Below, in pieces: positions 1 through 64,000 of a stretch of DNA of 64,000 nucleotides. This DNA comes from Alphaproteobacteria bacterium LSUCC0684 (GTDB lineage: Bacteria; Pseudomonadota; Alphaproteobacteria; Puniceispirillales; UBA1172), in the NCBI GenBank assembly GCA_041228335.1, contig CP166130.1, forward strand, positions 1,140,638 through 1,204,637. Reading direction: 5' to 3'. How positions within the stretch are numbered: position 1 is the stretch's first letter; every line of letters begins with the position of its first letter. Both the position numbers and the translations under genes were made by a program. Below the pieces are notes generated by a model. It had not been told where the DNA came from. It saw nothing but the letters and a program-made list of their open reading frames with translations, and ran no database searches.

Positions 1-1918
1 CAAGGGTTGCCGCATCCACCTCGATTTCAGCGATGTGGCACCCGTACGGATAGCTGGCCCCCCTGGTGGCGTAGCTCTGCTTGAGGCTATAGGGATGGGG
101 TTCGCCATCCTGACCTCTTTCGGTCACCATCTCAAGGATGGAGATGGACCGGTTCGTCCCCGGCGCCGAAAAAACACCATCTTCAAAAGTGATGTCGTCG
201 CCTTCGACTTCGAGAAAATCGGCGGCATCCTTGCTGGCGCGGGCGATGACGGTTTTAGCGGCTTCGGCCAGAGTTGAGCCAAGAACCGCCGTCATTCTGG
301 CGCCACCGGTTGTTCCCCGCGGGGTGCGGCGCGAATCTCCCTGAACGATGTGAATTTTATCCACGTCATAGCCCAGATGATGCGAGACGATCTGGGTCAG
401 GGTCGTGCGATGCGCCTGACCGTTATCGTGCTGGGAGGCGTAGACGGTAAGATTGCCGTCATGGCTGAATTCAAGCTCAATGTCGTTTTCCTCACCGCCG
501 CCGCATTGTTCCAGATACATGGAAAGACCAAGACCGAGTTTCTTGCCGCGAGCGGCGGCTTCGGTGCGGCGCGTTTCAACCCCCTTCCAGTCAGCTTTTT
601 CAAGTGCGTCTTCCATAAGTCCGGGCATATCGCCGCTATCGATGGTGCCGCCAAGCACCATGGAATAGGGGATCTGTTCGGCCTTGATCATGTTGCGGCG
701 ACGCAGCTCAAACCGGTCTATCCCGAGTTCATGCGCGATATGGTCAAGCAGGCGTTCCATCAGGTAATTCGCCTCCGGCCGGCCAGCGCCGCGATAGGCA
801 TCAACCGCCGGGGTGTTGGTCATCACGCCCTTGACGATCAGCCCGGCGATCTGGATATCGTAGACGCCTGTCGGGGTCCGGCTGCCGGAAAGAGTGGGGA
901 TATAGACGCCGAAATTAGACAGCCAGGCCCCCATATTGGCATGGACCGTGACCTCAAGCGCCTCGATGCGGCCTTCATCGCTGACAACGGCCCGGGCAAC
1001 CGAACGATTATCCCTGCCATGAAGATCAGAGATAAATGCTTCGCTGCGGTCCTGCTGCCAGCGGACCATCCGGCCGAGTTTGCGGGCCGCCCAGGCGATG
1101 CAGACCTGCTCCGGGTGCAGAAATATCTTGAAACCAAAGCCGCCGCCGACATCATCGGTCAGGAGATGGACCTGATCACGCTCCATGTTCAGGGCGGCGG
1201 CGATCTGTTCGCCCAAGCCGACAACGCCCTGCGATCCCGTCCAGATCCGGAGCCCATCCTCGCCGTCTTCAAGCGGCATGGCCACCATGGGGCGTGTTTC
1301 CATGGCGTTGGTCAGGATCCGGTTGTTGATCACGTCGACGGAGATGATGCGGCGGCCTTCACCTTCGGCCTCGGCGAGTGCCTGCCTCGCCTCTTCAAGG
1401 CGGCCGGCATGCCATTCAAAGGCAAGATTGCCGGGATATTCCGGGTAAAGCCGGGGCGCGGTTTCCGCAAGCGCATCATAGATATCGGTCACCGCCTCCA
1501 TGGGTTCAAAATCCATGGTGATGAGCTCGATCGCATCGCGTGCCTGCTGGCGGGTATCGGCCACCACCATGGCCACGATATCCCCGGCATAGCGATTGAT
1601 ATCGCGCACCATCGGCGGTTTCGTCGTCCTTGCCATGGGGCGGCCATCGTGCCAGGGGACATAATGCTGGCAGTGGATTTCCCCCACCTGATCGGCATCG
1701 AGATCCGCCTGTCCTGCAACCAGATGCACCCCTTCGGCGGTGCGGGCAGCGCTCAGGTCAAGTTCGGTCAGTCTCGCATGGGCAAAAGGCGCGCGAAGAA
1801 ATGCAACGGCAAGACCCTGGCCCGGAAAATGATCATCCGTGTACCGGCCCTGGCCAGTGAGAAGAGATGCATCTTCAAGACGGCGGACAGGCTGGCCGAT
1901 ACCAAAACGCAGATTCAT
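1..1918 (-). CDS. Form II CoxL-type molybdopterin-binding hydroxylase subunit, partial
   Basis: Catalytic large subunit of a xanthine-oxidase-family molybdenum hydroxylase. The frame is open from an ATG at 1916-1918 to the left window edge (639 codons, C-terminus missing); an in-frame TAG lies a few codons upstream, so this start is the only ATG available. The N-terminus reads IGQPVRRLEDASLLTGQGRY, typical of the family. The active-site loop at residues 374-380 (779-799) is AYRGAGR, the form II signature, not the AYRCSFR of true CO dehydrogenases, so the substrate is unknown and CO oxidation should not be assumed. FAD-binding and [2Fe-2S] partner subunits are not upstream, where hldD lies; they may be beyond the left edge. 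Confidence 0.88.
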   Translation of the reverse strand, partial: MNLRFGIGQPVRRLEDASLLTGQGRYTDDHFPGQGLAVAFLRAPFAHARLTELDLSAARTAEGVHLVAGQADLDADQVGEIHCQHYVPWHDGRPMARTTKPPMVRDINRYAGDIVAMVVADTRQQARDAIELITMDFEPMEAVTDIYDALAETAPRLYPEYPGNLAFEWHAGRLEEARQALAEAEGEGRRIISVDVINNRILTNAMETRPMVAMPLEDGEDGLRIWTGSQGVVGLGEQIAAALNMERDQVHLLTDDVGGGFGFKIFLHPEQVCIAWAARKLGRMVRWQQDRSEAFISDLHGRDNRSVARAVVSDEGRIEALEVTVHANMGAWLSNFGVYIPTLSGSRTPTGVYDIQIAGLIVKGVMTNTPAVDAYRGAGRPEANYLMERLLDHIAHELGIDRFELRRRNMIKAEQIPYSMVLGGTIDSGDMPGLMEDALEKADWKGVETRRTEAAARGKKLGLGLSMYLEQCGGGEENDIELEFSHDGNLTVYASQHDNGQAHRTTLTQIVSHHLGYDVDKIHIVQGDSRRTPRGTTGGARMTAVLGSTLAEAAKTVIARASKDAADFLEVEGDDITFEDGVFSAPGTNRSISILEMVTERGQDGEPHPYSLKQSYATRGASYPYGCHIAEIEVDAATL

Positions 1919-2042
1919 GAGCGGGGCTACCCTGGTTAAAGTGAACTATTGATGATTATGAGGTGTTTGATGACGTCGGGAAAGGAAATTTTCCATTCTT
2001 CGGGCTGGATTTATCCGGCATGGACGTGATGGAGATCGATCC

Positions 2043-3020
2043 TCAGTCAACCCTGCCGGGCAGCAGATGAGCTGAAATATAGTCGGCGATGCCATCTTCG
2101 AGGCTGGTGGGTTTTCCGTTCCAGCCCGCGGCCTTCAGGCTTGACTGGTCCGAACAGGTGTAATCCTGATACTGCGCGCGAAGATGTTCCGGCATGTCGA
2201 TATATTCGATCGACGTCGGCGACGGGGTCAATGCCAGCACCGCTCTTGCCAGATCGTTCCAGCTCCGTGCCTCGCCGGTGCCGAGATTGAAAATCCCATT
2301 TCGGGTGCCGGATGACAACAGCCAGCCGATGATCGCAGCGCAATCCCGAACATAGATGAAGTCGCGCTTCTGCTCACCATCACCAAACCGGCCTGCATGA
2401 TCACGAAAAAGACGGATGGGCTCACCTTTGCTGATATCGAAAAAGGATTTGTGGACAAGGCTTCGCATGCTGCCCTTGTGGCCTTCGCCCGGCCCGTAGA
2501 CATTGAAAAACCGCAACCCTGCCCAGCGCGGCGGCGCATTGCCTTGTTCAGCCTCAATCACCGCCCAACGATCAAATACAAGTTTTGACCAGCCATAGGG
2601 GTTGAGCGGCCGAAGCTGCGGCATCAGTTCAGGATCATCGCTGAAGCCTTCCTTGCCATCCCCGTAAACCGCCGCCGATGACGCGTAGACCAGCGGGATG
2701 GCAAGGCGGGTTGCTGTCTGCCAGACAAGTTTTGAAAGCTGGAAGTTTGTTTCAATGATGAGGTTGATGTCGCGCTCGGTTGTCGCCGACACGGCCCCCA
2801 TATGGACGATGCCGTCAATACCTCCATCAAGAGACGCAAGCCAGCCTGGAAGCTGGCTTGCGGTGATGATGTCCCGGGGCGCGAGATGATGCAGATTGCG
2901 CCACTTGTCATCCTTTTCAAACAGATCGGCAATCACGATGTCATGACCTTCGGATGAAAGATGACGGGCGGCATTGCTGCCGATAAAACCTGCGCCGCCG
3001 GTGACCAGAAATGTTGCCAT
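2043..3020 (-). CDS. hldD: ADP-L-glycero-D-manno-heptose 6-epimerase
   Basis: Short-chain-dehydrogenase-type epimerase making ADP-L-glycero-D-manno-heptose for the LPS inner core. It has the N-terminal NAD-binding motif TGGAGFIGSN, the VYASSAAVYG segment and the catalytic YGWSK (YxxxK) motif. Length (325 aa) is normal. I place the start at the ATG at 3020, which has AAAGGA about 8 nt upstream; a TTG six codons earlier is also open but worse placed. It is transcribed towards the CoxL-like gene with a 124-nt gap. No other heptose genes are visible, so its partners lie elsewhere. Confidence 0.9.
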   Translation of the reverse strand: MATFLVTGGAGFIGSNAARHLSSEGHDIVIADLFEKDDKWRNLHHLAPRDIITASQLPGWLASLDGGIDGIVHMGAVSATTERDINLIIETNFQLSKLVWQTATRLAIPLVYASSAAVYGDGKEGFSDDPELMPQLRPLNPYGWSKLVFDRWAVIEAEQGNAPPRWAGLRFFNVYGPGEGHKGSMRSLVHKSFFDISKGEPIRLFRDHAGRFGDGEQKRDFIYVRDCAAIIGWLLSSGTRNGIFNLGTGEARSWNDLARAVLALTPSPTSIEYIDMPEHLRAQYQDYTCSDQSSLKAAGWNGKPTSLEDGIADYISAHLLPGRVD

Positions 3021-3164
3021 GACAGAATTTCCTTTCAACAGGCCCCAAGATAAATCCGTTTTTCAGATCGGGGAAGGGGGAGATGTGCCCTGATTTTCAG
3101 TTTTTCTTTGACTTTCCACATTCGGGTTTCATGATAAGACGAAATATTATCACCGCAGACAATT

Positions 3165-4382
3165 TTGGTAAAATTGACCCAATCCGAGACTTCTTCAAGG
3201 CTTTCGCTGCCGGTGCCCGTGCATTCCCTGGGCATCAGCCAGATTGCCGCCTATGGGCTCATGTTCTATGTCTTTGCTCTCCTGAAGACGCCGCTTGCAG
3301 CCAATGCCGGGGTCGAGGAAAGCCGGATCCTCGCGGCGCTTACCGGATGCCTCCTGATACAGGCCATGGTGGCGCCGTGGGTCGGCTCTCTCGTGGACAG
3401 GCTCGGAGCATTATGGGTCATGAAACATGGCTTTTTCCTCGGGGCTTTAGGAATGCTTATCCTGCCGATGGTCTCCTCATTTGTCTGGATCGTGATCTCG
3501 ATGATTCCCATCGGGATAGCCTTTGCCATGACGACCTATGAAATCGCCTTCGGGGCGGCGGTGCAGATGAACGAGGCCCGGGCGCGAAAGAATATCTCCT
3601 ACATTACCTTCTATGGCGGAGTGGCAAGCTCGATCACCTGGATATCGGTGGCGCCATTGCTGTCAAATTTCGGGCTTGAGATCACCTGTGCGGTGATTGC
3701 GGTTATTCTTTTTGCCATGGGGATGCGGGCCGGTACCCTTGACCGTTCGATCAATTTCGGGGCCGGAAGGCAGAAAAGTGAGGTCAAGCCTTTCCGCTGG
3801 TCGGCCATGTCGCGTGAGGAAAAGGTTGCTCTGGTGACGCTCGCCGCATCCAGCGCCTTTGAATATATGGTGTTTGCCGGCACGACCCTGCTCTGGATCA
3901 AATGGTTCAGCCAGCAATTCGGGCCGGAGACAGGGGTTTTGCTCGCCAGTCTCTATGGGCCGTTTCAGGTGGTGGGGCGATTGCTGGAGATGCGGTTCGG
4001 GCATCAGTTCGACGCGCGCTACACCGGCGTTATCGCCTTTGCCATGATCCCGTTTTCGATATTGCTGGCGCAGAGCCAGAGCCTCATTCTGGTGATGGCG
4101 GGCATGATGATCTTCGGCATGGGGCATGGCATTCTGACGGTATCTTTCGGCTATGTGACCAATATGTATTTTCGGGCGGAGGTCTATGGCAGGGCAAAAG
4201 GCTGGATCACGACGCCTCGGGCGCTGGGCAATGCCATCGGCCCAAGTGTCGGCGGCATGCTGTTTCTCATGGGCAGCGCGATCTATTTCAAGGCGATGGT
4301 TGTTCTTTCCTGTCTTGCCGGACTGGTGTTTCTTTTCTTGCTGACGGTCAGGCCCGGAAATATCGTCAAAGACGACACGTGA
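3165..4382 (+). CDS. MFS transporter
   Basis: Polytopic membrane protein of about 405 aa with around 12 hydrophobic segments and a central basic loop (near residues 200-225), the layout of a major facilitator transporter. The loop after the second helix contains GSLVDRLGALWVMK, matching the MFS motif A region (G-x-x-x-D-R-x-G). Substrate cannot be read from sequence. The start is uncertain: no ATG or clear ribosome binding site exists near the N-terminus; TTG at 3165 or GTG at 3213 are candidates. It is divergent from hldD and converges on the LysR gene with a 9-nt gap. Confidence 0.8.
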   Translation: MVKLTQSETSSRLSLPVPVHSLGISQIAAYGLMFYVFALLKTPLAANAGVEESRILAALTGCLLIQAMVAPWVGSLVDRLGALWVMKHGFFLGALGMLILPMVSSFVWIVISMIPIGIAFAMTTYEIAFGAAVQMNEARARKNISYITFYGGVASSITWISVAPLLSNFGLEITCAVIAVILFAMGMRAGTLDRSINFGAGRQKSEVKPFRWSAMSREEKVALVTLAASSAFEYMVFAGTTLLWIKWFSQQFGPETGVLLASLYGPFQVVGRLLEMRFGHQFDARYTGVIAFAMIPFSILLAQSQSLILVMAGMMIFGMGHGILTVSFGYVTNMYFRAEVYGRAKGWITTPRALGNAIGPSVGGMLFLMGSAIYFKAMVVLSCLAGLVFLFLLTVRPGNIVKDDT

Positions 4383-4391
4383 TCTGCCGGA

Positions 4392-5300
4392 TCAGGAGGT
4401 TTCAGGGAAGGTTGCCGCAAGCGCGGTGATGATCTGTTCAAGAAATTTTGATGCCGCAACCGAAAGAACGCGGTCCTTCAGATGCCCGACATGCAGCACC
4501 CCGTGTTTGACATCCCGCTCGCTGAGGGGGATCGCGCGGAGCCTGCTTTCTCCGCCTGCCTTTACCGCTATCGGAACCTGAAAGGACAGGGCATGTTCCT
4601 TTTCAAGATAGGTGTGGAGAAAATCGAGGCTGTCGCTTTCCCCGACCACGGCAAGGGGCAGGGGAGTGATCAGCAGGCTGAGATCAATCAGCTGGCGTAT
4701 GCCGTTCCTCTTTGACGGCAGGATAACCGGGTATCCGATACAGTCCCGCAGGCGCATTTCACTCTTCCCGGCAAGCGGATGATCTGCCGCCATCAGGACA
4801 TGGACTTTCTGCGGTGCCGTTGCCATGACCTTGAATTGCGGTGATTGGACAGGTTCCATCGTCAGCGCGATATCAGCTTCGATCCGGGTGAGGGCGGTTT
4901 CGGCTTCCGCTCCGTGGGCGCGTTTGACCTCAAACGTGACTTGCGGATATTGATCCCGATAAAGGGCGAGCTGTTCCGGCAGAAAGGTTTTCAGCGCTTC
5001 AGGTGAGCTGATAATCCGGATATGACCCCGGCGCATGCCGGCAAGATCCGCCATCTGGGATCTGACGCGTTCAAGATCGGAAAACTGGCGGCGGACAAAA
5101 TCAACGAAGATCTCGCCGGCCGTGTTCAGCCTTACCCCTGACGGCAGGCGCTCAAAAAGCGGGTATCCAAGCTCTTCCTCAAGGGCGAGGATGCGGCGGT
5201 TCAGCGCCGTTGACGTAATCGCAAGCTTTTCCGCAGCTTTGCGGATAGATCCCTCGCGGCCGACGGTTTCAACATATTTCAGATTGATCAAGGCCCGCAT
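4392..5300 (-). CDS. LysR-family transcriptional regulator
   Basis: DNA-binding regulator with an N-terminal winged helix-turn-helix (roughly residues 1-60, with ETVGREGSIRKAAEKLAITS and LNRRILALEEELG) and a C-terminal periplasmic-binding-protein-like effector domain. The ATG at 5300 has GGAG 8 nt upstream and gives 302 aa, the usual family size. An ATG at 5345 is also in frame with AGGA upstream and would add 15 residues. With the shorter start, the palindrome at 5329-5347 lies in the leader, where an autoregulatory site would be expected. The target is unknown; the convergent MFS gene is a candidate. Confidence 0.87.
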   Translation of the reverse strand: MRALINLKYVETVGREGSIRKAAEKLAITSTALNRRILALEEELGYPLFERLPSGVRLNTAGEIFVDFVRRQFSDLERVRSQMADLAGMRRGHIRIISSPEALKTFLPEQLALYRDQYPQVTFEVKRAHGAEAETALTRIEADIALTMEPVQSPQFKVMATAPQKVHVLMAADHPLAGKSEMRLRDCIGYPVILPSKRNGIRQLIDLSLLITPLPLAVVGESDSLDFLHTYLEKEHALSFQVPIAVKAGGESRLRAIPLSERDVKHGVLHVGHLKDRVLSVAASKFLEQIITALAATFPETS

Positions 5301-5328
5301 TCCGGCAACTCCATGTGCTGATATGGTG

Positions 5329-5347
5329 TGATGCAAAAAATGCATCA
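5329..5347. promoter_or_regulatory. Perfect inverted repeat upstream of lysR-type gene
   Basis: TGATGCA-AAAAA-TGCATCA is a perfect 7-bp inverted repeat separated by five A residues. It lies 29 bp upstream of the preferred LysR start and about 100 bp upstream of glnK, so it could be an operator for autoregulation. LysR boxes are usually T-N11-A and this repeat has a shorter spacer, so the assignment is inference. Confidence 0.4.
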
Positions 5348-5446
5348 CCTTCCTGCAAAATTAGCAGAATTACATATCACTTCAAGCTGGTATTAGAAAA
5401 ATGTGCTTGACCCCCGTCAGGCTAAACAGAGAAAGGAAAGCCCAAG

Positions 5447-5785
5447 ATGAAATACATCATTGCGATTGTTCAGCCCAGCCGGATCGAGGATATCCAGCGG
5501 GCACTCAGTGAAATTGGTGTTTCAGGCATGACCGTTTCCGAAGTCAAGGGGTACGGACGCCAGAAGGGAAAGACCGAAATCTACCGAGGCGCGGAATACA
5601 CCATCGATTTCATGCCGAAAATCAAGGTTGAACTGGCTGTTGAAGCAACGCTCGCGGCCAAGGTCACCGAAGCGATCACCGATGTCTGCAAAACCGGACG
5701 TATCGGCGATGGCAAGATTTTCACCTTTGAGCTCAGCGAGGCCATGCGGATCCGGACAGGTGAAACTGGTCAGGCTGCTTTATAA
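5447..5785 (+). CDS. glnK: Nitrogen regulatory protein P-II (GlnK type)
   Basis: Small trimeric signalling protein of 112 aa, the normal PII length, which reports nitrogen and energy status. The T-loop includes RGAEYTIDF with Tyr51, the uridylylation site of the family, and the C-terminal part carries the TGRIGDGKIF segment that contributes to nucleotide binding. AGAAAGGAAAG lies just upstream of the ATG. It is followed 26 nt later by amt, so it is assigned as GlnK, the PII protein that blocks AmtB, rather than GlnB. No convincing sigma54 promoter was seen upstream. Confidence 0.95.
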   Translation: MKYIIAIVQPSRIEDIQRALSEIGVSGMTVSEVKGYGRQKGKTEIYRGAEYTIDFMPKIKVELAVEATLAAKVTEAITDVCKTGRIGDGKIFTFELSEAMRIRTGETGQAAL

Positions 5786-5811
5786 GCACGTTTTTTCAAG
5801 GAGTACCCCCG

Positions 5812-7125
5812 ATGTTACGTTCACGTTTTGCCAAATTCGCCGGTCCTGCCAGTCTTGGCGTGATCCTGGCCCCGCTTCCAGCGCTTGCCGCGCCGGATGC
5901 CGAAACAGCTTTCATTTTCAACAGCCTGTCCTTTCTGGTGCATGGCTTTATCGTCATGCTCATGGCGGCTGGATTCTGCATGCTTGAGGTCGGCCTCGTA
6001 CGGTCCAAGAACGCGACGGTTCAGTCCACCAAGAATATCGGTCTTTATTCCATCGCCGGCCTGATGTACTGGCTTTGCGGCTACAACCTCATGTATATGG
6101 ATGTATCGGGCTATATTGGCACGGTGCTGCCCTGGTCGCCTGCAGATGCGTCCATAACCGATGCCGGATATACAGGGGATGGCACGGATTATGCCGCCTC
6201 CTCGGACTGGTTTTTCCAGATGGTGTTTGTCGCCGCCGCCGCCTCGATCGTATCAGGTGCCGTCGCCGAACGTGTCAAACTGACAACATTTCTTATCTTC
6301 TCCGCTGTTTTGACGGGGATCATCTATCCTATTCAGGGTTCCTGGACATGGGGTGGCGGCTGGCTCAGTGAGATGGGCTTCAGTGACTTTGCCGGGTCCA
6401 CCATCGTTCACTCTGTTGGTGGCTGGGCCGCGCTCACCGGTGCGATCATCATCGGCGCACGCAAAGGCAAGTACACAGCTGACGGGGGTATCCGCCCCAT
6501 GCCAGGATCCAATCTGCCGCTGGCGACACTGGGGACGTTCATTCTCTGGTTCGGCTGGTTTGGCTTCAATGGCGGCTCCCAGCTGGCCATGGGCTCGGCG
6601 GCGGATGTCGCGGCTATCGCCAATATCTTCGTCAATACGAATATCGCGGCTGCCGCCGGTGTCGTGGTTGCCATCCTCGCAACGCAAATCCTCTATGGAA
6701 AGATCGACCTGACCATGGCGCTGAACGGCGCACTGGGCGGGCTGGTTGCCATCACGGCCGAACCGCTTGCGCCGACGCCGATGCTTTCGGCTTTCATCGG
6801 CGGTGTCGGGGCTCTCCTGGTGGTGATCACCGTTCCTCTCCTGGACAAGTTCAAGATTGATGATGTTGTGGGGGCCATTCCGGTTCACCTTGTGGCCGGT
6901 ATCTGGGGCACGCTTGCCGTGTGTATTTCAGGCGGGGCCAGTTTCGGTGTGCAGCTGACCGGCATCATCGCCATCGGGGTCTTTGTCACCGTAACCTCAG
7001 CTATCATCTGGTATGTGCTGAAAGCCATCATGGGGCTTCGTCCTTCGGAAGAGGATGAGGTGAGCGGTCTTGACCTTTCCGAATGCGGGCTTGAATCCTA
7101 CCCGGATTTCACCCGCCAATCCTGA
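5812..7125 (+). CDS. amt: Ammonium transporter Amt
   Basis: Inner-membrane ammonium channel (437 aa) with a cleavable-looking signal sequence ending near residue 24 and about 11 membrane helices. It has the family segments AGFCMLEVGLVRSKN and DFAGSTIVHSVGGWAALTGA, the latter including the first pore histidine, and a second pore histidine in VHLVAGIWG. AAGGAG precedes the ATG. Cotranscribed with glnK, the usual arrangement, and followed by a clear intrinsic terminator. Confidence 0.95.
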   Translation: MLRSRFAKFAGPASLGVILAPLPALAAPDAETAFIFNSLSFLVHGFIVMLMAAGFCMLEVGLVRSKNATVQSTKNIGLYSIAGLMYWLCGYNLMYMDVSGYIGTVLPWSPADASITDAGYTGDGTDYAASSDWFFQMVFVAAAASIVSGAVAERVKLTTFLIFSAVLTGIIYPIQGSWTWGGGWLSEMGFSDFAGSTIVHSVGGWAALTGAIIIGARKGKYTADGGIRPMPGSNLPLATLGTFILWFGWFGFNGGSQLAMGSAADVAAIANIFVNTNIAAAAGVVVAILATQILYGKIDLTMALNGALGGLVAITAEPLAPTPMLSAFIGGVGALLVVITVPLLDKFKIDDVVGAIPVHLVAGIWGTLAVCISGGASFGVQLTGIIAIGVFVTVTSAIIWYVLKAIMGLRPSEEDEVSGLDLSECGLESYPDFTRQS

Positions 7126-7148
7126 TCATATCAAGGCAGTCCCCCTCG

Positions 7149-7174
7149 AACCGGCCCATAATGGGCCGGTTTTT
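7149..7174 (+). terminator. Intrinsic terminator of glnK-amt
   Basis: An inverted repeat with arms AACCGGCCCAT and ATGGGCCGGTT (inner pairs probably open as loop) runs directly into TTTT. It lies 23 nt after the amt stop codon and before the next gene. Confidence 0.85.
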
Positions 7175-7233
7175 GCTTGCCTTAAGGGAAAGGCTACGCC
7201 AACCTTCATCAGGGAAATAAAAGGTGTTGGGTC

Positions 7234-8157
7234 ATGATTGTTATTATCGGGGCAGGGGCCATGGGCTCTGTTTATGCAGGACTTTTTGCCAAATCCGGGG
7301 CGGCGGTTTCGGTTGTTGATATCTGGCAGGATCATATCAAGGCAATCCAGCAGAACGGGCTTCGTGTCAGCGGGTTTTCCGGTGATCATACGGCCGGGAA
7401 TATCACCGCCCTCGGGGCGGAGGATCACCTCCCTGAAGCCGATCTCTATATCATCGCGACAAAGGCATCCGGGGTCAGGGCGGCGGCGCGCAAGATTGCC
7501 CGGGAAGGCATATCTGCTGCCCCTGTTCTGACGATCCAGAACGGGTTCGGCAGCGGCGCCATTGCCGCGGAGGAAATTTCGGCTGATCGCCTTCTTCTCG
7601 GCGTTGCCGAAGGGTTCGGGGCATCGCTGAAAGCGCCCGGCCATGCCCATCATTCCGGGATGACCCGGATCAGACTGGGGGAATATAACGGCGGCATGAC
7701 CGAACGCCTGCAATCCATCACCGATATCTGGACAGGGGCTGGTTTCCCGGCTGAATCCTATGGTGATATCGACCAGTTGATCTGGGAGAAATTTGTCTGC
7801 AATGTCACGCTGAGCGCAGCCTGCACCGTGAGTGGCCTGAATATCGCCGAGTTGCGGGCTGAACCTGAACTCTGGCAGATGGCTCTTGCCTGCGGCAAGG
7901 AAGCCTATGCCGTGGGCAAGGCAAAGGGCGTTGCCTTTTCCTATGATGATCCGGTTGCCTATGTCACCGCATTTGCGGACAAACTGGGGGAAGCCCGGCC
8001 TTCGATGGCGCTGGATCATCTGGCCCGGCGACCTTCGGAGATCGATATCCTCAACGGGATGGTGCCTGTTCTTGCACAAGAAGTCGGTATGGATGCACCG
8101 GTTAACCATGCCCTTGCCGCGCTCGTCCGGCTGAAGGAAAAGGAATTCAACGCCTGA
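7234..8157 (+). CDS. Ketopantoate reductase family protein (PanE/ApbA-like)
   Basis: NADPH-dependent 2-hydroxyacid dehydrogenase fold of 307 aa. The N-terminus has the Rossmann motif IIGAGAMGSVYAGLFAKSGA and the C-terminal helical domain carries the WEKFVCNVTLSAACTVSG region typical of PanE-type proteins, with the conserved Lys in it. It may be 2-dehydropantoate 2-reductase of coenzyme A synthesis, but many paralogues with other 2-oxoacid substrates have the same motifs. It stands alone between the amt terminator and a convergent BKACE gene, which does not favour a pantothenate context. Confidence 0.8.
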   Translation: MIVIIGAGAMGSVYAGLFAKSGAAVSVVDIWQDHIKAIQQNGLRVSGFSGDHTAGNITALGAEDHLPEADLYIIATKASGVRAAARKIAREGISAAPVLTIQNGFGSGAIAAEEISADRLLLGVAEGFGASLKAPGHAHHSGMTRIRLGEYNGGMTERLQSITDIWTGAGFPAESYGDIDQLIWEKFVCNVTLSAACTVSGLNIAELRAEPELWQMALACGKEAYAVGKAKGVAFSYDDPVAYVTAFADKLGEARPSMALDHLARRPSEIDILNGMVPVLAQEVGMDAPVNHALAALVRLKEKEFNA

Positions 8158-8193
8158 GGAGGAATTGCTTTCGGAATTTGTCGTCGGGACGGG

Positions 8194-8991
8194 TCAAGCG
8201 AAAAGCCGGGCGGCTTCGGCAGGTGATTTCGGGGTGAGGCGTTCTGCCAGTTGGGCAACAAGGGCCGAACTTGACGTGGCCGTGCTGCCATCCTTAAGGG
8301 CGAGATTGTTTTCAAAACCAACCCGCGCATGGCCGCCTGCAGCCGCGGCCTTGAGCATGGAATCATATTCCTCTGGGCCAAAGGCACAGATCATCCAGGA
8401 GCGGATGAAGCCCTTGTCCGCCGCAAGAAACGGATCAAGCTCTTCGGGGCTTGATACAAAGCCGGGATTGTATTTGCCAAGAACATAGAGCACATCCAGC
8501 GGGCGGTCAGGCAGCATTTCGCGCGCGTGAAGCTGGCGCAGAAGCTCAAGATCGCTGATATCATAAAGAATATATTGAATTCTTGTGCCGCTTGCCACCG
8601 CATCGCCCAGCGCATTCCGGGCAAAATCAATCGCCGACGGTGACTGATCGGCTGTTATCTCACGGATTGCCACTGAAGCATAGGCAGGCTGGACCTGAAG
8701 AAGGCAGGAGGCCTGTTCTTTCGGGGTGAACACGCCAACGGCTTCGGTGGTAATCTGGCAGAGCATATCCGGAACATCACGCTTCATGGCGTCAAGAAGC
8801 TCCCGGTAAAGGCCGTGATCAAGAACATGTGCCCCATCCCTGTTCCGGACATGGGCGTGAAGCATCGCGGCCCCGGCCTCACGGCAGGCGCGGGCTTCGG
8901 CGACAACTTCATCGACGGTAATCGGCAGATTGGGGTGGTCAGCTTTGGTTTTGCGGGCACCGTTCGGCGCGGCCATGATGAGCGTTGACAT
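8194..8991 (-). CDS. BKACE family protein (beta-keto acid cleavage enzyme)
   Basis: Zn-dependent TIM-barrel enzyme of the 3-keto-5-aminohexanoate cleavage (DUF849) family, which condenses a beta-keto acid with acetyl-CoA. It has the N-terminal APNGARKTKADHPNLP segment and the metal-binding HAHVRNRDG motif, and ends with a helical region containing GFENNL. I choose the ATG at 8991 (265 aa) over a GTG 21 nt upstream because GGGAAAGAGG directly precedes it, although spacing is tight. The substrate is not determined by sequence; it converges with the ketopantoate-reductase-like gene. Confidence 0.85.
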   Translation of the reverse strand: MSTLIMAAPNGARKTKADHPNLPITVDEVVAEARACREAGAAMLHAHVRNRDGAHVLDHGLYRELLDAMKRDVPDMLCQITTEAVGVFTPKEQASCLLQVQPAYASVAIREITADQSPSAIDFARNALGDAVASGTRIQYILYDISDLELLRQLHAREMLPDRPLDVLYVLGKYNPGFVSSPEELDPFLAADKGFIRSWMICAFGPEEYDSMLKAAAAGGHARVGFENNLALKDGSTATSSSALVAQLAERLTPKSPAEAARLFA

Positions 8992-9092
8992 CCTCTTTCC
9001 CAATTTGTTCACCCGAAATTCATGTTTGGGCTAGCCAAGGCAGGGCCGGTATACTAATACATAAAGAAAACGAATGAGGGAGATATTTGGTT

Positions 9093-9191
9093 ATGGATCC
9101 GACAATCGGTTTATTTCTGGTGATAGGCTTTCCGCTTTCACTGGTCCTTGCGCTGATGGCCTTTGCACGGTTTTCCGTATCACCGGAATAA
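9093..9191 (+). CDS. Small single-span membrane protein (32 aa)
   Basis: A 32-codon ORF with ATG at 9093 and GAGGGAGA about 10 nt upstream. The product is almost one hydrophobic helix (GLFLVIGFPLSLVLALMAFA) with a short polar C-terminus ending FSVSPE. I do not recognise a family. It is convergent with the next small ORF. A translated small membrane protein is plausible, but chance is not excluded at this length. Confidence 0.4.
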   Translation: MDPTIGLFLVIGFPLSLVLALMAFARFSVSPE

Positions 9192-9203
9192 CCCATCCGC
9201 AGG

Positions 9204-9335
9204 TCAGCCAGCATTCACCATGACATAAAGCGTGGCGATGACGGCAATCATGGCGATGTACAGAGTCCAATGCATGCCATCATAGACGTTTTCCTCAGGT
9301 ACGCCGCTTGGTCTTGTGACGGTTTTCTCGGCCAT
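9204..9335 (-). CDS. Small single-span membrane protein (43 aa)
   Basis: ORF of 43 codons starting at ATG 9335 with a strong ribosome binding site (AAAGGGAGTG) 5 nt upstream. The N-terminal half is polar (MAEKTVTRPSGVPEENVYDG) and the C-terminal half is one membrane helix (WTLYIAMIAVIATLYVMVNA). Size and layout resemble small accessory subunits of respiratory complexes such as the short alphaproteobacterial aa3-oxidase subunit IV, but no family match can be claimed. It is divergent from the Mrp operon. Confidence 0.55.
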   Translation of the reverse strand: MAEKTVTRPSGVPEENVYDGMHWTLYIAMIAVIATLYVMVNAG

Positions 9336-9508
9336 GGTTTCACTCCCTTTAATATCCGGTTAACTTTAAATATATCGAGATTCGGGCTTGAGCACAACGC
9401 AGGCGTCATGGATTGATCAGGAAAATCGTTCCGCATGAGGGCTATCGGTATTGTAATGATGAATTTTCCGTTTAGAATGCTTCCAGGATAGGGGGCAGTG
9501 TATTTATC

Positions 9509-9982
9509 ATGTTGAGGACCGGTCTTCATTTTGTCATCCTGATGCTGCTCTGGCTGTTGATGTCCGGCCATTACACGGTGCTGGTCACCGGGCTCGGCGT
9601 GGTGAGCGTGGCTTTCGCCGTGCTGATGGCAAAAAGGATCAATGCCGCCGATGCCGAAGGCCTCCCCCTTCACATGGTCAAGCGACTGCCCGGATATTCG
9701 ATCTGGCTTTTCCGTGAAATTCTGATGTCCAATATCGCCACGGCCAGAGTCATTCTGGGGAACAGGCCTGATCCGGAAATTTTCCATGTCCCCTACAGCC
9801 AGAAGACGCCAGCCGGTGTTGCGGCTTATGCAAATTCCATCACCCTGACCCCGGGCACGGTGACGGTTGATATCGATGAGACCGGGTTTCTGGTGCATGC
9901 GCTTGATGGCAGTTTCGGCGATGACGTCCGGTCAGGTGAGATGGACCGCCGGATGAGCATAACGGAAGGCGGTGCGGGATGA
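9509..9982 (+). CDS. mnhE: Mrp cation/proton antiporter subunit E
   Basis: First gene of the Mrp-type operon, 157 aa, with two or three N-terminal helices followed by a hydrophilic cytoplasmic domain, as in MnhE/MrpE. The segment SITLTPGTVTVDIDETGFLV is characteristic of the family. It overlaps mnhF by 4 nt, indicating translational coupling. MnhE is a membrane subunit of the multi-protein Na+/H+ (or K+/H+) antiporter. Confidence 0.9.
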   Translation: MLRTGLHFVILMLLWLLMSGHYTVLVTGLGVVSVAFAVLMAKRINAADAEGLPLHMVKRLPGYSIWLFREILMSNIATARVILGNRPDPEIFHVPYSQKTPAGVAAYANSITLTPGTVTVDIDETGFLVHALDGSFGDDVRSGEMDRRMSITEGGAG

Positions 9983-10242
9983 TCGCTGTTGCCGCTCTCG
10001 CCGCCCTTGCGGTGGCAATTCTGATTTCGCTGATCCGGGTTGCGCTCGGGCCGACGGCATTTGATCGGGTGCTGGCGGTCAACAGTATCGGCACGATGAT
10101 CATCCTCGGCATAGCGCTGCATGGATTTGCCATGGGACGCCCTGAATTTGTAGATATTTCGGTTCTCTACGCCATTCTGAATTTCATTGGCACCTTTGCC
10201 GTGCTCAAACTGTTCAGCACCGGCACGCTAGGGGACAGATAA
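9979..10242 (+). CDS. mnhF: Mrp antiporter subunit F
   Basis: Three-helix membrane protein of 87 aa with the family segments RVALGPTAFDRVLAVNSIGT and PEFVDISVLYAILNFIGTFA. It overlaps the genes on either side (4 nt with mnhE, 1 nt with mnhG), as in compact Mrp operons. Confidence 0.92.
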   Translation: MIAVAALAALAVAILISLIRVALGPTAFDRVLAVNSIGTMIILGIALHGFAMGRPEFVDISVLYAILNFIGTFAVLKLFSTGTLGDR

Positions 10243-10583
10243 TGGATAGCGTGATTTTCATCCTTGCCGCTATCTGCTTTGCCATCGGCAGTCTTGCCAT
10301 CCTGATCGGGGCGTTCGGTCTTGTCCGGATGCCGGATGTGTTTTCACGCATTCATGCCGCGGGGATGGTGGATACCGCCGGCGTGGCGTTCATGATCCTC
10401 GGGATGATATTTATCTCACCGTCATGGCTCGTGACGGTGAAGCTTTTGCTCATTGGTGTTTTTCTTTTCTTCACCAGCCCCATTTCGGGGCATGCCATCG
10501 CCCTTGTTGCCAGGCAATGCGGGGTCAAGCCCGAGGGCAGGGACCTGACCGTTTCCACCAGCAAAAAGGGGAAAAAGTCGTGA
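10242..10583 (+). CDS. mnhG: Mrp antiporter subunit G
   Basis: Membrane protein of 113 aa with three helices and the family segment GAFGLVRMPDVFSRIHAAGM near residue 27. Its TGA stop overlaps the GTG start of the next gene. MnhG is a small structural subunit related to MbhC of membrane-bound hydrogenase complexes. Confidence 0.92.
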   Translation: MDSVIFILAAICFAIGSLAILIGAFGLVRMPDVFSRIHAAGMVDTAGVAFMILGMIFISPSWLVTVKLLLIGVFLFFTSPISGHAIALVARQCGVKPEGRDLTVSTSKKGKKS

Positions 10584-11146
10584 CCGTGCTGCTGATCAAT
10601 ATTTTCCTTGTGTCGATGATGGTGGTCATTGCGGTGCTTGTCTTGCGCACCCGCCGATTGTTTGCGGCGATCGTGATGGCGGGGGCATATTCGCTCATCT
10701 CTGCTGCGATGTTCGTCAATCTGGATGCGGTGGATGTGGCCTTTACCGAAGCTGCGGTCGGGGCCGGCATTTCAACCGTGCTCCTGCTCGCGGCCATGGC
10801 CCGCCTGCCTGCCGAGGAAAAGGAAGGAAGGGTGCAGGTTGCTCTTCCGCTTTTGATCTGCCTCATCGCCGGGGGGATGCTGGTGGTGGCTGTTTTCAGC
10901 CTGCCGCCGTTCGGGGCACCTGATGCGGTTGTCCATCTGCATGTGGCGCCTCGGTACCTCGCGGAAAGCAATGACGTCCTTCATATCCCCAATGTCGTCA
11001 CCACGGTGCTGGCCAGCTATCGCGGGTTTGATACATTGGGCGAGACCATCGTGATCTTTGCCGCCGGTCTCGGGGTGCTGCTGCTGCTCGCGGGCCGGAC
11101 CCGGGATGCGGCGGAAGATGATCGCCGTGAGGAGGAGGGCGAGTGA
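10580..11146 (+). CDS. MbhD/MbhE-like Mrp subunit (equivalent of MrpA C-terminal part)
   Basis: Membrane protein of 188 aa. A GTG start at 10580 overlaps the mnhG stop by 4 nt; longer readings into mnhG are not credible. The first part (to about residue 75) is an MbhD/DUF4040-type module with the conserved acidic stretch VDVAFTEAAVGAGISTVLLL. The later part has NVVTTVLASYRGFDTLGETI, the MbhE-like segment that forms the C-terminal end of long MrpA proteins. So this gene appears to supply as a separate protein what MrpA carries as its C-terminal domains. Confidence 0.82.
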   Translation: MTVLLINIFLVSMMVVIAVLVLRTRRLFAAIVMAGAYSLISAAMFVNLDAVDVAFTEAAVGAGISTVLLLAAMARLPAEEKEGRVQVALPLLICLIAGGMLVVAVFSLPPFGAPDAVVHLHVAPRYLAESNDVLHIPNVVTTVLASYRGFDTLGETIVIFAAGLGVLLLLAGRTRDAAEDDRREEEGE

Positions 11147-11583
11147 TGAAATCCAATCCTGTCTTCCGCACGACAACCAAGATCCTGTTTGCACCGATCA
11201 TTCTTTATGGTCTCTATGTCCAGTTTCATGGTGATTTCGGGCCCGGCGGGGGGTTCCAGGCCGGGGTGATCATTGCGGCGGCCTTTATTCTCTACGGAAT
11301 TGTTTTCGGGCTCAAGGATGTCAAGAAAGTTGCGCCGCCCGGGATTGTTGCCGTGCTCATGGCCGTCGGCGTGATGATCTATGGCGGGGTTGGTGTCGCA
11401 AGCCTCATTCTTGGTGGTGCGTATCTCAATTACAGTGTTCTTGCCCATGACATGGCCCATGGCCAGCATTACGGGATATTGCTGGTGGAACTGGGCGTGG
11501 GGGTCACGGTGACCAGCGTCATGCTGGGGCTCTACTATGCTTTTGCCGGTTTTAACGGTGCCGGGAGGGGAGATGATGGCTGA
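11143..11583 (+). CDS. mnhB: Mrp antiporter subunit B
   Basis: Four-helix membrane protein of 146 aa. It has the strongly conserved FHGDFGPGGGFQAGVIIAAA segment near residues 23-42, diagnostic of MnhB/MrpB. It overlaps the preceding gene by 4 nt and the following mnhC by 1 nt. Confidence 0.93.
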   Translation: MMKSNPVFRTTTKILFAPIILYGLYVQFHGDFGPGGGFQAGVIIAAAFILYGIVFGLKDVKKVAPPGIVAVLMAVGVMIYGGVGVASLILGGAYLNYSVLAHDMAHGQHYGILLVELGVGVTVTSVMLGLYYAFAGFNGAGRGDDG

Positions 11584-11975
11584 TGCTTGAAACACTCCTG
11601 ATGCAGTGGAACTATCTTGTCTTTGTCATGTTGATGATGACCGGACTTTACATCGTGATTTCACGCCGGAATCTGGTCAAGAAACTGATCGGTCTCAGCA
11701 TTTTCCAGACCGCGTTGTTTCTGTTCTATATCTCCCTTGGCAAGGTTGCGGGCGGGACGGCGCCGATCATTGTTCCTGATGGCGCCGAAAGCGGTGTTCT
11801 CTATTCAAATCCGCTTCCACATGTCCTGATCCTGACGGCCATTGTGGTCGGCGTTGCGACAACGGCGCTCGGGCTGGCGCTGGTGCTCCGCATCCGTGAA
11901 GCCTTCGGCAGCATCGAGGAAGATGAAATTCTTGCCATGAAGACGAAAGAAGACCAGGAGAGCAGGGCCGAATGA
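11583..11975 (+). CDS. mnhC: Mrp antiporter subunit C (NuoK-like)
   Basis: Three-helix subunit of 130 aa, homologous to NuoK of complex I. The family segment NPLPHVLILTAIVVGVATTA is present near residues 77-96, with the conserved His-Val-Leu-Ile-Leu-Thr-Ala-Ile core. It overlaps mnhD by 4 nt. Confidence 0.93.
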   Translation: MLETLLMQWNYLVFVMLMMTGLYIVISRRNLVKKLIGLSIFQTALFLFYISLGKVAGGTAPIIVPDGAESGVLYSNPLPHVLILTAIVVGVATTALGLALVLRIREAFGSIEEDEILAMKTKEDQESRAE

Positions 11976-13468
11976 GTGTGTTTTTCGAAAATCTTCCGGC
12001 ACTCGTGGTCGTAACGCCGCTGCTTATGGCGGCGGTCACAGCGGTCATGCCAGCACGTCTGGCCAATCTCGCGTGGATGCTGGCCCTTGCCAGCACCGCG
12101 ACAAGCCTGATCGCCGCATGGCTGAACAAAGCCGCCGCCGGGGGGGAGAGGATCTCCTATGCGCTTGGCGGATGGCCGCCTCCCTGGGGGATTGAATTCG
12201 TGACCGACGGGGCATCCGGTCTTGTCACGGTGGTGATTTCAAGCTTGGCCTTTGCTTCAACTATTTACGCCAAGCCATTGATAGAAAATGAAATTGCAAA
12301 GGGTGATATTCCCCGTGTTTATGCCGCCTGGCAGCTGACGGTTGGTGCGCTGCTTGGTCTGGTGATGACGGCGGATGCTTTCAATCTTTTTGTCTTCCTT
12401 GAAATCTCCGCCCTTTCGGCGGTGACATTGATTGCCATGGGGGCAGGGAAAGACCGGCGTGCCCTTATCGCGGCCTATAATTACCTCGTGATCGGCGCGG
12501 TCGGGGCGACATTTTACGTCATGGGGGTCGGGTTTCTCTATGCCATGACCGGCACGCTCAACATGGCTGACCTGGCCGAACGCCTGCCTGATGTAACGTC
12601 GCGGGCGCCGGTATATGTCGGCATGGCGTTCATGGTGGCGGGGATTTTCGTTAAAGCCGCGGTATTTCCGGTGCATATGTGGCTTCCAGCCGCCTATGGA
12701 TTTGCGCCGACGGCCGTCTCTGCCCTGCTTGCCGCGGTGGCAACGAAAGCCTCCATCTATGTGCTGGGCCGCCTGATCTTCACCGTGTTTCATGATCTCG
12801 GCGAGATCGTGGATCTCATGCTTGAATGGGTGGTGCTGCCGGTATCGCTCATGGCGATTTTTGTCGGCACTATTCTGGCCATCTGGGCGCGTGACCTCAA
12901 GACGCTTTTGGCCCAGTCGTCGATTGCCCAGATCGGGTATATCACGCTTGGCTTCGGGCTTGGGACAAGCGCCGGTATCAGCGCCGGTTTCATCCATATC
13001 GCCAATCACGCGCTGATCAAGGGCGGGATGTTCATGGCGGTGGGAGCGATCGCGCTCGCGCTTGGGAAAAGGGCCGGGATCGGTACGATCGAGGGATTTG
13101 GCCGGCTCATGCCTGTTACCGCGTCGGCCCTGACGATTTGCGGGCTCTCGCTGATCGGTCTGCCCCTGACCGCCGGGTTCATTTCCAAGGTCTATCTTGT
13201 GCTGGCGATCATCGCATCCGATTACTGGATGATTGCGGCGCTGGTGCTGTTGTCGAGCGCGCTTTCGCTGATCTATCTCTGGAAAATGATGGAGGCCTTG
13301 TGGATGAAACCTGCTCCGCATGGTGTGATCATAAAGGAGAATCCAGCCGTTTACCTGCCGCTATGGCTGATCGCGCTTGCCAATATCTGGTTCGGGATTG
13401 ATGCAACCCTGGTGACGTCATCGGCTGAAGCCGCCGCCGCCGCCCTGATGGCAGGAGCCGGATCATGA
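11972..13468 (+). CDS. mnhD: Mrp antiporter subunit D (proton-conducting membrane subunit)
   Basis: Large NuoM/NuoN-like antiporter subunit of 498 aa with about 14 membrane helices. Helix 5 has the conserved glutamate region FLEISALSAVTLIAMG and helix 7-8 has HMWLPAAYGFAPTAVSALLA followed by TKASIYVLGR, the TK-type sequence typical of MrpD. It overlaps its neighbours by 4 nt on both sides. It is expected to form one proton or cation half-channel. Confidence 0.92.
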   Translation: MSVFFENLPALVVVTPLLMAAVTAVMPARLANLAWMLALASTATSLIAAWLNKAAAGGERISYALGGWPPPWGIEFVTDGASGLVTVVISSLAFASTIYAKPLIENEIAKGDIPRVYAAWQLTVGALLGLVMTADAFNLFVFLEISALSAVTLIAMGAGKDRRALIAAYNYLVIGAVGATFYVMGVGFLYAMTGTLNMADLAERLPDVTSRAPVYVGMAFMVAGIFVKAAVFPVHMWLPAAYGFAPTAVSALLAAVATKASIYVLGRLIFTVFHDLGEIVDLMLEWVVLPVSLMAIFVGTILAIWARDLKTLLAQSSIAQIGYITLGFGLGTSAGISAGFIHIANHALIKGGMFMAVGAIALALGKRAGIGTIEGFGRLMPVTASALTICGLSLIGLPLTAGFISKVYLVLAIIASDYWMIAALVLLSSALSLIYLWKMMEALWMKPAPHGVIIKENPAVYLPLWLIALANIWFGIDATLVTSSAEAAAAALMAGAGS

Positions 13469-14919
13469 TGGATGTCACGACGGCTATGTGGGTTGGAATA
13501 TTCGCCCCTCTGGTGGTGGCAATCCTGATCCCGTGGCTTGCCGTGCGGTCGAACTGGCGTGACGGCGCCGGGCCTCTCGGGGCGGTTATCAGCTTTGTCG
13601 CGGCCCTGACCGTGGCGCAGGATGTTCTGGCAGGAAACACGCCCGAACTCGTACTGGTCACGATTGCCGAAGGGCTTGAGATCAGTTTCCGTGTCACCCC
13701 GCTCGGGGCGGTGTTCGGATGCGTTGCCTCCGGCCTCTGGATTGCGGCCGCGCTCTATTCTACCGGATACATGCGCGGCAATCATGAAAAGCACCAGACA
13801 CGGTTTGCGGTCTGCTATGCCATCGCGGTGCATGCGGCCATGGCGATCGCCTGGTCCGGCAATCTGATGGTGCTGTTTATCTTCTATGAGATTCTGACCT
13901 TTTCGACGTATCCTCTTGTTACACATAAGGAAAGCCAGGAAGCCATCCGTGCCGGACGGCTTTACATGGGGATACTGGTCGGCACATCAGTGATCCTGCT
14001 GCTGCCGGCGGTCGTCTGGGTCTGGATGGTGGCGGGAACACTCGATTTCACCAAAGGCGGCGTACTGGCGGGCAGGCTTGCGCCTGAATATGCCGCGGCC
14101 ATGGTGGCGCTTTTCGCCTTTGGCGTCGGCAAGGCGGCCCTGATGCCGATCCACCGCTGGCTGCCTGCGGCCATGGTGGCGCCAACGCCGGTTTCAGCGC
14201 TGCTCCACGCGGTTGCGGTGGTCAAGGCAGGGGTATTCACCATCCTGATGGTCATGGTGTATATCTTCGGGATAGATTTTCTGCGGATAACAGGTGCATC
14301 GGAGTGGCTCGCGTGGCTTGCCGGGTTTACCATCCTCGCGTCATCGATCGTGGCGATCACCAAGGATGACCTGAAGGCAAGGCTTGCCTATTCCACCATC
14401 AGCCAGCTTTCCTATATTGTGCTTGGTGCGGCACTGGCGACATCATCGGCGGTCGAGGGCGGGGTTGTGCATATCGTGATGCATGCCAGCGCCAAGATCA
14501 CCCTCTTTTTCTGTGCCGGGGCGATTTATGTGGGCGCGCATCTGACAAAGATTTCCGAACTTGATGGATTAGGGCCGAGGATGCCGCTTGTTTTTATTGC
14601 CTTCTTCCTCGGGGCGCTTTCGATCATCGGTATTCCGCCGATGGGAGGCAGCTGGTCCAAATTCATGCTGATGACGGGATCCATCGAGGCCGGAATGCCG
14701 GTGATGGTCGCGGTGCTGGCGATATCATCCCTGCTGAATGTGTATTACCTCCTTGAGCCGGTCTTCCGGGCATTTTTCCGCCCCACAAACACCGAGATCA
14801 AGATAGACAGCCCGATCCTGACCGTTCTGCCGCCGGTCGCGACAGCCATACTTAGCCTGGTGCTGTTCTTTGCCATCGGTTACCTGACCCCTTTCAGCCA
14901 GATGATGGTCTCGCCATGA
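13465..14919 (+). CDS. Second antiporter-like subunit (MrpA N-terminal / NuoL-like)
   Basis: NuoL/M/N-family membrane protein of 484 aa with about 14 helices. Its discharge-channel segment HRWLPAAMVAPTPVSALLHA followed by VAVVKAGVF is the form found in MrpA and NuoL rather than MrpD. It lacks the C-terminal MbhD/E/B-like domains of long MrpA proteins; a separate gene at 10580 codes for those. I infer that this gene and 10580-11146 together replace MrpA. Confidence 0.85.
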   Translation: MMDVTTAMWVGIFAPLVVAILIPWLAVRSNWRDGAGPLGAVISFVAALTVAQDVLAGNTPELVLVTIAEGLEISFRVTPLGAVFGCVASGLWIAAALYSTGYMRGNHEKHQTRFAVCYAIAVHAAMAIAWSGNLMVLFIFYEILTFSTYPLVTHKESQEAIRAGRLYMGILVGTSVILLLPAVVWVWMVAGTLDFTKGGVLAGRLAPEYAAAMVALFAFGVGKAALMPIHRWLPAAMVAPTPVSALLHAVAVVKAGVFTILMVMVYIFGIDFLRITGASEWLAWLAGFTILASSIVAITKDDLKARLAYSTISQLSYIVLGAALATSSAVEGGVVHIVMHASAKITLFFCAGAIYVGAHLTKISELDGLGPRMPLVFIAFFLGALSIIGIPPMGGSWSKFMLMTGSIEAGMPVMVAVLAISSLLNVYYLLEPVFRAFFRPTNTEIKIDSPILTVLPPVATAILSLVLFFAIGYLTPFSQMMVSP

Positions 14920-15167
14920 AAAAAATTACGGAAACAAGTATTCGACTAAAGGAGATGGGCGCGTGGATGACACTCATTCTTTTTGGCCTTGGTGTTTTGC
15001 TCATCGTTCTGGAATTTATTGTTCACCGTCATGGTGAAACCAATCTTGAGGATATTCCGCTGTTTCCGGCTTTCTATGCTTTTGGGTCGTCCGTTTTTGT
15101 GGTGATTGGCGGAATCATTTTGCGTAAATTTATCATGCGGAGTGAGGATTATTATGGCGATGATTGA
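14916..15167 (+). CDS. Small two-span membrane protein within the Mrp operon
   Basis: Protein of 83 aa with two hydrophobic segments (about residues 17-35 and 52-69), a charged loop between them (HRHGETNLED) and an acidic tail ending DYYGDD. It overlaps the upstream gene by 4 nt and the downstream gene by 14 nt, so it is almost certainly translated with them. It matches none of the seven classical Mrp subunits; a structural or assembly subunit specific to this antiporter type is inferred from position only. Confidence 0.75.
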   Translation: MKKITETSIRLKEMGAWMTLILFGLGVLLIVLEFIVHRHGETNLEDIPLFPAFYAFGSSVFVVIGGIILRKFIMRSEDYYGDD

Positions 15168-16848
15168 TCTCACTCCCGGATTGGTTATGATGCTGGCGGC
15201 ATTTGTTGTGCCGTTTATCCCTCATCATATTCGCCAGATTGTCATGCTTGGGGCCATAGCCCTGTCCGCCATGAGCCTTTCCGCCGGCGAAGGTTTTCAT
15301 TGGATAGTACCGGTTCTTGGCCAGCATCTCATCCTTCACCATGCGGATAATCTGACGTTTCCATTCGGGGTGATTTTTCATCTCGCCGCCGCGCTCAATG
15401 TAATTTATGGCTGGCATGAGAGAAAACCGATGGAACATACCGCTGGCCTTGCCTATGCAGGGGCAGCGATAGCGGCGGTGCATGCAGGCGATCTTATCAG
15501 CCTCTTTATCTGGTGGGAAGCCACAGCGGTCACGTCGGTATTCCTCATCCTCGCGTCGGGTGGAGAGCGGGCCAAGAACGCCGCCATGCGGTATCTTCTC
15601 GTCCAAGTCGCTTCAGGTGTGTTGCTTATTGCAGGGGCGGCTTTTCTCTGGCAGGAAACCGGAAGCTGGTGGTTTGGTGCGATGGAGCTCGGATCCGTCG
15701 GCACATGGTGCATCTTCCTTGCCTTCGGGATAAAGGCCGCATTTCCGTTTCTTAATGGCTGGTTGCAGGATGCCTATCCCGAAGCCACGGTTATCGGCAC
15801 GGTCATGCTTTCAGCCTTCACAACTAAACTGGCGATCTATGCGCTGGCACGCGGATTTGCCGGAACGCCGGAACTCATCTGGATTGGCGCAGCCATGACA
15901 GCCTTTCCTGTTTTCTTCGCAGTTATTGAAAATGATCTCCGCCGGGTTCTTTCGTTCAGCCTCAATAACCAGTTAGGCTTCATGATCGTCGCAATAGGTA
16001 TTGGAACCGAACTCGCGATCAATGGCGCGGTGGCGCATGCGTTTGCCCATATTATCTACAAATCCCTTTTGTTCATGTCGATGGGGGCGGTGCTGTATCG
16101 CGTCGGTACGGTAAAGGCGTCCGAACTTGGCGGGCTATACCGGTGCATGCCCATGACCATGGTATTTTGTATCATCGGGGCGATGTCGATTTCGGCCTTT
16201 CCGCTGTTTAGCGGATTTGTGGCCAAAGCGCTGATCATGTCGGCCACCGGTTATGAAGGTCTTGTTGTGATTTATATTATACTCCTTGCCGCATCGGCCG
16301 GGGTGCTGCATCATTCGGGTATAAAGATTCCATATTTCACCTTCTTTGGACATGATGGTGGCCATGACGTTAAAGAGGCGCCGGTGAATATGCTGATAGC
16401 CATGGGTTTGGCGAGTGTTTTCTGTATTGGCATTGGGGTATTGCCACAGCTGTTTTATCAGATACTGCCCTTCGCCATCGACTACCAGCCCTATGATGCC
16501 AGCCATATCGTCGGGCAGCTTCAGGTGCTGATATTTGCCATGCTCGCTTTTGTTTTCCTCATGCGATCGGGTTATTATCCGCCAGAAATCCGTTCTACTG
16601 TGCTGAACGCCGACTGGTTTTATCGCCGTCTTGCGCCGATGATCCTCGGGCCGGTGATGCGCGGGGTGCTGAGGCTTGCGCAAGGTCTCGACGGGCTGGT
16701 CATCCGGTCAGCCAGAACAATTATTGCAGGCGTGCGGTATCTTTCGCATCTGCCGATGGCAGGGCCGGTGATACCAGGTCCGGCGGCACTTGTTCAGCTT
16801 GGGGTGCTGACGCTGCTGCTGATATTGATCTATGTTGCGCACGGTTAG
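15154..16848 (+). CDS. Third antiporter-like subunit (NuoN/MnhD-like)
   Basis: Large proton-conducting membrane protein of 564 aa. The ATG at 15154 has GGAGTGAGG upstream and is preferred to an in-frame TTG 48 nt earlier. It has the helix 5 IWWEATAVTSVFLILAS segment with the conserved acidic residue and NGWLQDAYPEATVIGTVMLS followed by TTKLAIYALARGF. A C-terminal extension of roughly 100 residues ends in one more membrane helix. It ends the antiporter operon, overlapping the DUF192 gene by 17 nt. Confidence 0.87.
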   Translation: MAMIDLTPGLVMMLAAFVVPFIPHHIRQIVMLGAIALSAMSLSAGEGFHWIVPVLGQHLILHHADNLTFPFGVIFHLAAALNVIYGWHERKPMEHTAGLAYAGAAIAAVHAGDLISLFIWWEATAVTSVFLILASGGERAKNAAMRYLLVQVASGVLLIAGAAFLWQETGSWWFGAMELGSVGTWCIFLAFGIKAAFPFLNGWLQDAYPEATVIGTVMLSAFTTKLAIYALARGFAGTPELIWIGAAMTAFPVFFAVIENDLRRVLSFSLNNQLGFMIVAIGIGTELAINGAVAHAFAHIIYKSLLFMSMGAVLYRVGTVKASELGGLYRCMPMTMVFCIIGAMSISAFPLFSGFVAKALIMSATGYEGLVVIYIILLAASAGVLHHSGIKIPYFTFFGHDGGHDVKEAPVNMLIAMGLASVFCIGIGVLPQLFYQILPFAIDYQPYDASHIVGQLQVLIFAMLAFVFLMRSGYYPPEIRSTVLNADWFYRRLAPMILGPVMRGVLRLAQGLDGLVIRSARTIIAGVRYLSHLPMAGPVIPGPAALVQLGVLTLLLILIYVAHG

Positions 16849-17263
16849 GCTTGCTTTTGTCGGGATTCTGCTTTCGGCTGCCGCCGGTGCCGCGGATACG
16901 ATTACCCTCATACTGAATACCGATAAAGGGCAGCATCAGCTAGCGGCAGAACTTGCCGATACACCAGCGGAACGGGCGCACGGGCTCATGTGGCGGGAGG
17001 ATTTCGGGGCAGGGGACGCGATGCTCTTTGTTTTTCCCGAAGCGGCCCCAAGGGCCTTCTGGATGAAAGATACGCATGTTTCCCTTGATATCATCTTTTT
17101 TGCGGATGACGGCTCCTGGATCAATACCCATGCGCATACGACACCGTTCAGCACCGAAAGCCTGCCTTCTGAAGCTCCGGCCAGATATGTGCTGGAATTG
17201 CCTGCCGGAACTGCGCTGAAACTCGGCCTGGGTGAGGGAACTTACCTGAAACTGCCGGAATAA
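16832..17263 (+). CDS. DUF192 family exported protein
   Basis: Secreted or periplasmic protein of 143 aa with a signal peptide of about 20 residues (MLRTVRLAFVGILLSAAAGA) and one DUF192 domain. The family motifs RAHGLMWR and FWMKDTHVSLDIIFF are intact. Function is unknown for the family. It starts inside the last codons of the antiporter gene, so it may be read from the same transcript, but a role in ion transport is not implied. Confidence 0.88.
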   Translation: MLRTVRLAFVGILLSAAAGAADTITLILNTDKGQHQLAAELADTPAERAHGLMWREDFGAGDAMLFVFPEAAPRAFWMKDTHVSLDIIFFADDGSWINTHAHTTPFSTESLPSEAPARYVLELPAGTALKLGLGEGTYLKLPE

Positions 17264-17322
17264 TCTGGCGAAAGTGACTTGAGGGTTGATTTAAAGAAAA
17301 ATACTGGATAGAAAGCCAGTGT

Positions 17323-17399
<77 letters not shown>

Positions 17400-17475
17400 T
17401 TTCCCGAAGGCTTTTCTTTATATCTCGCTTCTCTGCAAACGCGCCTCGATTTTTTCATCCATGGCACCTATCCTG

Positions 17476-17504
17476 TTGACAGGGTGAAGCAGGCGATTTA
17501 AGAC
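17476..17504 (+). promoter_or_regulatory. Possible promoter of tRNA-Pro(CGG)
   Basis: A perfect -35 hexamer TTGACA at 17476-17481 lies 36 nt upstream of the tRNA. The -10 region is weak: TAAGAC at 17-nt spacing or TTTAAG at 15-nt spacing. Confidence 0.35.
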
Positions 17505-17517
17505 GAAATCATCCGAT

Positions 17518-17594
17518 CGGAGCGTAGCGCAGCCTGGTAGCGCACCTGCTTCGGGAGCAGGGGGTCGGAGGTTCGAATCCTCTCGCTCCGACCA
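17518..17594 (+). tRNA. tRNA-Pro (anticodon CGG)
   Basis: A 77-nt cloverleaf with acceptor CGGAGCG/CGCTCCG, anticodon stem CCTGC/GCAGG and loop TTCGGGA (anticodon CGG), T loop GTTCGAATC, encoded CCA. It shares the D arm and much of its body with the tRNA-Pro(TGG) just upstream, consistent with an old tandem duplication that diverged in the anticodon. Confidence 0.97.
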
Positions 17595-17706
17595 TTTTTC
17601 CCGTTCTGTTTATATTGGATCTTTCACCGCCTCAAGGCGCGGTGCAAGATAACTTGATTTTGCCCGATAGCAGGCCTAGAAATGATGCATAGAATGGGAG
17701 AAGAAC

Positions 17707-18012
17707 ATGCGTGTTCGTATTTATCAGCCAGCCAGGACGGCCATGCAGTCCGGCAAGGCCAAGTCAGCGGAATGGGTGCTTGAATACCCGCGGCAGGACA
17801 AGGCCGTGCCTGATGCCCTGATGGGCTGGCAGTCTTCAGCTGATACGCTGAAGACGGTTCACCTTCATTTCGATACTTCGGCGGATGCCATCGCCTATGC
17901 GGAGGCAAACGGGATGGAGTATGTCCTTCTCAGAACAGGGCAACGCCGCCAAAAACTCAGGGCCTATGCGGATAATTTTGCCTTCGGCAAACGTCAGGCC
18001 TGGACACATTAG
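17707..18012 (+). CDS. Complex I accessory subunit, NDUFS4-like (ETC_C1 family)
   Basis: Protein of 101 aa, the usual size of the alphaproteobacterial homologues of mitochondrial NDUFS4 (the 18-kDa/AQDQ subunit). It shows the family features: N-terminal RIYQPARTAMQSGKAKSAEW, the GWQSSADTLKTVHLHFDT segment, and a C-terminal YADNFAFGKRQAWTH. Mitochondrial NDUFS4 stabilises the NADH-dehydrogenase module. AGAAGAAC precedes the ATG. It sits alone between tRNA genes, away from any nuo genes. Confidence 0.9.
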   Translation: MRVRIYQPARTAMQSGKAKSAEWVLEYPRQDKAVPDALMGWQSSADTLKTVHLHFDTSADAIAYAEANGMEYVLLRTGQRRQKLRAYADNFAFGKRQAWTH

Positions 18013-18092
18013 GCACACATTAGGCAGATTTTACGCATCGGGCGGATTTCCGCTTTAGATTTTTCCGCATGGATCTGATATATCAAGGGTAC

Positions 18093-18169
18093 GGTTCCGT
18101 AGCTCAACTGGATAGAGCAGCTGACTTCTAATCAGCAGGTTGCAGGTTCGAGTCCTGCCGGAATCGCCA
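18093..18169 (+). tRNA. tRNA-Arg (anticodon TCT)
   Basis: A 77-nt cloverleaf with acceptor GGTTCCG/CGGAATC (one G-U pair), anticodon loop CTTCTAA within stem GCTGA/TCAGC (anticodon TCT), T loop GTTCGAGTC, encoded CCA. Confidence 0.97.
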
Positions 18170-18172
18170 TCC

Positions 18173-18210
18173 CTTCATGTCAGCATTTTGACATGCAGGT
18201 GGACATGAAG
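18173..18210. repeat. Nested inverted repeats after tRNA-Arg
   Basis: The 9-nt arms CTTCATGTC (18173-18181) and GACATGAAG (18202-18210) are perfectly complementary, and inside them ATGTCA (18177-18182) and TGACAT (18189-18194) form an alternative hairpin. There is no T tract, so an intrinsic terminator is unlikely. It could mark the 3' end of the tRNA transcript or a regulator site; the ATGTCA/TGACAT arms also occur at 21597-21615. Confidence 0.4.
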
Positions 18211-18271
18211 TCAGGCGGGCCCTGGATAAAGGCCGTGGACTTCAAGATAGATCACGATGGGCGGTGATCAG

Positions 18272-18421
18272 CTAGAGTGGTGCGAAACCGGCAAACATGA
18301 AGATGGCAATGACACTCAACGTCATCATAAGCGTTTTGGCTTGCCTGTCTTTTCTTCTTGTTTCTGTTTCAAAGAAAAAGAAGGCGTTGGTTTTCACACT
18401 TGGAAAAACCGGCGAATACAT
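18272..18421 (-). CDS. Possible small membrane protein (49 aa)
   Basis: ATG at 18421 has GAGGAG 8 nt upstream, a good ribosome binding site. The predicted product has a polar, basic N-terminal half (ETETRRKDRQAK) and one hydrophobic C-terminal helix (MMTLSVIAIFMFAGFAPL). No family is recognised. Use of AGA and AGG codons is unlike the neighbours, which lowers confidence. Confidence 0.35.
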   Translation of the reverse strand: MYSPVFPSVKTNAFFFFETETRRKDRQAKTLMMTLSVIAIFMFAGFAPL

Positions 18422-18689
18422 GGGCTCATCTCCTCATTGGCTTTGCGTAAGGTGATCGAAAACATGCAAGAAGTGTGCAAACGGTGATCCGAAGCATCTA
18501 AAATTTATAATCTTCATGATTTTATGAAATTTTTGATGTATTTTTCCGGGGTATCACTGCATCGTGTCAATACATGATGTCGTTTTTCAGTATGATTTCT
18601 GCCGGCATCACTATTGCCGGGAAAATTAACCCCAAGTTAAGATCAGAATTCAAATTTCCGGAGTTGGTAAGGGATGCCAGATACCGCCT

Positions 18690-20327
18690 ATGACAGAACA
18701 ATATGATTACATAATAGTTGGCGCTGGCAGTGCCGGATGCGTGCTGGCAAACAGGCTCACCTCTTGTGGCCGATACAAGGTCTGTCTTCTTGAAGCCGGT
18801 CCGCCGGACTGGAATCCGATGATCCATATTCCCGCCGGTTTTATCAAGACGCTGGTCAATCCAAGTGTGAACTGGATGTATGAAAGTGAGCCAAGTGATG
18901 GCACCAACGGTCGCCGGATCCCGACACCAAGGGGAAAGGTGATCGGCGGTTCAAGTTCAATCAACGGGTTGATTTTCAATCGCGGCCAGCGGCTAGATTT
19001 CGATGTCTGGGCGCAGAAAGGCAATCAAGGCTGGTCCTATGACGATATATTGCCCTATTTCCGGCGCTTCGAGTCCTACGAGACGGAGGCGGATACCACT
19101 TTCCGTGGCCAATCAGGGGAGATGAAGATCACCGATCTCGCCTGGCGTGACCCACTCTGCGACGCCTTTATCGAGGGGGCGGAAAGTATCGGTATTCCCC
19201 GCAATCCTGACTATAACGGCGCGGTGCAGGAGGGGACCTCCTATATCCAGCGGACATCCACGGGCAAATTGCGGATGAGTGCGGCTCGGGCATTCCTCAA
19301 ACCGGCACGAAAACGCCATAACCTTCATGTTATCACCCGGGCGCATGCAACACGGATACTGCTCGAAGGCAAGCGCGCCATCGGTGTTGCCTATCGTCGT
19401 GGAGACAACAATGGGAGAGAGACCGAAATCTTTGCCGGGCGTGAGGTAATCGTTTCCGGCGGGACGATCAATTCGCCGCAATTGCTCCAGCTTTCCGGTA
19501 TCGGGCCCGGGGCATGGCTTCGGGATCTCGGGATTGAGGTTCATCATGATCTGGCGGGCGTAGGTGAAAATCTGCGCGATCATTACGGCACACGGCTTAC
19601 GGCACGGGCCAAGAATATCCGCACCATCAATGAGCTGGCGCGCGGGCCGCTGCTGGTTGGTGAAATTGCGAAATATTTTCTCGGCAGGCGGTCAATTCTC
19701 GAACTTGGCCCGACGCTGGTTTACTGTTTCTGGCACTCGGATGAAATGGTGCGGAACTCCGACCTTCAGATCAGTTTTACCCCGGCAAGTTACAAGGAAG
19801 GCCTGCAAGCATGGCTCGATGATGAGCCGGGATTTACCCTGGCTTCATGGCAACAACGCCCCGAAAGCCTGGGCTATGTTCGTGCCCGGAGCAGCAATCC
19901 CTTTGATAAACCGATCATCCAGCCGAACTACCTTGCCCATGAAGAAGACCGGCGAGTCCTGCTTGCCGGCATCAAGCTAAGCCGCAGACTCATGAATACC
20001 GCCCCGCTGGCGCCATTTTTCGATTATGAAGCCTATCCGGGAAAGGATATCCAGAGCGATGATGAACTGCTGGATGTTGCGCGGCAGCGAAGCACCACCC
20101 TTTATCATCTGATGGGGACCTGCCGGATGGGGCCCAAGACCGACCCGACGGCGGTTGTTGATCACCAGCTTCGTGTTCACGGCATGGATAATCTGCGGGT
20201 GATCGACGCCTCCATCATGCCGACCATGCTTTCAGCAAATCTCAATGCAGGGGTGCTGATGATCGCGGAAAAAGGCGCTGATATGGTGCTTGGCAAAGAT
20301 CCATTACCCTCAATACATGCTGGCTGA
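18690..20327 (+). CDS. GMC-family FAD-dependent dehydrogenase (choline-dehydrogenase-like)
   Basis: Flavoprotein oxidising an alcohol, 545 aa, typical of the GMC family. The N-terminal FAD motif is YDYIIVGAGSAGCVLANRL; the signature region GGSSSINGLIFNRGQRLDFD follows near residue 90. The C-terminal active-site region contains LYHLMGTCRMG with the catalytic histidine and SANLNAGVLMIAEKGADM. It resembles BetA-type choline dehydrogenases, but the family covers many alcohols and no betB or transporter is adjacent. It is convergent with the DmdA-like gene, with a 37-nt gap, and may belong to the same metabolic unit. Confidence 0.9.
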   Translation: MTEQYDYIIVGAGSAGCVLANRLTSCGRYKVCLLEAGPPDWNPMIHIPAGFIKTLVNPSVNWMYESEPSDGTNGRRIPTPRGKVIGGSSSINGLIFNRGQRLDFDVWAQKGNQGWSYDDILPYFRRFESYETEADTTFRGQSGEMKITDLAWRDPLCDAFIEGAESIGIPRNPDYNGAVQEGTSYIQRTSTGKLRMSAARAFLKPARKRHNLHVITRAHATRILLEGKRAIGVAYRRGDNNGRETEIFAGREVIVSGGTINSPQLLQLSGIGPGAWLRDLGIEVHHDLAGVGENLRDHYGTRLTARAKNIRTINELARGPLLVGEIAKYFLGRRSILELGPTLVYCFWHSDEMVRNSDLQISFTPASYKEGLQAWLDDEPGFTLASWQQRPESLGYVRARSSNPFDKPIIQPNYLAHEEDRRVLLAGIKLSRRLMNTAPLAPFFDYEAYPGKDIQSDDELLDVARQRSTTLYHLMGTCRMGPKTDPTAVVDHQLRVHGMDNLRVIDASIMPTMLSANLNAGVLMIAEKGADMVLGKDPLPSIHAG

Positions 20328-20364
20328 TTTTGTTTTCCCCATTCCTGACCTGAAAGGAAAGTGA

Positions 20365-21519
20365 TCAGGATTTGGCGATGGATTTTTTGGGATCGTGGAA
20401 CGGCATTTCCGTTACCCGTGCCTGCCGAAACTCCGTTCCGGTATCGACCATGAGGGCTGTATCCATCGCGACATGCGCAATATCGACCATGGCCAGCGCG
20501 ATATTCTGCTTTAGCCTGGGCGAATAAACCGCCGACGTCACCTTGCCGACCTGATGGCCATCTTTGCCGATTGGCCAGAAGCGGGTGTTCGGCCCGGCCA
20601 GCGGCGTGCCTTCAAGGATCAGCCCCACCAGTTTGCGGCTGATACCTTCGGCGGCAACTTTCTTCAACGCATCCTTGCCGATGAAATCAACATCACCATC
20701 AAGATTGATCAGCCGGTCCATTCCGAGTTCCAGCGGGTTGGTGTTGATATCCATATCGGCGTGATAGGAAAGCATGCCGCCTTCGATCCGGCGGATCGTC
20801 GAGGTGTGCCCGGGCTTGAGGCCAAGCGGGCTGCCGGTTTCCATGATGGTCTGATAGAGTTCATCTCCATCCTTGCTGTCGAGCAGAAAAATCTCATAGC
20901 CAAGTTCACTGGACCAGCCGGTCCGGGAGATGATCAGTTCAATCCGGCCGAGTGTTGCGCGCCTGAACCAGTAATATTTCAGATCAAGGATCATGTCGCC
21001 GAAAAGGGCGGTCATGATCTCGCGCGATTTCGGCCCCTGAAGCTGAAGCGGGGAGACGTCCGGTTCGGTGATGTCGACGTCGTAGCCGCCATGCGCGGCC
21101 AGCCCCTGTGCCCAGAAAAGAACATCGCTGTCGGCAAGTGAAAACCAGTAGCAGTCTTCGTCGATGCGGAGCAGAACAGGATCGTTCAGCACCCCGCCAT
21201 GCTGGTTGGTCAGGATCACGTATTTGCACTGGCCGACGGCCATGGTGGACAAATCGCGCGGCGTCATCATCTGGACGAAGCGGCTTGCATCCCGCCCCTT
21301 GATCTGGACCTGGCGTTCCACCGCAACATCGCAAAGAATGGCATCATTGACGAGATTCCAGAAATTCTGTTCCGGGTCACCGAAATCACGGGGTATATAC
21401 ATGTGATTATAGACCGAAAACCCCTTAGCACCCCAGCGAACGGTGGCATCAAAAAAGGGGCTTTTCCTGATCTGGGTGCCAAATCCGAAATCATGAAGGG
21501 GGTTGTTTTTCTGTGTCAA
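20365..21519 (-). CDS. DmdA-like folate-dependent demethylase (GcvT family)
   Basis: Protein of 384 aa in the aminomethyltransferase (GcvT) superfamily, closer in motifs to dimethylsulfoniopropionate demethylase DmdA than to glycine-cleavage T protein. Features recalled from DmdA are present: VYNHMYIP near residue 38, DVAVERQVQIKGRDASRFVQ, MMTPRDLS, GGVLNDPVLLRIDED, SLADSDV, RTGWSSELGYE and RRIEGGMLSY. DmdA moves a methyl group to tetrahydrofolate. Homologues acting on methylated amines share this fold, so the substrate is open. The start is a TTG at 21519 with AGGACACGGAAA upstream; no ATG fits. It is divergent from the methyltransferase gene. Confidence 0.82.
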   Translation of the reverse strand: MTQKNNPLHDFGFGTQIRKSPFFDATVRWGAKGFSVYNHMYIPRDFGDPEQNFWNLVNDAILCDVAVERQVQIKGRDASRFVQMMTPRDLSTMAVGQCKYVILTNQHGGVLNDPVLLRIDEDCYWFSLADSDVLFWAQGLAAHGGYDVDITEPDVSPLQLQGPKSREIMTALFGDMILDLKYYWFRRATLGRIELIISRTGWSSELGYEIFLLDSKDGDELYQTIMETGSPLGLKPGHTSTIRRIEGGMLSYHADMDINTNPLELGMDRLINLDGDVDFIGKDALKKVAAEGISRKLVGLILEGTPLAGPNTRFWPIGKDGHQVGKVTSAVYSPRLKQNIALAMVDIAHVAMDTALMVDTGTEFRQARVTEMPFHDPKKSIAKS

Positions 21520-21596
21520 TTTCCGTGTCCTGTGGATGAGTTTTCAATACGCCATTCTTCAGATGGGTCGAATTTTTCGATAACAAGCCTCAATCT

Positions 21597-21615
21597 ATGT
21601 CATATATGATGACAT
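21597..21615. promoter_or_regulatory. Inverted repeat between divergent demethylase and methyltransferase genes
   Basis: ATGTCA-N7-TGACAT is a perfect 6-bp inverted repeat in the 133-nt region between the start codons of the DmdA-like gene and the PMT-like methyltransferase. Its position fits an operator controlling both genes; the nearby XRE-cupin regulator is a candidate binder. This is inference from position and symmetry. Confidence 0.4.
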
Positions 21616-21652
21616 GAAGTAAAGGCGCTCAACAGGATATGGGGAGACGTTG

Positions 21653-22438
21653 ATGAGCATCACCGATGAAGGCCATTACGGCGACAAGCAGATCCGCTTT
21701 CTTGAAACCGTGTGGGGGGAGGGGTTTCTTTCACCCGGCGGGGTTGAAGAGATTGATCTGGTGCTCAAGGGCATTGATCTTAAGGGGATGCGGGTGCTGG
21801 ATATCGGGTGCGGCTGCGGCGGGGCGGCTTTTCATCTTTTACGTCAGCACGGGGCCGATACCGTGATGGGCATTGATATCGAGCCGCTGGTCATCGCGAG
21901 GGCCACCGAACTGGCGATGAAATATCAACTTCAGTCACGCGCCGGTTTCAACACCGTTGAACCCGGACCGCTCCCATTTGACGAGGACAGTTTTGACGTG
22001 ATTTTCAGCAAGGATGCCTTTCTGCATATTCCTGACAAGGAGGCCCTGATGCGTGATTGCGCGCGAATCCTGCGTCCGGGCGGGATAATCGCTGCCAGCG
22101 ACTGGATGCGCATTGATGACAATCCTCCGTCACCGGAGATGCGGGAATATATCAAAAGCGAAGGTCTTGATATGCATATGTGTTCGCTTGAAAGATATCA
22201 GCAAGCGCTCGCGGCGGCCGGGTTTGAGGATATCTCCCTCAGGGATCGCAACGACTGGTACAAGATGAAAGCCCGTGATGAACTTGCCGAACTCAAGGGG
22301 CCGTTGCGCAAGAAAATCGTCGATCTTGTCGGCGAGGCAGAGGCTGATGAAGTCACCGAAATATGGGAGAAAATGGCCAGGATGCTTGATATTGGTGAAC
22401 ATCGCCCCGGCCATTTTTCGGCCCGCCTGAACGCCTGA
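21653..22438 (+). CDS. PMT-type SAM-dependent N-methyltransferase
   Basis: Class I methyltransferase of 261 aa. Motif I is VLDIGCGCGGAAFHLL, followed by DVIFSKDAFLHIPDKEALMR and ILRPGG. The overall pattern resembles one domain of phosphoethanolamine N-methyltransferases: N-terminal VWGEGFLSPGG, then NPPSPEMREYIKSEGLDMH and a C-terminal RARDEL-like helical part (KARDELAELKG). The family methylates amino groups of phosphoethanolamine, glycine or related molecules. The ATG at 21653 has GGGGAGA 5 nt upstream and is preferred over the overlapping TTG at 21650. Substrate unknown; it may make or re-methylate a compound used by the neighbouring demethylase. Confidence 0.8.
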   Translation: MSITDEGHYGDKQIRFLETVWGEGFLSPGGVEEIDLVLKGIDLKGMRVLDIGCGCGGAAFHLLRQHGADTVMGIDIEPLVIARATELAMKYQLQSRAGFNTVEPGPLPFDEDSFDVIFSKDAFLHIPDKEALMRDCARILRPGGIIAASDWMRIDDNPPSPEMREYIKSEGLDMHMCSLERYQQALAAAGFEDISLRDRNDWYKMKARDELAELKGPLRKKIVDLVGEAEADEVTEIWEKMARMLDIGEHRPGHFSARLNA

Positions 22439-22556
22439 TGATGTGCCTTCATGCTGAGCCTGTTACCTTGCGGCCTCATCACTCGGATCTGGTCAAGCGG
22501 GGCAAATCTGTGCCACCCTCATCCGAAGATCGCATCGCAGGACAGGGGCGGATGTC

Positions 22557-23189
22557 ATGAGTAAAAAGATAACGCTGAGCCAGAATCCGCATCAGGCAAG
22601 TCACGCACGTGAGAAAGTGCTTGAGATCGCTATCGGACGGGCTATACGCGGCTTTCGCCGCCAGCAGGAGATCACGGTTGCCGACCTCGCCGAACGCACG
22701 GGCCTTTCAAGAGGCATGCTTTCAAAGATTGAAAACGGCAATATCTCCCCATCTCTTTCAACCCTGCAGAGTCTTGCTACCGCGCTCGGCGTGCCGCTTA
22801 CCGGGTTTCTGCGCGGCTTTGAGGAAACACGCCATGTCAGCCATACCAAAGCCGGTGAAAGCGTCGAGGTCAAGCGGGCGGGCACAAGGGCCGGGCATCA
22901 GTATAACCTGCTTGGTCACCTGCAATCCGTGGCCAGCGGGGTGGTGGTTGAACCCTATATGATCACCCTGACCGAAACATCAGATACCTTTCCCGCCTTT
23001 CAGCATGATGGTGTTGAAATGATCTATATGCTTGAAGGAATTGTCGAGTATCGGCATGGGGACCGATTGTTCCGTCTTGAGGCCGGGGATACGCTCTTTT
23101 TTGAGGCCGATGCCCCGCATGGGCCTGAAGTGCTGGTCGAACTTCCGGCGCGCTATCTTTCGGTGATCTCCTATCCCCAGTCAAAATAG
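22557..23189 (+). CDS. XRE-family regulator with C-terminal cupin domain
   Basis: Regulator of 210 aa with an N-terminal helix-turn-helix (about residues 25-80, including VADLAERTGLSRGMLSKIEN) and a C-terminal cupin (about residues 130-205, including HDGVEMIYMLEGIVEYRHGD and LEAGDTLFFEADAPHGPE). In this family the cupin is thought to sense a small ligand; members often control catabolism of amino acids, polyamines or related nitrogen compounds. It lies between the PMT-like methyltransferase and the glxBCD-glnT genes and is the most likely local regulator. Confidence 0.92.
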   Translation: MSKKITLSQNPHQASHAREKVLEIAIGRAIRGFRRQQEITVADLAERTGLSRGMLSKIENGNISPSLSTLQSLATALGVPLTGFLRGFEETRHVSHTKAGESVEVKRAGTRAGHQYNLLGHLQSVASGVVVEPYMITLTETSDTFPAFQHDGVEMIYMLEGIVEYRHGDRLFRLEAGDTLFFEADAPHGPEVLVELPARYLSVISYPQSK

Positions 23190-23234
23190 GCACAGGCCGG
23201 TGACAGGGGTCATCTCATCCATTTTTTATCCCCT

Positions 23235-23253
23235 CAAGAATAAAAGTTTCTTG
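23235..23253. promoter_or_regulatory. Inverted repeat upstream of glxB
   Basis: CAAGAA-TAAAAGT-TTCTTG is a 6-bp inverted repeat in the 127-nt gap between the XRE-cupin gene and glxB. Position and AT-rich surroundings fit an operator or promoter element for the glxBCD-glnT operon. Evidence is symmetry only. Confidence 0.35.
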
Positions 23254-23316
23254 TGAGTTTCCATAATTTCGCTACTATCATTTACATTCACCGATGGAAT
23301 GATGGAGTGAAATGAG

Positions 23317-24210
23317 ATGTGCGGCATTGTCGGACTTTTTCTGAAAGACAGATCGCTTGAACCTCGCCTCGGCTCTTTACTGGCGGATATGCTGGTCAAG
23401 ATGTCGGATCGCGGGCCGGACAGTGCAGGTATCGCGATCTATGGAGAGGGCAAGGAAGGCCGAAGCAAGATCACGATACAGTCATCCCGGCCGGAAACAG
23501 ATTTTCCTGATCTTTCCAAAAGCCTTGAGCAGGCGGGGATCAATGTTTCAATGGAAATCAAGGATACGCATGCGGTGTTCAGCCTCCCCGTGGCGGAGGA
23601 AGAGCGTTTTCATACGCTCCTGCGTGCCGATTTTGCCGCCATGCGCGTGATGAGCCGTGGCCAACACATCGAGATTTACAAGGAAGTCGGGCAGCCCAGG
23701 GACGTCGCGGCGCGTTTCGATCTTTCCGGGATGGGCGGGACCCATGGCATCGGTCACACGCGCATGGCAACGGAATCCGCGGTGACCACCATGGGGGCGC
23801 ATCCGTTTTCAACCGGGGCGGATCAATGTCTTGTGCATAATGGCTCGCTGTCCAATCACAACAGCCTGCGCCGCAAGCTCCGGCATCAGGGCATGCCCTT
23901 TGAAACCGATAACGATACCGAAGTTGCGGCAAGCTATCTCAGCTATCGGATGATGGAGGGGGCGAGCCTCGGCGAAGCTCTTGAGAGCAGCCTTTCCGAT
24001 CTGGACGGGTTTTATACGTTCGTTGTCGGCACAAGAGACGGTTTTGGCGTCTTGCGTGATCCCATCGCCTGCAAACCTGCCGTGATGGCTGAAACCGACC
24101 GCTATGTTGCTTTCGGTTCAGAATATCGCGCGCTTGTTAATCTGCCGGATATCGAGATGGCTCGCGTATGGGAGCCGGAACCAGCAACCGTCTATTTCTG
24201 GAAACATTGA
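23317..24210 (+). CDS. glxB: Class II glutamine amidotransferase, GlxB/MgsA-like
   Basis: Ntn-type glutaminase domain of 297 aa. The N-terminus MCGIVGLF supplies the catalytic Cys2 after methionine removal. Further family segments are SDRGPDSAG, GIGHTRMATESAV and LVHNGSLSNHNSLRRKL. It corresponds to the glutaminase part of glutamate synthase and to subunit A of N-methylglutamate synthase, which forms N-methylglutamate from glutamate and methylamine. Downstream lie the matching B and C subunits; their order is the same as in glxBCD/mgsABC clusters. It is followed with a 1-nt gap by glxC. Confidence 0.88.
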   Translation: MCGIVGLFLKDRSLEPRLGSLLADMLVKMSDRGPDSAGIAIYGEGKEGRSKITIQSSRPETDFPDLSKSLEQAGINVSMEIKDTHAVFSLPVAEEERFHTLLRADFAAMRVMSRGQHIEIYKEVGQPRDVAARFDLSGMGGTHGIGHTRMATESAVTTMGAHPFSTGADQCLVHNGSLSNHNSLRRKLRHQGMPFETDNDTEVAASYLSYRMMEGASLGEALESSLSDLDGFYTFVVGTRDGFGVLRDPIACKPAVMAETDRYVAFGSEYRALVNLPDIEMARVWEPEPATVYFWKH

Positions 24211-24211
24211 A

Positions 24212-24895
24212 ATGCAGCAATTTGATCTTGAAGCCGAAGGTCTTAGAAAACTCAACCAGACGCTGCACGCGCTCGGTAATGATACCAATCAGAAGACCTG
24301 GGAGGTCATCAACCCGCGCGGCAGCCATGCCATTGCGGTTGGACTTGATGTGCCCATCGAGGTCACTGTCCGGGGGTCAACGGGGTATTACTGCGGGGGC
24401 ATGAACAAACAGGCCACGATCATCGTCGATGGTTCCGCCGGACCAGGTGTTGCTGAAAACATGATGTCCGGCAAGGTCATCATCGAAGGGGATGCAAGCC
24501 AGTATGCCGGAGCAACAGGGCGGGGCGGGCTGCTGGTGATCAAGGGCAATGCGGCGTCGCGCTGCGGTATTTCAATGAAAGGGATCAATATTGTCGTTCA
24601 TGGAAATATCGGCCATATGTCGGCCTTCATGGCGCAGAAAGGCAATCTGGTGGTGCTTGGTGATGCCGGCGAAGCGCTTGGCGATTCCCTCTATGAAGCG
24701 CAGATTTTCGTCCGTGGTTCGGTCAAAAGCCTTGGGGCTGACTGTATCGAGAAGGAAATGCGCCCCGAACATATCGAGGTGCTGAAGACCCTGCTTGAAG
24801 ACGCCGGAGCGGATGCCAAGCCAGAAGAATTCCGGCGCTACGGTTCAGCCCGCAACCTCTATCATTTCGACATTGATCACGCGGACAGCTATTGA
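24212..24895 (+). CDS. glxC: Glutamate-synthase C-terminal-domain protein, GlxC/MgsB-like
   Basis: A 227-aa protein made of the GXGXG right-handed beta-helix domain found at the C-terminus of glutamate synthase large subunits, with repeats such as GSAGPGVAENMMSGKVIIEG and ASQYAGATGRGGLLVIKG. I start it at the ATG at 24212, directly after glxB; upstream in-frame codons lie within glxB. It corresponds to subunit B of N-methylglutamate synthase and is probably structural. Confidence 0.88.
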   Translation: MQQFDLEAEGLRKLNQTLHALGNDTNQKTWEVINPRGSHAIAVGLDVPIEVTVRGSTGYYCGGMNKQATIIVDGSAGPGVAENMMSGKVIIEGDASQYAGATGRGGLLVIKGNAASRCGISMKGINIVVHGNIGHMSAFMAQKGNLVVLGDAGEALGDSLYEAQIFVRGSVKSLGADCIEKEMRPEHIEVLKTLLEDAGADAKPEEFRRYGSARNLYHFDIDHADSY

Positions 24896-24908
24896 GGGAC
24901 ATAAAAAC

Positions 24909-26249
24909 ATGGATGACGCATCGAAAAAAGCAATCCCGCCAACAGCACCGATTAAATCAGCGACCTTTACCGATCCCGTCAATGCCGAGATCCGGCGGGC
25001 AGCGGCAACAGGGATCTATGATATCCGCGGTGGCGGTGCCAAGAGGAAAGTGCCGCATTTTGATGATCTGCTCTTCCTCGGGGCATCGATTTCACGGTAT
25101 CCGCTTGAGGGGTATCGTGAAAAATGCGCAACAAATGTCACGCTGGGGACGAGATTTGCATCGAAACCCATCGAAATTGATATCCCGATCACCATTGCCG
25201 GCATGAGTTTCGGGGCGCTTTCGGGACCTGCCAAGGAAGCGCTTGGTCGCGGGGCAACCATGGCCGGAACCTCAACCACCACCGGTGATGGAGGGATGAC
25301 CGAAGAAGAACGCGGGCATTCAAAGATACTCGTCTATCAGTATCTGCCGTCACGATACGGCATGAACCCGAATGATCTGCGCCGGGCGGATGCGATCGAG
25401 GTTGTGGTCGGGCAGGGCGCCAAGCCCGGGGGCGGCGGCATGCTGCTGGGGCAGAAGATCAGTGACCGGGTGGCGGGGATGCGTGATCTGCCCGCCGGTA
25501 TTGATCAGCGGTCGGCGTGCCGGCATCCGGACTGGACGGGGCCCGATGACCTTGAGATCAAGATCCTTGAGCTGCGGGAGATTACAAACTGGGAAAAACC
25601 GATCTATGTCAAGATCGGCGGGGCGAGACCCTATTTTGACACCACCCTTGCGGTCAAGGCCGGGGCGGATGTCGTGGTCATCGACGGCATGCAGGGCGGC
25701 ACGGCGGCCACCCAGGATGTCTTTATCGAACATGTCGGCCAGCCTACACTTGCCTGTATCCGGCCAGCGGTCAAAGCCCTGCAGGACCTAGATATGCATC
25801 GTGAAGTTCAGCTCATCGTCTCCGGCGGGATCAGAACAGGTGCTGATGTGGCAAAAGCCCTTGCTCTTGGTGCGGATGCCGTTTCCATCGGTACGGCGGC
25901 GCTGATTGCCCTTGGCGATAATGACCCGCGCTGGGAAGAGGAATATCAGCGTCTTGGTACCACGGCAGGTGCTTATGATGACTGGCACGAAGGCCGTGAC
26001 CCTGCGGGCATCACCACCCAGGACCCCGATCTCATGTCAAGGCTTGATCCTGTTGCAGGCGGACGACGTTTGCGCAATTATCTGAAGGTCATGACACTTG
26101 AAGCGCAAACAATCGCCAGAGCCTGCGGCAAAAGCCATGTGCACAACCTTGAGCCGGAAGATCTCTGCGCGTTGACCATCGAAGCATCAGCCATGGCCGG
26201 TGTTCCGCTTGCCGGAACAAACTGGATACCGGGCCAGGGGAGTTTTTAG
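24909..26249 (+). CDS. glxD: FMN-dependent glutamate-synthase-like subunit, GlxD/MgsC-like
   Basis: Protein of 446 aa with the FMN-binding glutamate synthase barrel: ITIAGMSFGALSGPAKEAL, GQGAKPGGGGMLLGQKI, VDGMQGG-like IDGMQGGTAATQ, and the phosphate-binding SGGIRTGADVAKALALGADA. GAGGGA precedes the ATG at 24909. Where glutamate synthase has a C-x5-C-x4-C loop for a 3Fe-4S cluster, residues about 334-365 have an acidic, cysteine-free stretch (DNDPRWEEEYQRLG) before GITTQDP, so this enzyme probably lacks that cluster. It should be the synthase subunit of an N-methylglutamate-synthase-like complex. Confidence 0.87.
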   Translation: MDDASKKAIPPTAPIKSATFTDPVNAEIRRAAATGIYDIRGGGAKRKVPHFDDLLFLGASISRYPLEGYREKCATNVTLGTRFASKPIEIDIPITIAGMSFGALSGPAKEALGRGATMAGTSTTTGDGGMTEEERGHSKILVYQYLPSRYGMNPNDLRRADAIEVVVGQGAKPGGGGMLLGQKISDRVAGMRDLPAGIDQRSACRHPDWTGPDDLEIKILELREITNWEKPIYVKIGGARPYFDTTLAVKAGADVVVIDGMQGGTAATQDVFIEHVGQPTLACIRPAVKALQDLDMHREVQLIVSGGIRTGADVAKALALGADAVSIGTAALIALGDNDPRWEEEYQRLGTTAGAYDDWHEGRDPAGITTQDPDLMSRLDPVAGGRRLRNYLKVMTLEAQTIARACGKSHVHNLEPEDLCALTIEASAMAGVPLAGTNWIPGQGSF

Positions 26250-26307
26250 AAAAGAGCCAAGGTGTATTACTGCCGGCCAGAAGGCCAATGATGAAGGAGA
26301 AATGAAG

Positions 26308-27615
26308 ATGAGCGTTGATCTTGCCGCATTTGCCCGGGAAAAGGGCGTCAAATATTTTATGATTTCCTTTACCGATCTTTTCGGTGGACAGCGGGCCAAA
26401 CTGGTCCCCGCCCAGGCCATCGCCGACATGCAGAAAGACGGGGCGGGTTTTGCCGGTTTTGCAACCTGGCTCGACATGACCCCGGCACATCCCGATATGC
26501 TGGCCGTGCCAGACCCGAACTCGGTAATCCAGCTTCCATGGAAGCCTGAAGTCGCCTGGGTTGCCGCAAACTGCGTGATGGAAGACCAGCTGGTCGAGCA
26601 GGCGCCGCGCAATGTGCTGACAAAACTGATCGATGCGGCGGCAAAGGAAGGCTTGCGGGTGAAGACGGGCGTTGAAGCCGAATTCTTTCTGCTGACGCCG
26701 GATGGAAGCGAAATTTCAGATGAATTCGATACCAGCCCAAAACCCTGCTATGATCAGCAGGCGGTGATGCGCCGCTATGATGTTATTTCCGAGATCTGTG
26801 ATCATATGCTGGCGCTCGGCTGGGGGCCGTATCAGAACGATCACGAAGATGCCAATGGCCAGTTTGAGATGAACTGGGAATTCGATGACGTCATGAATAC
26901 CGCTGACAAGCACAGTTTCTTCAAATTCATGACCAAATCCGTTGCCGAAAAACACGGATACCGCGCGACGTTCATGCCGAAACCTGTCGAAGGCCTGACC
27001 GGTAACGGATGCCATGTTCATATTTCGGTCTGGGACAAGGACGGCAAGGCCAATGCCTTTGCTGATGACAGCATGGAACTGGGATTGTCGCAATCCGGCC
27101 GGCATTTCCTTGGCGGGATCATGAAACATGCAAGCGCGCTGGCGGCGATTACCAACCCGACGGTCAACAGCTATAAGCGGATCAACGCGCCGCGCACCAT
27201 TTCAGGTGCTACCTGGGCACCCAACACCGTGACCTGGACCAGCAACAACCGGACCCATATGGTGCGCGTCCCCGGGCCAGGCCGGTTCGAGTTGCGCCTG
27301 CCGGACGGGGCTGCCAACCCCTATCTGTTGCAATCGGTCATCATCGCGGCAGGGCTTGACGGGCTGCGCCATAAAGCCGACCCCGGCAAGAGATATGACA
27401 TTGACATGTATGCCGAAGGGCACAAGGTCAAAGGGGCGCCGAAACTGCCGCTCAACCTGCTTGATGCCTTGCGTGCCTATGACAAGGATAAGGAGCTTAA
27501 ATCGGCGATGGGGGATGAATTCTCTTCCGCCTATCTCAAGCTCAAGATGCAGGAATGGAATTCCTATGTGTCGCATTTCTCCAGCTGGGAAAAGGAAAAC
27601 ACCCTCGATATCTGA
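26308..27615 (+). CDS. glnT: Type III glutamine synthetase / gamma-glutamylmethylamide synthetase-like
   Basis: Glutamine-synthetase fold enzyme of 435 aa. The ATG at 26308 has AAGGAG 8 nt upstream; an ATG two codons earlier is too close. It shows GVEAEFFLL (metal-binding glutamates), NGNGCHVH-like GNGCHVHIS, NPTVNSYKRI and RFELRLPDGAANPYL. This subfamily includes GlnT and GMAS, which ligates methylamine to glutamate; sequence reading alone does not separate them. Clustering with glxBCD favours methylamine or another amine as substrate. A terminator follows. Confidence 0.85.
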   Translation: MSVDLAAFAREKGVKYFMISFTDLFGGQRAKLVPAQAIADMQKDGAGFAGFATWLDMTPAHPDMLAVPDPNSVIQLPWKPEVAWVAANCVMEDQLVEQAPRNVLTKLIDAAAKEGLRVKTGVEAEFFLLTPDGSEISDEFDTSPKPCYDQQAVMRRYDVISEICDHMLALGWGPYQNDHEDANGQFEMNWEFDDVMNTADKHSFFKFMTKSVAEKHGYRATFMPKPVEGLTGNGCHVHISVWDKDGKANAFADDSMELGLSQSGRHFLGGIMKHASALAAITNPTVNSYKRINAPRTISGATWAPNTVTWTSNNRTHMVRVPGPGRFELRLPDGAANPYLLQSVIIAAGLDGLRHKADPGKRYDIDMYAEGHKVKGAPKLPLNLLDALRAYDKDKELKSAMGDEFSSAYLKLKMQEWNSYVSHFSSWEKENTLDI

Positions 27616-27620
27616 GCCAA

Positions 27621-27648
27621 GCCTTTCTTTGAAATCCAGAAAGGTTTT
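27621..27648 (+). terminator. Terminator after glnT-like gene
   Basis: Stem CCTTTCT (27622-27628) pairs with AGAAAGG (27638-27644) around a 9-nt loop and is followed by TTTT. It lies 6 nt after the stop codon. The stem has modest GC content. Confidence 0.6.
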
Positions 27649-27675
27649 CCCCTCGGAGGGGGGGAGGATGGCGAA

Positions 27676-28137
27676 TTACGGCAACCTGCCGAAACTGGCT
27701 GTCCTTTCCGGCTCATCAAGCGCCTGATCATCGATACCTGACTTTAGCGGAATGATTTCGATAAGGCCGCAGAGAATACAACGAAAACAGAGCTCGCTCC
27801 GGGATGACGCATTAAGATGGCGGCGAATCGCCATAAGATGCTGTTTGATGGTTACCGGCGAAAGATTAAGCTCCCGGGCGATGACCTTGTCGGATTTTCC
27901 CTGAATGGCATAGCCGAGAACAATGCGCTGGCGATAGGACAAGGAAAGGGTATCGTGCTTGAACACACGAATAACGGCATGGCCGATGGGAAACTCGATA
28001 TAGCCTTCGGGATATTTCTGCTGACATGAGGGATGCGGGTATCGCTGCACATCAACTTCACCCGGCGAGGGAGGTTTCAAATCCTTCACCAGAGATGAAG
28101 CAATCATGGGTGCTTCGCTCGATTTTTTGATATTCAT
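27676..28137 (-). CDS. LuxR-type helix-turn-helix regulator
   Basis: Protein of 153 aa with a GerE/LuxR DNA-binding domain in its second half: LSYRQRIVLGYAIQGKSDKV, IARELNLSPVTIKQHLMAIR and RHLNASSRSEL. The N-terminal part is short and shows no receiver or autoinducer-binding domain, so how it is controlled is unknown. The ATG at 28137 has AAGGGACAG upstream and is preferred over a start 36 nt earlier. It converges on the glxBCD-glnT operon; a role there is possible but unproven. Confidence 0.82.
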   Translation of the reverse strand: MNIKKSSEAPMIASSLVKDLKPPSPGEVDVQRYPHPSCQQKYPEGYIEFPIGHAVIRVFKHDTLSLSYRQRIVLGYAIQGKSDKVIARELNLSPVTIKQHLMAIRRHLNASSRSELCFRCILCGLIEIIPLKSGIDDQALDEPERTASFGRLP

Positions 28138-28520
28138 GTCTGTCCCTTGGTTTCCAGATGATTGGCCCGTCACCCTGGCATCGGGCCGCCAAAAGTCATT
28201 GCAAGCAACGATACTGCTTATTTACCCAAGGCGACGGTAGCTAATCGCTGCCAGACGGGCTGTTGTATTCAGCAGTCAACCCGACAAAGGGATGGCTGCT
28301 TGCATGACTTTTGAAATGCCATTGTGCCGCCATTGGACCCAGAGTCAAAGGCAAAAATGAAATCACTGCGGCTATTCCTGAATAGTCACCGTGCTGCCCA
28401 TGGCATTAATTTATATTAGTTTTTTATAATTTAAAGAGGTGGCCTGCTTTCCAACGGCCAAAAACCCGCCGGAAAGCGGGTGAGTCCATCAGAAAACAGA
28501 TCACAAACCTGGGAGGAAGA
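28138..28520. other. Intergenic region upstream of the LuxR-type gene
   Basis: About 380 nt without an ORF I can support. The left half must hold the LuxR-type promoter (minus strand). The right end carries a tRNA-Ser terminator at 28460-28481. An AT-rich stretch lies around 28405-28435. Confidence 0.5.
28460..28481 (-). terminator. Terminator of tRNA-Ser
   Basis: Read on the minus strand, ACCCGC and GCGGGT form a stem followed by TTTTT. It lies 39 nt beyond the tRNA 3' end. Confidence 0.75.
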
Positions 28521-28610
28521 TGGCGGACGGGGTGGGATTCGAACCCACGAAGGGCGTTAACCCTTGCCGGTTTTCAAGACCGGTGCATTCAACCGCTCTG
28601 CCACCCGTCC
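28521..28610 (-). tRNA. tRNA-Ser (anticodon TGA)
   Basis: A 90-nt tRNA with long variable arm, acceptor GGACGGG/CCCGTCC, anticodon stem CCGGT/ACCGG with loop CTTGAAA (anticodon TGA), T arm GTGGGTTCGAATCCCAC, encoded CCA. Confidence 0.97.
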
Positions 28611-28809
28611 GGTGCTGCGTTCTATAGCATACTTGGGCGGGAAGTCCAGCCATCACAACCTATATGATCGAAATATTTGCCCCAGGCCGGATCATGTCGG
28701 CTCAAGAGGAGAGGTTTTTTGGTTTCATCGCAAAGACAGGGATGAAGCGGATGCAGCAACCGCGAATTTAGAAGATTTTCTTAACGGAAGTTTATGCTAT
28801 GAGAAGGGC

Positions 28810-29739
28810 ATGCTTGATGTTCTTTCGCTCTCCATTCCCTTTTTTGCGCTTATTTTTCTGGGTCTTGGCGCGCGCGCGATATCGTTCTGCGATGAAAACG
28901 GGGCGAAGCTGCTCTCCCGGTTTGCGTTCTTTGTGGCGCTGCCGCCGTTCATGTTCATCAATATCGCCGCCAGCAATGCGCAGGATATCCTCAACTGGGG
29001 GTTTGTCTGGAGATATGAGACCGGCACGATCGTGATTTTCCTGATCAGTGCCTTTATTGCGCGAAGTTTATTTCGTCTTACCCGATCCGAAACCGGTATT
29101 TTCGGGCTCAATAGCGTTTATCCGAATTATGGATATATGGGGGTGCCGCTGGCGATACTGGCCTTTGGCGAAGCGGCGGCCCTGCCGATGGCGCTGATCC
29201 TGCTGGCCGATACGATTGTCCTGCTGGCGCTGACGTCAATTTTCGTCTCCAAGGAAGGGCAGGGTATGCTGGATGTGCCGTTGCAGATCATCCGCACCAT
29301 GGCGCGCAACCCGCTGATGATTTCGGTGATCTCCGGCCTTGCCTTTTCTGCCTTGGGAGTTGAAATGCCGGTGATTGCGCATCGTTTCATCATGATGCTC
29401 GCCGGGGCCGCGGCGCCTGTTGCCCTCTTTGCGCTTGGGGCGACACTTTACGGACAACCTATCCGCAGCGCCATGGCCGAACTGAATACCCTGACCATGA
29501 TCAAACTGGTTATCCACCCCTGGCTGATTGCCGCGCTGTTCATCTTTTTTCCCGGCCAGGATATCCTCTGGGTCAAGGTTGCCATCATTTCTTCCTGCCT
29601 GCCGGTTGCGGCCAATGTTTTCATGCTGTCGCATGTCTATGGTGCCTATTCCGGGCGAACGGCTTCCACCATCTTCCTCAGCACGATGGTCGCCACCTTG
29701 ACGGTGCCGGTCGTGCTATATCTGGTTTTTCTGCTTTGA
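28810..29739 (+). CDS. AEC family transporter (auxin efflux carrier-like permease)
   Basis: Integral membrane protein of 309 aa with about ten helices in two halves around a central hydrophilic loop, as in the AEC/BART superfamily. Typical segments are NSVYPNYGYMGVPLAILAFG and GATLYGQPIRSAM; the C-terminal half ends with the helix pair around SSCLPVAANVFMLSHVYGA. I start at ATG 28810, preceded by AGAAGGG; the frame stays open further upstream into the tRNA gene, which is not credible. Bacterial members export or import malonate, malate and similar anions; substrate here is unknown. Confidence 0.87.
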   Translation: MLDVLSLSIPFFALIFLGLGARAISFCDENGAKLLSRFAFFVALPPFMFINIAASNAQDILNWGFVWRYETGTIVIFLISAFIARSLFRLTRSETGIFGLNSVYPNYGYMGVPLAILAFGEAAALPMALILLADTIVLLALTSIFVSKEGQGMLDVPLQIIRTMARNPLMISVISGLAFSALGVEMPVIAHRFIMMLAGAAAPVALFALGATLYGQPIRSAMAELNTLTMIKLVIHPWLIAALFIFFPGQDILWVKVAIISSCLPVAANVFMLSHVYGAYSGRTASTIFLSTMVATLTVPVVLYLVFLL

Positions 29740-29821
29740 TTGACCACAAGATCGCGTTTCCTGTTGTCACAACCCCGGGCTGGATATAGGCTTGTTTTTA
29801 TAAACACCGAGGGAGGCATTC

Positions 29822-30811
29822 ATGCAGCGTTACTTGATGGGCGGTATTGCTTTGCTTTTGGGGGCGTCGTGTATTTCCTTTCACGCCGCCGCCAATGAAG
29901 AAAGCTTTGACAGCTGGCTTGCCAACCTGAGAAAGGAAGCCATCAGCAAAGGGATCAGCGAAGCCACCCTCGATGCGGCGCTGACCGGAATAGAACCTAT
30001 TCCAAGGGTGATTGAACTTGACCGCAAGCAACCTGAATTCACCCTGACCTTTGCCGAATATCTCAATCTTGTCGTTCCGGATTCAAGGAAGGAACGGGCA
30101 AGAGACCGGTTCAGGACACATCAGGATCTGCTCACCAAGATCGGCAAGAAATATGGTGTTCAGCCCAGATTCATCGTAGCGCTCTGGGGGATTGAAACGG
30201 ATTTCGGCCGCGTCATGGGCAGTTTCAAGGTTATTCCCGCCCTTGCCAGTCTTGCCTATGACGGTCGCCGTTCGGAATTTTTCCGAAAGGAGCTTTTCTA
30301 TGCGCTCCAGGTCATCAATGAAGGACATATCACCGCCGATGCCATGATGGGGAGCTGGGCTGGCGCGATGGGCCAGAGCCAGTTCATGCCGTCATCCTTC
30401 ATCCGCTATGCCCAGGATTATGATGGCGACGGACGCCGCGATATCTGGGGCACGCAGGGTGATGTTTTTGCTTCGGCGGCAAATTACCTCAAACAGGTCG
30501 GCTGGCGGGATGATATCACCTGGGGCAGGGAGGTGCGACTTCCTAAAAGTGGGGCGGCGGCGGCCGATAACGCCATGGCGCTGCATGATGCCAAAACATG
30601 GAAAGGGCTGAACGACTGGGCCGGGTTGGGGGTGACCAGAGCTGATGGGTCCGCACTCCCTGAACGGAACATTGAGGCCAGGCTTGTTCTGCCGGATGGC
30701 AAGGATGGACGAGCCTATCTTGTCTACAGAAATTTTGAAGCTATCCTGAAATGGAACAGGTCAAACTATTTTGCGATTGCGGTGGGCACCCTGTCCGACG
30801 CGATGAGATAA
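29822..30811 (+). CDS. Lytic murein transglycosylase, MltB family
   Basis: Periplasmic peptidoglycan lyase of 329 aa with a signal peptide to about residue 24 and the slt-type MltB domain. The catalytic glutamate is in ALWGIETDFGRVMGSFKVIP; AMGQSQFMPSSF and DYDGDGRRDIW are also diagnostic. No lipobox is present, so it is probably soluble. The RlpA-like lipoprotein follows 3 nt later, giving a two-gene cell-wall operon. Confidence 0.92.
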   Translation: MQRYLMGGIALLLGASCISFHAAANEESFDSWLANLRKEAISKGISEATLDAALTGIEPIPRVIELDRKQPEFTLTFAEYLNLVVPDSRKERARDRFRTHQDLLTKIGKKYGVQPRFIVALWGIETDFGRVMGSFKVIPALASLAYDGRRSEFFRKELFYALQVINEGHITADAMMGSWAGAMGQSQFMPSSFIRYAQDYDGDGRRDIWGTQGDVFASAANYLKQVGWRDDITWGREVRLPKSGAAAADNAMALHDAKTWKGLNDWAGLGVTRADGSALPERNIEARLVLPDGKDGRAYLVYRNFEAILKWNRSNYFAIAVGTLSDAMR

Positions 30812-30814
30812 TAT

Positions 30815-31771
30815 ATGCGCTTTGTTTTTGGTATCATCGGCATCGTTTTTCTTCTTTCGGGGTGCACCACGCTGGAAGTGGCGGTGGATGTGGCCAAGAA
30901 AATCCAGCGTGCCGAAGAAAGCAAATCAGCCGAGACAGCCGAGGTAAAGGCAGACCCCCGGTATAAAGTCGGCAATCCCTATGAAGTCAAGGGGATATGG
31001 TATTACCCTGAACGTGATCTTACCTATGACGAAACCGGAATTGCCTCCTGGTATGGCGACGAATTTGCCGGCAGGCTGACGGCTAATGGTGAGATATTCG
31101 ACCCCGAGGTGGTTTCGGCTGCCCACAAGACGCTACCCATGCCCTCGGCGGTGCGGGTAATCAATCTTGAAAACGGGCGTTCACTTGTTATTCGCATCAA
31201 TGATCGCGGCCCGTTTGTTGCCTCACGGATAATAGATCTTTCGCGGGAGGCGGCACGTCTTCTCGGGTTCAAAGAACAGGGCATTGCCCGTGTCCGGGTG
31301 CAGATCCTGGCTGAAGAAAGCCTGCGCCTTGAACGTGAAGCCAAGGAGGGGAGATTTCCTTCCATCGGCACAACATCCTCGGTTGAGCTCCCCCCGACCA
31401 ATGCTGCCGCGGTGCCGAAAGTGTCGCTCAATTCCAGTAAAAAGGGAGAGGCTGAAGTTGAAGCTGGCACCAATGCCGTTTCGGCGATTGACCTGATTAC
31501 ATCTTCACGTTCCACCGAGATTATTGAACTTCCACCGGTGGATACAACGATCTGGGTACAGGTTGGCGCCTTCAGCGAGCTGAGCAACGCCGAAAATGTC
31601 GTAAACAAGCTTAAAGATCATGTGACGGCCCGGATCTCCACCTTCGAGAATGACGGCCAGTATATTCATCGTGTCCGGGTCGGCCCTCTCCTATCGGTCA
31701 ATGCCGCCGATCAGGCCCTTGACCGCGTTATCTCACGCGGATTTACCGGAGCAAAAATTATCCTTGAATAG
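30815..31771 (+). CDS. rlpA: RlpA-family septal lipoprotein with SPOR domain
   Basis: Outer-membrane lipoprotein of 318 aa with lipobox LLSGC (Cys17). The double-psi beta-barrel domain (about residues 70-165) has GIASWYGDEFAGRLTANGE, AAHKTLPMPS and RINDRGPF; the last contains the catalytic-type aspartate of RlpA. A C-terminal SPOR domain (about 245-318, starting WVQVGAFSELSNAENV) should bind denuded glycan at the division site. It probably cuts or binds septal peptidoglycan together with the MltB-type enzyme encoded just upstream. Confidence 0.9.
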   Translation: MRFVFGIIGIVFLLSGCTTLEVAVDVAKKIQRAEESKSAETAEVKADPRYKVGNPYEVKGIWYYPERDLTYDETGIASWYGDEFAGRLTANGEIFDPEVVSAAHKTLPMPSAVRVINLENGRSLVIRINDRGPFVASRIIDLSREAARLLGFKEQGIARVRVQILAEESLRLEREAKEGRFPSIGTTSSVELPPTNAAAVPKVSLNSSKKGEAEVEAGTNAVSAIDLITSSRSTEIIELPPVDTTIWVQVGAFSELSNAENVVNKLKDHVTARISTFENDGQYIHRVRVGPLLSVNAADQALDRVISRGFTGAKIILE

Positions 31772-31836
31772 GCCGTTTTTTGACCACATAACGAGGATAG
31801 TCTTTTAAAGATCTGATACATAAGAGGATGTTTTTC

Positions 31837-33018
31837 ATGAAATTTACCGCAATGCGATCACGTTTACATCTTTATCGCCAGATTGCGGCATGTCTTTTTG
31901 GTCTAATTCTGGCCACGGCACCTGTGCATGCCGATATCATCACGCCTTCGGAATATGTCATGATCATGGATTTTGACTCCGGCAAGACATTGTATGAAAA
32001 AAATGCCGATGCACCGATGAAACCCGCCTCCATGGCCAAGATGATGACAACCTATCTTGCCTTCAGACAGATCAAAAAAGGCAGCCTCAAGATGGATGAC
32101 AAATTCATTGTATCGGAGAAAGCCTACCGAAAAGGTGGATCGCGGACTTTTGTCGAGGTTGGGAAACAGGTTACCGTCGGTGATCTTTTGCGCGGGATCA
32201 TCGTGCAAAGCGGAAATGACGCCGCTATCGTCATTGCCGAAGGGCTTGCCGGAACCGAAGATGCCTTTGCCGAGGAAATGACCATTCAGGCAAAAAAACT
32301 TGGCATGGAAAACACGGTGTTCGGAAATTCGACCGGCTGGCCAGATGAGGTCACCATGACCACCGCCCGTGATCTCGCCATCCTGGCGCGATCAATCATC
32401 CGTGATTTTCCCGAACTCTATAAAATATATTCGGAAACATCCTTCACCTATAACAACATCAAGCAGAGCAACCGTAATCCGCTTCTCTATAGTCTGGAAT
32501 ATGCCGATGGGCTCAAGACAGGACACACCCAGGAGTCGGGATACGGGTTGACGGCCTCGGCCGAACGGGACGGCATGCGGATCATCATGGTGGTCAATGG
32601 CCTTGGCAGCATGAAGGAACGCCGCCTTGAAAGTACCCGGCTAATGGATCTTTCTTTCCGGTTGTTCCAGAAATATGATCTCATACAAAGCGATGAGATC
32701 GTCCTCAATGCCCAGGTCTGGATGGGGGAAGAGGAAAGTGTTCCGCTTGCGGTCAAGGAAACCGTCAGTGCGGTGCTGGATCGCAAGACCCATACGAATA
32801 TCATCCGCCGAACCGAAATTCAGGACCCGATCAATGCCCCGGTGGTCAAGGGGCAGCAACTGGGTGAGGTTATTCTCACCATCGATGGAAATGATGAACG
32901 ATACCCGCTGCTGGCCACCAAAGATATTCCGCAACTGCCTTTCCATCGCAGGATAGGTGCGTTTTTCAAGCAATTGATTTTCGGCGTTAATGCGCCCGCA
33001 CCGGCTGAAGGAAACTGA
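31837..33018 (+). CDS. dacC: D-alanyl-D-alanine carboxypeptidase (PBP5/6 family)
   Basis: Periplasmic serine peptidase of 393 aa trimming peptidoglycan pentapeptides. Signal peptide ends near residue 32 (APVHA). The active-site motifs are intact: SMAK (Ser65, Lys68), SGND, and KTGHT. A C-terminal beta-rich domain and a basic, amphipathic tail (HRRIGAFFKQLIFG) for membrane attachment follow. The ATG at 31837 is preferred to one 9 nt upstream because GAGG then has normal spacing. The dacC symbol is by family; alphaproteobacteria often have several paralogues. Confidence 0.92.
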   Translation: MKFTAMRSRLHLYRQIAACLFGLILATAPVHADIITPSEYVMIMDFDSGKTLYEKNADAPMKPASMAKMMTTYLAFRQIKKGSLKMDDKFIVSEKAYRKGGSRTFVEVGKQVTVGDLLRGIIVQSGNDAAIVIAEGLAGTEDAFAEEMTIQAKKLGMENTVFGNSTGWPDEVTMTTARDLAILARSIIRDFPELYKIYSETSFTYNNIKQSNRNPLLYSLEYADGLKTGHTQESGYGLTASAERDGMRIIMVVNGLGSMKERRLESTRLMDLSFRLFQKYDLIQSDEIVLNAQVWMGEEESVPLAVKETVSAVLDRKTHTNIIRRTEIQDPINAPVVKGQQLGEVILTIDGNDERYPLLATKDIPQLPFHRRIGAFFKQLIFGVNAPAPAEGN

Positions 33019-33025
33019 TGGCGTC

Positions 33026-33661
33026 ATGCCGGGTGTGTTTCTGTCATTCGAGGGAGGAGAGGGGAGCGGCAAGACCACCCAGATCAAGCTGCTCGCAAAC
33101 TGGCTGAGTGGTGTCTGGCCCGGCAAGGTCACGCAGACACGCGAGCCCGGGGGCACCCACGGTGCGGAACTTATCCGTGAACTCCTCGTCAAGGGAGACG
33201 AGGCGAGATGGGACAGCGTTACCGAAGCCCTGCTCATGACCGCTTCAAGGCGTGATAATCTCTGCCGTATCATTCTTCCGGCGCTCAAAGATGGTGATGC
33301 AGTGATTACGGACCGTTTCTTTGACAGCACGACCGTATATCAGGGAATTGTCGGCGGTGTGGACCCGGAGCTTATCGCGACACTGAATACACGCTCACTT
33401 GATGGCGTCATTCCGGATATCACCATCCTTCTTGATATCGACCCGGCTATCGGTCTCAAGCGAAGCACACGGGGTGAAAACGAGGAAACACGGTTTGAAA
33501 ACAAAGGTCATGCCTTCCATGAACAGGTCCGGGCAGGGTATCTTCAACTCGCGAAACAGAATCCGGAGAGGTTCATTGTCATTGATGCAAGCCGGAACGA
33601 AAAAGTCATCCATGATGATATCATTGCGCAGGTTGAACCCAGACTTGGCCAGTTTCGATGA
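33026..33661 (+). CDS. tmk: Thymidylate kinase
   Basis: dTMP kinase of 211 aa. P-loop SFEGGEGSGKTTQ, the TREPGG dTMP-binding motif, and TDRFFDSTTVYQG are present. I start at ATG 33026; an ATG at 32990 would overlap the dacC-like gene. It overlaps holB by 4 nt, a common alphaproteobacterial arrangement (dac-tmk-holB-metG-tatD). Confidence 0.93.
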   Translation: MPGVFLSFEGGEGSGKTTQIKLLANWLSGVWPGKVTQTREPGGTHGAELIRELLVKGDEARWDSVTEALLMTASRRDNLCRIILPALKDGDAVITDRFFDSTTVYQGIVGGVDPELIATLNTRSLDGVIPDITILLDIDPAIGLKRSTRGENEETRFENKGHAFHEQVRAGYLQLAKQNPERFIVIDASRNEKVIHDDIIAQVEPRLGQFR

Positions 33662-34713
33662 ATGAGGCGGCGGAAATCTCAACGCATCCCCGATATTGCG
33701 AGGAGGTGCGCGGGCATGACGATATCCTTGATCTGCTGATCTCCGGCCACAGCCGTCGTCATCACGGCGTGATCCTTTCAGGACCGCGCGGAATTGGCAA
33801 AGCATCTCTTGCCTATCGTGTGGCCGAGCATCTTTTTGCAGGTCCCAGCGGGCAGGATATGTTCGGAAATACCGCGGGGCCTGAAAACAGCCCTGAAACA
33901 CCGCTCATCAGGGCAGGCTCGCATCCCGATATGATGGTGGTTGAACTTGAAGAAGACAAAGCCACTTCACGCATCAGCGTTGAGCAGATACGGCGCATCC
34001 CGCCCTTCCTTTCACATACACCTGCACGAGGAAAAAGGCGGATCGTGATACTTGATGCGCTGGATGAAATGAATTTCAATGGCGCCAATGCGATGCTGAA
34101 AACCCTTGAGGAACCGCCGGAACAGGCATTGATCATCCTCATCCATCATTGCACTATCCCGATCTTGCCGACCATCCGCTCACGCTGCCAGGTGCTGAGA
34201 ATGTCGCCCCTTGGCGTGGAGGATACGCGCAATGTTATCAGGCGGCTTTTCCCTGAAGCTGATTCCGGCTGGGTTGACGTGGCAGCGCATCTCACCGAAG
34301 GTGCGCCGGGACGGGCACAGATTTTTGCCCAAAGCGGGGCCATGGACCTTTACGCCGAGACCTGTTCCGTGTTGGCAAGCGCCCGGCCATCGGCTCTATC
34401 GCTGGATGAGCTCGCGCAGCAATGGGGGCAGGGAGGGGCAAAGAATACCTCACGCAGGGCGATGATGCGCCTCCTTTTTGACCGGCTCACGCGGATGTCT
34501 GCCCGGAAGGCGGCAGGATACATATCTGCTCCGGGGCAGGCGGGACTCGATATCGAAAATCAGGCCATTGATGCCATAACAACCCGCATTCCTGCCGCAA
34601 AACTTGCCGAGTACCAGCAGGATCTTCTCCGCAGGATAGATGAGGCCGAACGGCTTAATCTCGACATGACGATTGTCGCCGCAGGCATTCTTGCGAGGCT
34701 GGCCAGGGGTTGA
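33658..34713 (+). CDS. holB: DNA polymerase III delta' subunit
   Basis: Clamp-loader delta' subunit of 351 aa. The AAA+ fold has a Walker A-like GPRGIGKASL, SVEQIRRI, and the segment NAMLKTLEEPPEQALIILI followed by IRSRCQ, the family SRC motif. It overlaps tmk by 4 nt. A weak GC-rich hairpin (GGGGC/GCCCC) follows the stop, without a T tract. Confidence 0.92.
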   Translation: MNEAAEISTHPRYCEEVRGHDDILDLLISGHSRRHHGVILSGPRGIGKASLAYRVAEHLFAGPSGQDMFGNTAGPENSPETPLIRAGSHPDMMVVELEEDKATSRISVEQIRRIPPFLSHTPARGKRRIVILDALDEMNFNGANAMLKTLEEPPEQALIILIHHCTIPILPTIRSRCQVLRMSPLGVEDTRNVIRRLFPEADSGWVDVAAHLTEGAPGRAQIFAQSGAMDLYAETCSVLASARPSALSLDELAQQWGQGGAKNTSRRAMMRLLFDRLTRMSARKAAGYISAPGQAGLDIENQAIDAITTRIPAAKLAEYQQDLLRRIDEAERLNLDMTIVAAGILARLARG

Positions 34714-34812
34714 GGTGATCTGATCGGGGGGCAGATGCCCCTTGCACATGCGGAGTGTTCGGGCTAAATCATTGTGGTTAATTGAAAAAGTTCCTCGAGA
34801 AACCTGTTGCCC

Positions 34813-36351
34813 ATGAAGACGTCCTATTACATCACGACGCCGATTTACTATGTGAACGACAAACCTCATATCGGTCATGCCTATACCACGCTTGCCTGTG
34901 ACGCGCTGGCACGGTTCAAGCGTCTTGACGGTTATGATGTCATGTTCCTTACCGGAACCGATGAACATGGTCAGAAAGTGCAGAAATCTGCCGAAGAAAA
35001 AGGTATCGACCCAAAGAATTTCACCGATCAGGTCAGCCAGAATTTTCGTGATCTGACAACCGAACTCAATTTCAGCAACGATGATTTCATCCGCACCACG
35101 GAAGATCGACATCATCAGGCTTGCCAGTTGCTCTGGAAAACGCTCGTTGACAACGGAGATATCTATCTCGGCAGTTACGCGGGCTGGTACGCGGTTCGCG
35201 ACGAAGCGTTCTACAGTGAAAGCGAGATCGTCGATGGCAAGGCCCCGACCGGTGCGCCGGTAGAATGGGTGGAAGAACCTTCCTATTTCTTCCGGCTCTC
35301 CGCCTATCAGGACAAGCTTCTCACCCATTATGAAAACAACCCGGATTTTGTCGCGCCACGGTCCCGGTTCAACGAAGTCAAAAGCTTTGTTTCTGGCGGG
35401 CTCAATGATCTTTCGGTCAGCCGGGCCAGTTTTTCCTGGGGCGTGCCGGTACCAGGTGATGATGCCCATGTCATGTATGTCTGGCTTGATGCGCTGACCA
35501 ACTACATCACCGCCGCAGGGTACGGGCAGGAAGATGGCGAGGCGCGTTTCGCCCGGCGCTGGCCTGCTGATCTGCATATGGTGGGCAAGGATATCCTCAG
35601 GTTTCATTCGGTGTACTGGCCGGCTTTTCTCATGGCTGCCGGTGTTCCGCTGCCAAAACGTGTTTTCGCCCATGGCTGGTGGACAAATGAAGGCCAGAAG
35701 ATTTCCAAATCGCTGGGGAATGTGATCGATCCCATCAAGGTTGCGGAAACCTACGGGCTTGATCAGATGCGATATTTCCTCCTGCGCGAAGTCCCTTTTG
35801 GCAATGATGGTGATTTTTCGCATGCGGCGATGGTTCACCGGATGAATGGTGATCTTGCCAATGATCTCGGCAATCTCAGCCAGCGGGTTCTTTCCATGAT
35901 TTTCAAGAACTGCGACGGGGTGATGCCGGAAGCTCCGGGATCGCTGGCTGATGCGGATATGGTGCTGCTCAATCAGGTGGATGATCTTCTTGAGGTGCAG
36001 CGTAACCATTACGACAGCCAACTTTTCCATGAAGCGCTCAAATCTCTGTGGGATGTTGTGGGTGCGGCAAACCGCTATGTCGATGAGATGGCCCCCTGGG
36101 CGCTGCGCAAAACCGACCCGGAACGCATGAAGGTGGTGCTCTGGGTCCTGGCCGAAACCTTGCGTCAGGTGGCTATTCTTGTTCAGCCTGTCATGCCTGA
36201 AGCCGCGGCCAATATGCTCGAGCAGCTTGGGGTAGAGGGGGATAAGCGTTCCTTTGCCGAACTAGGTGCGGGCAACCGCATGGCAGGCGGGCAGGGGCTT
36301 GATCGCCCGCAGCCTGTCTTCCCAAGATATGTTGAAGAGGAAGCTGAATGA
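34813..36351 (+). CDS. metG: Methionine--tRNA ligase
   Basis: Class I aminoacyl-tRNA synthetase of 512 aa. HIGH motif in DKPHIGHAYTTLACDALARF, TGTDEHGQK, and the KMSKS-equivalent KISKSLGNVIDP. It lacks the C-terminal EMAP/Arc1-like tRNA-binding domain found in the longer enzymes. The ATG at 34813 is used; the TTG two codons earlier has no advantage. It overlaps tatD by 4 nt. Confidence 0.96.
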   Translation: MKTSYYITTPIYYVNDKPHIGHAYTTLACDALARFKRLDGYDVMFLTGTDEHGQKVQKSAEEKGIDPKNFTDQVSQNFRDLTTELNFSNDDFIRTTEDRHHQACQLLWKTLVDNGDIYLGSYAGWYAVRDEAFYSESEIVDGKAPTGAPVEWVEEPSYFFRLSAYQDKLLTHYENNPDFVAPRSRFNEVKSFVSGGLNDLSVSRASFSWGVPVPGDDAHVMYVWLDALTNYITAAGYGQEDGEARFARRWPADLHMVGKDILRFHSVYWPAFLMAAGVPLPKRVFAHGWWTNEGQKISKSLGNVIDPIKVAETYGLDQMRYFLLREVPFGNDGDFSHAAMVHRMNGDLANDLGNLSQRVLSMIFKNCDGVMPEAPGSLADADMVLLNQVDDLLEVQRNHYDSQLFHEALKSLWDVVGAANRYVDEMAPWALRKTDPERMKVVLWVLAETLRQVAILVQPVMPEAAANMLEQLGVEGDKRSFAELGAGNRMAGGQGLDRPQPVFPRYVEEEAE

Positions 36352-37154
36352 ATACCGCCTCTTTGGGCGTGATTGACAGCCACGCCCATATCGATTTCCC
36401 CCATTATACCGATGATCGTGACGCCATGCTTGAACGCATGAAGGAGGCCGGGGTTTCGGATGTGATCTGTATCGGGACACGGCTGACGCATCAGGATGGA
36501 CCGCGTGAGCTTGCCGAGCGCGCGGATAATATCTGGTTCACCGCCGGTGTTCACCCCAACCACGCCCAGGATCAGGAGGATTACGATAATCTCAACGCCT
36601 ATCGCGCCGCCGTTGATCATCCTCGCTGCGTCGGGGTGGGCGAGGCCGGGCTTGACTATTTTTATGATCGAGCTGATCCGGCGCGGCAGATGGCCTCCTT
36701 CCGTGCCCAGTTGACCATTGCCCTTGAAACCGGCCTGCCGATTGTGATCCATTCCCGCGATGCTGATGAAGATATGGCCAATACGCTGGAAGAATTTGCC
36801 GCCAAAGGGGAGATTCGCGGTGTAATGCACTGCTTTAGCAGCGGGGCTGAACTTGCTGAAAGAGCGTTGAAAATCGGGTTTTATGTTTCGTTTTCCGGGA
36901 TACTGACCTTTGCCCGTTCTGAAAATTTACGCGACATCGCGGCCTCGATACCTGATGACCGGCTTCTTGTTGAAACCGACGCTCCTTACCTTAGCCCTGA
37001 GCCGGTGAGGAACATCAAGCGCAATGAGCCTGCACATGTTGTTCATACGCTTTCCTGTCTTGCGGAGATCAAGAGGCAGAGTGTTGTTGACATGGCACGA
37101 ATTACGGCCGCGAATACCCGCAGATTATTTCATAAAATGGGGCCGCATTCATGA
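36348..37154 (+). CDS. TatD family metal-dependent hydrolase
   Basis: Amidohydrolase-fold nuclease of 268 aa. Metal-binding residues are visible in DSHAHIDFP, VGEAGLDYFYD, VIHSRDAD, MHCFSSG and LVETDAPYLSPEP. Known members act as 3'-5' exonucleases. It is coupled to metG and to the next gene by 4-nt overlaps. Confidence 0.93.
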   Translation: MNTASLGVIDSHAHIDFPHYTDDRDAMLERMKEAGVSDVICIGTRLTHQDGPRELAERADNIWFTAGVHPNHAQDQEDYDNLNAYRAAVDHPRCVGVGEAGLDYFYDRADPARQMASFRAQLTIALETGLPIVIHSRDADEDMANTLEEFAAKGEIRGVMHCFSSGAELAERALKIGFYVSFSGILTFARSENLRDIAASIPDDRLLVETDAPYLSPEPVRNIKRNEPAHVVHTLSCLAEIKRQSVVDMARITAANTRRLFHKMGPHS

Positions 37155-37927
37155 AGGTGACCATGCTGGGATGCGGAACGTCGGTTGGAGTGCCCGCGCT
37201 TGGAGCTGCTGGATGGGGGAAATGCAACCCGGACAACCCCAAAAACCGCCGCCAGCGCTGCGCATTGCTGGTGCAGAAAGACGGGTTCAATCTTCTTGTC
37301 GATGCCGGGCCTGATATTCGCAACCAGCTTCTTGCTGCCGGTAATCCGCGGATACATGCCGTACTGATCACCCATACACATTCCGATCACATTGCCGGGA
37401 TGGATGATTTGAGGACGTTCTTTTTTCCTGATTTTATCAAAATTCCCGTTTATGGCACGGCAGGTCATCTCGACGATATCACCGGCAAGTTTCAGTATCT
37501 TTTTATTAAATCTGAAAAATCACCTTCATATTTCAAACCGTCGCTTGAATCCCATGTCATTTCCCCGGGGGATCGGCTGAACCTTGGCGGGATTGATATC
37601 AAGGTTTTGCTCCAGCATCATGGCCGGGTGGACAGCCTTGGCTTTGTCTTTGATGAACGCGTCGGGTATTCAACCGATGTTGTTGATATTCCTGAAGATA
37701 GTTTTGCCCATCTCAATGACCTTGATTTGTGGATTGTCGAAAGTTTGCGTGAAACAGAGCATCAGGCCCATGCGCATTATGAGCTGACCTTTTCCTGGAT
37801 CAAGCGCTGCAGGCCAAAACGTGCAGTGCTGACTCATCTTGGCCTGGAGGCTGATTATGATGAGCTTCTTGCTATTTGTCCCGATGGGGTTGAGCCGGGT
37901 TATGACGGGCTTTGCGTTTCCCTTTAA
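37151..37927 (+). CDS. MBL-fold metal-dependent hydrolase (PhnP-like)
   Basis: Metallo-beta-lactamase-fold hydrolase of 258 aa. Signature HTHSDHIAGMDDLR holds the metal ligands; N-terminal GCGTSVGVPALG is typical of the PhnP/RNase Z-like group. Proteins of this group include cyclic phosphodiesterases, but the substrate here is unknown. It ends the tmk-to-hydrolase operon. Confidence 0.9.
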   Translation: MKVTMLGCGTSVGVPALGAAGWGKCNPDNPKNRRQRCALLVQKDGFNLLVDAGPDIRNQLLAAGNPRIHAVLITHTHSDHIAGMDDLRTFFFPDFIKIPVYGTAGHLDDITGKFQYLFIKSEKSPSYFKPSLESHVISPGDRLNLGGIDIKVLLQHHGRVDSLGFVFDERVGYSTDVVDIPEDSFAHLNDLDLWIVESLRETEHQAHAHYELTFSWIKRCRPKRAVLTHLGLEADYDELLAICPDGVEPGYDGLCVSL

Positions 37928-38235
37928 TATATTTCCCATATTTTACATAATATAAATTATGCGACATTTACGAAATATATCCTCTCTTACCAGGGAGTAA
38001 GAATACATCGACAGAATAAAACTACCTGCTGCCCGTAACAGAACAAAAATATCTGCTGCCGTAAATGCAGGGAAATTCGCGAATAAGGTGGCAAGAAAAA
38101 AACGAACATCAATTGAACCATGTAAAGAAAGCCTGGATATAGAAGCAGAGAATAAAGATTGAAAAAATATCAAGACATATCAAGTACAGCTGAATCTGAA
38201 AGCGCTACGCGATTTAAAATAACACGCGCAAGACT
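37928..38235. other. AT-rich intergenic stretch with a degenerate ORF
   Basis: A locally AT-rich region unlike its surroundings. On the plus strand a 68-codon frame from ATG 37959 to TGA 38162 is broken by one TAA at codon 14 (37998-38000). The part after the stop reads like a basic small protein (DRIKLPAARNRTKISAAVNA), but no ribosome binding site precedes the ATG and no family is recognised. It may be a decayed gene or chance. Confidence 0.4.
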
Positions 38236-38264
38236 TTGACAAAGGCGATCCATCGCCCTAAATT
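38236..38264 (+). promoter_or_regulatory. Sigma70-type promoter of the thiBPQ operon
   Basis: Perfect -35 TTGACA (38236-38241), 17-nt spacer, and -10 TAAATT (38259-38264). Predicted transcription start is around 38271, at the 5' edge of the TPP riboswitch. Confidence 0.75.
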
Positions 38265-38271
38265 AGAAGAA

Positions 38272-38353
38272 CTCTTGGGGTGCCGTGGCTTCACACTACG
38301 GCTGAGATAAACCCATTGAACCTGAACCAGGTCATGCTGGCGGAGGAAAGAGG
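38272..38353 (+). ncRNA. TPP riboswitch (THI element)
   Basis: Contains the conserved core: GGGGTGCC, the CTGAGA box at 38302-38307, and ACCTGAACCAGGTCATGCTGGCGGAGGAAAG. Terminal helix P1 is CTCTT (38272-38276) with AAGAG (38348-38352). It lies directly upstream of a thiamine transporter operon, the expected context; thiamine pyrophosphate binding would lower expression. Confidence 0.95.
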
Positions 38354-38392
38354 ATCAGAAGTCGAAAAGCGCTTTTGAAATTTTCCCACCGA

Positions 38393-38436
38393 CAGCATCT
38401 TGGCATGTAACTGCAGTAACGGAGTGCAAGATGCTG
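38393..38436 (+). promoter_or_regulatory. Start-codon hairpin downstream of TPP riboswitch
   Basis: CAGCATCTTG (38393-38402) is perfectly complementary to CAAGATGCTG (38427-38436). The 3' arm contains the thiB start codon ATG (38431-38433) and the loop contains its ribosome binding site GGAG (38421-38424). No intrinsic terminator with T tract is obvious, so translational control by this hairpin is the likely expression platform. Confidence 0.65.
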
Positions 38437-39444
38437 AAATACATATTTATATTGTGGTCTGCGATAGGCCTGATGAGTCTGCCGGCAACGGCGCAAGACA
38501 AGCCGGAACTCGTTATCTATACCTATGACAGTTTTGCATCGGAATGGGGCCCCGGCCCTGCTATCAAGGCGGAATTCGAAAAAACCTGCAACTGTATCGT
38601 TACCTTTATAGGCCTCGACAGTTCGGTGGGTATTCTAGGGCGCATCCAACTTGAAGGGGCAACATCGAAAGCTGATATCGCCCTTGGACTTGACACGTCT
38701 CTTACCGCGATTGCATCGGAAACAGGTCTTTTTGCTGATCATCAGTCAAATCTCAAGGGAAAACTTGCGCTGCCGGATGATGTCGGTTTCTGGGATGACC
38801 GCAAATTCGTGCCGGTTGACTGGGGATATTTTGCTTTTGTCTATAATACCGAGACGTTGAAAACCCCTCCCCGGTCTTTTGCGGAACTGATTGATCCGGC
38901 AAAGGATATCCGTATCGTCATTCAGGATCCGCGCACGGCAACACCTGGCCTTGGGCTGATGCTATGGGTCAACGCCGTTTATGGAGACAAGGCCCCGGAA
39001 ATCTGGGCAAAGCTCGCGCCAAAAATTGTCACGGTCACCAAAGGATGGTGGGATTCCTATTCCATGTTTCTTGAAGGTGAAGCTGACATGGTTCTCTCTT
39101 ATTCAACCTCACCAGCCTATCATCTGATAGCGGAAGGCAAAACGAACTTCGCCGCCGCGGCGTTCAGCGATGGCCATTATGCGCAAGTCGAAGTGGCGGG
39201 CGTGCTGAAATCATCCACCAAGCCTGCTCTCGCCCGATTGTTCCTGCAAAAGCTTCTTGAGCCGCAAATGCAGTCCCTTCTGCCGACAACGAACTGGATG
39301 TATCCGGCGGCAAAGGAGGCAAATATCCCTGAGGGCTTTGGAGGACTCATTGAACCTGCCAGAGCCTTTCTCTTCTCGCCTGAAGAAGTCCAGCGCAATC
39401 GCGATGCCTGGACGAAAGCCTGGGTTAACGGGTTGAGCAGGTAG
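38431..39444 (+). CDS. thiB: Thiamine ABC transporter substrate-binding protein
   Basis: Periplasmic binding protein of 337 aa with a signal peptide ending near residue 22 (LPATAQD). The segments LVIYTYDSFASEWGPGPAIK and CNCIVTFIGLDSSVGILGRI are typical of ThiB/TbpA. It binds thiamine or its phosphates and hands them to ThiPQ. First gene of the operon behind the TPP riboswitch; identity is well supported by that context. Confidence 0.95.
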   Translation: MLKYIFILWSAIGLMSLPATAQDKPELVIYTYDSFASEWGPGPAIKAEFEKTCNCIVTFIGLDSSVGILGRIQLEGATSKADIALGLDTSLTAIASETGLFADHQSNLKGKLALPDDVGFWDDRKFVPVDWGYFAFVYNTETLKTPPRSFAELIDPAKDIRIVIQDPRTATPGLGLMLWVNAVYGDKAPEIWAKLAPKIVTVTKGWWDSYSMFLEGEADMVLSYSTSPAYHLIAEGKTNFAAAAFSDGHYAQVEVAGVLKSSTKPALARLFLQKLLEPQMQSLLPTTNWMYPAAKEANIPEGFGGLIEPARAFLFSPEEVQRNRDAWTKAWVNGLSR

Positions 39445-39457
39445 GATAGATCAACAC

Positions 39458-41122
39458 ATGGAGCCACGCCCTTCCCATCAGCATCAATATCTTGTGGCCA
39501 TTGGGCTGGGGGCGGCTTTACTTCTGCTGATGCTCGGCCTTGCGGCAATTCTTGCGCTTGCATTTAGTGGAGAAGGACGCCTTTTGGGCGGTATTGATGA
39601 GCGGACCGGATATGTTCTGAGGAGTGCCTTAATTCAGGCAAGCCTGTCGGTGCTGTTCAGCCTGTTTTTGGCGATACCTTCGTCAATAGCGCTCAATCGG
39701 ACGGCGGGTTGGCGGTGGACCCGGATGATGCGAATGATGCTGGGGCTTGCCCTTGTCATCCCGACGACGGTGGCGGCCGGAGGGTTGATTGCCATATGGG
39801 GGCGAAAAGGTCTTCTTGCGTCTTTATGTGAGCCTCTTTTTGATATGTCCGGTTGCGGCAATATCACGATCTATGGACTGCACGGCGTTATTCTTGCGCA
39901 TATGTTTTTTAATGTGCCGCTTCTTATTCGGATATTCCTGCCTCAGCTTGAAGCGATACCTGCCGCCCATCATCGCCTGGCAAGCCAGTTGAATATCACG
40001 GGGGTTGCAAGGTTTCGTCACATTGAGTGGCCGCAGATACGATCAGCCATCCCTGCATCGGCCCTGCTTGTCTTCCTCTTCTGTTTCACGTCGTTTTCAC
40101 TGGTGCTGATGCTGGGTGGCGGGCCAAAAGTCACGACGATGGAAGTTGAAATCTACGCCGCGATTAGGTTTTCCTTTGATCTGGTGGCGGCTTCGGGGTT
40201 GAGTCTCCTGCAATTTGCCTGTGCCGCCCTTGTTGTATCGGTAATCGCCATCCTGAACAGAAAACAGCCTCTTGTCCGCACCACCCAGGATATGTCGCTG
40301 AATCTTGCCGAAACATGGAGCAAAAGTGAAAGATCCCCCCTTTCCTTCTGGATAGTGTTGGTCCATGGCCTGCTTGGGTTTCTCATCATTCTGCCTGTTG
40401 CGATGGTAATCATCAAAGGTCTCGACCCGGCGCTTGCAATGGTGATGGAAAGGCCGATTTTCTGGCGCGCGCTCACCACCAGTTTGAGTATAGCAATCGG
40501 AAGCGCCATTGCGGTCACGTCACTGGCATTTGTGCTGGCGGGTGCCCGTTCAGGCCTCATCATGCGGCAACAGACAAGCGCGCCACGGAAATCCATTGCG
40601 CTGGTCGTTCTTGATGGGGGCATTATGCTCTATCTGGTGATCCCGGCTATCGTCCTCGGAACATCTGCCTTTATTCTTCTGAGGTCGGCGGGTGATGTTT
40701 TCGCTGCCGCCTGGATGGTTGTTGTCGCGGCCAATACCCTTCTTGCACTGCCACTGGCGGTGCGTGTGCTGGAGCCAAGGATGACAAGGCTTTTCCGCCA
40801 GCAGGACAGGCTCGCCCTGATGCTTGGAATAGATGGGATGGCAAGATGGAGAATGATCACCCTGCCCTTGCTTGAACGTGAGATCGGGCTCATCCTTGGG
40901 CTTTCGGCTGCACTTTCGGTGGGAGATCTTGGGGTGATTGCACTTTTTGCCAGCCAGCATTTCCAGACATTGCCCTGGATGCTCTATCAGGCAACAGGCC
41001 GATATGCCGGCGATGAAGCCGCGGCGCTTGCTCTTCTTCTGCTCGGCGTGACCGTTTTTCTGCTGATGGCGGGCAAATCCGCTGCACGCCTGTTCCGGTT
41101 CATGGAGAAAGTGCATGCTTGA
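39458..41122 (+). CDS. thiP: Thiamine ABC transporter permease
   Basis: Fused double permease of 554 aa with about 12 membrane helices. Two ABC-permease EAA-type loops are visible, one near residues 165-200 (HHRLASQLNITGVARFRHIE) and one near 445-470 (DRLALMLGIDGMARWRMITL). It overlaps thiQ by 8 nt. Confidence 0.93.
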   Translation: MEPRPSHQHQYLVAIGLGAALLLLMLGLAAILALAFSGEGRLLGGIDERTGYVLRSALIQASLSVLFSLFLAIPSSIALNRTAGWRWTRMMRMMLGLALVIPTTVAAGGLIAIWGRKGLLASLCEPLFDMSGCGNITIYGLHGVILAHMFFNVPLLIRIFLPQLEAIPAAHHRLASQLNITGVARFRHIEWPQIRSAIPASALLVFLFCFTSFSLVLMLGGGPKVTTMEVEIYAAIRFSFDLVAASGLSLLQFACAALVVSVIAILNRKQPLVRTTQDMSLNLAETWSKSERSPLSFWIVLVHGLLGFLIILPVAMVIIKGLDPALAMVMERPIFWRALTTSLSIAIGSAIAVTSLAFVLAGARSGLIMRQQTSAPRKSIALVVLDGGIMLYLVIPAIVLGTSAFILLRSAGDVFAAAWMVVVAANTLLALPLAVRVLEPRMTRLFRQQDRLALMLGIDGMARWRMITLPLLEREIGLILGLSAALSVGDLGVIALFASQHFQTLPWMLYQATGRYAGDEAAALALLLLGVTVFLLMAGKSAARLFRFMEKVHA

Positions 41123-41762
41123 GATCCGTTCTGTTGAGTTCAGCTATGGGGATCAAACAAGGTTCACCTATGATCTTGATGTCCGGCGTGGTGCTGCTAC
41201 CGTCATTCAGGGCCCTTCTGGCGTAGGCAAGTCAACGCTTCTGCTGCTTGTGGCCGGGTTTCTTTCTCCGGTGAGCGGTGACATTCGATGGCAGGATGAC
41301 TCCATCGTGGCGCTGCCCCCATCGGAACGGCCGCTTTCCATGCTTTTTCAGGATAACAACCTTTTCGACCACCTTGATGCCTGGACGAATATTGCCCTCG
41401 GTCTTGATCCCCGACTGAAAATATCGGACGCGGAAAAACATCTTGTTGATCTATCCATGGAGCAACTTGGCATTCACCAGCTCAAAGACCGGCTCCCTCC
41501 CCGGCTTTCAGGTGGCCAGCAGCAGCGTGTGGCACTGGCCCGCGCGCTGGTCAGGGCCAAAGGGCGAGAAAAGCCGCTGATCCTGCTGGATGAGCCTTTT
41601 ACGGCCCTTGATCCAGCAACCCGGAAGGACTGTCTTGCCGCTGTCCGGCTTCTCATTGATGATGTTGGGATGACGGCACTTATTGTCAGCCATGATCCGG
41701 CGGATGCATTTGATCTTGACGCGGAAGTTTTCTCCTTGCCGTGGGATGGATCACCGACCTAA
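41115..41762 (+). CDS. thiQ: Thiamine ABC transporter ATP-binding protein
   Basis: ABC ATPase of 215 aa. Walker A GPSGVGKSTLL, Q-loop MLFQDNNLFDHLD, signature LSGGQQQRVALARAL, Walker B LILLDEPFTALD and H-loop IVSHD are all intact. It energises thiamine uptake with ThiB and ThiP. No terminator is visible between its stop and the next gene 37 nt downstream. Confidence 0.94.
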   Translation: MLEIRSVEFSYGDQTRFTYDLDVRRGAATVIQGPSGVGKSTLLLLVAGFLSPVSGDIRWQDDSIVALPPSERPLSMLFQDNNLFDHLDAWTNIALGLDPRLKISDAEKHLVDLSMEQLGIHQLKDRLPPRLSGGQQQRVALARALVRAKGREKPLILLDEPFTALDPATRKDCLAAVRLLIDDVGMTALIVSHDPADAFDLDAEVFSLPWDGSPT

Positions 41763-41799
41763 GATCATTTCAGTATTTTTTTGACGTTGAGGAGTATTG

Positions 41800-43452
41800 A
41801 TGACCACCTCCATGAATGGCGGCGAAATGATTGTTCGCTGCCTTGAAGAACAGGGCATTGACCGGGTGTTCTGCGTGCCGGGTGAAAGTTTTCTGCCGGT
41901 GCTCGATGGGCTTCAGCAATGCCGGATCGAAACCGTGCTGGCACGGCATGAAGGCGGTGCCGCCATGATGGCCGAAGCTGACGGCAAAATGACCGGCCGG
42001 CCGGGGGTGGTGATTGTTACCCGCGGCCCCGGGGCTACCAATGCTTCGGCCGGAATACATGTGGCCCAGCAGGATTCAACCCCTCTTGTGATGCTGGTGG
42101 GACAGGTGGCGCGCGACATGCGTGGCCGCGATGCCTTTCAGGAAGTGAATTTTGAGCGAATGTTCGGCGACATGGCCAAACATGTCGAAGAAATCCATGA
42201 CGTCCGGAACCTGCCTGAGGCCATCGCCAATGCCTTCAGGATTGCCATGGAAGGAAGGCCGGGGCCGGTGGTGCTAAGCCTTCCGGAAGACATGCTCTAT
42301 GATACGGCATCGGTATCTGTTCCGGGGCGAGTTGAAATTGCGTCACCTTCCCTTGATGATGCGGCGCTCAATCAGGCGCATGAAATGATCAGCAAGGCGA
42401 AAAGACCCATCATTATCGCTGGCGGATCATGCTGGGACAAATATGCTGTCGCTGATCTTTCCCGAATGGCTGCGATATACGGGGTGCCGGTGGCTTGCTC
42501 GTTTCGCCGTCAGCGCCTGATGGATGCACGGGATCCTTTTTATGCCGGTGATCTCGGCCTTGGCTGCAATCCGGAGCTGCTCGACCGGATCAGGACCGCT
42601 GATCTGCTGATCATGCTGGGAGGAAGGCTTTCTGAAATTCCATCGCAATCCTATACGCTGTTATCGATGCCTGAGCCGCAGATGCCGCTCATCCATCTGC
42701 ACAGTGATATAAATGAGTTGGGACGTGTCTACTCCCCTGCCCTTGCGCTCCATGGAAGGCCGGGGGCGTTTGTTAAAGCTATGCTGGCCCGGGCGCAGGA
42801 TCTCTCCCCCATGGCAGGCTGTGATGAGCATCTATCCTATCAGCGTTGGACGGACACGATACCTTCCCCACCTGGCGAAGTGAATATGGCCAGAATCATG
42901 GTCTGGCTCAGGGAGAATCTGCCAGATAATGCCATCATGACCAATGGCGCGGGAAATTACGCAACCTGGCTTCACCGGTTTTACCATTTCCGTGACTTCA
43001 TGAGCCAGCTTGCGCCGACGTCGGGCTCGATGGGATACGGTATTCCTGCCGCTGTTGCTGCCAAGGCCAGATATCCTGACCGTCCGGTGCTGGCTTTCGC
43101 CGGCGACGGCTGTTTTCAGATGACCATGAATGAACTGGCCACGGCCCGGCAGATCGGGGCGAATATCATTGTCCTGGTGGTGGATAACGGCATGTATGGA
43201 ACGATCCGCATGCATCAGGAACGCCATTTCCCCGGACGAGTCAATCACACATCCCTCATCAACCCTGATTTTACCAGTCTGGCTGAGAGTTTTGGATTTC
43301 ACGCAGAAAAAGTAATAAAAACAGATGATTTTGCTGAAGCATTTACACGTTGCCTGAACTCAGGAAAGCCATCCCTCATTCATCTGCCGATTGATCCCGA
43401 GGCTATTTCCCCTACCACCACGCTGACCCGTATCCGAAACAGCGCCGGCTGA
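41800..43452 (+). CDS. Thiamine-diphosphate-dependent acetolactate-synthase-like enzyme
   Basis: ThDP enzyme of 550 aa in the acetolactate synthase/benzoylformate decarboxylase family. The cofactor-activating glutamate is in LARHEGGAAMMAEADGK; the ThDP/Mg motif is GDGCFQMTMNEL followed by VVDNGMYG. TGAGGAG precedes the ATG at 41800. It has no adjacent small regulatory subunit (ilvN), so a role in branched-chain synthesis is doubtful; it could be a 2-oxoacid decarboxylase or carboligase. It follows thiQ closely and may be read from the riboswitch-controlled transcript. Confidence 0.87.
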   Translation: MTTSMNGGEMIVRCLEEQGIDRVFCVPGESFLPVLDGLQQCRIETVLARHEGGAAMMAEADGKMTGRPGVVIVTRGPGATNASAGIHVAQQDSTPLVMLVGQVARDMRGRDAFQEVNFERMFGDMAKHVEEIHDVRNLPEAIANAFRIAMEGRPGPVVLSLPEDMLYDTASVSVPGRVEIASPSLDDAALNQAHEMISKAKRPIIIAGGSCWDKYAVADLSRMAAIYGVPVACSFRRQRLMDARDPFYAGDLGLGCNPELLDRIRTADLLIMLGGRLSEIPSQSYTLLSMPEPQMPLIHLHSDINELGRVYSPALALHGRPGAFVKAMLARAQDLSPMAGCDEHLSYQRWTDTIPSPPGEVNMARIMVWLRENLPDNAIMTNGAGNYATWLHRFYHFRDFMSQLAPTSGSMGYGIPAAVAAKARYPDRPVLAFAGDGCFQMTMNELATARQIGANIIVLVVDNGMYGTIRMHQERHFPGRVNHTSLINPDFTSLAESFGFHAEKVIKTDDFAEAFTRCLNSGKPSLIHLPIDPEAISPTTTLTRIRNSAG

Positions 43453-43454
43453 AT

Positions 43455-44678
43455 CTACAGAACCGCATCAAGAGCCGCCAGCGCCTGGCTGATCTCATCC
43501 CGGGATGTGTAATGGACAAAGGAAAGACGCACCGCGCCGTCATTCGTATCAATCCCCATCTCTTCAAGGACACGCACGGCGTAGTAATCACCGCCTCCGG
43601 CCATCACGCCGTGATCCGCAAGCCTTCGGGCAATCTCTTGGGAAGAAAGCCGACTTGAAACAAACGCAACCGTTGGCGCCCTCAAGGCAGGATCAGACGG
43701 GCCGATCAGCCGCAAATCGTTGCGGGCGGTAATATATTCAAGCATCGGTGCCAGATTGGACTTTTCCGCATCCCGGAAAAGTTTCTCTATCCGCCTGGGC
43801 CGGCCTTCTTCATCGCGGCCACCATGATGGATATCGAGCGCATCAAAATAATCGATCATTCCATTGGATGCTGCAACCTGGGCATGATCAGGCCCTGCCG
43901 GTACCATCCATTTTGAAGGATTATCGTGATTGAAGTAATGCGCCTGAGGTTCAAGCAGTGCCCGCGCCGAACGCCGGATCACCATTACCCCCTGATGCGG
44001 ACCATACGTCTTGTAGGTGGAAAAGAGATAGATATCTGCCCCCAATGCATCGATATCAGGGAACCCGTGGGGACAGTAGGATACCCCATCGACCAGCAGC
44101 AAGGCACCTGCATCATGCGCTATATCCGACACCTTGCGAACGGGATTGATCTCTCCTACGACATTCGAGCAATGTGTCATGGCAACGAGGCGGGTGCGAT
44201 CATCAAGAAGCGGCAGCAGATCATCGAGGTGAAGGCGTCCGTCTTCGGGATCAACCTTCCAGATCAGCACATCTATTCCGCGATTTTGCAACCGCCGCCA
44301 GACACCGCTATTCGCCTCATGTTCCTGACCGGAGACAATGATCACGTCACCTTCGTTGAGCCTGCCCGCGAAAGCCTGGGCCAGCACATAGGTGTTCTGC
44401 GAGGTGGACGGCCCGAACATGACTTCATCAACCGGTACATTCAGATAGGCTGCCAGCCTTATATGCGCCTGATCCATTTCCATACCGGCTTCCTTTGACG
44501 CGGCGAAGGCATAATAGGGCTGAACCTTGCGTTGCTCAAAATAGCGTGCAAACCGGTCAATTACCTGCTGGCACATATAGGACCCTCCGGCATTTTCAAA
44601 AAACGCCTGCCCTTCAAGTGATGGGGTCGCAAAAGCAGGAAACTGCTTTCGCACGTAATCCAGGTCAAGTGCCGTCAT
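43455..44678 (-). CDS. Class V aminotransferase, cysteine-desulfurase-like
   Basis: PLP enzyme of 407 aa. The PLP lysine is in STYKTYGPHQG, and SGQEHEANSGVWR and THCSNVVGEINPV are typical of the class. There is no cysteine in the C-terminal loop where cysteine desulfurases carry their catalytic Cys (the region reads GGDYYAVRVLEEMG), so genuine desulfurase activity is unlikely. Start at ATG 44678 with AAGGGAG upstream. It converges on the ThDP enzyme, 2 nt apart. Substrate unknown. Confidence 0.85.
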   Translation of the reverse strand: MTALDLDYVRKQFPAFATPSLEGQAFFENAGGSYMCQQVIDRFARYFEQRKVQPYYAFAASKEAGMEMDQAHIRLAAYLNVPVDEVMFGPSTSQNTYVLAQAFAGRLNEGDVIIVSGQEHEANSGVWRRLQNRGIDVLIWKVDPEDGRLHLDDLLPLLDDRTRLVAMTHCSNVVGEINPVRKVSDIAHDAGALLLVDGVSYCPHGFPDIDALGADIYLFSTYKTYGPHQGVMVIRRSARALLEPQAHYFNHDNPSKWMVPAGPDHAQVAASNGMIDYFDALDIHHGGRDEEGRPRRIEKLFRDAEKSNLAPMLEYITARNDLRLIGPSDPALRAPTVAFVSSRLSSQEIARRLADHGVMAGGGDYYAVRVLEEMGIDTNDGAVRLSFVHYTSRDEISQALAALDAVL

Positions 44679-44838
44679 GCTGGTTCTCCCTTGCCGATAT
44701 TCCATCAATTCTGAAGAAGATTGCCTCATTAAGCAACCGCCTCAACAGAGGATGAAGCGATAACGAAAACGTGATCCTGATCATAAGCATTTATTAATAT
44801 CTTGTTGGTACCGTTACAGGGAAAGGAGTTTCCCTAGT

Positions 44839-45195
44839 ATGAGATATTTTTTCCCGGCTTCATTCAAGTTCAAGGTTTTTGGCGTATCGCTTGCCATTGT
44901 TCTTACATGTCTTGCCATCAAAACCGCGCGGGCAGATACGCTCGAATTGATCTGCCATGATCAGCACGGTCGCACGCGGCTGTTAACGGCACATACGGAT
45001 GCCATGCTGATCTACAATCCCTCACGGCCGCAGGATGTCTTCTGGCTGGATACCAGCAAGCATAATTATCTTGATCTGCTTGCTTTTGAAAACCAGGCCT
45101 GGACGTTCATCTATGATCGAGACCGCAGAATCGACACGCTTTATCAACGCGTGGTTGGTGATTTCTATATCTGTGAGGATCGCCGCCCTGCCTGA
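44839..45195 (+). CDS. Hypothetical exported protein
   Basis: Protein of 118 aa with a signal peptide to about residue 33 (ending KTARA), then a soluble domain of about 85 residues. Two cysteines in the mature part (ELICHD and FYICED) could form a disulfide. AAAGGAG lies upstream of the ATG. I do not recognise a family. It is followed by a large hairpin terminator. Confidence 0.7.
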   Translation: MRYFFPASFKFKVFGVSLAIVLTCLAIKTARADTLELICHDQHGRTRLLTAHTDAMLIYNPSRPQDVFWLDTSKHNYLDLLAFENQAWTFIYDRDRRIDTLYQRVVGDFYICEDRRPA

Positions 45196-45201
45196 ACATA
45201 A

Positions 45202-45249
45202 AAACCCCCGGGATCCGAGGCAAGAACCGCCAGGTATCCCGAGGGGTTT
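45202..45249. terminator. Bidirectional terminator between exported protein and tRNA-Lys
   Basis: AAACCCCCGGGAT and ATCCCGAGGGGTTT form a long imperfect stem. The minus-strand reading ends in GGGTTTTTATG, a good terminator for tRNA-Lys; the plus-strand T run is short. Confidence 0.75.
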
Positions 45250-45252
45250 ACA

Positions 45253-45328
45253 TGGTGAGCGGTACAGGATTCGAACCTGTGACCCAGTGATTAAAAGTCA
45301 CTTGCTCTACCAACTGAGCTAACCGCCC
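45253..45328 (-). tRNA. tRNA-Lys (anticodon TTT)
   Basis: A 76-nt cloverleaf with acceptor GGGCGGT/ACCGCTC, anticodon stem AGTGA/TCACT with loop CTTTTAA (anticodon TTT), T loop GTTCGAATC, encoded CCA. Confidence 0.97.
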
Positions 45329-45392
45329 GTAAGGGTGATGACAGGTTTAGGAGAAACAGCCTGCTTTTTCAACCCCCTCTTTTTCTGATCGG

Positions 45393-45902
45393 TTATTTTT
45401 TCTCAGCGCAGCGTTCCTTCAGGGCTTCAGCCACTCGTTTGGGGACAAAAACGCTGACATCACCACCAAGAAGTGCCACCTCTTTGACCATTCTTGATGC
45501 GATGAACTGATTACGTTCCGATGCCATGAGAAAAACGGTTTCAATATCACGTCTCATCCGCCTGTTCATGCCGGTCATCTGGAATTCGTAATCAAAATCT
45601 GTCACCGCCCTTAGCCCGCGCAGAATCATCTTGGCGCCAACACTCTGGGCATAATCGATGAGGAGACCTGAAAAGGTCTGAACTTCAATATCCGCCGTCA
45701 ATCCCTTTTCGATCTTCATGGCATCGACTTCCTGGCGGAGAAGTTCTACCCGCTCATCGATGGTAAACATCGGGGATTTACCGATATTGATGGCCACCGA
45801 CACAATCAGGCGGTCGGTCAGTGTCGCCCCACGTTCGATGATATCCAGATGACCGTTTGTCACCGGATCAAAACTGCCGGGGTAGATTGCGATCAAGCTC
45901 AT
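45393..45902 (-). CDS. coaD: Phosphopantetheine adenylyltransferase
   Basis: Nucleotidyltransferase of 169 aa catalysing the penultimate step of coenzyme A synthesis. The nucleotide-binding motif is [16 protein letters not shown], and [17 protein letters not shown] and the later [15 protein letters not shown] are family hallmarks. It overlaps the gyrA stop by 4 nt. Confidence 0.95.
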
Positions 45903-48547
45903 TTGCCGTCTTCTCCCTTCGCAGCATCGGTCTCGGATGTGTCACTATCCGCTGTTTCGGATGTTCTTCCGGGGGAATCATCGGCTGAGATGTCTTCATC
46001 CTCGCTTATCTCATCATCATCCTTTTCCTGGATGAGGCCGATGGACACCACCTTTTCATCCTTGCCGATGCTGAACAATGTCACCCCTTGAGTCTTGCGT
46101 CCGGCGATACGGATACTGTCACCGTCCTGGGCGTGAACGCGGATACGGATCACCGTTCCGCCATCGGTGGCGAGCATCAACTGGTCATCTTCAAGCACGG
46201 GAAATGAGGCCACAACCTTGCCGTTGCGTTCTGAAGTCTCAATATTGGCAACCCCCTGGCCGCCACGTCCGGTGATGCGGTAGTCATCTGCCTTGGTTCT
46301 CTTGCCGTAGCCGTTTTCAGTCACGGCAAGAACATACTGATTTTCAGGATCATCGAGCACCGACATGGAAACAACCCGGTCATCGCCAAGAAGACGCACG
46401 CCCCTTACGCCGGTGCTGTCGCGGCCACGAAACAGGCGAACCGCCTCAGCCTTGAAACGGATCGCCTTGCCGTTCCGGGTCGCCATCATGATATCATCAT
46501 TCTCGGTGCAGGGGTGAACGGAGATCAGGCTGTCCCCCTCCTTCAGTTTCATGGCGATCTTGCCGTTGCGCTTGATATTGGTGAAATCAGAGAGCATGTT
46601 GCGGCGAATATTTCCTTCGGAGGTCGCAAAGACAACATTAAGGCTTTCCCAGAGTTCCGGATTGTCCGGCATCGGCATGACGGTCTGGATCGTCTCATCC
46701 GGATCAATGGGCAGGAGATTGACCATTGCCTTGCCCTGCGCTTGCGGTGCAGATTCCGGCAGGCGATAGCATTTCAACTGATATACCGTTCCTTTGGAGG
46801 TGAAGAACAGGATCGGCGTGTGGGTGTTGGCGACAAAAAGCCTCGTCACAAAGTCTTCGTCGCGCGTCCGCATTCCGGCACGCCCCTTGCCGCCGCGGCG
46901 CTGGGCCCGATAAACCGAGAGCGGGACCCGTTTGATATAGCCGCGATGGCTTACGGTCACCACCATGTCTTCGGACTGGATGAGATCCTCATCATCCTGA
47001 TCACCAATCTGATCGCTGATTTCGGTGCGACGTTCATCGCCAACCATTTCACGCGACTGGGCAAACTCCCCGAGAATGACTTCGATTAGACGTTCGCGAT
47101 TGGAAAGGATTTCAAGATAATCGCTGATCTTTTCAGCAAGTTCTCGCGTTTCTTCGGCAAGTTTGTCGCGCTCCATGCCAGTCAGGCGCTGAAGCCTGAG
47201 TTCAAGAATGGCTTTTGCTTGGGTTTCGGAAAGACGATATTTTCCATCCTCCACCTCACGCCCCGGCTCGGCGATCAGCGCGATGAACGGCGCGACTTCT
47301 TCGGCAGGCCAGAGCCGCTCCATCAGTGATTTTCTGGCATGTTCGGCATCCGGTGCCTTGCGGATAAGTTCGATCACTTCATCAATGCTGGTAAGTGCCA
47401 CCATCAACCCGGCCAGAATATGTGCCCGGTCTCTCGCCTTGGTGAGCAGATGACGGGTCCGGCGGGTGACTACCTCTTCACGGAAGGAACAGAACGCCCG
47501 GATAACATCGAGAATCCCCATCTGTTCCGGTTTGCCGCCATTAAGCACCAGCAGATTGACCGAAAACGTCGTTTGCAGACGGGTATGACGGTAGAGCTGG
47601 TTGAGCACCACATCACCCTGGGCATCACGTTTCATGTCAATGACAACCCGCATGCCGCTGCGGTCGGATTCATCGCGGATATCGCTTATACCCTCGATGG
47701 TTTTGTCCCGAACGAGTTCGCCGATACGCTCCAGAAGCTGGGCCTTGTTCACCTGATATGGAAGTTCATGGATGACGATGCGGTCCCTGTCTCCCTGCTC
47801 CACCTCTGCCTTGGCCCGAACAGGAATGCTGCCGCGTCCGGTTTCAAAAGCGCTACGTATTCCGGCCCGGCCCATGATGATCCCGCCTGTCGGAAAATCA
47901 GGCCCGGGGACGATTTCCATCACTTCATCAAGCGTAATAGCCGGATTACGGATATAGGCCATGCAGGCATCAATGACCTCGGTGGGATTATGCGGCGGGA
48001 TATTTGTCGCCATACCAACCGCAATACCGCCGGCGCCATTGACGAGAAGATTGGGATATTCCGCGGGCAGAACAGATGGCTCTTCCTGCGTTTCATCGTA
48101 ATTGGGGATGAAATCGACGGTATCGCGATCAATATCCCGAAGCAGGGCTTCGGCCACCTTGGCAAGCCGGGATTCGGTGTAACGCATGGCAGCCGGGGGA
48201 TCGCCATCGACGGAGCCGAAATTCCCCTGCCCGTCCACCAGCGTGACACGCATGGAGAAATCCTGCGCCATCCGAACCATGGATTCATAAATCGCGCTGT
48301 CGCCATGGGGGTGATAGTTCCCCATCACGTCCCCGACAACACGGGCCGATTTACGATATTGTTTCGACCAGTCGTAGCCGCCTTCCATCATGGCATAGAG
48401 AATGCGGCGATGCACCGGCTTCAGCCCATCCCGAACATCGGGCAAGGCCCGCGAGACAATGACGCTCATCGCGTAATCGAGATAGGATTTCCGCATTTCT
48501 TCGGTGATGGAAATCCCGGTTTCGCCGGGACGTGACTGATCCGTCAA
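45899..48547 (-). CDS. gyrA: DNA gyrase subunit A
   Basis: Type II topoisomerase subunit of 882 aa. The start is a TTG at 48547 with GGAG about 8 nt upstream; no ATG fits before the conserved N-terminus. Catalytic Tyr123 is in [10 protein letters not shown]. The quinolone-determining region reads [18 protein letters not shown], with Ser84 and Glu88 at E. coli positions 83 and 87. The GyrA box is QRRGGKG, which separates it from ParC. The C-terminus is a long acidic tail rich in Asp, Glu and Ser. Confidence 0.97.
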
Positions 48548-48631
48548 TCGCTTTACTCCAACAGAGAAAATCTTGTTAATAATTTAGCAAAATTGACGAA
48601 AAAATACCAGATATTGTTGTCACAAAAGTGA

Positions 48632-48659
48632 AAAGAGCACCGCCTGAGCGGTGCTCTTT
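48632..48659 (-). terminator. Terminator of ssb
   Basis: A perfect 12-bp stem AAAGAGCACCGC/GCGGTGCTCTTT with CTGA loop. On the minus strand it follows the ssb stop and ends in CTCTTTT. Confidence 0.85.
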
Positions 48660-48699
48660 GATTTCAAAAAATCCTGGCGGTTCAATACCTGAAAACAGA

Positions 48700-49170
48700 T
48701 CAGAACGGGATATCATCATCCAGATCACCACCCATGGGCGGGGCTGGACGCGGGCTTTGGTCAGAAACCTGATAGGAACTCGACTCATTGCTGACATAGC
48801 CCCCCGAATCGCCGCTGTCACGACCACCTACAAGGGCAAGCTCCCCCCTGAAGCGGGCCAGCACCACTTCGGTCGAATACCGGTCCGCCCCGGATTGATC
48901 CTGCCATTTCCGGGTCTGCATCTGGCCTTCCAGATACACCTGGCTTCCCTTGCGCAAATACTGTTCGGCAATCCGGCCCAGATTCTCGTTGAAGATGACG
49001 ACATTGTGCCATTCCGTGCGTTCGCGCTGCTCACCGCTGTTCCGGTCTTTCCAGCGTTCCGAGGTCGCCACGGAAAACTTGATGATCTTGTTGCCATCGT
49101 TGAGGCTGACCACTTCAGGGTCGCGCCCCAGGCGCCCCAAAAGGATGACTTTGTTCACGCTTCCGGCCAT
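48700..49170 (-). CDS. ssb: Single-stranded DNA-binding protein
   Basis: OB-fold protein of 156 aa: MAGSVNKVILLGRLGRDPEV at the N-terminus, a Gly/Ser-rich linker, and the acidic tip DLDDDIPF that recruits partner proteins. Divergent from uvrA, as in many proteobacteria. Confidence 0.97.
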   Translation of the reverse strand: MAGSVNKVILLGRLGRDPEVVSLNDGNKIIKFSVATSERWKDRNSGEQRERTEWHNVVIFNENLGRIAEQYLRKGSQVYLEGQMQTRKWQDQSGADRYSTEVVLARFRGELALVGGRDSGDSGGYVSNESSSYQVSDQSPRPAPPMGGDLDDDIPF

Positions 49171-49314
49171 GATGTATTTCTCCCTTGATAACCAGCAACA
49201 GCATACGAAACCATTTGCAGACGGGCAATTGACAACTGATGAATACGGCCAATTTTATTGAGCGTAAGACAAAATTTTTATAGCAATTTCCACCTTGCCC
49301 CCTATAGTTCCGAT

Positions 49315-52230
49315 ATGCCTGACACAACAACCAGCAATTCCGCCACGGTTTCATCTCCCGCCGAAGCCAAACGCCTTATCCATGTCCGCGGTGCCCGTGA
49401 GCATAACCTCAAGGATATCACCGCCGATATCCCGCGTGATTCCTTTGTTGTCCTGACGGGGCTTTCAGGTTCAGGCAAGTCAAGCCTCGCGTTTGATACG
49501 ATCTACGCCGAAGGGCAGCGCCGATATGTGGAATCGCTTTCAGCCTATGCACGCCAGTTTCTCGAGATGATGCAGAAACCGGATGTTGACCTGATCGAAG
49601 GCCTCAGCCCGGCAATTTCCATCGAACAGAAAACCACGTCCCGAAACCCGCGCTCAACCGTCGGGACGGTGACCGAAATCTATGATTACATGCGCCTGCT
49701 CTGGGCACGGGTCGGCATCCCCTATTCCCCGGCCACCGGCCTGCCCATCCGCAGCCAGACCGTCAGCCAGATGGTCGATGGGGTGCTTGGCCTTGAGGCG
49801 GGCACCCGGCTCTATCTTCTGGCCCCGATCGTGCGGGGACGGAAAGGTGAATACCGCAAGGAGCTTTTGAGCCTGCACGCGCGCGGATTTCAGCGGGTCA
49901 AGATCGATGGCGAAATGTTCGACATGGAATCGCTTCCTGCTCTCGACAAGAAGAAGAAGCACAATATCTCCATCGTGGTGGACAGGCTGGTGATCCGCCA
50001 TGATGACGATGACCTGCCGACACGGCTGGCCGATTCCATTGAAACCGCGCTGAAACTCACCGATGGACTGGTCATTGCAGAAGAAGCTGACAGCGGCAGG
50101 GAACATGTTTTTTCCGCCCGCTTTGCCTGCCCCGAATCCGGGTTCACCATCGATGAGATCGAACCCAGACTGTTTTCCTTCAACAACCCGTTCGGGGCCT
50201 GCCCGGATTGCGACGGGCTTGGCAAATCCAGTCACTTTGACCGCCAGCTTGTCATCCCCAATCCGGCCAAGACCCTGCGCGACGGGGCGGTGGCGCCCTG
50301 GGCGTCCTCGACGGCGAAATACTATATCCAGACGCTCGAATCCCTTGGCCGCCATTACAAGTTCAATATGGATACACCGTTTGAGAAACTGAGCCAAAAC
50401 CATCAGGAGATCATCCTGTTCGGATCCGGCGGGGAAACGGTGCAGATGCAATATGATGACGGACTGAGATCATACCGCACCAGCAAGCCTTTCGAAGGCG
50501 TCATCCCAAACCTGCAACGCCGGATGCGGGAAACCGATTCCGCCTGGATACGGGAAGAGTTGGCCAAATTCCAGGCAGATCACCCCTGCGACAGTTGCGG
50601 CGGCAAGAGGCTCAAGCCCGAAGCGCTTGCCGTCAAGGTCGCCCAATACGACATTGCCGAGATTTCCACGCTGTCCATCGGCGAGGCCGTTGACTGGTTC
50701 GGCTCGGTATCATCTCAGTTGAACGAGCAGGAAAACACCATCGCCAGCCGGATCCTGAAGGAGATCAATGAGCGGTTGATGTTCCTTGCCAATGTCGGGT
50801 TGAGTTATCTTTCCCTCGGGCGGGCTTCCGGCACGCTTTCGGGGGGTGAGTCCCAACGCATCCGTCTTGCCTCGCAGATCGGCTCCGGGCTTACGGGCGT
50901 GCTCTATGTGCTGGATGAACCTTCGATCGGCCTGCATCAGCGTGACAATGATCGTCTTCTGCAGACCCTCAAGAGGTTGCGTGATCTCGGCAATACCGTG
51001 CTGGTAGTCGAGCATGACGAAGAAGCCATTCTTGCCGCAGATCATGTCATTGACATGGGGCCGGGTGCGGGCGTTCATGGCGGGCATATTGTCGCCAAAG
51101 GCAAGCCGGATGATATCTGCCGCGTCGATGCATCGCTGACCGGCCAGTACCTCAACGGATCGCGGGAAATCATGATCCCGGATGAGCGCCGGCGACTGAA
51201 CAAGGAGCGGATGATCCACCTCAAAGGGGCTACGGGCAACAACCTCAAGAAGGTCAATGTTTCCTTCCCCCTCGGGGTGATGACCTGCGTTACCGGCGTT
51301 TCGGGAAGCGGGAAATCCACGCTGGTGCTGGAAACGTTGTGGAAAACCATGGCGCGTCTGCTCAACAATGCGCGCGAAGTGCCGGCACCGCTTGAAAAAA
51401 TCGAAGGTCTCCATCTGGTGGATAAAGTGGTTGATATCGATCAGTCCCCGATCGGCCGGACGCCACGGTCAAACCCTGCCACCTATACCGGTGCCTTCAC
51501 CCCGATACGGGAATGGTTTGCCGGTCTGCCCGAAGCCAAAACGAGGGGATATGCGCCAGGCCGGTTCAGCTTCAATGTGAAAGGTGGGCGATGTGAAGCC
51601 TGCCAGGGCGACGGGCTGATCAAGATCGAGATGCATTTCCTGCCTGATGTCTATGTGACCTGCGATACCTGCAAGGGAAAGAGGTACAACAGGGAAACCT
51701 TGGAAATTACCTGGAGAAACAAATCCATCGCTGATATTCTTGACATGACGGTGGAAGACGGTTTGTCCTTTTTCAAGGCGGTTCCAACCGTGCGTGAGAA
51801 GCTTGAAACCATGATGCGCGTCGGTCTTGGCTATATCAAGATAGGCCAGCAGGCCACCACGCTTTCCGGTGGTGAGGCCCAGCGGATCAAACTTTCCAAG
51901 GAATTGTCACGACGGGCCACGGGACGGACCGTCTACATTCTGGATGAGCCCACAACCGGGCTGCATTTCGAGGATATCCGCAAACTTCTCGACGTTCTGA
52001 AAGAACTCGTCGAAAGCGGCAATACCGTTATCGTGATTGAGCACAACCTTGACGTCATCAAGACGGCGGACTGGATTGTTGATATCGGCCCTGAAGGTGG
52101 TGATGGCGGCGGTGAGGTTGTTGCGGTTGGCACCCCGGAAGATATTGCGGCATCGGCGGTTTCCATCACCGGGCAGTATCTTTCCATGGTCATGGCGCGC
52201 CAGCGCCAGCGCAAGAAGAAAGCCAGATAA
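49315..52230 (+). CDS. uvrA: Excinuclease ABC subunit A
   Basis: Damage-recognition ATPase of nucleotide excision repair, 971 aa. Two ABC domains: Walker [14 protein letters not shown] and [13 protein letters not shown]; signatures [16 protein letters not shown] and [15 protein letters not shown]. Zinc-module cysteines occur at CDSCGG and CEACQG/CDTCKG. In the first zinc module, CPESGF has Ser where E. coli has the second Cys, while the later pair CPDCDG is kept. Start at ATG 49315. I saw no LexA-type box in the shared ssb-uvrA intergenic region. Confidence 0.96.
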
Positions 52231-52234
52231 TCCG

Positions 52235-53629
52235 ATGCGTGATGGGACAAACGGCCTTGTGCATATCATCGGGGGCGGCATGGCCGGATGTGAGGCCGCC
52301 TGGCAGGTGGCCGAGGCGGGTATTCGGGTGATCTTGCATGAAATGCGCCCCCACCGGGGCACCGATGCCCATGAAACGGATGGCCTGGCTGAGCTGGTCT
52401 GTTCAAATTCATTCCGCTCGGATGATGCAACAGGAAACGCGGTTGGCGTCTTGCATGAGGAAATGCGGCGGCTCAATTCCCTCATCCTTGCCATGGCCGA
52501 TAAAACAGCAGTTCCGGCAGGCGGCGCGCTTGCCGTTGACCGGAACCTTTTTTCCGAGGCGGTCGAAGAGAAAATCAACACCCATCCCATGATCCATGTT
52601 GAGCGGGAAGAGATCAGCGGCATGCCTCCGGACGACTGGTCCAACGTGATCATTGCGACGGGGCCCCTCACCTCACCTGACCTCAGCGCGGCTATCCGTG
52701 AGGTTACCGGCGAAGCGGACCTGGCCTTCTTTGATGCCATCGCCCCGATCGTGCATCGCGACAGTATTAATATGGATATCGCCTGGTTTCAGTCCCGCTA
52801 TGATAAAGGGGATGGCAGTGACTATATCAACTGCCCGCTTGATAAAGAGCAGTATTCGCATCTGATCACCGCTATGCTGGAAGCGGAAAAGATGGATTTT
52901 CGTGAATGGGAAGCCAACACACCTTATTTCGAGGGCTGTATGCCCATCGAAGTGATGGCGGAACGGGGGGTGGACACGCCACGCTTCGGGCCGATGAAAC
53001 CGGTCGGGCTCACAGATCCCCGGACCGGCAAACGCCCTTATGCGGTTGTCCAGCTCAGGCAGGATAACGCCCTCGGAACGCTTTATAACATTGTCGGCTT
53101 CCAGACAAAGATGCGCCATGGACCGCAGACAGAGGTATTCAGGCTTATCCCTGGCCTTGAGAATGCTTCCTTTGCGCGACTTGGCGGGCTGCATCGAAAC
53201 ACTTTCATCCGCTCCCCGAAGCTTCTTGACAGGGAATTGCGGCTCAAATCCATGCCCCGGCTTCGTTTTGCCGGCCAGATGACCGGTGTTGAAGGATATG
53301 TTGAATCCGCCGCCATCGGCCTCATGGCCGGTCGCATGGCCGCTGCGCAGGAAAAGGGGGCTGAGTTCACCCCGCCGCCGCCTGAAACGGCGCATGGCGC
53401 TCTCCTTGCCCATATCACGGGCGGGGCCAATGCCGATACGTTCCAGCCCATGAATGTCAATTTTGGTCTCTTTCCCGATCTCGATACAGGTGAAATGACG
53501 CCTGATCCGGTGACCGGCCGCAGACCCCGCCGGCCCAAGGGACGGGACCGTAAAGCACTTTTTGCGGCACGGGCGCTGAAATCTATGGAAGACTATATCA
53601 GCGCGCAAGCACCTCTACCATCATCCTGA
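52235..53629 (+). CDS. trmFO: Folate/FAD-dependent tRNA m5U54 methyltransferase
   Basis: Flavoprotein of 464 aa forming 5-methyluridine at tRNA position 54 with methylene-tetrahydrofolate as methyl donor. FAD motif [20 protein letters not shown]; conserved [11 protein letters not shown] and [12 protein letters not shown]. Start at ATG 52235, 5 nt after the uvrA stop. Its 3' end overlaps the convergent NDUFAF6-like gene by 32 nt. Confidence 0.95.
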
Positions 53630-54170
53630 ACGCCAGCATGGGATGTCTTGAGGGATAATCAAGGCGTGACGCATCCTGGCACAACCAGGCGATGAGCGCC
53701 ATTGGCGGATAGCCAGGCTTGACGGGAAAGTGCGCCTCCCCTCCTTCCATCACATCAGCAAGACATGCCAGCACGGAAGCCATGGCCTCAGCTTCGCCAT
53801 CCAGTTTCAGCCCATCTTCAATAAGCACCGCAAATTCCTTATGGATGAAACCACCGTCACTGCCATCGAGCACGGCGGCCACGAGGCGCTCAGTTGCATG
53901 GGCAAGCCTTGCGCGATCAAGACGTTGACCGGACCAATCCAAAATCCGTTCAGCAAGGGGAACATGATCGGTCTTTCCCGTTTCAAACGCCTCACGCCAA
54001 AAGGTCAGCCTTGCGGCAGCGATCAGGTTTTCCGATGCTCTGGTTGCGCGCCGATATTCAAGCCACAAAAGAAGCATATCAGCAAGAAATGCCCGGTCCC
54101 TGCGGGCAGCAAATCCTGTTGTCAGCGCCAGCGCCGGGAATTCATGACGTAATGCGGAAACGGAATCCAT
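53598..54170 (-). CDS. Squalene/phytoene-synthase-like protein (NDUFAF6-like)
   Basis: Protein of 190 aa with weak similarity to the isoprenoid synthase fold used by squalene/phytoene synthases and complex I assembly factor NDUFAF6: [20 protein letters not shown] and [14 protein letters not shown] match its first helices. It is shorter than the usual 250-300 aa and the aspartate-rich DxxxD motifs of true synthases are not evident, so prenyl synthase activity is unlikely. Position 2 nt after an NDUFAF3-like gene supports an assembly role by inference. Confidence 0.65.
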
Positions 54171-54172
54171 CC

Positions 54173-54565
54173 TTATCCCTTTTCCGAAACCTCCAGCGCT
54201 GCCAGGGCAACCTTCCGGCCTTCGCTCAAGAGAAGATTCCAGGTTCGGCAGGCCGCGGCCGTGGTGAGAATTTCAGCAGGCAAGCCCGCAGCATTCAGAT
54301 CACGGCGCAGTTCCATGAAGGGATGATTCATCATCTCACCCACGCCGACAATCATCAGGTCAGGCCGGTGCGGTGAGGCAAGAGCCGCCGCAAAGTCATC
54401 AATGCTGAGGGTTTCACGATCCCTGACATACCAGGGCAGGATCGAAAATCCGCTCCCATCCTCCCCGATGATCATGATCGGCCCTTCATGGGACTGGTCG
54501 CTGAAAACAAACTTGCCGCCGCTGTAGTCGCTGATAACGGGGGCCGTGGGAAGAGATGCCGACAT
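54173..54565 (-). CDS. Mth938-like/DUF498 protein (NDUFAF3-like)
   Basis: Protein of 130 aa with the DUF498/Mth938 fold: SDQSHEGPIMIIGEDGSGFS, LMIVGVGEMMNHPFMELRRD and CRTWNLLLSEGRKVALAAL. Mitochondrial NDUFAF3 belongs to this family and assists complex I assembly. The gene starts at the secF stop (1-nt overlap), a placement seen in alphaproteobacteria. Confidence 0.85.
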   Translation of the reverse strand: MSASLPTAPVISDYSGGKFVFSDQSHEGPIMIIGEDGSGFSILPWYVRDRETLSIDDFAAALASPHRPDLMIVGVGEMMNHPFMELRRDLNAAGLPAEILTTAAACRTWNLLLSEGRKVALAALEVSEKG

Positions 54566-55512
54566 CAGCGTTCGTATTCAGGGGTGGGCACATCTTCGTC
54601 ATCGTCCGGGATGATATTGAACCAGACAAGTGTTCCCACGGCGACAAAAATCGATGAATACGTCCCGATAACGATTCCCCAGATCATGGCCAGGGCAAAA
54701 TCCGCCAGCACCGCGCCACCAAAAACACTGATCGACACGAGCGCCAGAAGCGTTGTCAGTGATGTCATGACGGTCCGGTTCAGGGTCTCATTAAGTGAAA
54801 TGGTCAGAATCTCAGGAATAGGACGGGATTTATATCGCTTGAGATTATCGCGGACCCGATCAAACACGACGACGGTATCGTTGATCGAGTATCCGGCGAT
54901 GGTCAGCAATGCGGCCACGGTTGCCAGATTAAACTCAAACCCCGTGATCGAGAAAACCCCGACCGTGGTAATCACATCATGGCTCAGCGCGATAATGGCA
55001 CTGACGGCAAAAGGCCATTCAAAACGGAACCAGATATAGATCATGATGGCGCCGATCGCCGCGATGATTGCCATGAGCGCTTTCTGGCGCAACTCCCCGC
55101 CAACAACCGCACCGACATATTCCGTCCGGCGGATCGTGTATTCTTCGCCCAGGGTCGTCTGGACCAGCGCCACCGCCGCCTTGTCAACATCGGAAAGGCT
55201 TTCGCTGTCTTCAAGATTCTGGGATTGAACACGGATCAACACGTCGGTATCAAGACCGAATTCCTGCAAGGAGACATCGCCAAGGTCAAGCTGGCCGAGC
55301 TGTTGACGCAAGGCCTGAATATCAGCAGGCCCATTCTTGGAGCGGACTTCAACCAGAAATCCGCCACGGAAATCAATACCGGTATTAAGACCGATAAATG
55401 CCCAGGATGCGAGTGAACCAAGAACAAGAAGAAGAGAGAAGATCAGCGCTATCCTGCGGGCGGCAAGAAAAGGGATGTTGGTATTCTGCGGGACAATTTT
55501 CAGCAAACGCAT
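54565..55512 (-). CDS. secF: Protein translocase subunit SecF
   Basis: RND-type membrane protein of 315 aa with six helices and a periplasmic P domain. Segments FIGLNTGIDFRGGFLVEV, ISGYS-like IAGYSINDTVVVFDRVRDN and LNETLNRTVMTSLTTLLAL are diagnostic. It pairs with SecD to pull proteins through SecYEG using proton motive force. Confidence 0.95.
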   Translation of the reverse strand: MRLLKIVPQNTNIPFLAARRIALIFSLLLVLGSLASWAFIGLNTGIDFRGGFLVEVRSKNGPADIQALRQQLGQLDLGDVSLQEFGLDTDVLIRVQSQNLEDSESLSDVDKAAVALVQTTLGEEYTIRRTEYVGAVVGGELRQKALMAIIAAIGAIMIYIWFRFEWPFAVSAIIALSHDVITTVGVFSITGFEFNLATVAALLTIAGYSINDTVVVFDRVRDNLKRYKSRPIPEILTISLNETLNRTVMTSLTTLLALVSISVFGGAVLADFALAMIWGIVIGTYSSIFVAVGTLVWFNIIPDDDEDVPTPEYER

Positions 55513-55520
55513 CGCTTCAC

Positions 55521-57074
55521 CTATAAAACCAGCTGACCGGGTTTGGTGCGATTAAGCCACAAGACCACAATCATCCGTGTCACCATCACGGCCGAGAACA
55601 TGGATGTCACCACCCCGATGGCGAGGGTGACCGAAAAGCCCTTGACCGGACCTGACCCCAGGAAAAAGAGGAAAAGCGCTGCGGCCAGTGTCGTGAGATT
55701 GGCGTCAATAATGGTCGCGGTGGCCTGTTTGAAGCCGGTATTGACCGATGATGCAATCGTTCTGCCTTTTGCGTATTCCTCGCGGATACGCTCAAAAATA
55801 AGGACATTGGCGTCCACCGCCATCCCCATGGTCAGGACGATCCCGGCTATACCGGGCAGGGTAAGCGTCGCCTGCAACAGGGACAGAGCCGCGATCAGCA
55901 GGATCATGTTGATGGCAAGAGCCATGGTGGCGAAGATGCCGAATCTTCCGTAACTCAACACCATGAAGACGACAACACCAATCAGGCCGATGATGGAAGC
56001 AAGTTTCCCGGCTTCGATACTGTCGCTACCGAGGCCCGGGCCAACGGAACGCTCTTCGAGGACAGCCAGCGGGGCCGGCAGAGCCCCTGCACGCAACAGC
56101 AAGGCAAGTTCATCGGATTCTTCAACGGTGAAATTGCCTGATATCTGCCCATTGGAGAAAATCTGCGCCCGGATGACCGGCGCGCTCACCACCTTGTCAT
56201 CAAGCACGATGGCAAAGGGCCGGCCGATATTCTGCCCCGTCACCTTGCCAAACCGGGCGCCGCCGGTGGCGTTGAGGGTGAAGTTGACAACAGGGTCGTT
56301 ATTCTCACCAAAACCCGGCCGGGCATCATCAAGCATGTCACCCGAGATCAGCACCCGCTTGCGGACAAGATAAAGCTGGCCGCTACCATCAGCGGCAGGC
56401 AGAATTTCCGATCCGGGCGGAATACGGCCAGAAGCTTCAACCTCAACGGCTGAAGCCGAAATATCAACCAGCTGAAAGCCAAGCCGCGCCGTCCGGCCGA
56501 GAAGACGTTTGATATCATCCGGATTATCAACACCGGGAAGCTGCACAAGTATCCGGTCCTGGCCCTGACGCTGGATGATCGGTTCTTTCGTTCCGGTTTC
56601 ATCAATCCGGTTGCGGACAATTTCAATCGCCTGATCTACGGTAATCCGGGCAAGGTCCTGCATACCGGTATCGGAATAGTTTATGACAAAACGGCCTGAA
56701 CTTTCCTCAATCTGCATGTCCTGGCCGATAAAATCCCGTATCGCCTCCCTGGCCGCGGCAATCTCTTCTGCATCCCGGATCGAAAAGACAACCTTTGTAT
56801 CATCGGAAACAAGCCCGCGGATTCCAATACGGTTTTCGCGCATCTCAACTCGAATGGCCTCAGCCATGTTTTCAAGCCGTTCGGTCACCACTTTATCAAG
56901 CTCAACCTGAAGCAGCAGATAGGAGCCGCCCTGCAGGTCAAGCCCGAGATTTATCTGCCGGTCGGCGAAGAACCCCTCATCCTGCCCGTTCATCAGATTG
57001 GGCAGTGCAAGCACAACCCCGATGGCACAGACCATGCTGATGAGGACAATCTTCCATTTCTCGAAAACAATCAT
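55521..57074 (-). CDS. secD: Protein translocase subunit SecD
   Basis: RND-type subunit of 517 aa starting at ATG 57074. INLGLDLQGGSYLLLQV at the N-terminus and GMAVDANVLIFERIREEYAK in helix 4 are hallmarks; the latter holds the conserved Asp of the proton path. It is 8 nt upstream of secF and downstream of yajC. Confidence 0.95.
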   Translation of the reverse strand: MIVFEKWKIVLISMVCAIGVVLALPNLMNGQDEGFFADRQINLGLDLQGGSYLLLQVELDKVVTERLENMAEAIRVEMRENRIGIRGLVSDDTKVVFSIRDAEEIAAAREAIRDFIGQDMQIEESSGRFVINYSDTGMQDLARITVDQAIEIVRNRIDETGTKEPIIQRQGQDRILVQLPGVDNPDDIKRLLGRTARLGFQLVDISASAVEVEASGRIPPGSEILPAADGSGQLYLVRKRVLISGDMLDDARPGFGENNDPVVNFTLNATGGARFGKVTGQNIGRPFAIVLDDKVVSAPVIRAQIFSNGQISGNFTVEESDELALLLRAGALPAPLAVLEERSVGPGLGSDSIEAGKLASIIGLIGVVVFMVLSYGRFGIFATMALAINMILLIAALSLLQATLTLPGIAGIVLTMGMAVDANVLIFERIREEYAKGRTIASSVNTGFKQATATIIDANLTTLAAALFLFFLGSGPVKGFSVTLAIGVVTSMFSAVMVTRMIVVLWLNRTKPGQLVL

Positions 57075-57104
57075 CAAAGATACGCTCAGGTCAGGTGGTA
57101 AAGG

Positions 57105-57452
57105 TTACTTCTTGCCTTTTTCAGGTTTCATCAGCTCGCCATTCTTGTCGCGAACCTCGGCGATCATCGCGCGAACCACATTCACAACCACGCCTGACGC
57201 AATCTCAACCTCGACGGTGTCTTTTTCATCCACGGCTTTGGTCACCTTGCCGGCGATACCACCTGAAGTGATCACCTGATCACCTTTCTTGAGGCTGTTC
57301 ACCAGAAGGCGATGTTCCTTGGCGCGTTTCTGCTGCGGGCGGATCAGCAGAAAATAGAAAACAACAAAAATAAGCAGGAACGGCAGCAACTGGGCAAGGG
57401 CACCAGGGCCACCAGCACCGGCGGACTGAGCAAAGGCAGGTGAAATGATCAT
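57105..57452 (-). CDS. yajC: Sec translocon accessory protein YajC
   Basis: Single-span membrane protein of 115 aa. LLPFLLIFVVFYFLLIRPQQ is the membrane helix followed by the family motif RPQQKRAKEH, then LKKGDQVITSGGIAGKV. The ATG at 57452 has GGAG with 6-nt spacing and is preferred over two earlier in-frame starts. First gene of the yajC-secD-secF operon. Confidence 0.94.
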   Translation of the reverse strand: MIISPAFAQSAGAGGPGALAQLLPFLLIFVVFYFLLIRPQQKRAKEHRLLVNSLKKGDQVITSGGIAGKVTKAVDEKDTVEVEIASGVVVNVVRAMIAEVRDKNGELMKPEKGKK

Positions 57453-57597
57453 GGCCATCTCCAAATTTTTCAAGCGTGATGTTGCGGCACGATACTACCT
57501 TGAGCTTGGGATGCGCAATGATAAACCTTAGCAAAACGTCAAGTTTTTCGCTAGGATGTCTTTCATATTGCTTTGACTGACCGGATGAAATCTGAAC

Positions 57598-58473
57598 ATG
57601 ACTGAAAAGAACGTTGCTGATCCTGCTCTTTATGCACTTCTTGAACGGATAGCTTCGGCGCTGGAAGAGAGGAATGCAACCGCGCGCGTCTCCGCGCCTT
57701 CAGATGAATTTTCAGCTTTTGTATGGCAGTCAGCGACCCTTGATTTTGACCCTGTCCGCAGCGTGAACCGCATTCCCTTGTCCCTGCTCAGGGGAATTGA
57801 CTATCAGCAGGACAAGCTGATGGAAAACACCTTGCGCTTTGCCAGAGGTTTTGCCGCCAACAACGCTCTTCTCTGGGGGGCGCGGGGAACCGGCAAGTCG
57901 TCGCTCGTCAAGGCAATTCATGGTGAGGTTTCGGTGGCAAATCCACTGGTGCTTGTCGAAATTCACCGCGAGGATCTGGCAACCCTGCCCCAGCTTTTAA
58001 GCGCCATAGGAACCGACAGGCGGCGTTTTATCGTATTCTGTGATGATCTCGCCTTTGAAAGCGGGGAAAGCTCTTACAAATCGCTCAAAGCCATTCTCGA
58101 AGGCGGGATAGAGGGCCGGCCTGAGAACGTGATCTTCTATGCCACATCAAACCGGCGTCACCTGATGGCCCGGGACATGATCGAAAATGAGCGTTCCACC
58201 GCCATCAATCCTTCGGAAGCGGTGGAGGAGAAAGTCTCCCTTTCCGATCGATTTGGTCTCTGGCTAGGTTTTCATTCGATTGATCAGGACACCTATCTTG
58301 CCATGATCAACGGCTATGCCGACGCCATCGGCCTTGCCAAGGGATCGGCGCGGGCGGAGCTTGAGAAGCAGAGTCTCGCCTGGTCCGTCTCACGCGGGAG
58401 CCGTTCGGGGCGTGTTGCCTGGCAGTTTATCGTCGACACGGCCGGTGAGGCCGGTATCAAGATCACTTTCTGA
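57598..58473 (+). CDS. DUF815 AAA+ ATPase
   Basis: ATP-binding protein of 291 aa. Walker A WGARGTGKSSLVKA, Walker B RRFIVFCDDLAFES, sensor segment VIFYATSNRRHLM followed by the DUF815 stretch EEKVSLSDRFGLWLGFH. The family is conserved in alphaproteobacteria but functionally uncharacterised. Divergent from yajC and convergent with nlpD. Confidence 0.92.
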   Translation: MTEKNVADPALYALLERIASALEERNATARVSAPSDEFSAFVWQSATLDFDPVRSVNRIPLSLLRGIDYQQDKLMENTLRFARGFAANNALLWGARGTGKSSLVKAIHGEVSVANPLVLVEIHREDLATLPQLLSAIGTDRRRFIVFCDDLAFESGESSYKSLKAILEGGIEGRPENVIFYATSNRRHLMARDMIENERSTAINPSEAVEEKVSLSDRFGLWLGFHSIDQDTYLAMINGYADAIGLAKGSARAELEKQSLAWSVSRGSRSGRVAWQFIVDTAGEAGIKITF

Positions 58474-58489
58474 TCCGGGAAAACTGATA

Positions 58490-59407
58490 TCAGGTCAGGT
58501 AATCCTGGGGATTGACGGGCTTGCGGGCCTTGCGCAATTCAAAATGCAGTTGCGGTGAATCAACGCGGCCCGTCATCCCGACGGTGCCGATCACATCACC
58601 CTGATCGAGACGCTGCCCCTCTTCCACCTCAATCGAGCCAAGATGGGCATAGGCCGTGATCCAGCCGCCATCATGCTTGACCAGCACAAGATTGCCAAAG
58701 GATTTAAGCCCGGCCCCGACAAAGGCCACCTGCCCTTTTTGCGCCGCCCTCACGGCACTGCCAGTTTCGGCGCCGATATTCACGCCGTCGTTATGCACGC
58801 CGCGGGCGGTTTCGCCAAAGGTTTCGATGATCGTGCCATCAACCGGCCATGAAAACGTCCCCCCGCTGGTGAATGCAACGCGCTGTCCGACCGATTTCGG
58901 CACCGGATTGACGGCGATATTTTCTGCGGGGGTTATCGTTTCCGGGGTGGATTGATCCACCGGCAGATCAAGCAGGGAATAATCAAGACGCCGCGGTATC
59001 GCCACCGCCATTCCCTGCCGCAGGCTATACGGCTCTTCAAGACCGTTGAGGCGAATGATGTCGCTGACGCTCACCGAATAGCGTTTGGAGATTTTCTGCA
59101 ATGTATCGCCTGCCGCAATGATATGTGATCGCGGTTTGGGAACCTCGAGCGTGTCAAGCCCCGTCAACTCATAGGGCGGGGCCAGATTATTGGCCAGAAT
59201 GATCCGCCTTGGCGTGACCCCATAACGGTTGGCGATGGTGTAGATCGTATCGCCAGGCTCAACCCTGATAATCCCGTCAGGCGGGACTTCCTGCTGGTTC
59301 TGGCGTTTCGGGGCATCCTTCACCGGCAGAAGTGCACGTTCCGTGTTCAGTCCGGCACAGCCCGAAAGCAAAAGAACCGAAATAAGGAAAAGGCGGAGAT
59401 GCCACAT
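58490..59407 (-). CDS. nlpD: LysM/M23 lipoprotein, NlpD-like amidase activator
   Basis: Outer-membrane lipoprotein of 305 aa with lipobox LLSGC (Cys17), two LysM peptidoglycan-binding domains (VEPGDTIYTIANRYGVTPRR and IAAGDTLQKISKRYSVSVSD) and a C-terminal M23 domain. In active M23 enzymes H-x-G-x-D binds zinc; here the site reads HNDGVNIG, with Asn for Asp, so the domain is probably non-catalytic and activates an amidase, as in NlpD/EnvC. Transcribed in the tat-serS-surE-pcm run. Confidence 0.87.
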   Translation of the reverse strand: MWHLRLFLISVLLLSGCAGLNTERALLPVKDAPKRQNQQEVPPDGIIRVEPGDTIYTIANRYGVTPRRIILANNLAPPYELTGLDTLEVPKPRSHIIAAGDTLQKISKRYSVSVSDIIRLNGLEEPYSLRQGMAVAIPRRLDYSLLDLPVDQSTPETITPAENIAVNPVPKSVGQRVAFTSGGTFSWPVDGTIIETFGETARGVHNDGVNIGAETGSAVRAAQKGQVAFVGAGLKSFGNLVLVKHDGGWITAYAHLGSIEVEEGQRLDQGDVIGTVGMTGRVDSPQLHFELRKARKPVNPQDYLT

Positions 59408-59451
59408 GATAAATGCCTGTCACAAACCCTGTTGCGCGGTAATACCTTACT

Positions 59452-60120
59452 TTATATTGGGTCTGCGCCCCGATCAATACCAACATCTGTGATGAGCGGG
59501 ACAAATCGCACATCAAAGAGATCTTCGGATTTATGCACCCCATCATCACCCATGCGATATTTCCTGAGTTTCTGTGGCATGTCAGCCTCCCCTACGGGCG
59601 CGACCAGAATACCGCCAGGCTTCAATTGCCTGAGCAGATTTTCAGGGGACGTTTTTATCGCGCAGGTCAGAATGATGCGATCAAACGGGGCGGCTTCCGG
59701 CCAGCCAAGCGCCCCATCACCATGGCGTGCGGTCAGGTTCGTCACCTTGAGCGCCTGAAGGCGGCGTTCGGCTTCGACCAGAAGAGGCCGCAGGCGTTCA
59801 ATCGTATAGACCCGGCGGCATATATGCGACAAAACCGCCGCCTGATATCCGGACCCGGTGCCTATTTCGAGCACACGTTCCTTTCCGGTAAGTTCAAGCT
59901 CCGCTGTCATGCGCGCGACCACATAGGGCTGGCTGATCGTCTGCCCCTGGCTGATCGGCAAGGATACATTATCGTAGGCATGGGGACGTAATGCCGCGGG
60001 GACAAAACCTTCCCGCGGCGTCATTTCTATCGCTTTCAGCACGTTGGTGTTCCGGATGCCAAGACCACGCAACTGCATGATGAGCATGGCCTTTTTTTCC
60101 AGAAGTGGTTCTTCTGTCAT
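59452..60120 (-). CDS. pcm: Protein-L-isoaspartate O-methyltransferase
   Basis: SAM-dependent repair methyltransferase of 222 aa. PISQGQTISQPYVVARMTAE and motif I VLEIGTGSGYQAAVLS are diagnostic, with LKPGGILVAPVG downstream. It follows surE with a 5-nt gap, the usual surE-pcm pairing. Confidence 0.95.
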   Translation of the reverse strand: MTEEPLLEKKAMLIMQLRGLGIRNTNVLKAIEMTPREGFVPAALRPHAYDNVSLPISQGQTISQPYVVARMTAELELTGKERVLEIGTGSGYQAAVLSHICRRVYTIERLRPLLVEAERRLQALKVTNLTARHGDGALGWPEAAPFDRIILTCAIKTSPENLLRQLKPGGILVAPVGEADMPQKLRKYRMGDDGVHKSEDLFDVRFVPLITDVGIDRGADPI

Positions 60121-60125
60121 GATGG

Positions 60126-60908
60126 TCAGGCGATCTTTTGCGTAAGCGTTCCCAGAAACTCACGATCTGTCATGTTGATGCTGAGCGGGCATAATGCGAT
60201 ATGTCCATCGAGGAGCGCGCCGATATCGGTCCCCTCTTCGACGTCGAGACGCTGGCGGGCCATGCCGATACGGTAGGTGTTCTCCCCTGATCCCGGCATC
60301 ACATCATCGGAATTCTTGTGTCGGCCGACCATGATCGGCTTGATCCCTTTTACCTCATCGGCAGGAAGGCTCGGAAAGTTGACGTTCATGATGACGCCTT
60401 CCGGCCAGCCTTCGGCAAGCAGCATCCGGATGACATTGCCGGCATGTGCCCCGGCGGCGGCGAAAACATCCGGATTATCCCGGGGAATTTCGATGCTGTA
60501 TTTCTGGGAAAGCGCGATGGCCGGCACACCATGCACCACCGCTTCCCAGGCCGCGCCAATCGTTCCCGAACAGGTGATGTCATCGGCGACATTCATGCCG
60601 AGATTGATGCCGCTCAAGACCAGATCGGGGCGGGTATCGTTCATGAAGTGATTAAGGGCAAGGATCATGCAATCCGTCGGCGTTCCATCGCAGGTCATCC
60701 GCCGCTCGCCATGATGGGTGACTTTCAACTCACGCTTGAGGGTCAATGATCTGCCATAGCCCGAACAATTGTCATCCGGGGCGAAAACCCAGACTTCATC
60801 GGCGATGCCGGTTGCGATCTCTTCAAGGATGGCAAGGCCTTTTGCGTCAATCCCGTCGTCGTTGGTGATAAGCACGCGCCCGATTTTACCGGATGATGAC
60901 CGCAACAT
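60126..60908 (-). CDS. surE: 5'-nucleotidase SurE
   Basis: Metal-dependent nucleotidase of 260 aa. N-terminal ILITNDDG-type motif VLITNDDGIDAKGL provides the metal-binding Asp pair; SGINLGMNVADDITCSGTIG is also conserved. The ATG at 60908 has GGGAGC upstream and lies 1 nt after the serS stop; longer readings run into serS. Confidence 0.95.
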   Translation of the reverse strand: MLRSSSGKIGRVLITNDDGIDAKGLAILEEIATGIADEVWVFAPDDNCSGYGRSLTLKRELKVTHHGERRMTCDGTPTDCMILALNHFMNDTRPDLVLSGINLGMNVADDITCSGTIGAAWEAVVHGVPAIALSQKYSIEIPRDNPDVFAAAGAHAGNVIRMLLAEGWPEGVIMNVNFPSLPADEVKGIKPIMVGRHKNSDDVMPGSGENTYRIGMARQRLDVEEGTDIGALLDGHIALCPLSINMTDREFLGTLTQKIA

Positions 60909-60909
60909 G

Positions 60910-62202
60910 TCAGCTCCCGTCCCGACGAAGTTCGGACATGCCTCCCATATAGGGCTGAAGCACGTCAGGGATGAGGACAGAGCCATCTTCCTGCTGGTAG
61001 TTTTCAAGAACGGCAATCATGGTCCTGCCGACGGCAAGGCCGGAGCCGTTGAGCGTATGGACAAAACGCGTATCCTTGCTGCCGGAATCGCGGAAACGTG
61101 CTTTCATCCGCCGGGCCTGGAACGGGCCGCAATTCGAGCAGGAGGATATCTCCCGGTACATGCCCCTGCCTTCATCCTGGCCGGGAAGCCATACCTCGAT
61201 ATCATAAGTCCGCCGGGCGGAAAAACCGGTATCCCCCGAGCACAGCAGCATCACCCGATACGAAAGACCGAGGCGCTGAAGAATGGTCTCCGCGCATGAC
61301 GTCATCCGCTCAAGCTCTTCATCGGAATGATCGGGATGAGAAATGGAAACCAGTTCCACCTTGGAGAACTGGTGCTGGCGTATCATGCCGCGCGTATCAC
61401 GGCCTGCGGCACCTGCCTCGGCACGGAAACACGGGGTATAGGCCGTCAGCCGCATCGGCAGCTGATCGGCGGGCAGAATGTCACCGGCGACAAGATTGGT
61501 CAGCGGCACTTCGGCGGTGGGGATAAGCCAGCGGTCGTCTTCGGTATGAAAGAGATCTTCGGCGAATTTCGGCAACTGGCCGGTGCCGGCCATGGTCTCC
61601 CCCTTCACGAGGGCGGGCGGGAGAATTTCCTGATAGCCGAACTCCCCGCAATGGATATCCAGCATGAAGGCCGCAAGCGCACGTTCCAGCCGCGCAAGAC
61701 CGCCTTTAAGCACGACGAACCGGGCACCGGAAAGTTTGGCCCCGGCGGCAAAATCCATCATGCCGAGCCCTTCGCCGATATCGACGTGATCACGGGCCGG
61801 AAAAGGAAGCTTTACGGCTTCGCCCACGCTGCGGACAAGCTGATTCTCTACTTCATCGGCGCCATCAGGGACCTTTTCATCAAGGATATTGGGAAGACCC
61901 ATGAGCAAGGCGCCGAGGTCTTCGGCCAGTTGCCGTTCACGTTCTTCCATCTGCCCCATGGAATCCTTCATCGCGGCGACTTCGGCCATGATGGCGCTGG
62001 CATCGCCCCCCTCTTTCTTGATCTGTCCGATCTGGCGGGAGGCGTCGTTGCGGCGCTGCTGCATTTCCTGAAGGCTGGTCTGAATCTGCCGGCGTTCCGT
62101 ATCAAGGGCGAGAATATCCGCCGCCTGCGGGGCAATCCCCCGGCGGGCCAGCGCCCGGTCAAACCCATCCGCATCGTCACGAATGAAACGGATGTCATGC
62201 AT
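60910..62202 (-). CDS. serS: Serine--tRNA ligase
   Basis: Class II synthetase of 430 aa with an N-terminal coiled-coil arm (about residues 30-105) for the long variable arm of tRNA-Ser. Motif 2 region [20 protein letters not shown] and motif 3 region [19 protein letters not shown] are intact. ATG at 62202 has GGAG with 6-nt spacing and is preferred over the ATG at 62214. Confidence 0.96.
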
Positions 62203-62228
62203 CGGCAACTCCATTTAACAAGCGCAAG

Positions 62229-63044
62229 CTACGCATTTTCCGGGTCCTCTTCCGGTTGCGGCACCATGATACGGGTGGCAATGATGGATAACTCATAAAG
62301 GAAGATCACCGGTACCGCCAGCATCACCTGGCTGATCACATCCGGTGGCGTCATGATCGCCGCGGCAATGAATGAAAACAGGATGGCGTATTTCCGTTTT
62401 TCAGCAAGTCCGCGCGCCGTCACCAGCCCGGCCTTGGCCAGAAGCAGAATGACAACCGGAAGCTCGAAGGAAAGGCCGAAGGCAAAGATCAGCCGCATCA
62501 CGAGGCTGAGATATTCGGAAATCCTCGGCTCGACTTCGATGGCGAGAGAGGTGTCGCCGCCGGCTATCTGAAAGGAAAGGAAGAAATTCCAGGCCAGCGG
62601 GATCACCAGATAATAGACCATCGCCCCGCCGAGAAAGAACAGGACCGGGGTTGCGATGAGAAACGGCAGGAAGGCCTTTTTCTCGGATTTGTAGAGCCCC
62701 GGGGCAACAAACCGCCAGATCTGCATCAGGATGATGGGAAAGGCGACGAAGAGCGAGACGAAGAAGGCGACCTTGATCTGGGTGAAAAACGCTTCATGCA
62801 GGGCGGTGAAGATCATCCGCCCGCCCTGGGCCCTGAGAATATCCGCCAGCGGCTGCTGCAGGAAGAGGTAGACGATATCCGCGATATTCGGCGTATCGGA
62901 ACCAAAGGGCCGCACAAGACAAGCGATGAAAAGCACGACAAAAACAACGATACAGACAATCAGCCGATTGCGCAGCTCCGCCAGATGCGAGAGCAGCGGC
63001 ATCGATCCGTCGTCGAGATTATCTTCACTGACCTTTTCATTCAT
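62229..63044 (-). CDS. tatC: Twin-arginine translocase subunit TatC
   Basis: Six-helix membrane protein of 271 aa, the receptor for twin-arginine signal peptides. MPLLSHLAELRNRLIVCIVV and FALGLSFELPV-like FAFGLSFELPVVILLL are characteristic. It overlaps tatB by 4 nt. Confidence 0.96.
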   Translation of the reverse strand: MNEKVSEDNLDDGSMPLLSHLAELRNRLIVCIVVFVVLFIACLVRPFGSDTPNIADIVYLFLQQPLADILRAQGGRMIFTALHEAFFTQIKVAFFVSLFVAFPIILMQIWRFVAPGLYKSEKKAFLPFLIATPVLFFLGGAMVYYLVIPLAWNFFLSFQIAGGDTSLAIEVEPRISEYLSLVMRLIFAFGLSFELPVVILLLAKAGLVTARGLAEKRKYAILFSFIAAAIMTPPDVISQVMLAVPVIFLYELSIIATRIMVPQPEEDPENA

Positions 63045-63502
63045 GATGACGCACTATCGCCCGGTGTTTTGGAAGAAACGGGGGTTTTGGAGGAAATGGG
63101 TTCGTTTCGGGATTTTTCAGTTTTGCTCCCGGCAACGACCTTGTCGGCTTCCTTCGCGGTTGCTGTTTTCAGCTCATCGGCGGTGGATTTGATGCTCTTG
63201 ACGCTTTCGTCGAGGCCGGCATCCTTCTGGGCTTCATCAAAAGCGTCCTTGACTTCCGCCATGGGAGCAGAAAGATCTTCGATGCGGCCGCTTTTCGCAT
63301 CATCGAAGGCCTTTTTGACATCACGAAATTCCTCCTGATTGGCAACTTCCATCATCGAGGTCTGAAATTCGCGTGCCATCCCGCGCGCCTTGCCCATGAA
63401 TTTGGCAAAAGCACGCAACACCTTTGGCAGGTCCTTGGGGCCGACCACGACCACAAGCACCAGCGCAATTACCATGAATTCCTGCCAGCCTAGATCCAGC
63501 AT
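63041..63502 (-). CDS. tatB: Twin-arginine translocase subunit TatB
   Basis: Protein of 153 aa with one N-terminal helix (MLDLGWQEFMVIALVLVVVV) followed by GPKDLPKVLRAF, an amphipathic helix and a charged, Ser/Lys-rich tail. This is the TatB layout. Confidence 0.93.
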   Translation of the reverse strand: MLDLGWQEFMVIALVLVVVVGPKDLPKVLRAFAKFMGKARGMAREFQTSMMEVANQEEFRDVKKAFDDAKSGRIEDLSAPMAEVKDAFDEAQKDAGLDESVKSIKSTADELKTATAKEADKVVAGSKTEKSRNEPISSKTPVSSKTPGDSASS

Positions 63503-63539
63503 CGGTTACAGACTTTCCTCTGAAAAAGAGATGATGCGA

Positions 63540-63830
63540 TCAGCTTTTGGCCTTGACCTTGCGAGACGCTTTTTTCGCGGCCTTCTTTTTCCTGGCAGTC
63601 TTTTTCTTGGTCGCTCTCTTCCTGGCTGGTGCAGGTGCCGGCTCGGGATCAGCCTCGATCACTTCAACATCTTCGGCTTCAACGGCATTTTCATCTTTCA
63701 TGCCGGTCTTGAAATTCCTGAGACCTTTGCCGAAATCACCCATGATGCCCGAAATCTTTCCGGGGCGAGCAAACAGAATAAGAACAATGGCGAGGATAAG
63801 AATCCACTGCCAGATACCGGTGATGCCCAT
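63540..63830 (-). CDS. tatA: Twin-arginine translocase subunit TatA
   Basis: Pore-forming component of 96 aa: N-terminal helix MGITGIWQWILILAIVLILF, hinge ARPGKISGIMGDFGKGLRNF, then an acidic stretch and an unusually basic tail made of KKK/KKAAKK-like repeats. GGAGAG lies upstream. First gene of the tatABC-serS-surE-pcm-nlpD run. Confidence 0.93.
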   Translation of the reverse strand: MGITGIWQWILILAIVLILFARPGKISGIMGDFGKGLRNFKTGMKDENAVEAEDVEVIEADPEPAPAPARKRATKKKTARKKKAAKKASRKVKAKS

Positions 63831-63929
63831 GTGACAATCTCTCCGTCAGGTTAATTACCGAATGACTATAGCCCCATCGCCAAGCAAACCGCAACGGTAC
63901 ATTTGATCATTATGGCCGAGATATTCATA

Positions 63930-64000
63930 TCATCCTTCGGCAAAGATGAAAACCTGGCTCGGATCGACCGAAAGGGTCACCTGCTGGCCGGGGGAAAGCA
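63930..64000 (-). CDS. C-terminal end of an ABC transporter ATP-binding protein, partial
   Basis: The last 22 codons of a minus-strand gene entering from the right edge: GQQVTLSVDPSQVFIFAEG then TGA. This resembles the TOBE-domain end of PotA/FbpC-type importer ATPases for polyamines, iron or sugars. Only this tail is visible, so the call is tentative. Confidence 0.5.
   Translation of the reverse strand, partial: LSPGQQVTLSVDPSQVFIFAEG

Follow-up and report, generated by a model that had tools for sequence, protein, structure and literature searches.

A group 3 Mrp-type operon in an alphaproteobacterium with three antiporter-like subunits and a small predicted membrane protein between two of them

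The genome of Alphaproteobacteria bacterium LSUCC0684 carries, in the window analysed here (the whole stretch of 64,000 nucleotides), a ten-gene operon on the plus strand at 9509-16848 with the gene order E-F-G-(MbhD/E)-B-C-D1-D2-S-D3, as determined from gene calls and Pfam, and by its gene content this operon is a group 3 Mrp. The reading that we favour, with somewhat better than even confidence, is that it encodes a ten-subunit group-3-type Mrp complex in which D1, D2 and D3 form a three-unit arm, S sits at the D2/D3 pair, and the whole carries out electrogenic cation/proton exchange. Adjacent genes overlap by 1 to 14 bases at every junction. The ORF coordinates and Pfam matches agree with the original prediction in the order of all ten genes, in the placing of MrpA-C-type domains and antiporter domains on separate genes, and in the presence of a third antiporter-like subunit, since three genes of the operon match Proton_antipo_M. 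Two starts were corrected from the sequence, to GTG at 10580 for the DUF4040 gene and to ATG at 15154 for D3, for which the ORF tool had given TTG at 15106. The features are as follows.

9509..9982, plus strand: MrpE/MnhE subunit, 157 aa (Pfam MNHE 4.2e-28)
9979..10242, plus strand: MrpF subunit, 87 aa (Pfam MrpF_PhaF 7.3e-16)
10242..10583, plus strand: MrpG subunit, 113 aa (Pfam PhaG_MnhG_YufB 1.3e-23)
10580..11146, plus strand: DUF4040 protein, MbhD plus MbhE, 188 aa (Pfam MbhD 4.8e-18, MbhE 1.2e-6)
11143..11583, plus strand: MrpB subunit, 146 aa (Pfam MnhB 4.1e-26; NF009162 above cut-off)
11583..11975, plus strand: MrpC/NuoK-like subunit, 130 aa (Pfam Oxidored_q2 5.9e-22)
11972..13468, plus strand: D1, MrpD-like antiporter subunit, 498 aa (Pfam Proton_antipo_M 1.5e-53)
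13465..14919, plus strand: D2, second antiporter subunit, 484 aa (Pfam Proton_antipo_M 6.6e-53, and Proton_antipo_N)
14916..15167, plus strand: S, between D2 and D3, 83 aa (no Pfam or NCBIfam match)
15154..16848, plus strand: D3, third antiporter subunit, 564 aa (Pfam Proton_antipo_M 1.3e-35; NF009310 658 bits, cut-off 564)
16612..16746, plus strand: lateral helix within D3, 45 residues long as predicted by AlphaFold2 (488-532 in the 565-residue frame)

Group 3 Mrp has been defined as an operon without mrpA and with one or more mrpD (PMC8415708), and multiple mrpD genes in this group are of a published kind (PMC8415708, PMC5703873). In the operon mrpA is absent while E, F, G, B, C and the MbhD/E domains are present, and the long MrpA of classical groups 1 and 2, which fuses antiporter and MbhD/E domains, is not among its genes. 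The overall layout is already broadly known; what look undescribed are S, its sharing with green complex I and the frequent CoxG neighbour, and a literature search found no description of S, which has no name to search by, or of the cox link. The layout is also widespread, as D3 was present in 75 of 289 sampled genomes of the host's class, and the complete ten-gene set, or a nine-gene version with DE and B fused, was found in 66 of 77 class loci, which is far beyond chance. These 77 loci are a fairer sample than the 80 taken from genome contigs, which had the top scores among at least 560 relatives and lean to close kin. Five loci seemed to have D2 fusions or an overlong D2 (767-1000 aa), and inspection of the translations showed these to be overextended open frames. 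Genes for a SufE-like protein and an ABC transporter were neighbours common to few loci or to SAR116 only.

The host genome is a single contig of 2.70 Mb with six Proton_antipo_M genes, namely D1, D2, D3 and NuoL/M/N, and no full-length MrpA was found in it at a match threshold of E 1e-150. A full-length MrpA encoded elsewhere and working with the operon, which the original prediction had named as evidence that would speak against it, is thus not found in the host. As a general partner it is ruled out, because D3 was also carried by only three (G034, G087, G091) of the 19 among 142 class genomes that have full MrpA. The host NuoL/M/N genes lie about 0.2 Mb from the operon, NuoL is normal, and no Nuo redox or quinone subunits are linked to the operon. 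Pfam detected no hydrogenase, sulfane reductase or complex-I-type redox module among the 56 window proteins, so the statement that hydrogenase genes are missing is borne out for the window. An NDUFS4-like accessory gene is the sole complex I piece among these proteins.

In the trees D1 grouped with MrpD, its best solved relative being MbsH (2.3e-63), D2 formed its own clade with support of 100, and D3 likewise formed its own clade; each of the three clades holds a haloarchaeal member. A single clade of D1, D2 and D3 was rejected (p-AU 0.0216), and a union of D2 with MrpA and NuoL was neither demonstrated nor rejected (p-AU 0.466). The trees and the AU test rule out D2 and D3 as recent paralogues of MrpD, the other outcome that had been named as contrary. 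They also require some labels to be revised. D2, which had been called NuoL/MrpA-N-like, stands in a clade separate from MrpA-N and NuoL, and D3, which had been called NuoN-like, has its own clade and a C-terminal lateral helix of the NuoL type. The notion of an MrpA split in two does not hold either, given the D2 clade and given that Pyrococcus, too, has these domains unfused (PMC8415708), for which reason the unfused state may be ancestral.

S is predicted to be a membrane protein of two helices (residues 6-35 and 50-73; model, pLDDT 83), with the C-terminal end RSEDYYGDD. In 72 of the 77 class loci its gene separates D2 from D3, and 25 of 26 matches in an S profile search were within this module; S was seen only in company with the D2-D3 pair, and would be a small companion subunit of the three-unit arm. 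It could not be placed in a known family, as a Pfam scan of 28 members gave weak, scattered matches (best shown 0.0031) and a profile search of the PDB gave one match (E 0.39) that was judged to be chance. S was missing in 4 of 77 class operons and in haloarchaeal, clostridial and two rhizobial plasmid operons. The three-antiporter operons without S are those of Haloarcula marina, Peptoclostridium, the Rhizobium rosettiformans and Aminobacter plasmids and loci L061, L062, L064 and L290, and since they exist S is not required for three units; its absence from these operons counts against the favoured reading. What helps to place the module is that D2-S-D3 takes the place of NuoL in the complex I operons of S. 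meliloti, Ensifer and two further alphaproteobacteria of one family, which points to the cassette being a distal-arm unit. This is the green complex I in which two MrpD-like subunits replace NuoL (Degli Esposti and Martinez-Romero 2016, via PMC9040806), and these two subunits are D2 and D3, with S between them. One could take the same finding to mean that joining complex I is what D2-S-D3 is really for, with the Mrp genes as a carrier, but the host keeps a normal NuoL, the cassette is inside a complete Mrp operon in the 66 loci mentioned above, and the longer lateral helix of the green D3 (see below) suggests a separate, adapted lineage, all of which makes this reading highly improbable.

In the AlphaFold2 model of D3 the 45-residue lateral helix is followed by a final TM at 544-564 (565-residue frame, in which numbers are those of the 564-aa ATG frame plus one), and the pLDDT of the helix is about 64-75 over most of its length and below 50 at both ends. 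The four best Foldseek matches of the model were MrpA and NuoL chains, with MrpD fifth. D2 is too short for a lateral helix; by hydropathy it has 14 TM, the last ending at 469. When the helix was measured by counting residues between the tyrosine of DWxY and the glycine of TG, the length was 21 in MrpA (19 of 20), 49 in NuoL (30 of 31), 54 or 52 in D3 (106 of 113) and 73 in the D3 of green complex I (5 of 5), with the MrpA values resting on weaker anchors, the glycine being present in 15 and Tyr/Phe in 17 of 20. The TM15-TM16 centre distance by hydropathy was about 60-72 in MrpA, a median of 103 in NuoL, 110-113 in green complex I and, where cleanly called, about 89-95 in D3, which is between MrpA and NuoL. 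Hydropathy centres were rejected as a ruler because the amphipathic helix is often called as TM, which makes them too noisy for D3. As far as can be judged from sequence, the length of the D3 helix fits the bracing of two antiporter units, and for that reason the arm is probably D1-D2-D3 in line; that the ruler depends on two motifs and that the centre distances are noisier weighs against the favoured reading. Across these systems the lateral helix grows by roughly 19-28 residues per added antiporter unit. Complex I, Mrp and hydrogenase-type pumps share the same antiporter units, and a natural series of pumps differing by one unit bears on how many ions each unit moves.

The residues of the proton paths are present in all three units: E144, K228, K259 and K406 in D1, E142, K223, H248, K254 and K399 in D2, and E122, K194, K225 and K358 in D3 (E123, K195, K226 and K359 in the 565-residue frame). 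The TM5 Glu, TM7 Lys, TM8 Lys and TM12 Lys were kept in 109, 109, 108 and 109 of 110 D1, in 115, 117, 117 and 116 of 118 D2, and in 119, 104, 119 and 119 of 121 D3, respectively; the replacement of the D3 TM7 Lys by Asn in 14 of 121 counts against the favoured reading. The DUF4040 protein equals the MrpA C-terminal TM17-21 (aligned to MbhD, MbsD and MrpA), and its Glu57, Asp151 and Glu155, counted from the GTG (59, 153 and 157 in the longer ORF frame), match MrpA E706, D792 and E796, which are essential as confirmed by mutants (PMC7419157), each being kept in 102 of 103. MrpF Asp29 was kept in 102 of 104. MrpF position 35, however, is Asn in the host and in 95 of 104, compared to Asp in all 12 of the classical Mrp that were examined. 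In MrpC, whose best solved relative is MbsG, His37 and His40 of the solved 6z16 fall at Thr43 and Phe46 of the host, and position 46 is Phe or Tyr in 102 of 108 but His or Asn in 12 classical alphaproteobacterial MrpC. These 12 have Asn or Tyr at the His37 site, so that His37 is not general and only position 46 separates the groups. By these alignments the proton paths appear kept and the cation path altered compared to classical Mrp. The non-classical cation path also weighs against the favoured reading, as does the proposal that the group 3 Mrp of Pyrococcus runs in reverse, with Na+ in and protons out at low pH (PMC8415708). A plain Na+/H+ Mrp, in which D2 and D3 add stability or capacity while exchange and stoichiometry are as in the classical two-unit Mrp, would agree with the published multiple-mrpD operons and with the conserved proton and DUF4040 residues. 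We consider it rather unlikely, as most of the group has lost MrpF Asp35 and has Phe for the MrpC His/Asn, and as long divergence has left each of the three units with its complete set of proton residues, which speaks against their being idle.

On the favoured reading the complex is likely an electrogenic cation/proton antiporter, and for its assembly, unit order, direction, ion and stoichiometry we infer the following. The Mrp cation module (E, F, G, B, DUF4040 and C) would carry a complex-I-like arm of three antiporter units. D3 would be the outermost of these, with a lateral helix that reaches back across D2 and D1, and S would be associated with the D2/D3 pair, its two ends probably facing the cytoplasm. 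Driven by the proton motive force, protons would probably enter through each of the three units, and the coupled changes in charge would expel a cation where DUF4040, C and D1 meet. Since three units would let protons in and the cation would leave at one junction, a single cation site may be coupled to three proton paths, and the ratio of H+ per cation is perhaps higher than in a two-unit Mrp; the larger stoichiometry raised in the original prediction is to that extent a possibility. The most likely ion is Na+, in a marine cell whose genome has no matches to NQR2/RnfD, NhaA or CPA1/2.

The original prediction had also suggested a partner complex encoded elsewhere, and for this there is one lead, cox/CoxG genes beside the operon in many relatives, although not beside that of the host, whose form II cox cluster is about 0.59 Mb away. 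In 25 of 74 genomes a CoxG gene was no more than 12 kb from D3, compared to 0.51 expected by random placement, an expectation that ignores shared descent; the linked genomes represent 15 of 46 family codes, and in 22 of the 25 CoxG lies downstream on the strand of D3, the shortest distance being 90 bp. CoxS was nearby in 20 of 77 loci, and in 19 of these CoxG was there too. The CoxL active site, where covered, was AYRGAGR in 9 and AVRGAGR in 1 of 10 class loci, and AYRGAGR in 8 of 8 loci of the best-scoring 80 of at least 560 relatives; a CoxG gene near the operon mostly has cox genes of form II type with it. Among the matches listed (the best 80 of at least 560 loci), cox was confined to alphaproteobacterial or SAR116 records, with none in gamma, planctomycete or Nitrospira records. 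For some members of the group, the complex could be a partner of a form II Mo-hydroxylase (CoxS-L-M) and of CoxG, which binds quinone, or could support the ion economy of this enzyme. The CoxG and CoxS counts and the motif speak for such a redox or quinone link, but it has a low likelihood considering the distance of the host's own cluster, the restricted range of the listed cox records, the shared descent ignored in the CoxG expectation and an operon in which Pfam found nothing resembling the coupling subunit MbhM/NuoH. A distinct ion machine, in which S seals the three-unit arm, the neutralised cation path means another ion or the reverse direction, and many Alphaproteobacteria have it tied to the form II Mo-hydroxylase and CoxG, would take in both the changes at MrpF 35 and MrpC 46 and the cox neighbours, and we regard it as unlikely. 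The activity of the form II enzyme has been called unresolved (PMC13240472), and its frequent company here offers a handle on it.

Among known systems, the classical group 1/2 Mrp complexes (solved as 6z16, 7qru and 7d3u) have E, F, G, B, C, D and the MrpA-C carboxylates in common with the host operon, which differs in having no fused MrpA, in its three antiporter units and in the loss of MrpF Asp35 and of the His/Asn at MrpC 46. Among solved structures, those nearest to D1, DUF4040 and C come from the Thermococcales MBH/MBS systems (6cfw, 6u8y), namely MbsH, MbsD and MbsG, respectively, whereas the host operon is without their hydrogenase or sulfane reductase genes. Green complex I, which shares D2-S-D3, has the redox and quinone subunits of Nuo, an operon that lacks the Mrp cation module, and a D3 helix about 19-21 residues longer than that of the operon D3. 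In the group 3 Mrp of 'Ca. Nitrospira alkalitolerans' two NuoM/NuoL-like genes follow mrpD and were read as extra mrpA/mrpD-like genes, and in the portion of that account available no mention was found of a small protein, a lateral helix or cation-site changes (PMC7784846). The stand-alone mrpEFGBB'CD of Pyrococcus furiosus shares the order E-F-G-(MbhD/E fused)-B-C-D and, like the host operon, has no mrpA and no redox module, but it has one antiporter subunit, to which the host operon adds D2, S and D3 (PMC8415708).

Pfam and NCBIfam annotation of the open reading frames bore out the ten-gene order claimed from the sequence, and placed the 83-aa protein, S, between the second and third antiporter-like subunits, D2 and D3:

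9509-16848, + strand: MrpE, MrpF, MrpG, DUF4040 protein (MbhD+MbhE), MrpB, MrpC, D1, D2, S, D3

Successive genes overlap by 1 to 14 bases at each junction. The more likely starts are GTG 10580 for the DUF4040 gene and ATG 15154 for D3; in the D3 model and the conserved-site counts, residues are numbered in a frame from 15151 for D3 and one from 10574 for the DUF4040 protein. By gene content the operon is a group 3 Mrp, the published kind without mrpA and with one or more mrpD. Six Proton_antipo_M genes were counted in the genome of LSUCC0684, a single contig of 2,704,644 bases: besides D1-D3 there are three others at 1.361-1.366 Mb, which are NuoM, NuoN (by tree) and NuoL (exceeding the TIGR01974 cut-off). 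A full-length MrpA encoded elsewhere would have told against the original prediction; none was found in this genome at E 1e-150. The absence of hydrogenase genes stated there held for the window, neither a hydrogenase nor a redox arm being found in 56 of its proteins scanned with Pfam. Upstream, at 5812-9012, lie genes for an ammonium transporter, a PanE-like reductase and, on the opposite strand, a beta-keto acid cleavage enzyme, with no tie to the operon seen. The stretch 16832-18012 contains a DUF192 ORF that shares 17 bases with the end of D3, a pair of tRNA-Pro genes and a gene for an NDUFS4-like accessory protein of complex I.

When 289 genomes drawn evenly from the Alphaproteobacteria were searched, D3 was present at E <= 1e-30 in 75, LSUCC0684 counted, and the other 74 gave 77 loci. 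The complete order, or the same with the DUF4040 gene and mrpB fused, was found in 66 of the 77; S lay between D2 and D3 in 72, four operons were without S (L061, L062, L064, L290) and one locus (L060) was a fragment at a contig end. A scan of named genomes confirmed at least 560 relatives, the nearest named matches of the LSUCC0684 D3, among those listed, being SAR116 and Puniceispirillum records. In the best 80 of these relatives, S was found at all 80 loci, whose taxa include Alphaproteobacteria, Gammaproteobacteria (Zhongshania, Shewanella), Planctomycetes including Rhodopirellula, and Nitrospira and Desulfocapsaceae MAGs; DUF192-like genes lay near the operon in 16 of the 80 and NDUFS4-like genes in 6. 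D1 or D2 was split or frame-broken in three of the 80 (L105, L143 and L130, the last in many frames), and in L093 the remaining operon genes were on the strand opposite D3; these are probably draft-assembly faults. In L219-L222, plasmid-borne operons from one haloarchaeon, one clostridium and two rhizobia, three antiporter subunits are likewise present without S; the Peptoclostridium operon has MbhD and MbhE as separate genes. Locus L063 (genome G214, 4797-8176) carries D2-S-D3 alone, with a weak S, other Mrp genes and adjoining NuoM/NuoN being absent within 11.6 kb.

A profile of 28 S proteins, those of LSUCC0684 and genome G107 included, was searched independently of D3 in 398 genomes of the phylum and gave 26 matches in 23 genomes. 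Of these, 24 lay between D2 and D3, one (L162) followed D2 at a contig end and one (L178) was weak and neighbourless. Scans of Pfam and NCBIfam and a PDB profile search gave no model and no solved relative for S. It was modelled as a two-helix hairpin (helices 6-35 and 50-73; pLDDT 83, pTM 0.46) with a near-invariant tail, R-x-E-x-Y-Y (30-row alignment), and by the positive-inside rule both termini are probably cytoplasmic. Judged from sequence, S is probably a subunit of the module that bears D2-S-D3.

The D3 model, built from 27 sequences (pLDDT 81.6), ends in a 45-residue helix (488-532, middling confidence) and a last TM (544-564), and this C-terminus resembles MrpA and NuoL. The top four Foldseek matches were MrpA and NuoL chains (query TM-score 0.76-0.79) and the fifth was MrpD. 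The MrpA helix spans one unit (MrpD) and the NuoL helix two (M, N). According to PMC7419157, the helix of MrpA braces its complex. As a ruler of helix length we counted residues between two conserved motifs, the DWxY tyrosine and the TG glycine, which are sequence anchors rather than structural ones and weaker in MrpA, with S-less D3, short D3 and duplicates left out. The count was 21 in 19 of 20 MrpA and 49 in 30 of 31 NuoL (44 in E. coli). Among 113 Mrp-type D3 it was 54 for 85 and 52 for 21, and D3 of green (rhizobial) complex I had 73 in 5/5; Manganitrophaceae complex I has 26 residues more than green, with one extra unit, according to PMC9040806. The Mrp-type counts therefore place D3 on the two-unit step, so that D1 and D2 would separate it from the cation module. 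The TM15-TM16 centre distance, a cruder measure, retained the order MrpA < D3 < NuoL < green, in uneven steps.

Two quick trees were made, one of 100 rows and one of 55 with long rows removed. In the former, D2 formed a single clade (support 100), as did 22 bacterial, Haloarcula and green D3 (support 100), D1 grouped with MrpD, NuoM and NuoN (89), and D3 of Peptoclostridium, R. rosettiformans and Aminobacter stood apart on long branches. In the 55-row tree D1 went with MrpD (94), D3 joined MrpA and NuoL with a support of only 54, and a D2+MrpA+NuoL grouping was neither supported nor rejected (p-AU 0.466). The original prediction had proposed a phylogeny as its check, with all three subunits as recent MrpD paralogues the outcome against it; a single D1+D2+D3 clade was rejected on this tree (p-AU 0.0216).

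The proton-path Glu and Lys, at sites taken from E. coli numbering and checked against the sequence, are kept in D1, D2 and D3 (alignment), the D3 TM7 Lys being Asn in 14 of 121, and the MrpA-C carboxylates are kept in 102 of 103 DUF4040 proteins. At MrpF position 35, 95 of 104 members of the group have Asn, against Asp in 12/12 classical Mrp and the 3 solved chains listed; MrpC position 46 is Phe/Tyr in 102 of 108 and His/Asn in 12/12 classical. MrpC Gln42 is invariant (108/108), and His37, the other ligand in solved MrpC, is not general, being Asn or Tyr in 12 classical MrpC. Haloarcula has Gln42, Phe46 and Asn35 and Peptoclostridium Phe46 and Asn35, as in the group; R. rosettiformans and Aminobacter have Phe46 but Gln35. 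The altered residues look like a group signature and count against a plain Na+ path, so the identity of the transported ion is uncertain. A search of the LSUCC0684 genome for NQR2/RnfD, NhaA and CPA1/2 gave no match, and for NhaC and CitMHS/NhaD-type families only matches below cut-off; because of this the ten-gene complex ranks among the foremost candidates for exchanging cations and protons in this cell. By function it is most likely an electrogenic cation/proton antiporter.

The genes coxG, coxS, coxL and coxM adjoin the operon in many relatives. Of 74 genomes, 25, spread over 15 of 46 family codes, have CoxG no more than 12 kb from D3, where random placement, uncorrected for kinship, expects 0.51; in 22 of the 25 it is downstream on the same strand. 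Anywhere in the genome, CoxG occurs in 50 of the 74, in 79 copies. CoxS is near 20 of 77 class loci, 19 of them with CoxG. Where the CoxL active site was covered, 9 of the 10 class loci had AYRGAGR, the exception being L274 with AVRGAGR, as did 8/8 among the best 80 of at least 560 relatives. PMC13240472 gives AYRGAGR as the form II motif, has CoxG bind quinone and terms form II activity unresolved. The whole set with this motif stands by the operon in alphaproteobacterial loci L040, L041, L043, L049, L096, L097, L103, L119, L145 and others; in LSUCC0684 itself the form II cox genes, clustered in the order S-L-M-G, lie at ~0.56 Mb, unlinked to the operon.

Outside Mrp operons, S. meliloti pSymA has the order nuoJ-nuoK-D2-S-D3-nuoM-nuoN-nuoA-B-C-D-E-F, and the same arrangement was found in Ensifer adhaerens and two alphaproteobacteria of one family; an S profile built without green members detected S in 4/4 such loci (E 6e-18 to 6e-17). 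This is the published green complex I, in which, according to PMC9040806, NuoL is replaced by two MrpD-like subunits. Since D2-S-D3 stands in NuoL's place there, it is a transferable distal-arm cassette. By structure, the LSUCC0684 complex is probably a complex-I-like three-unit arm mounted on an Mrp cation module.
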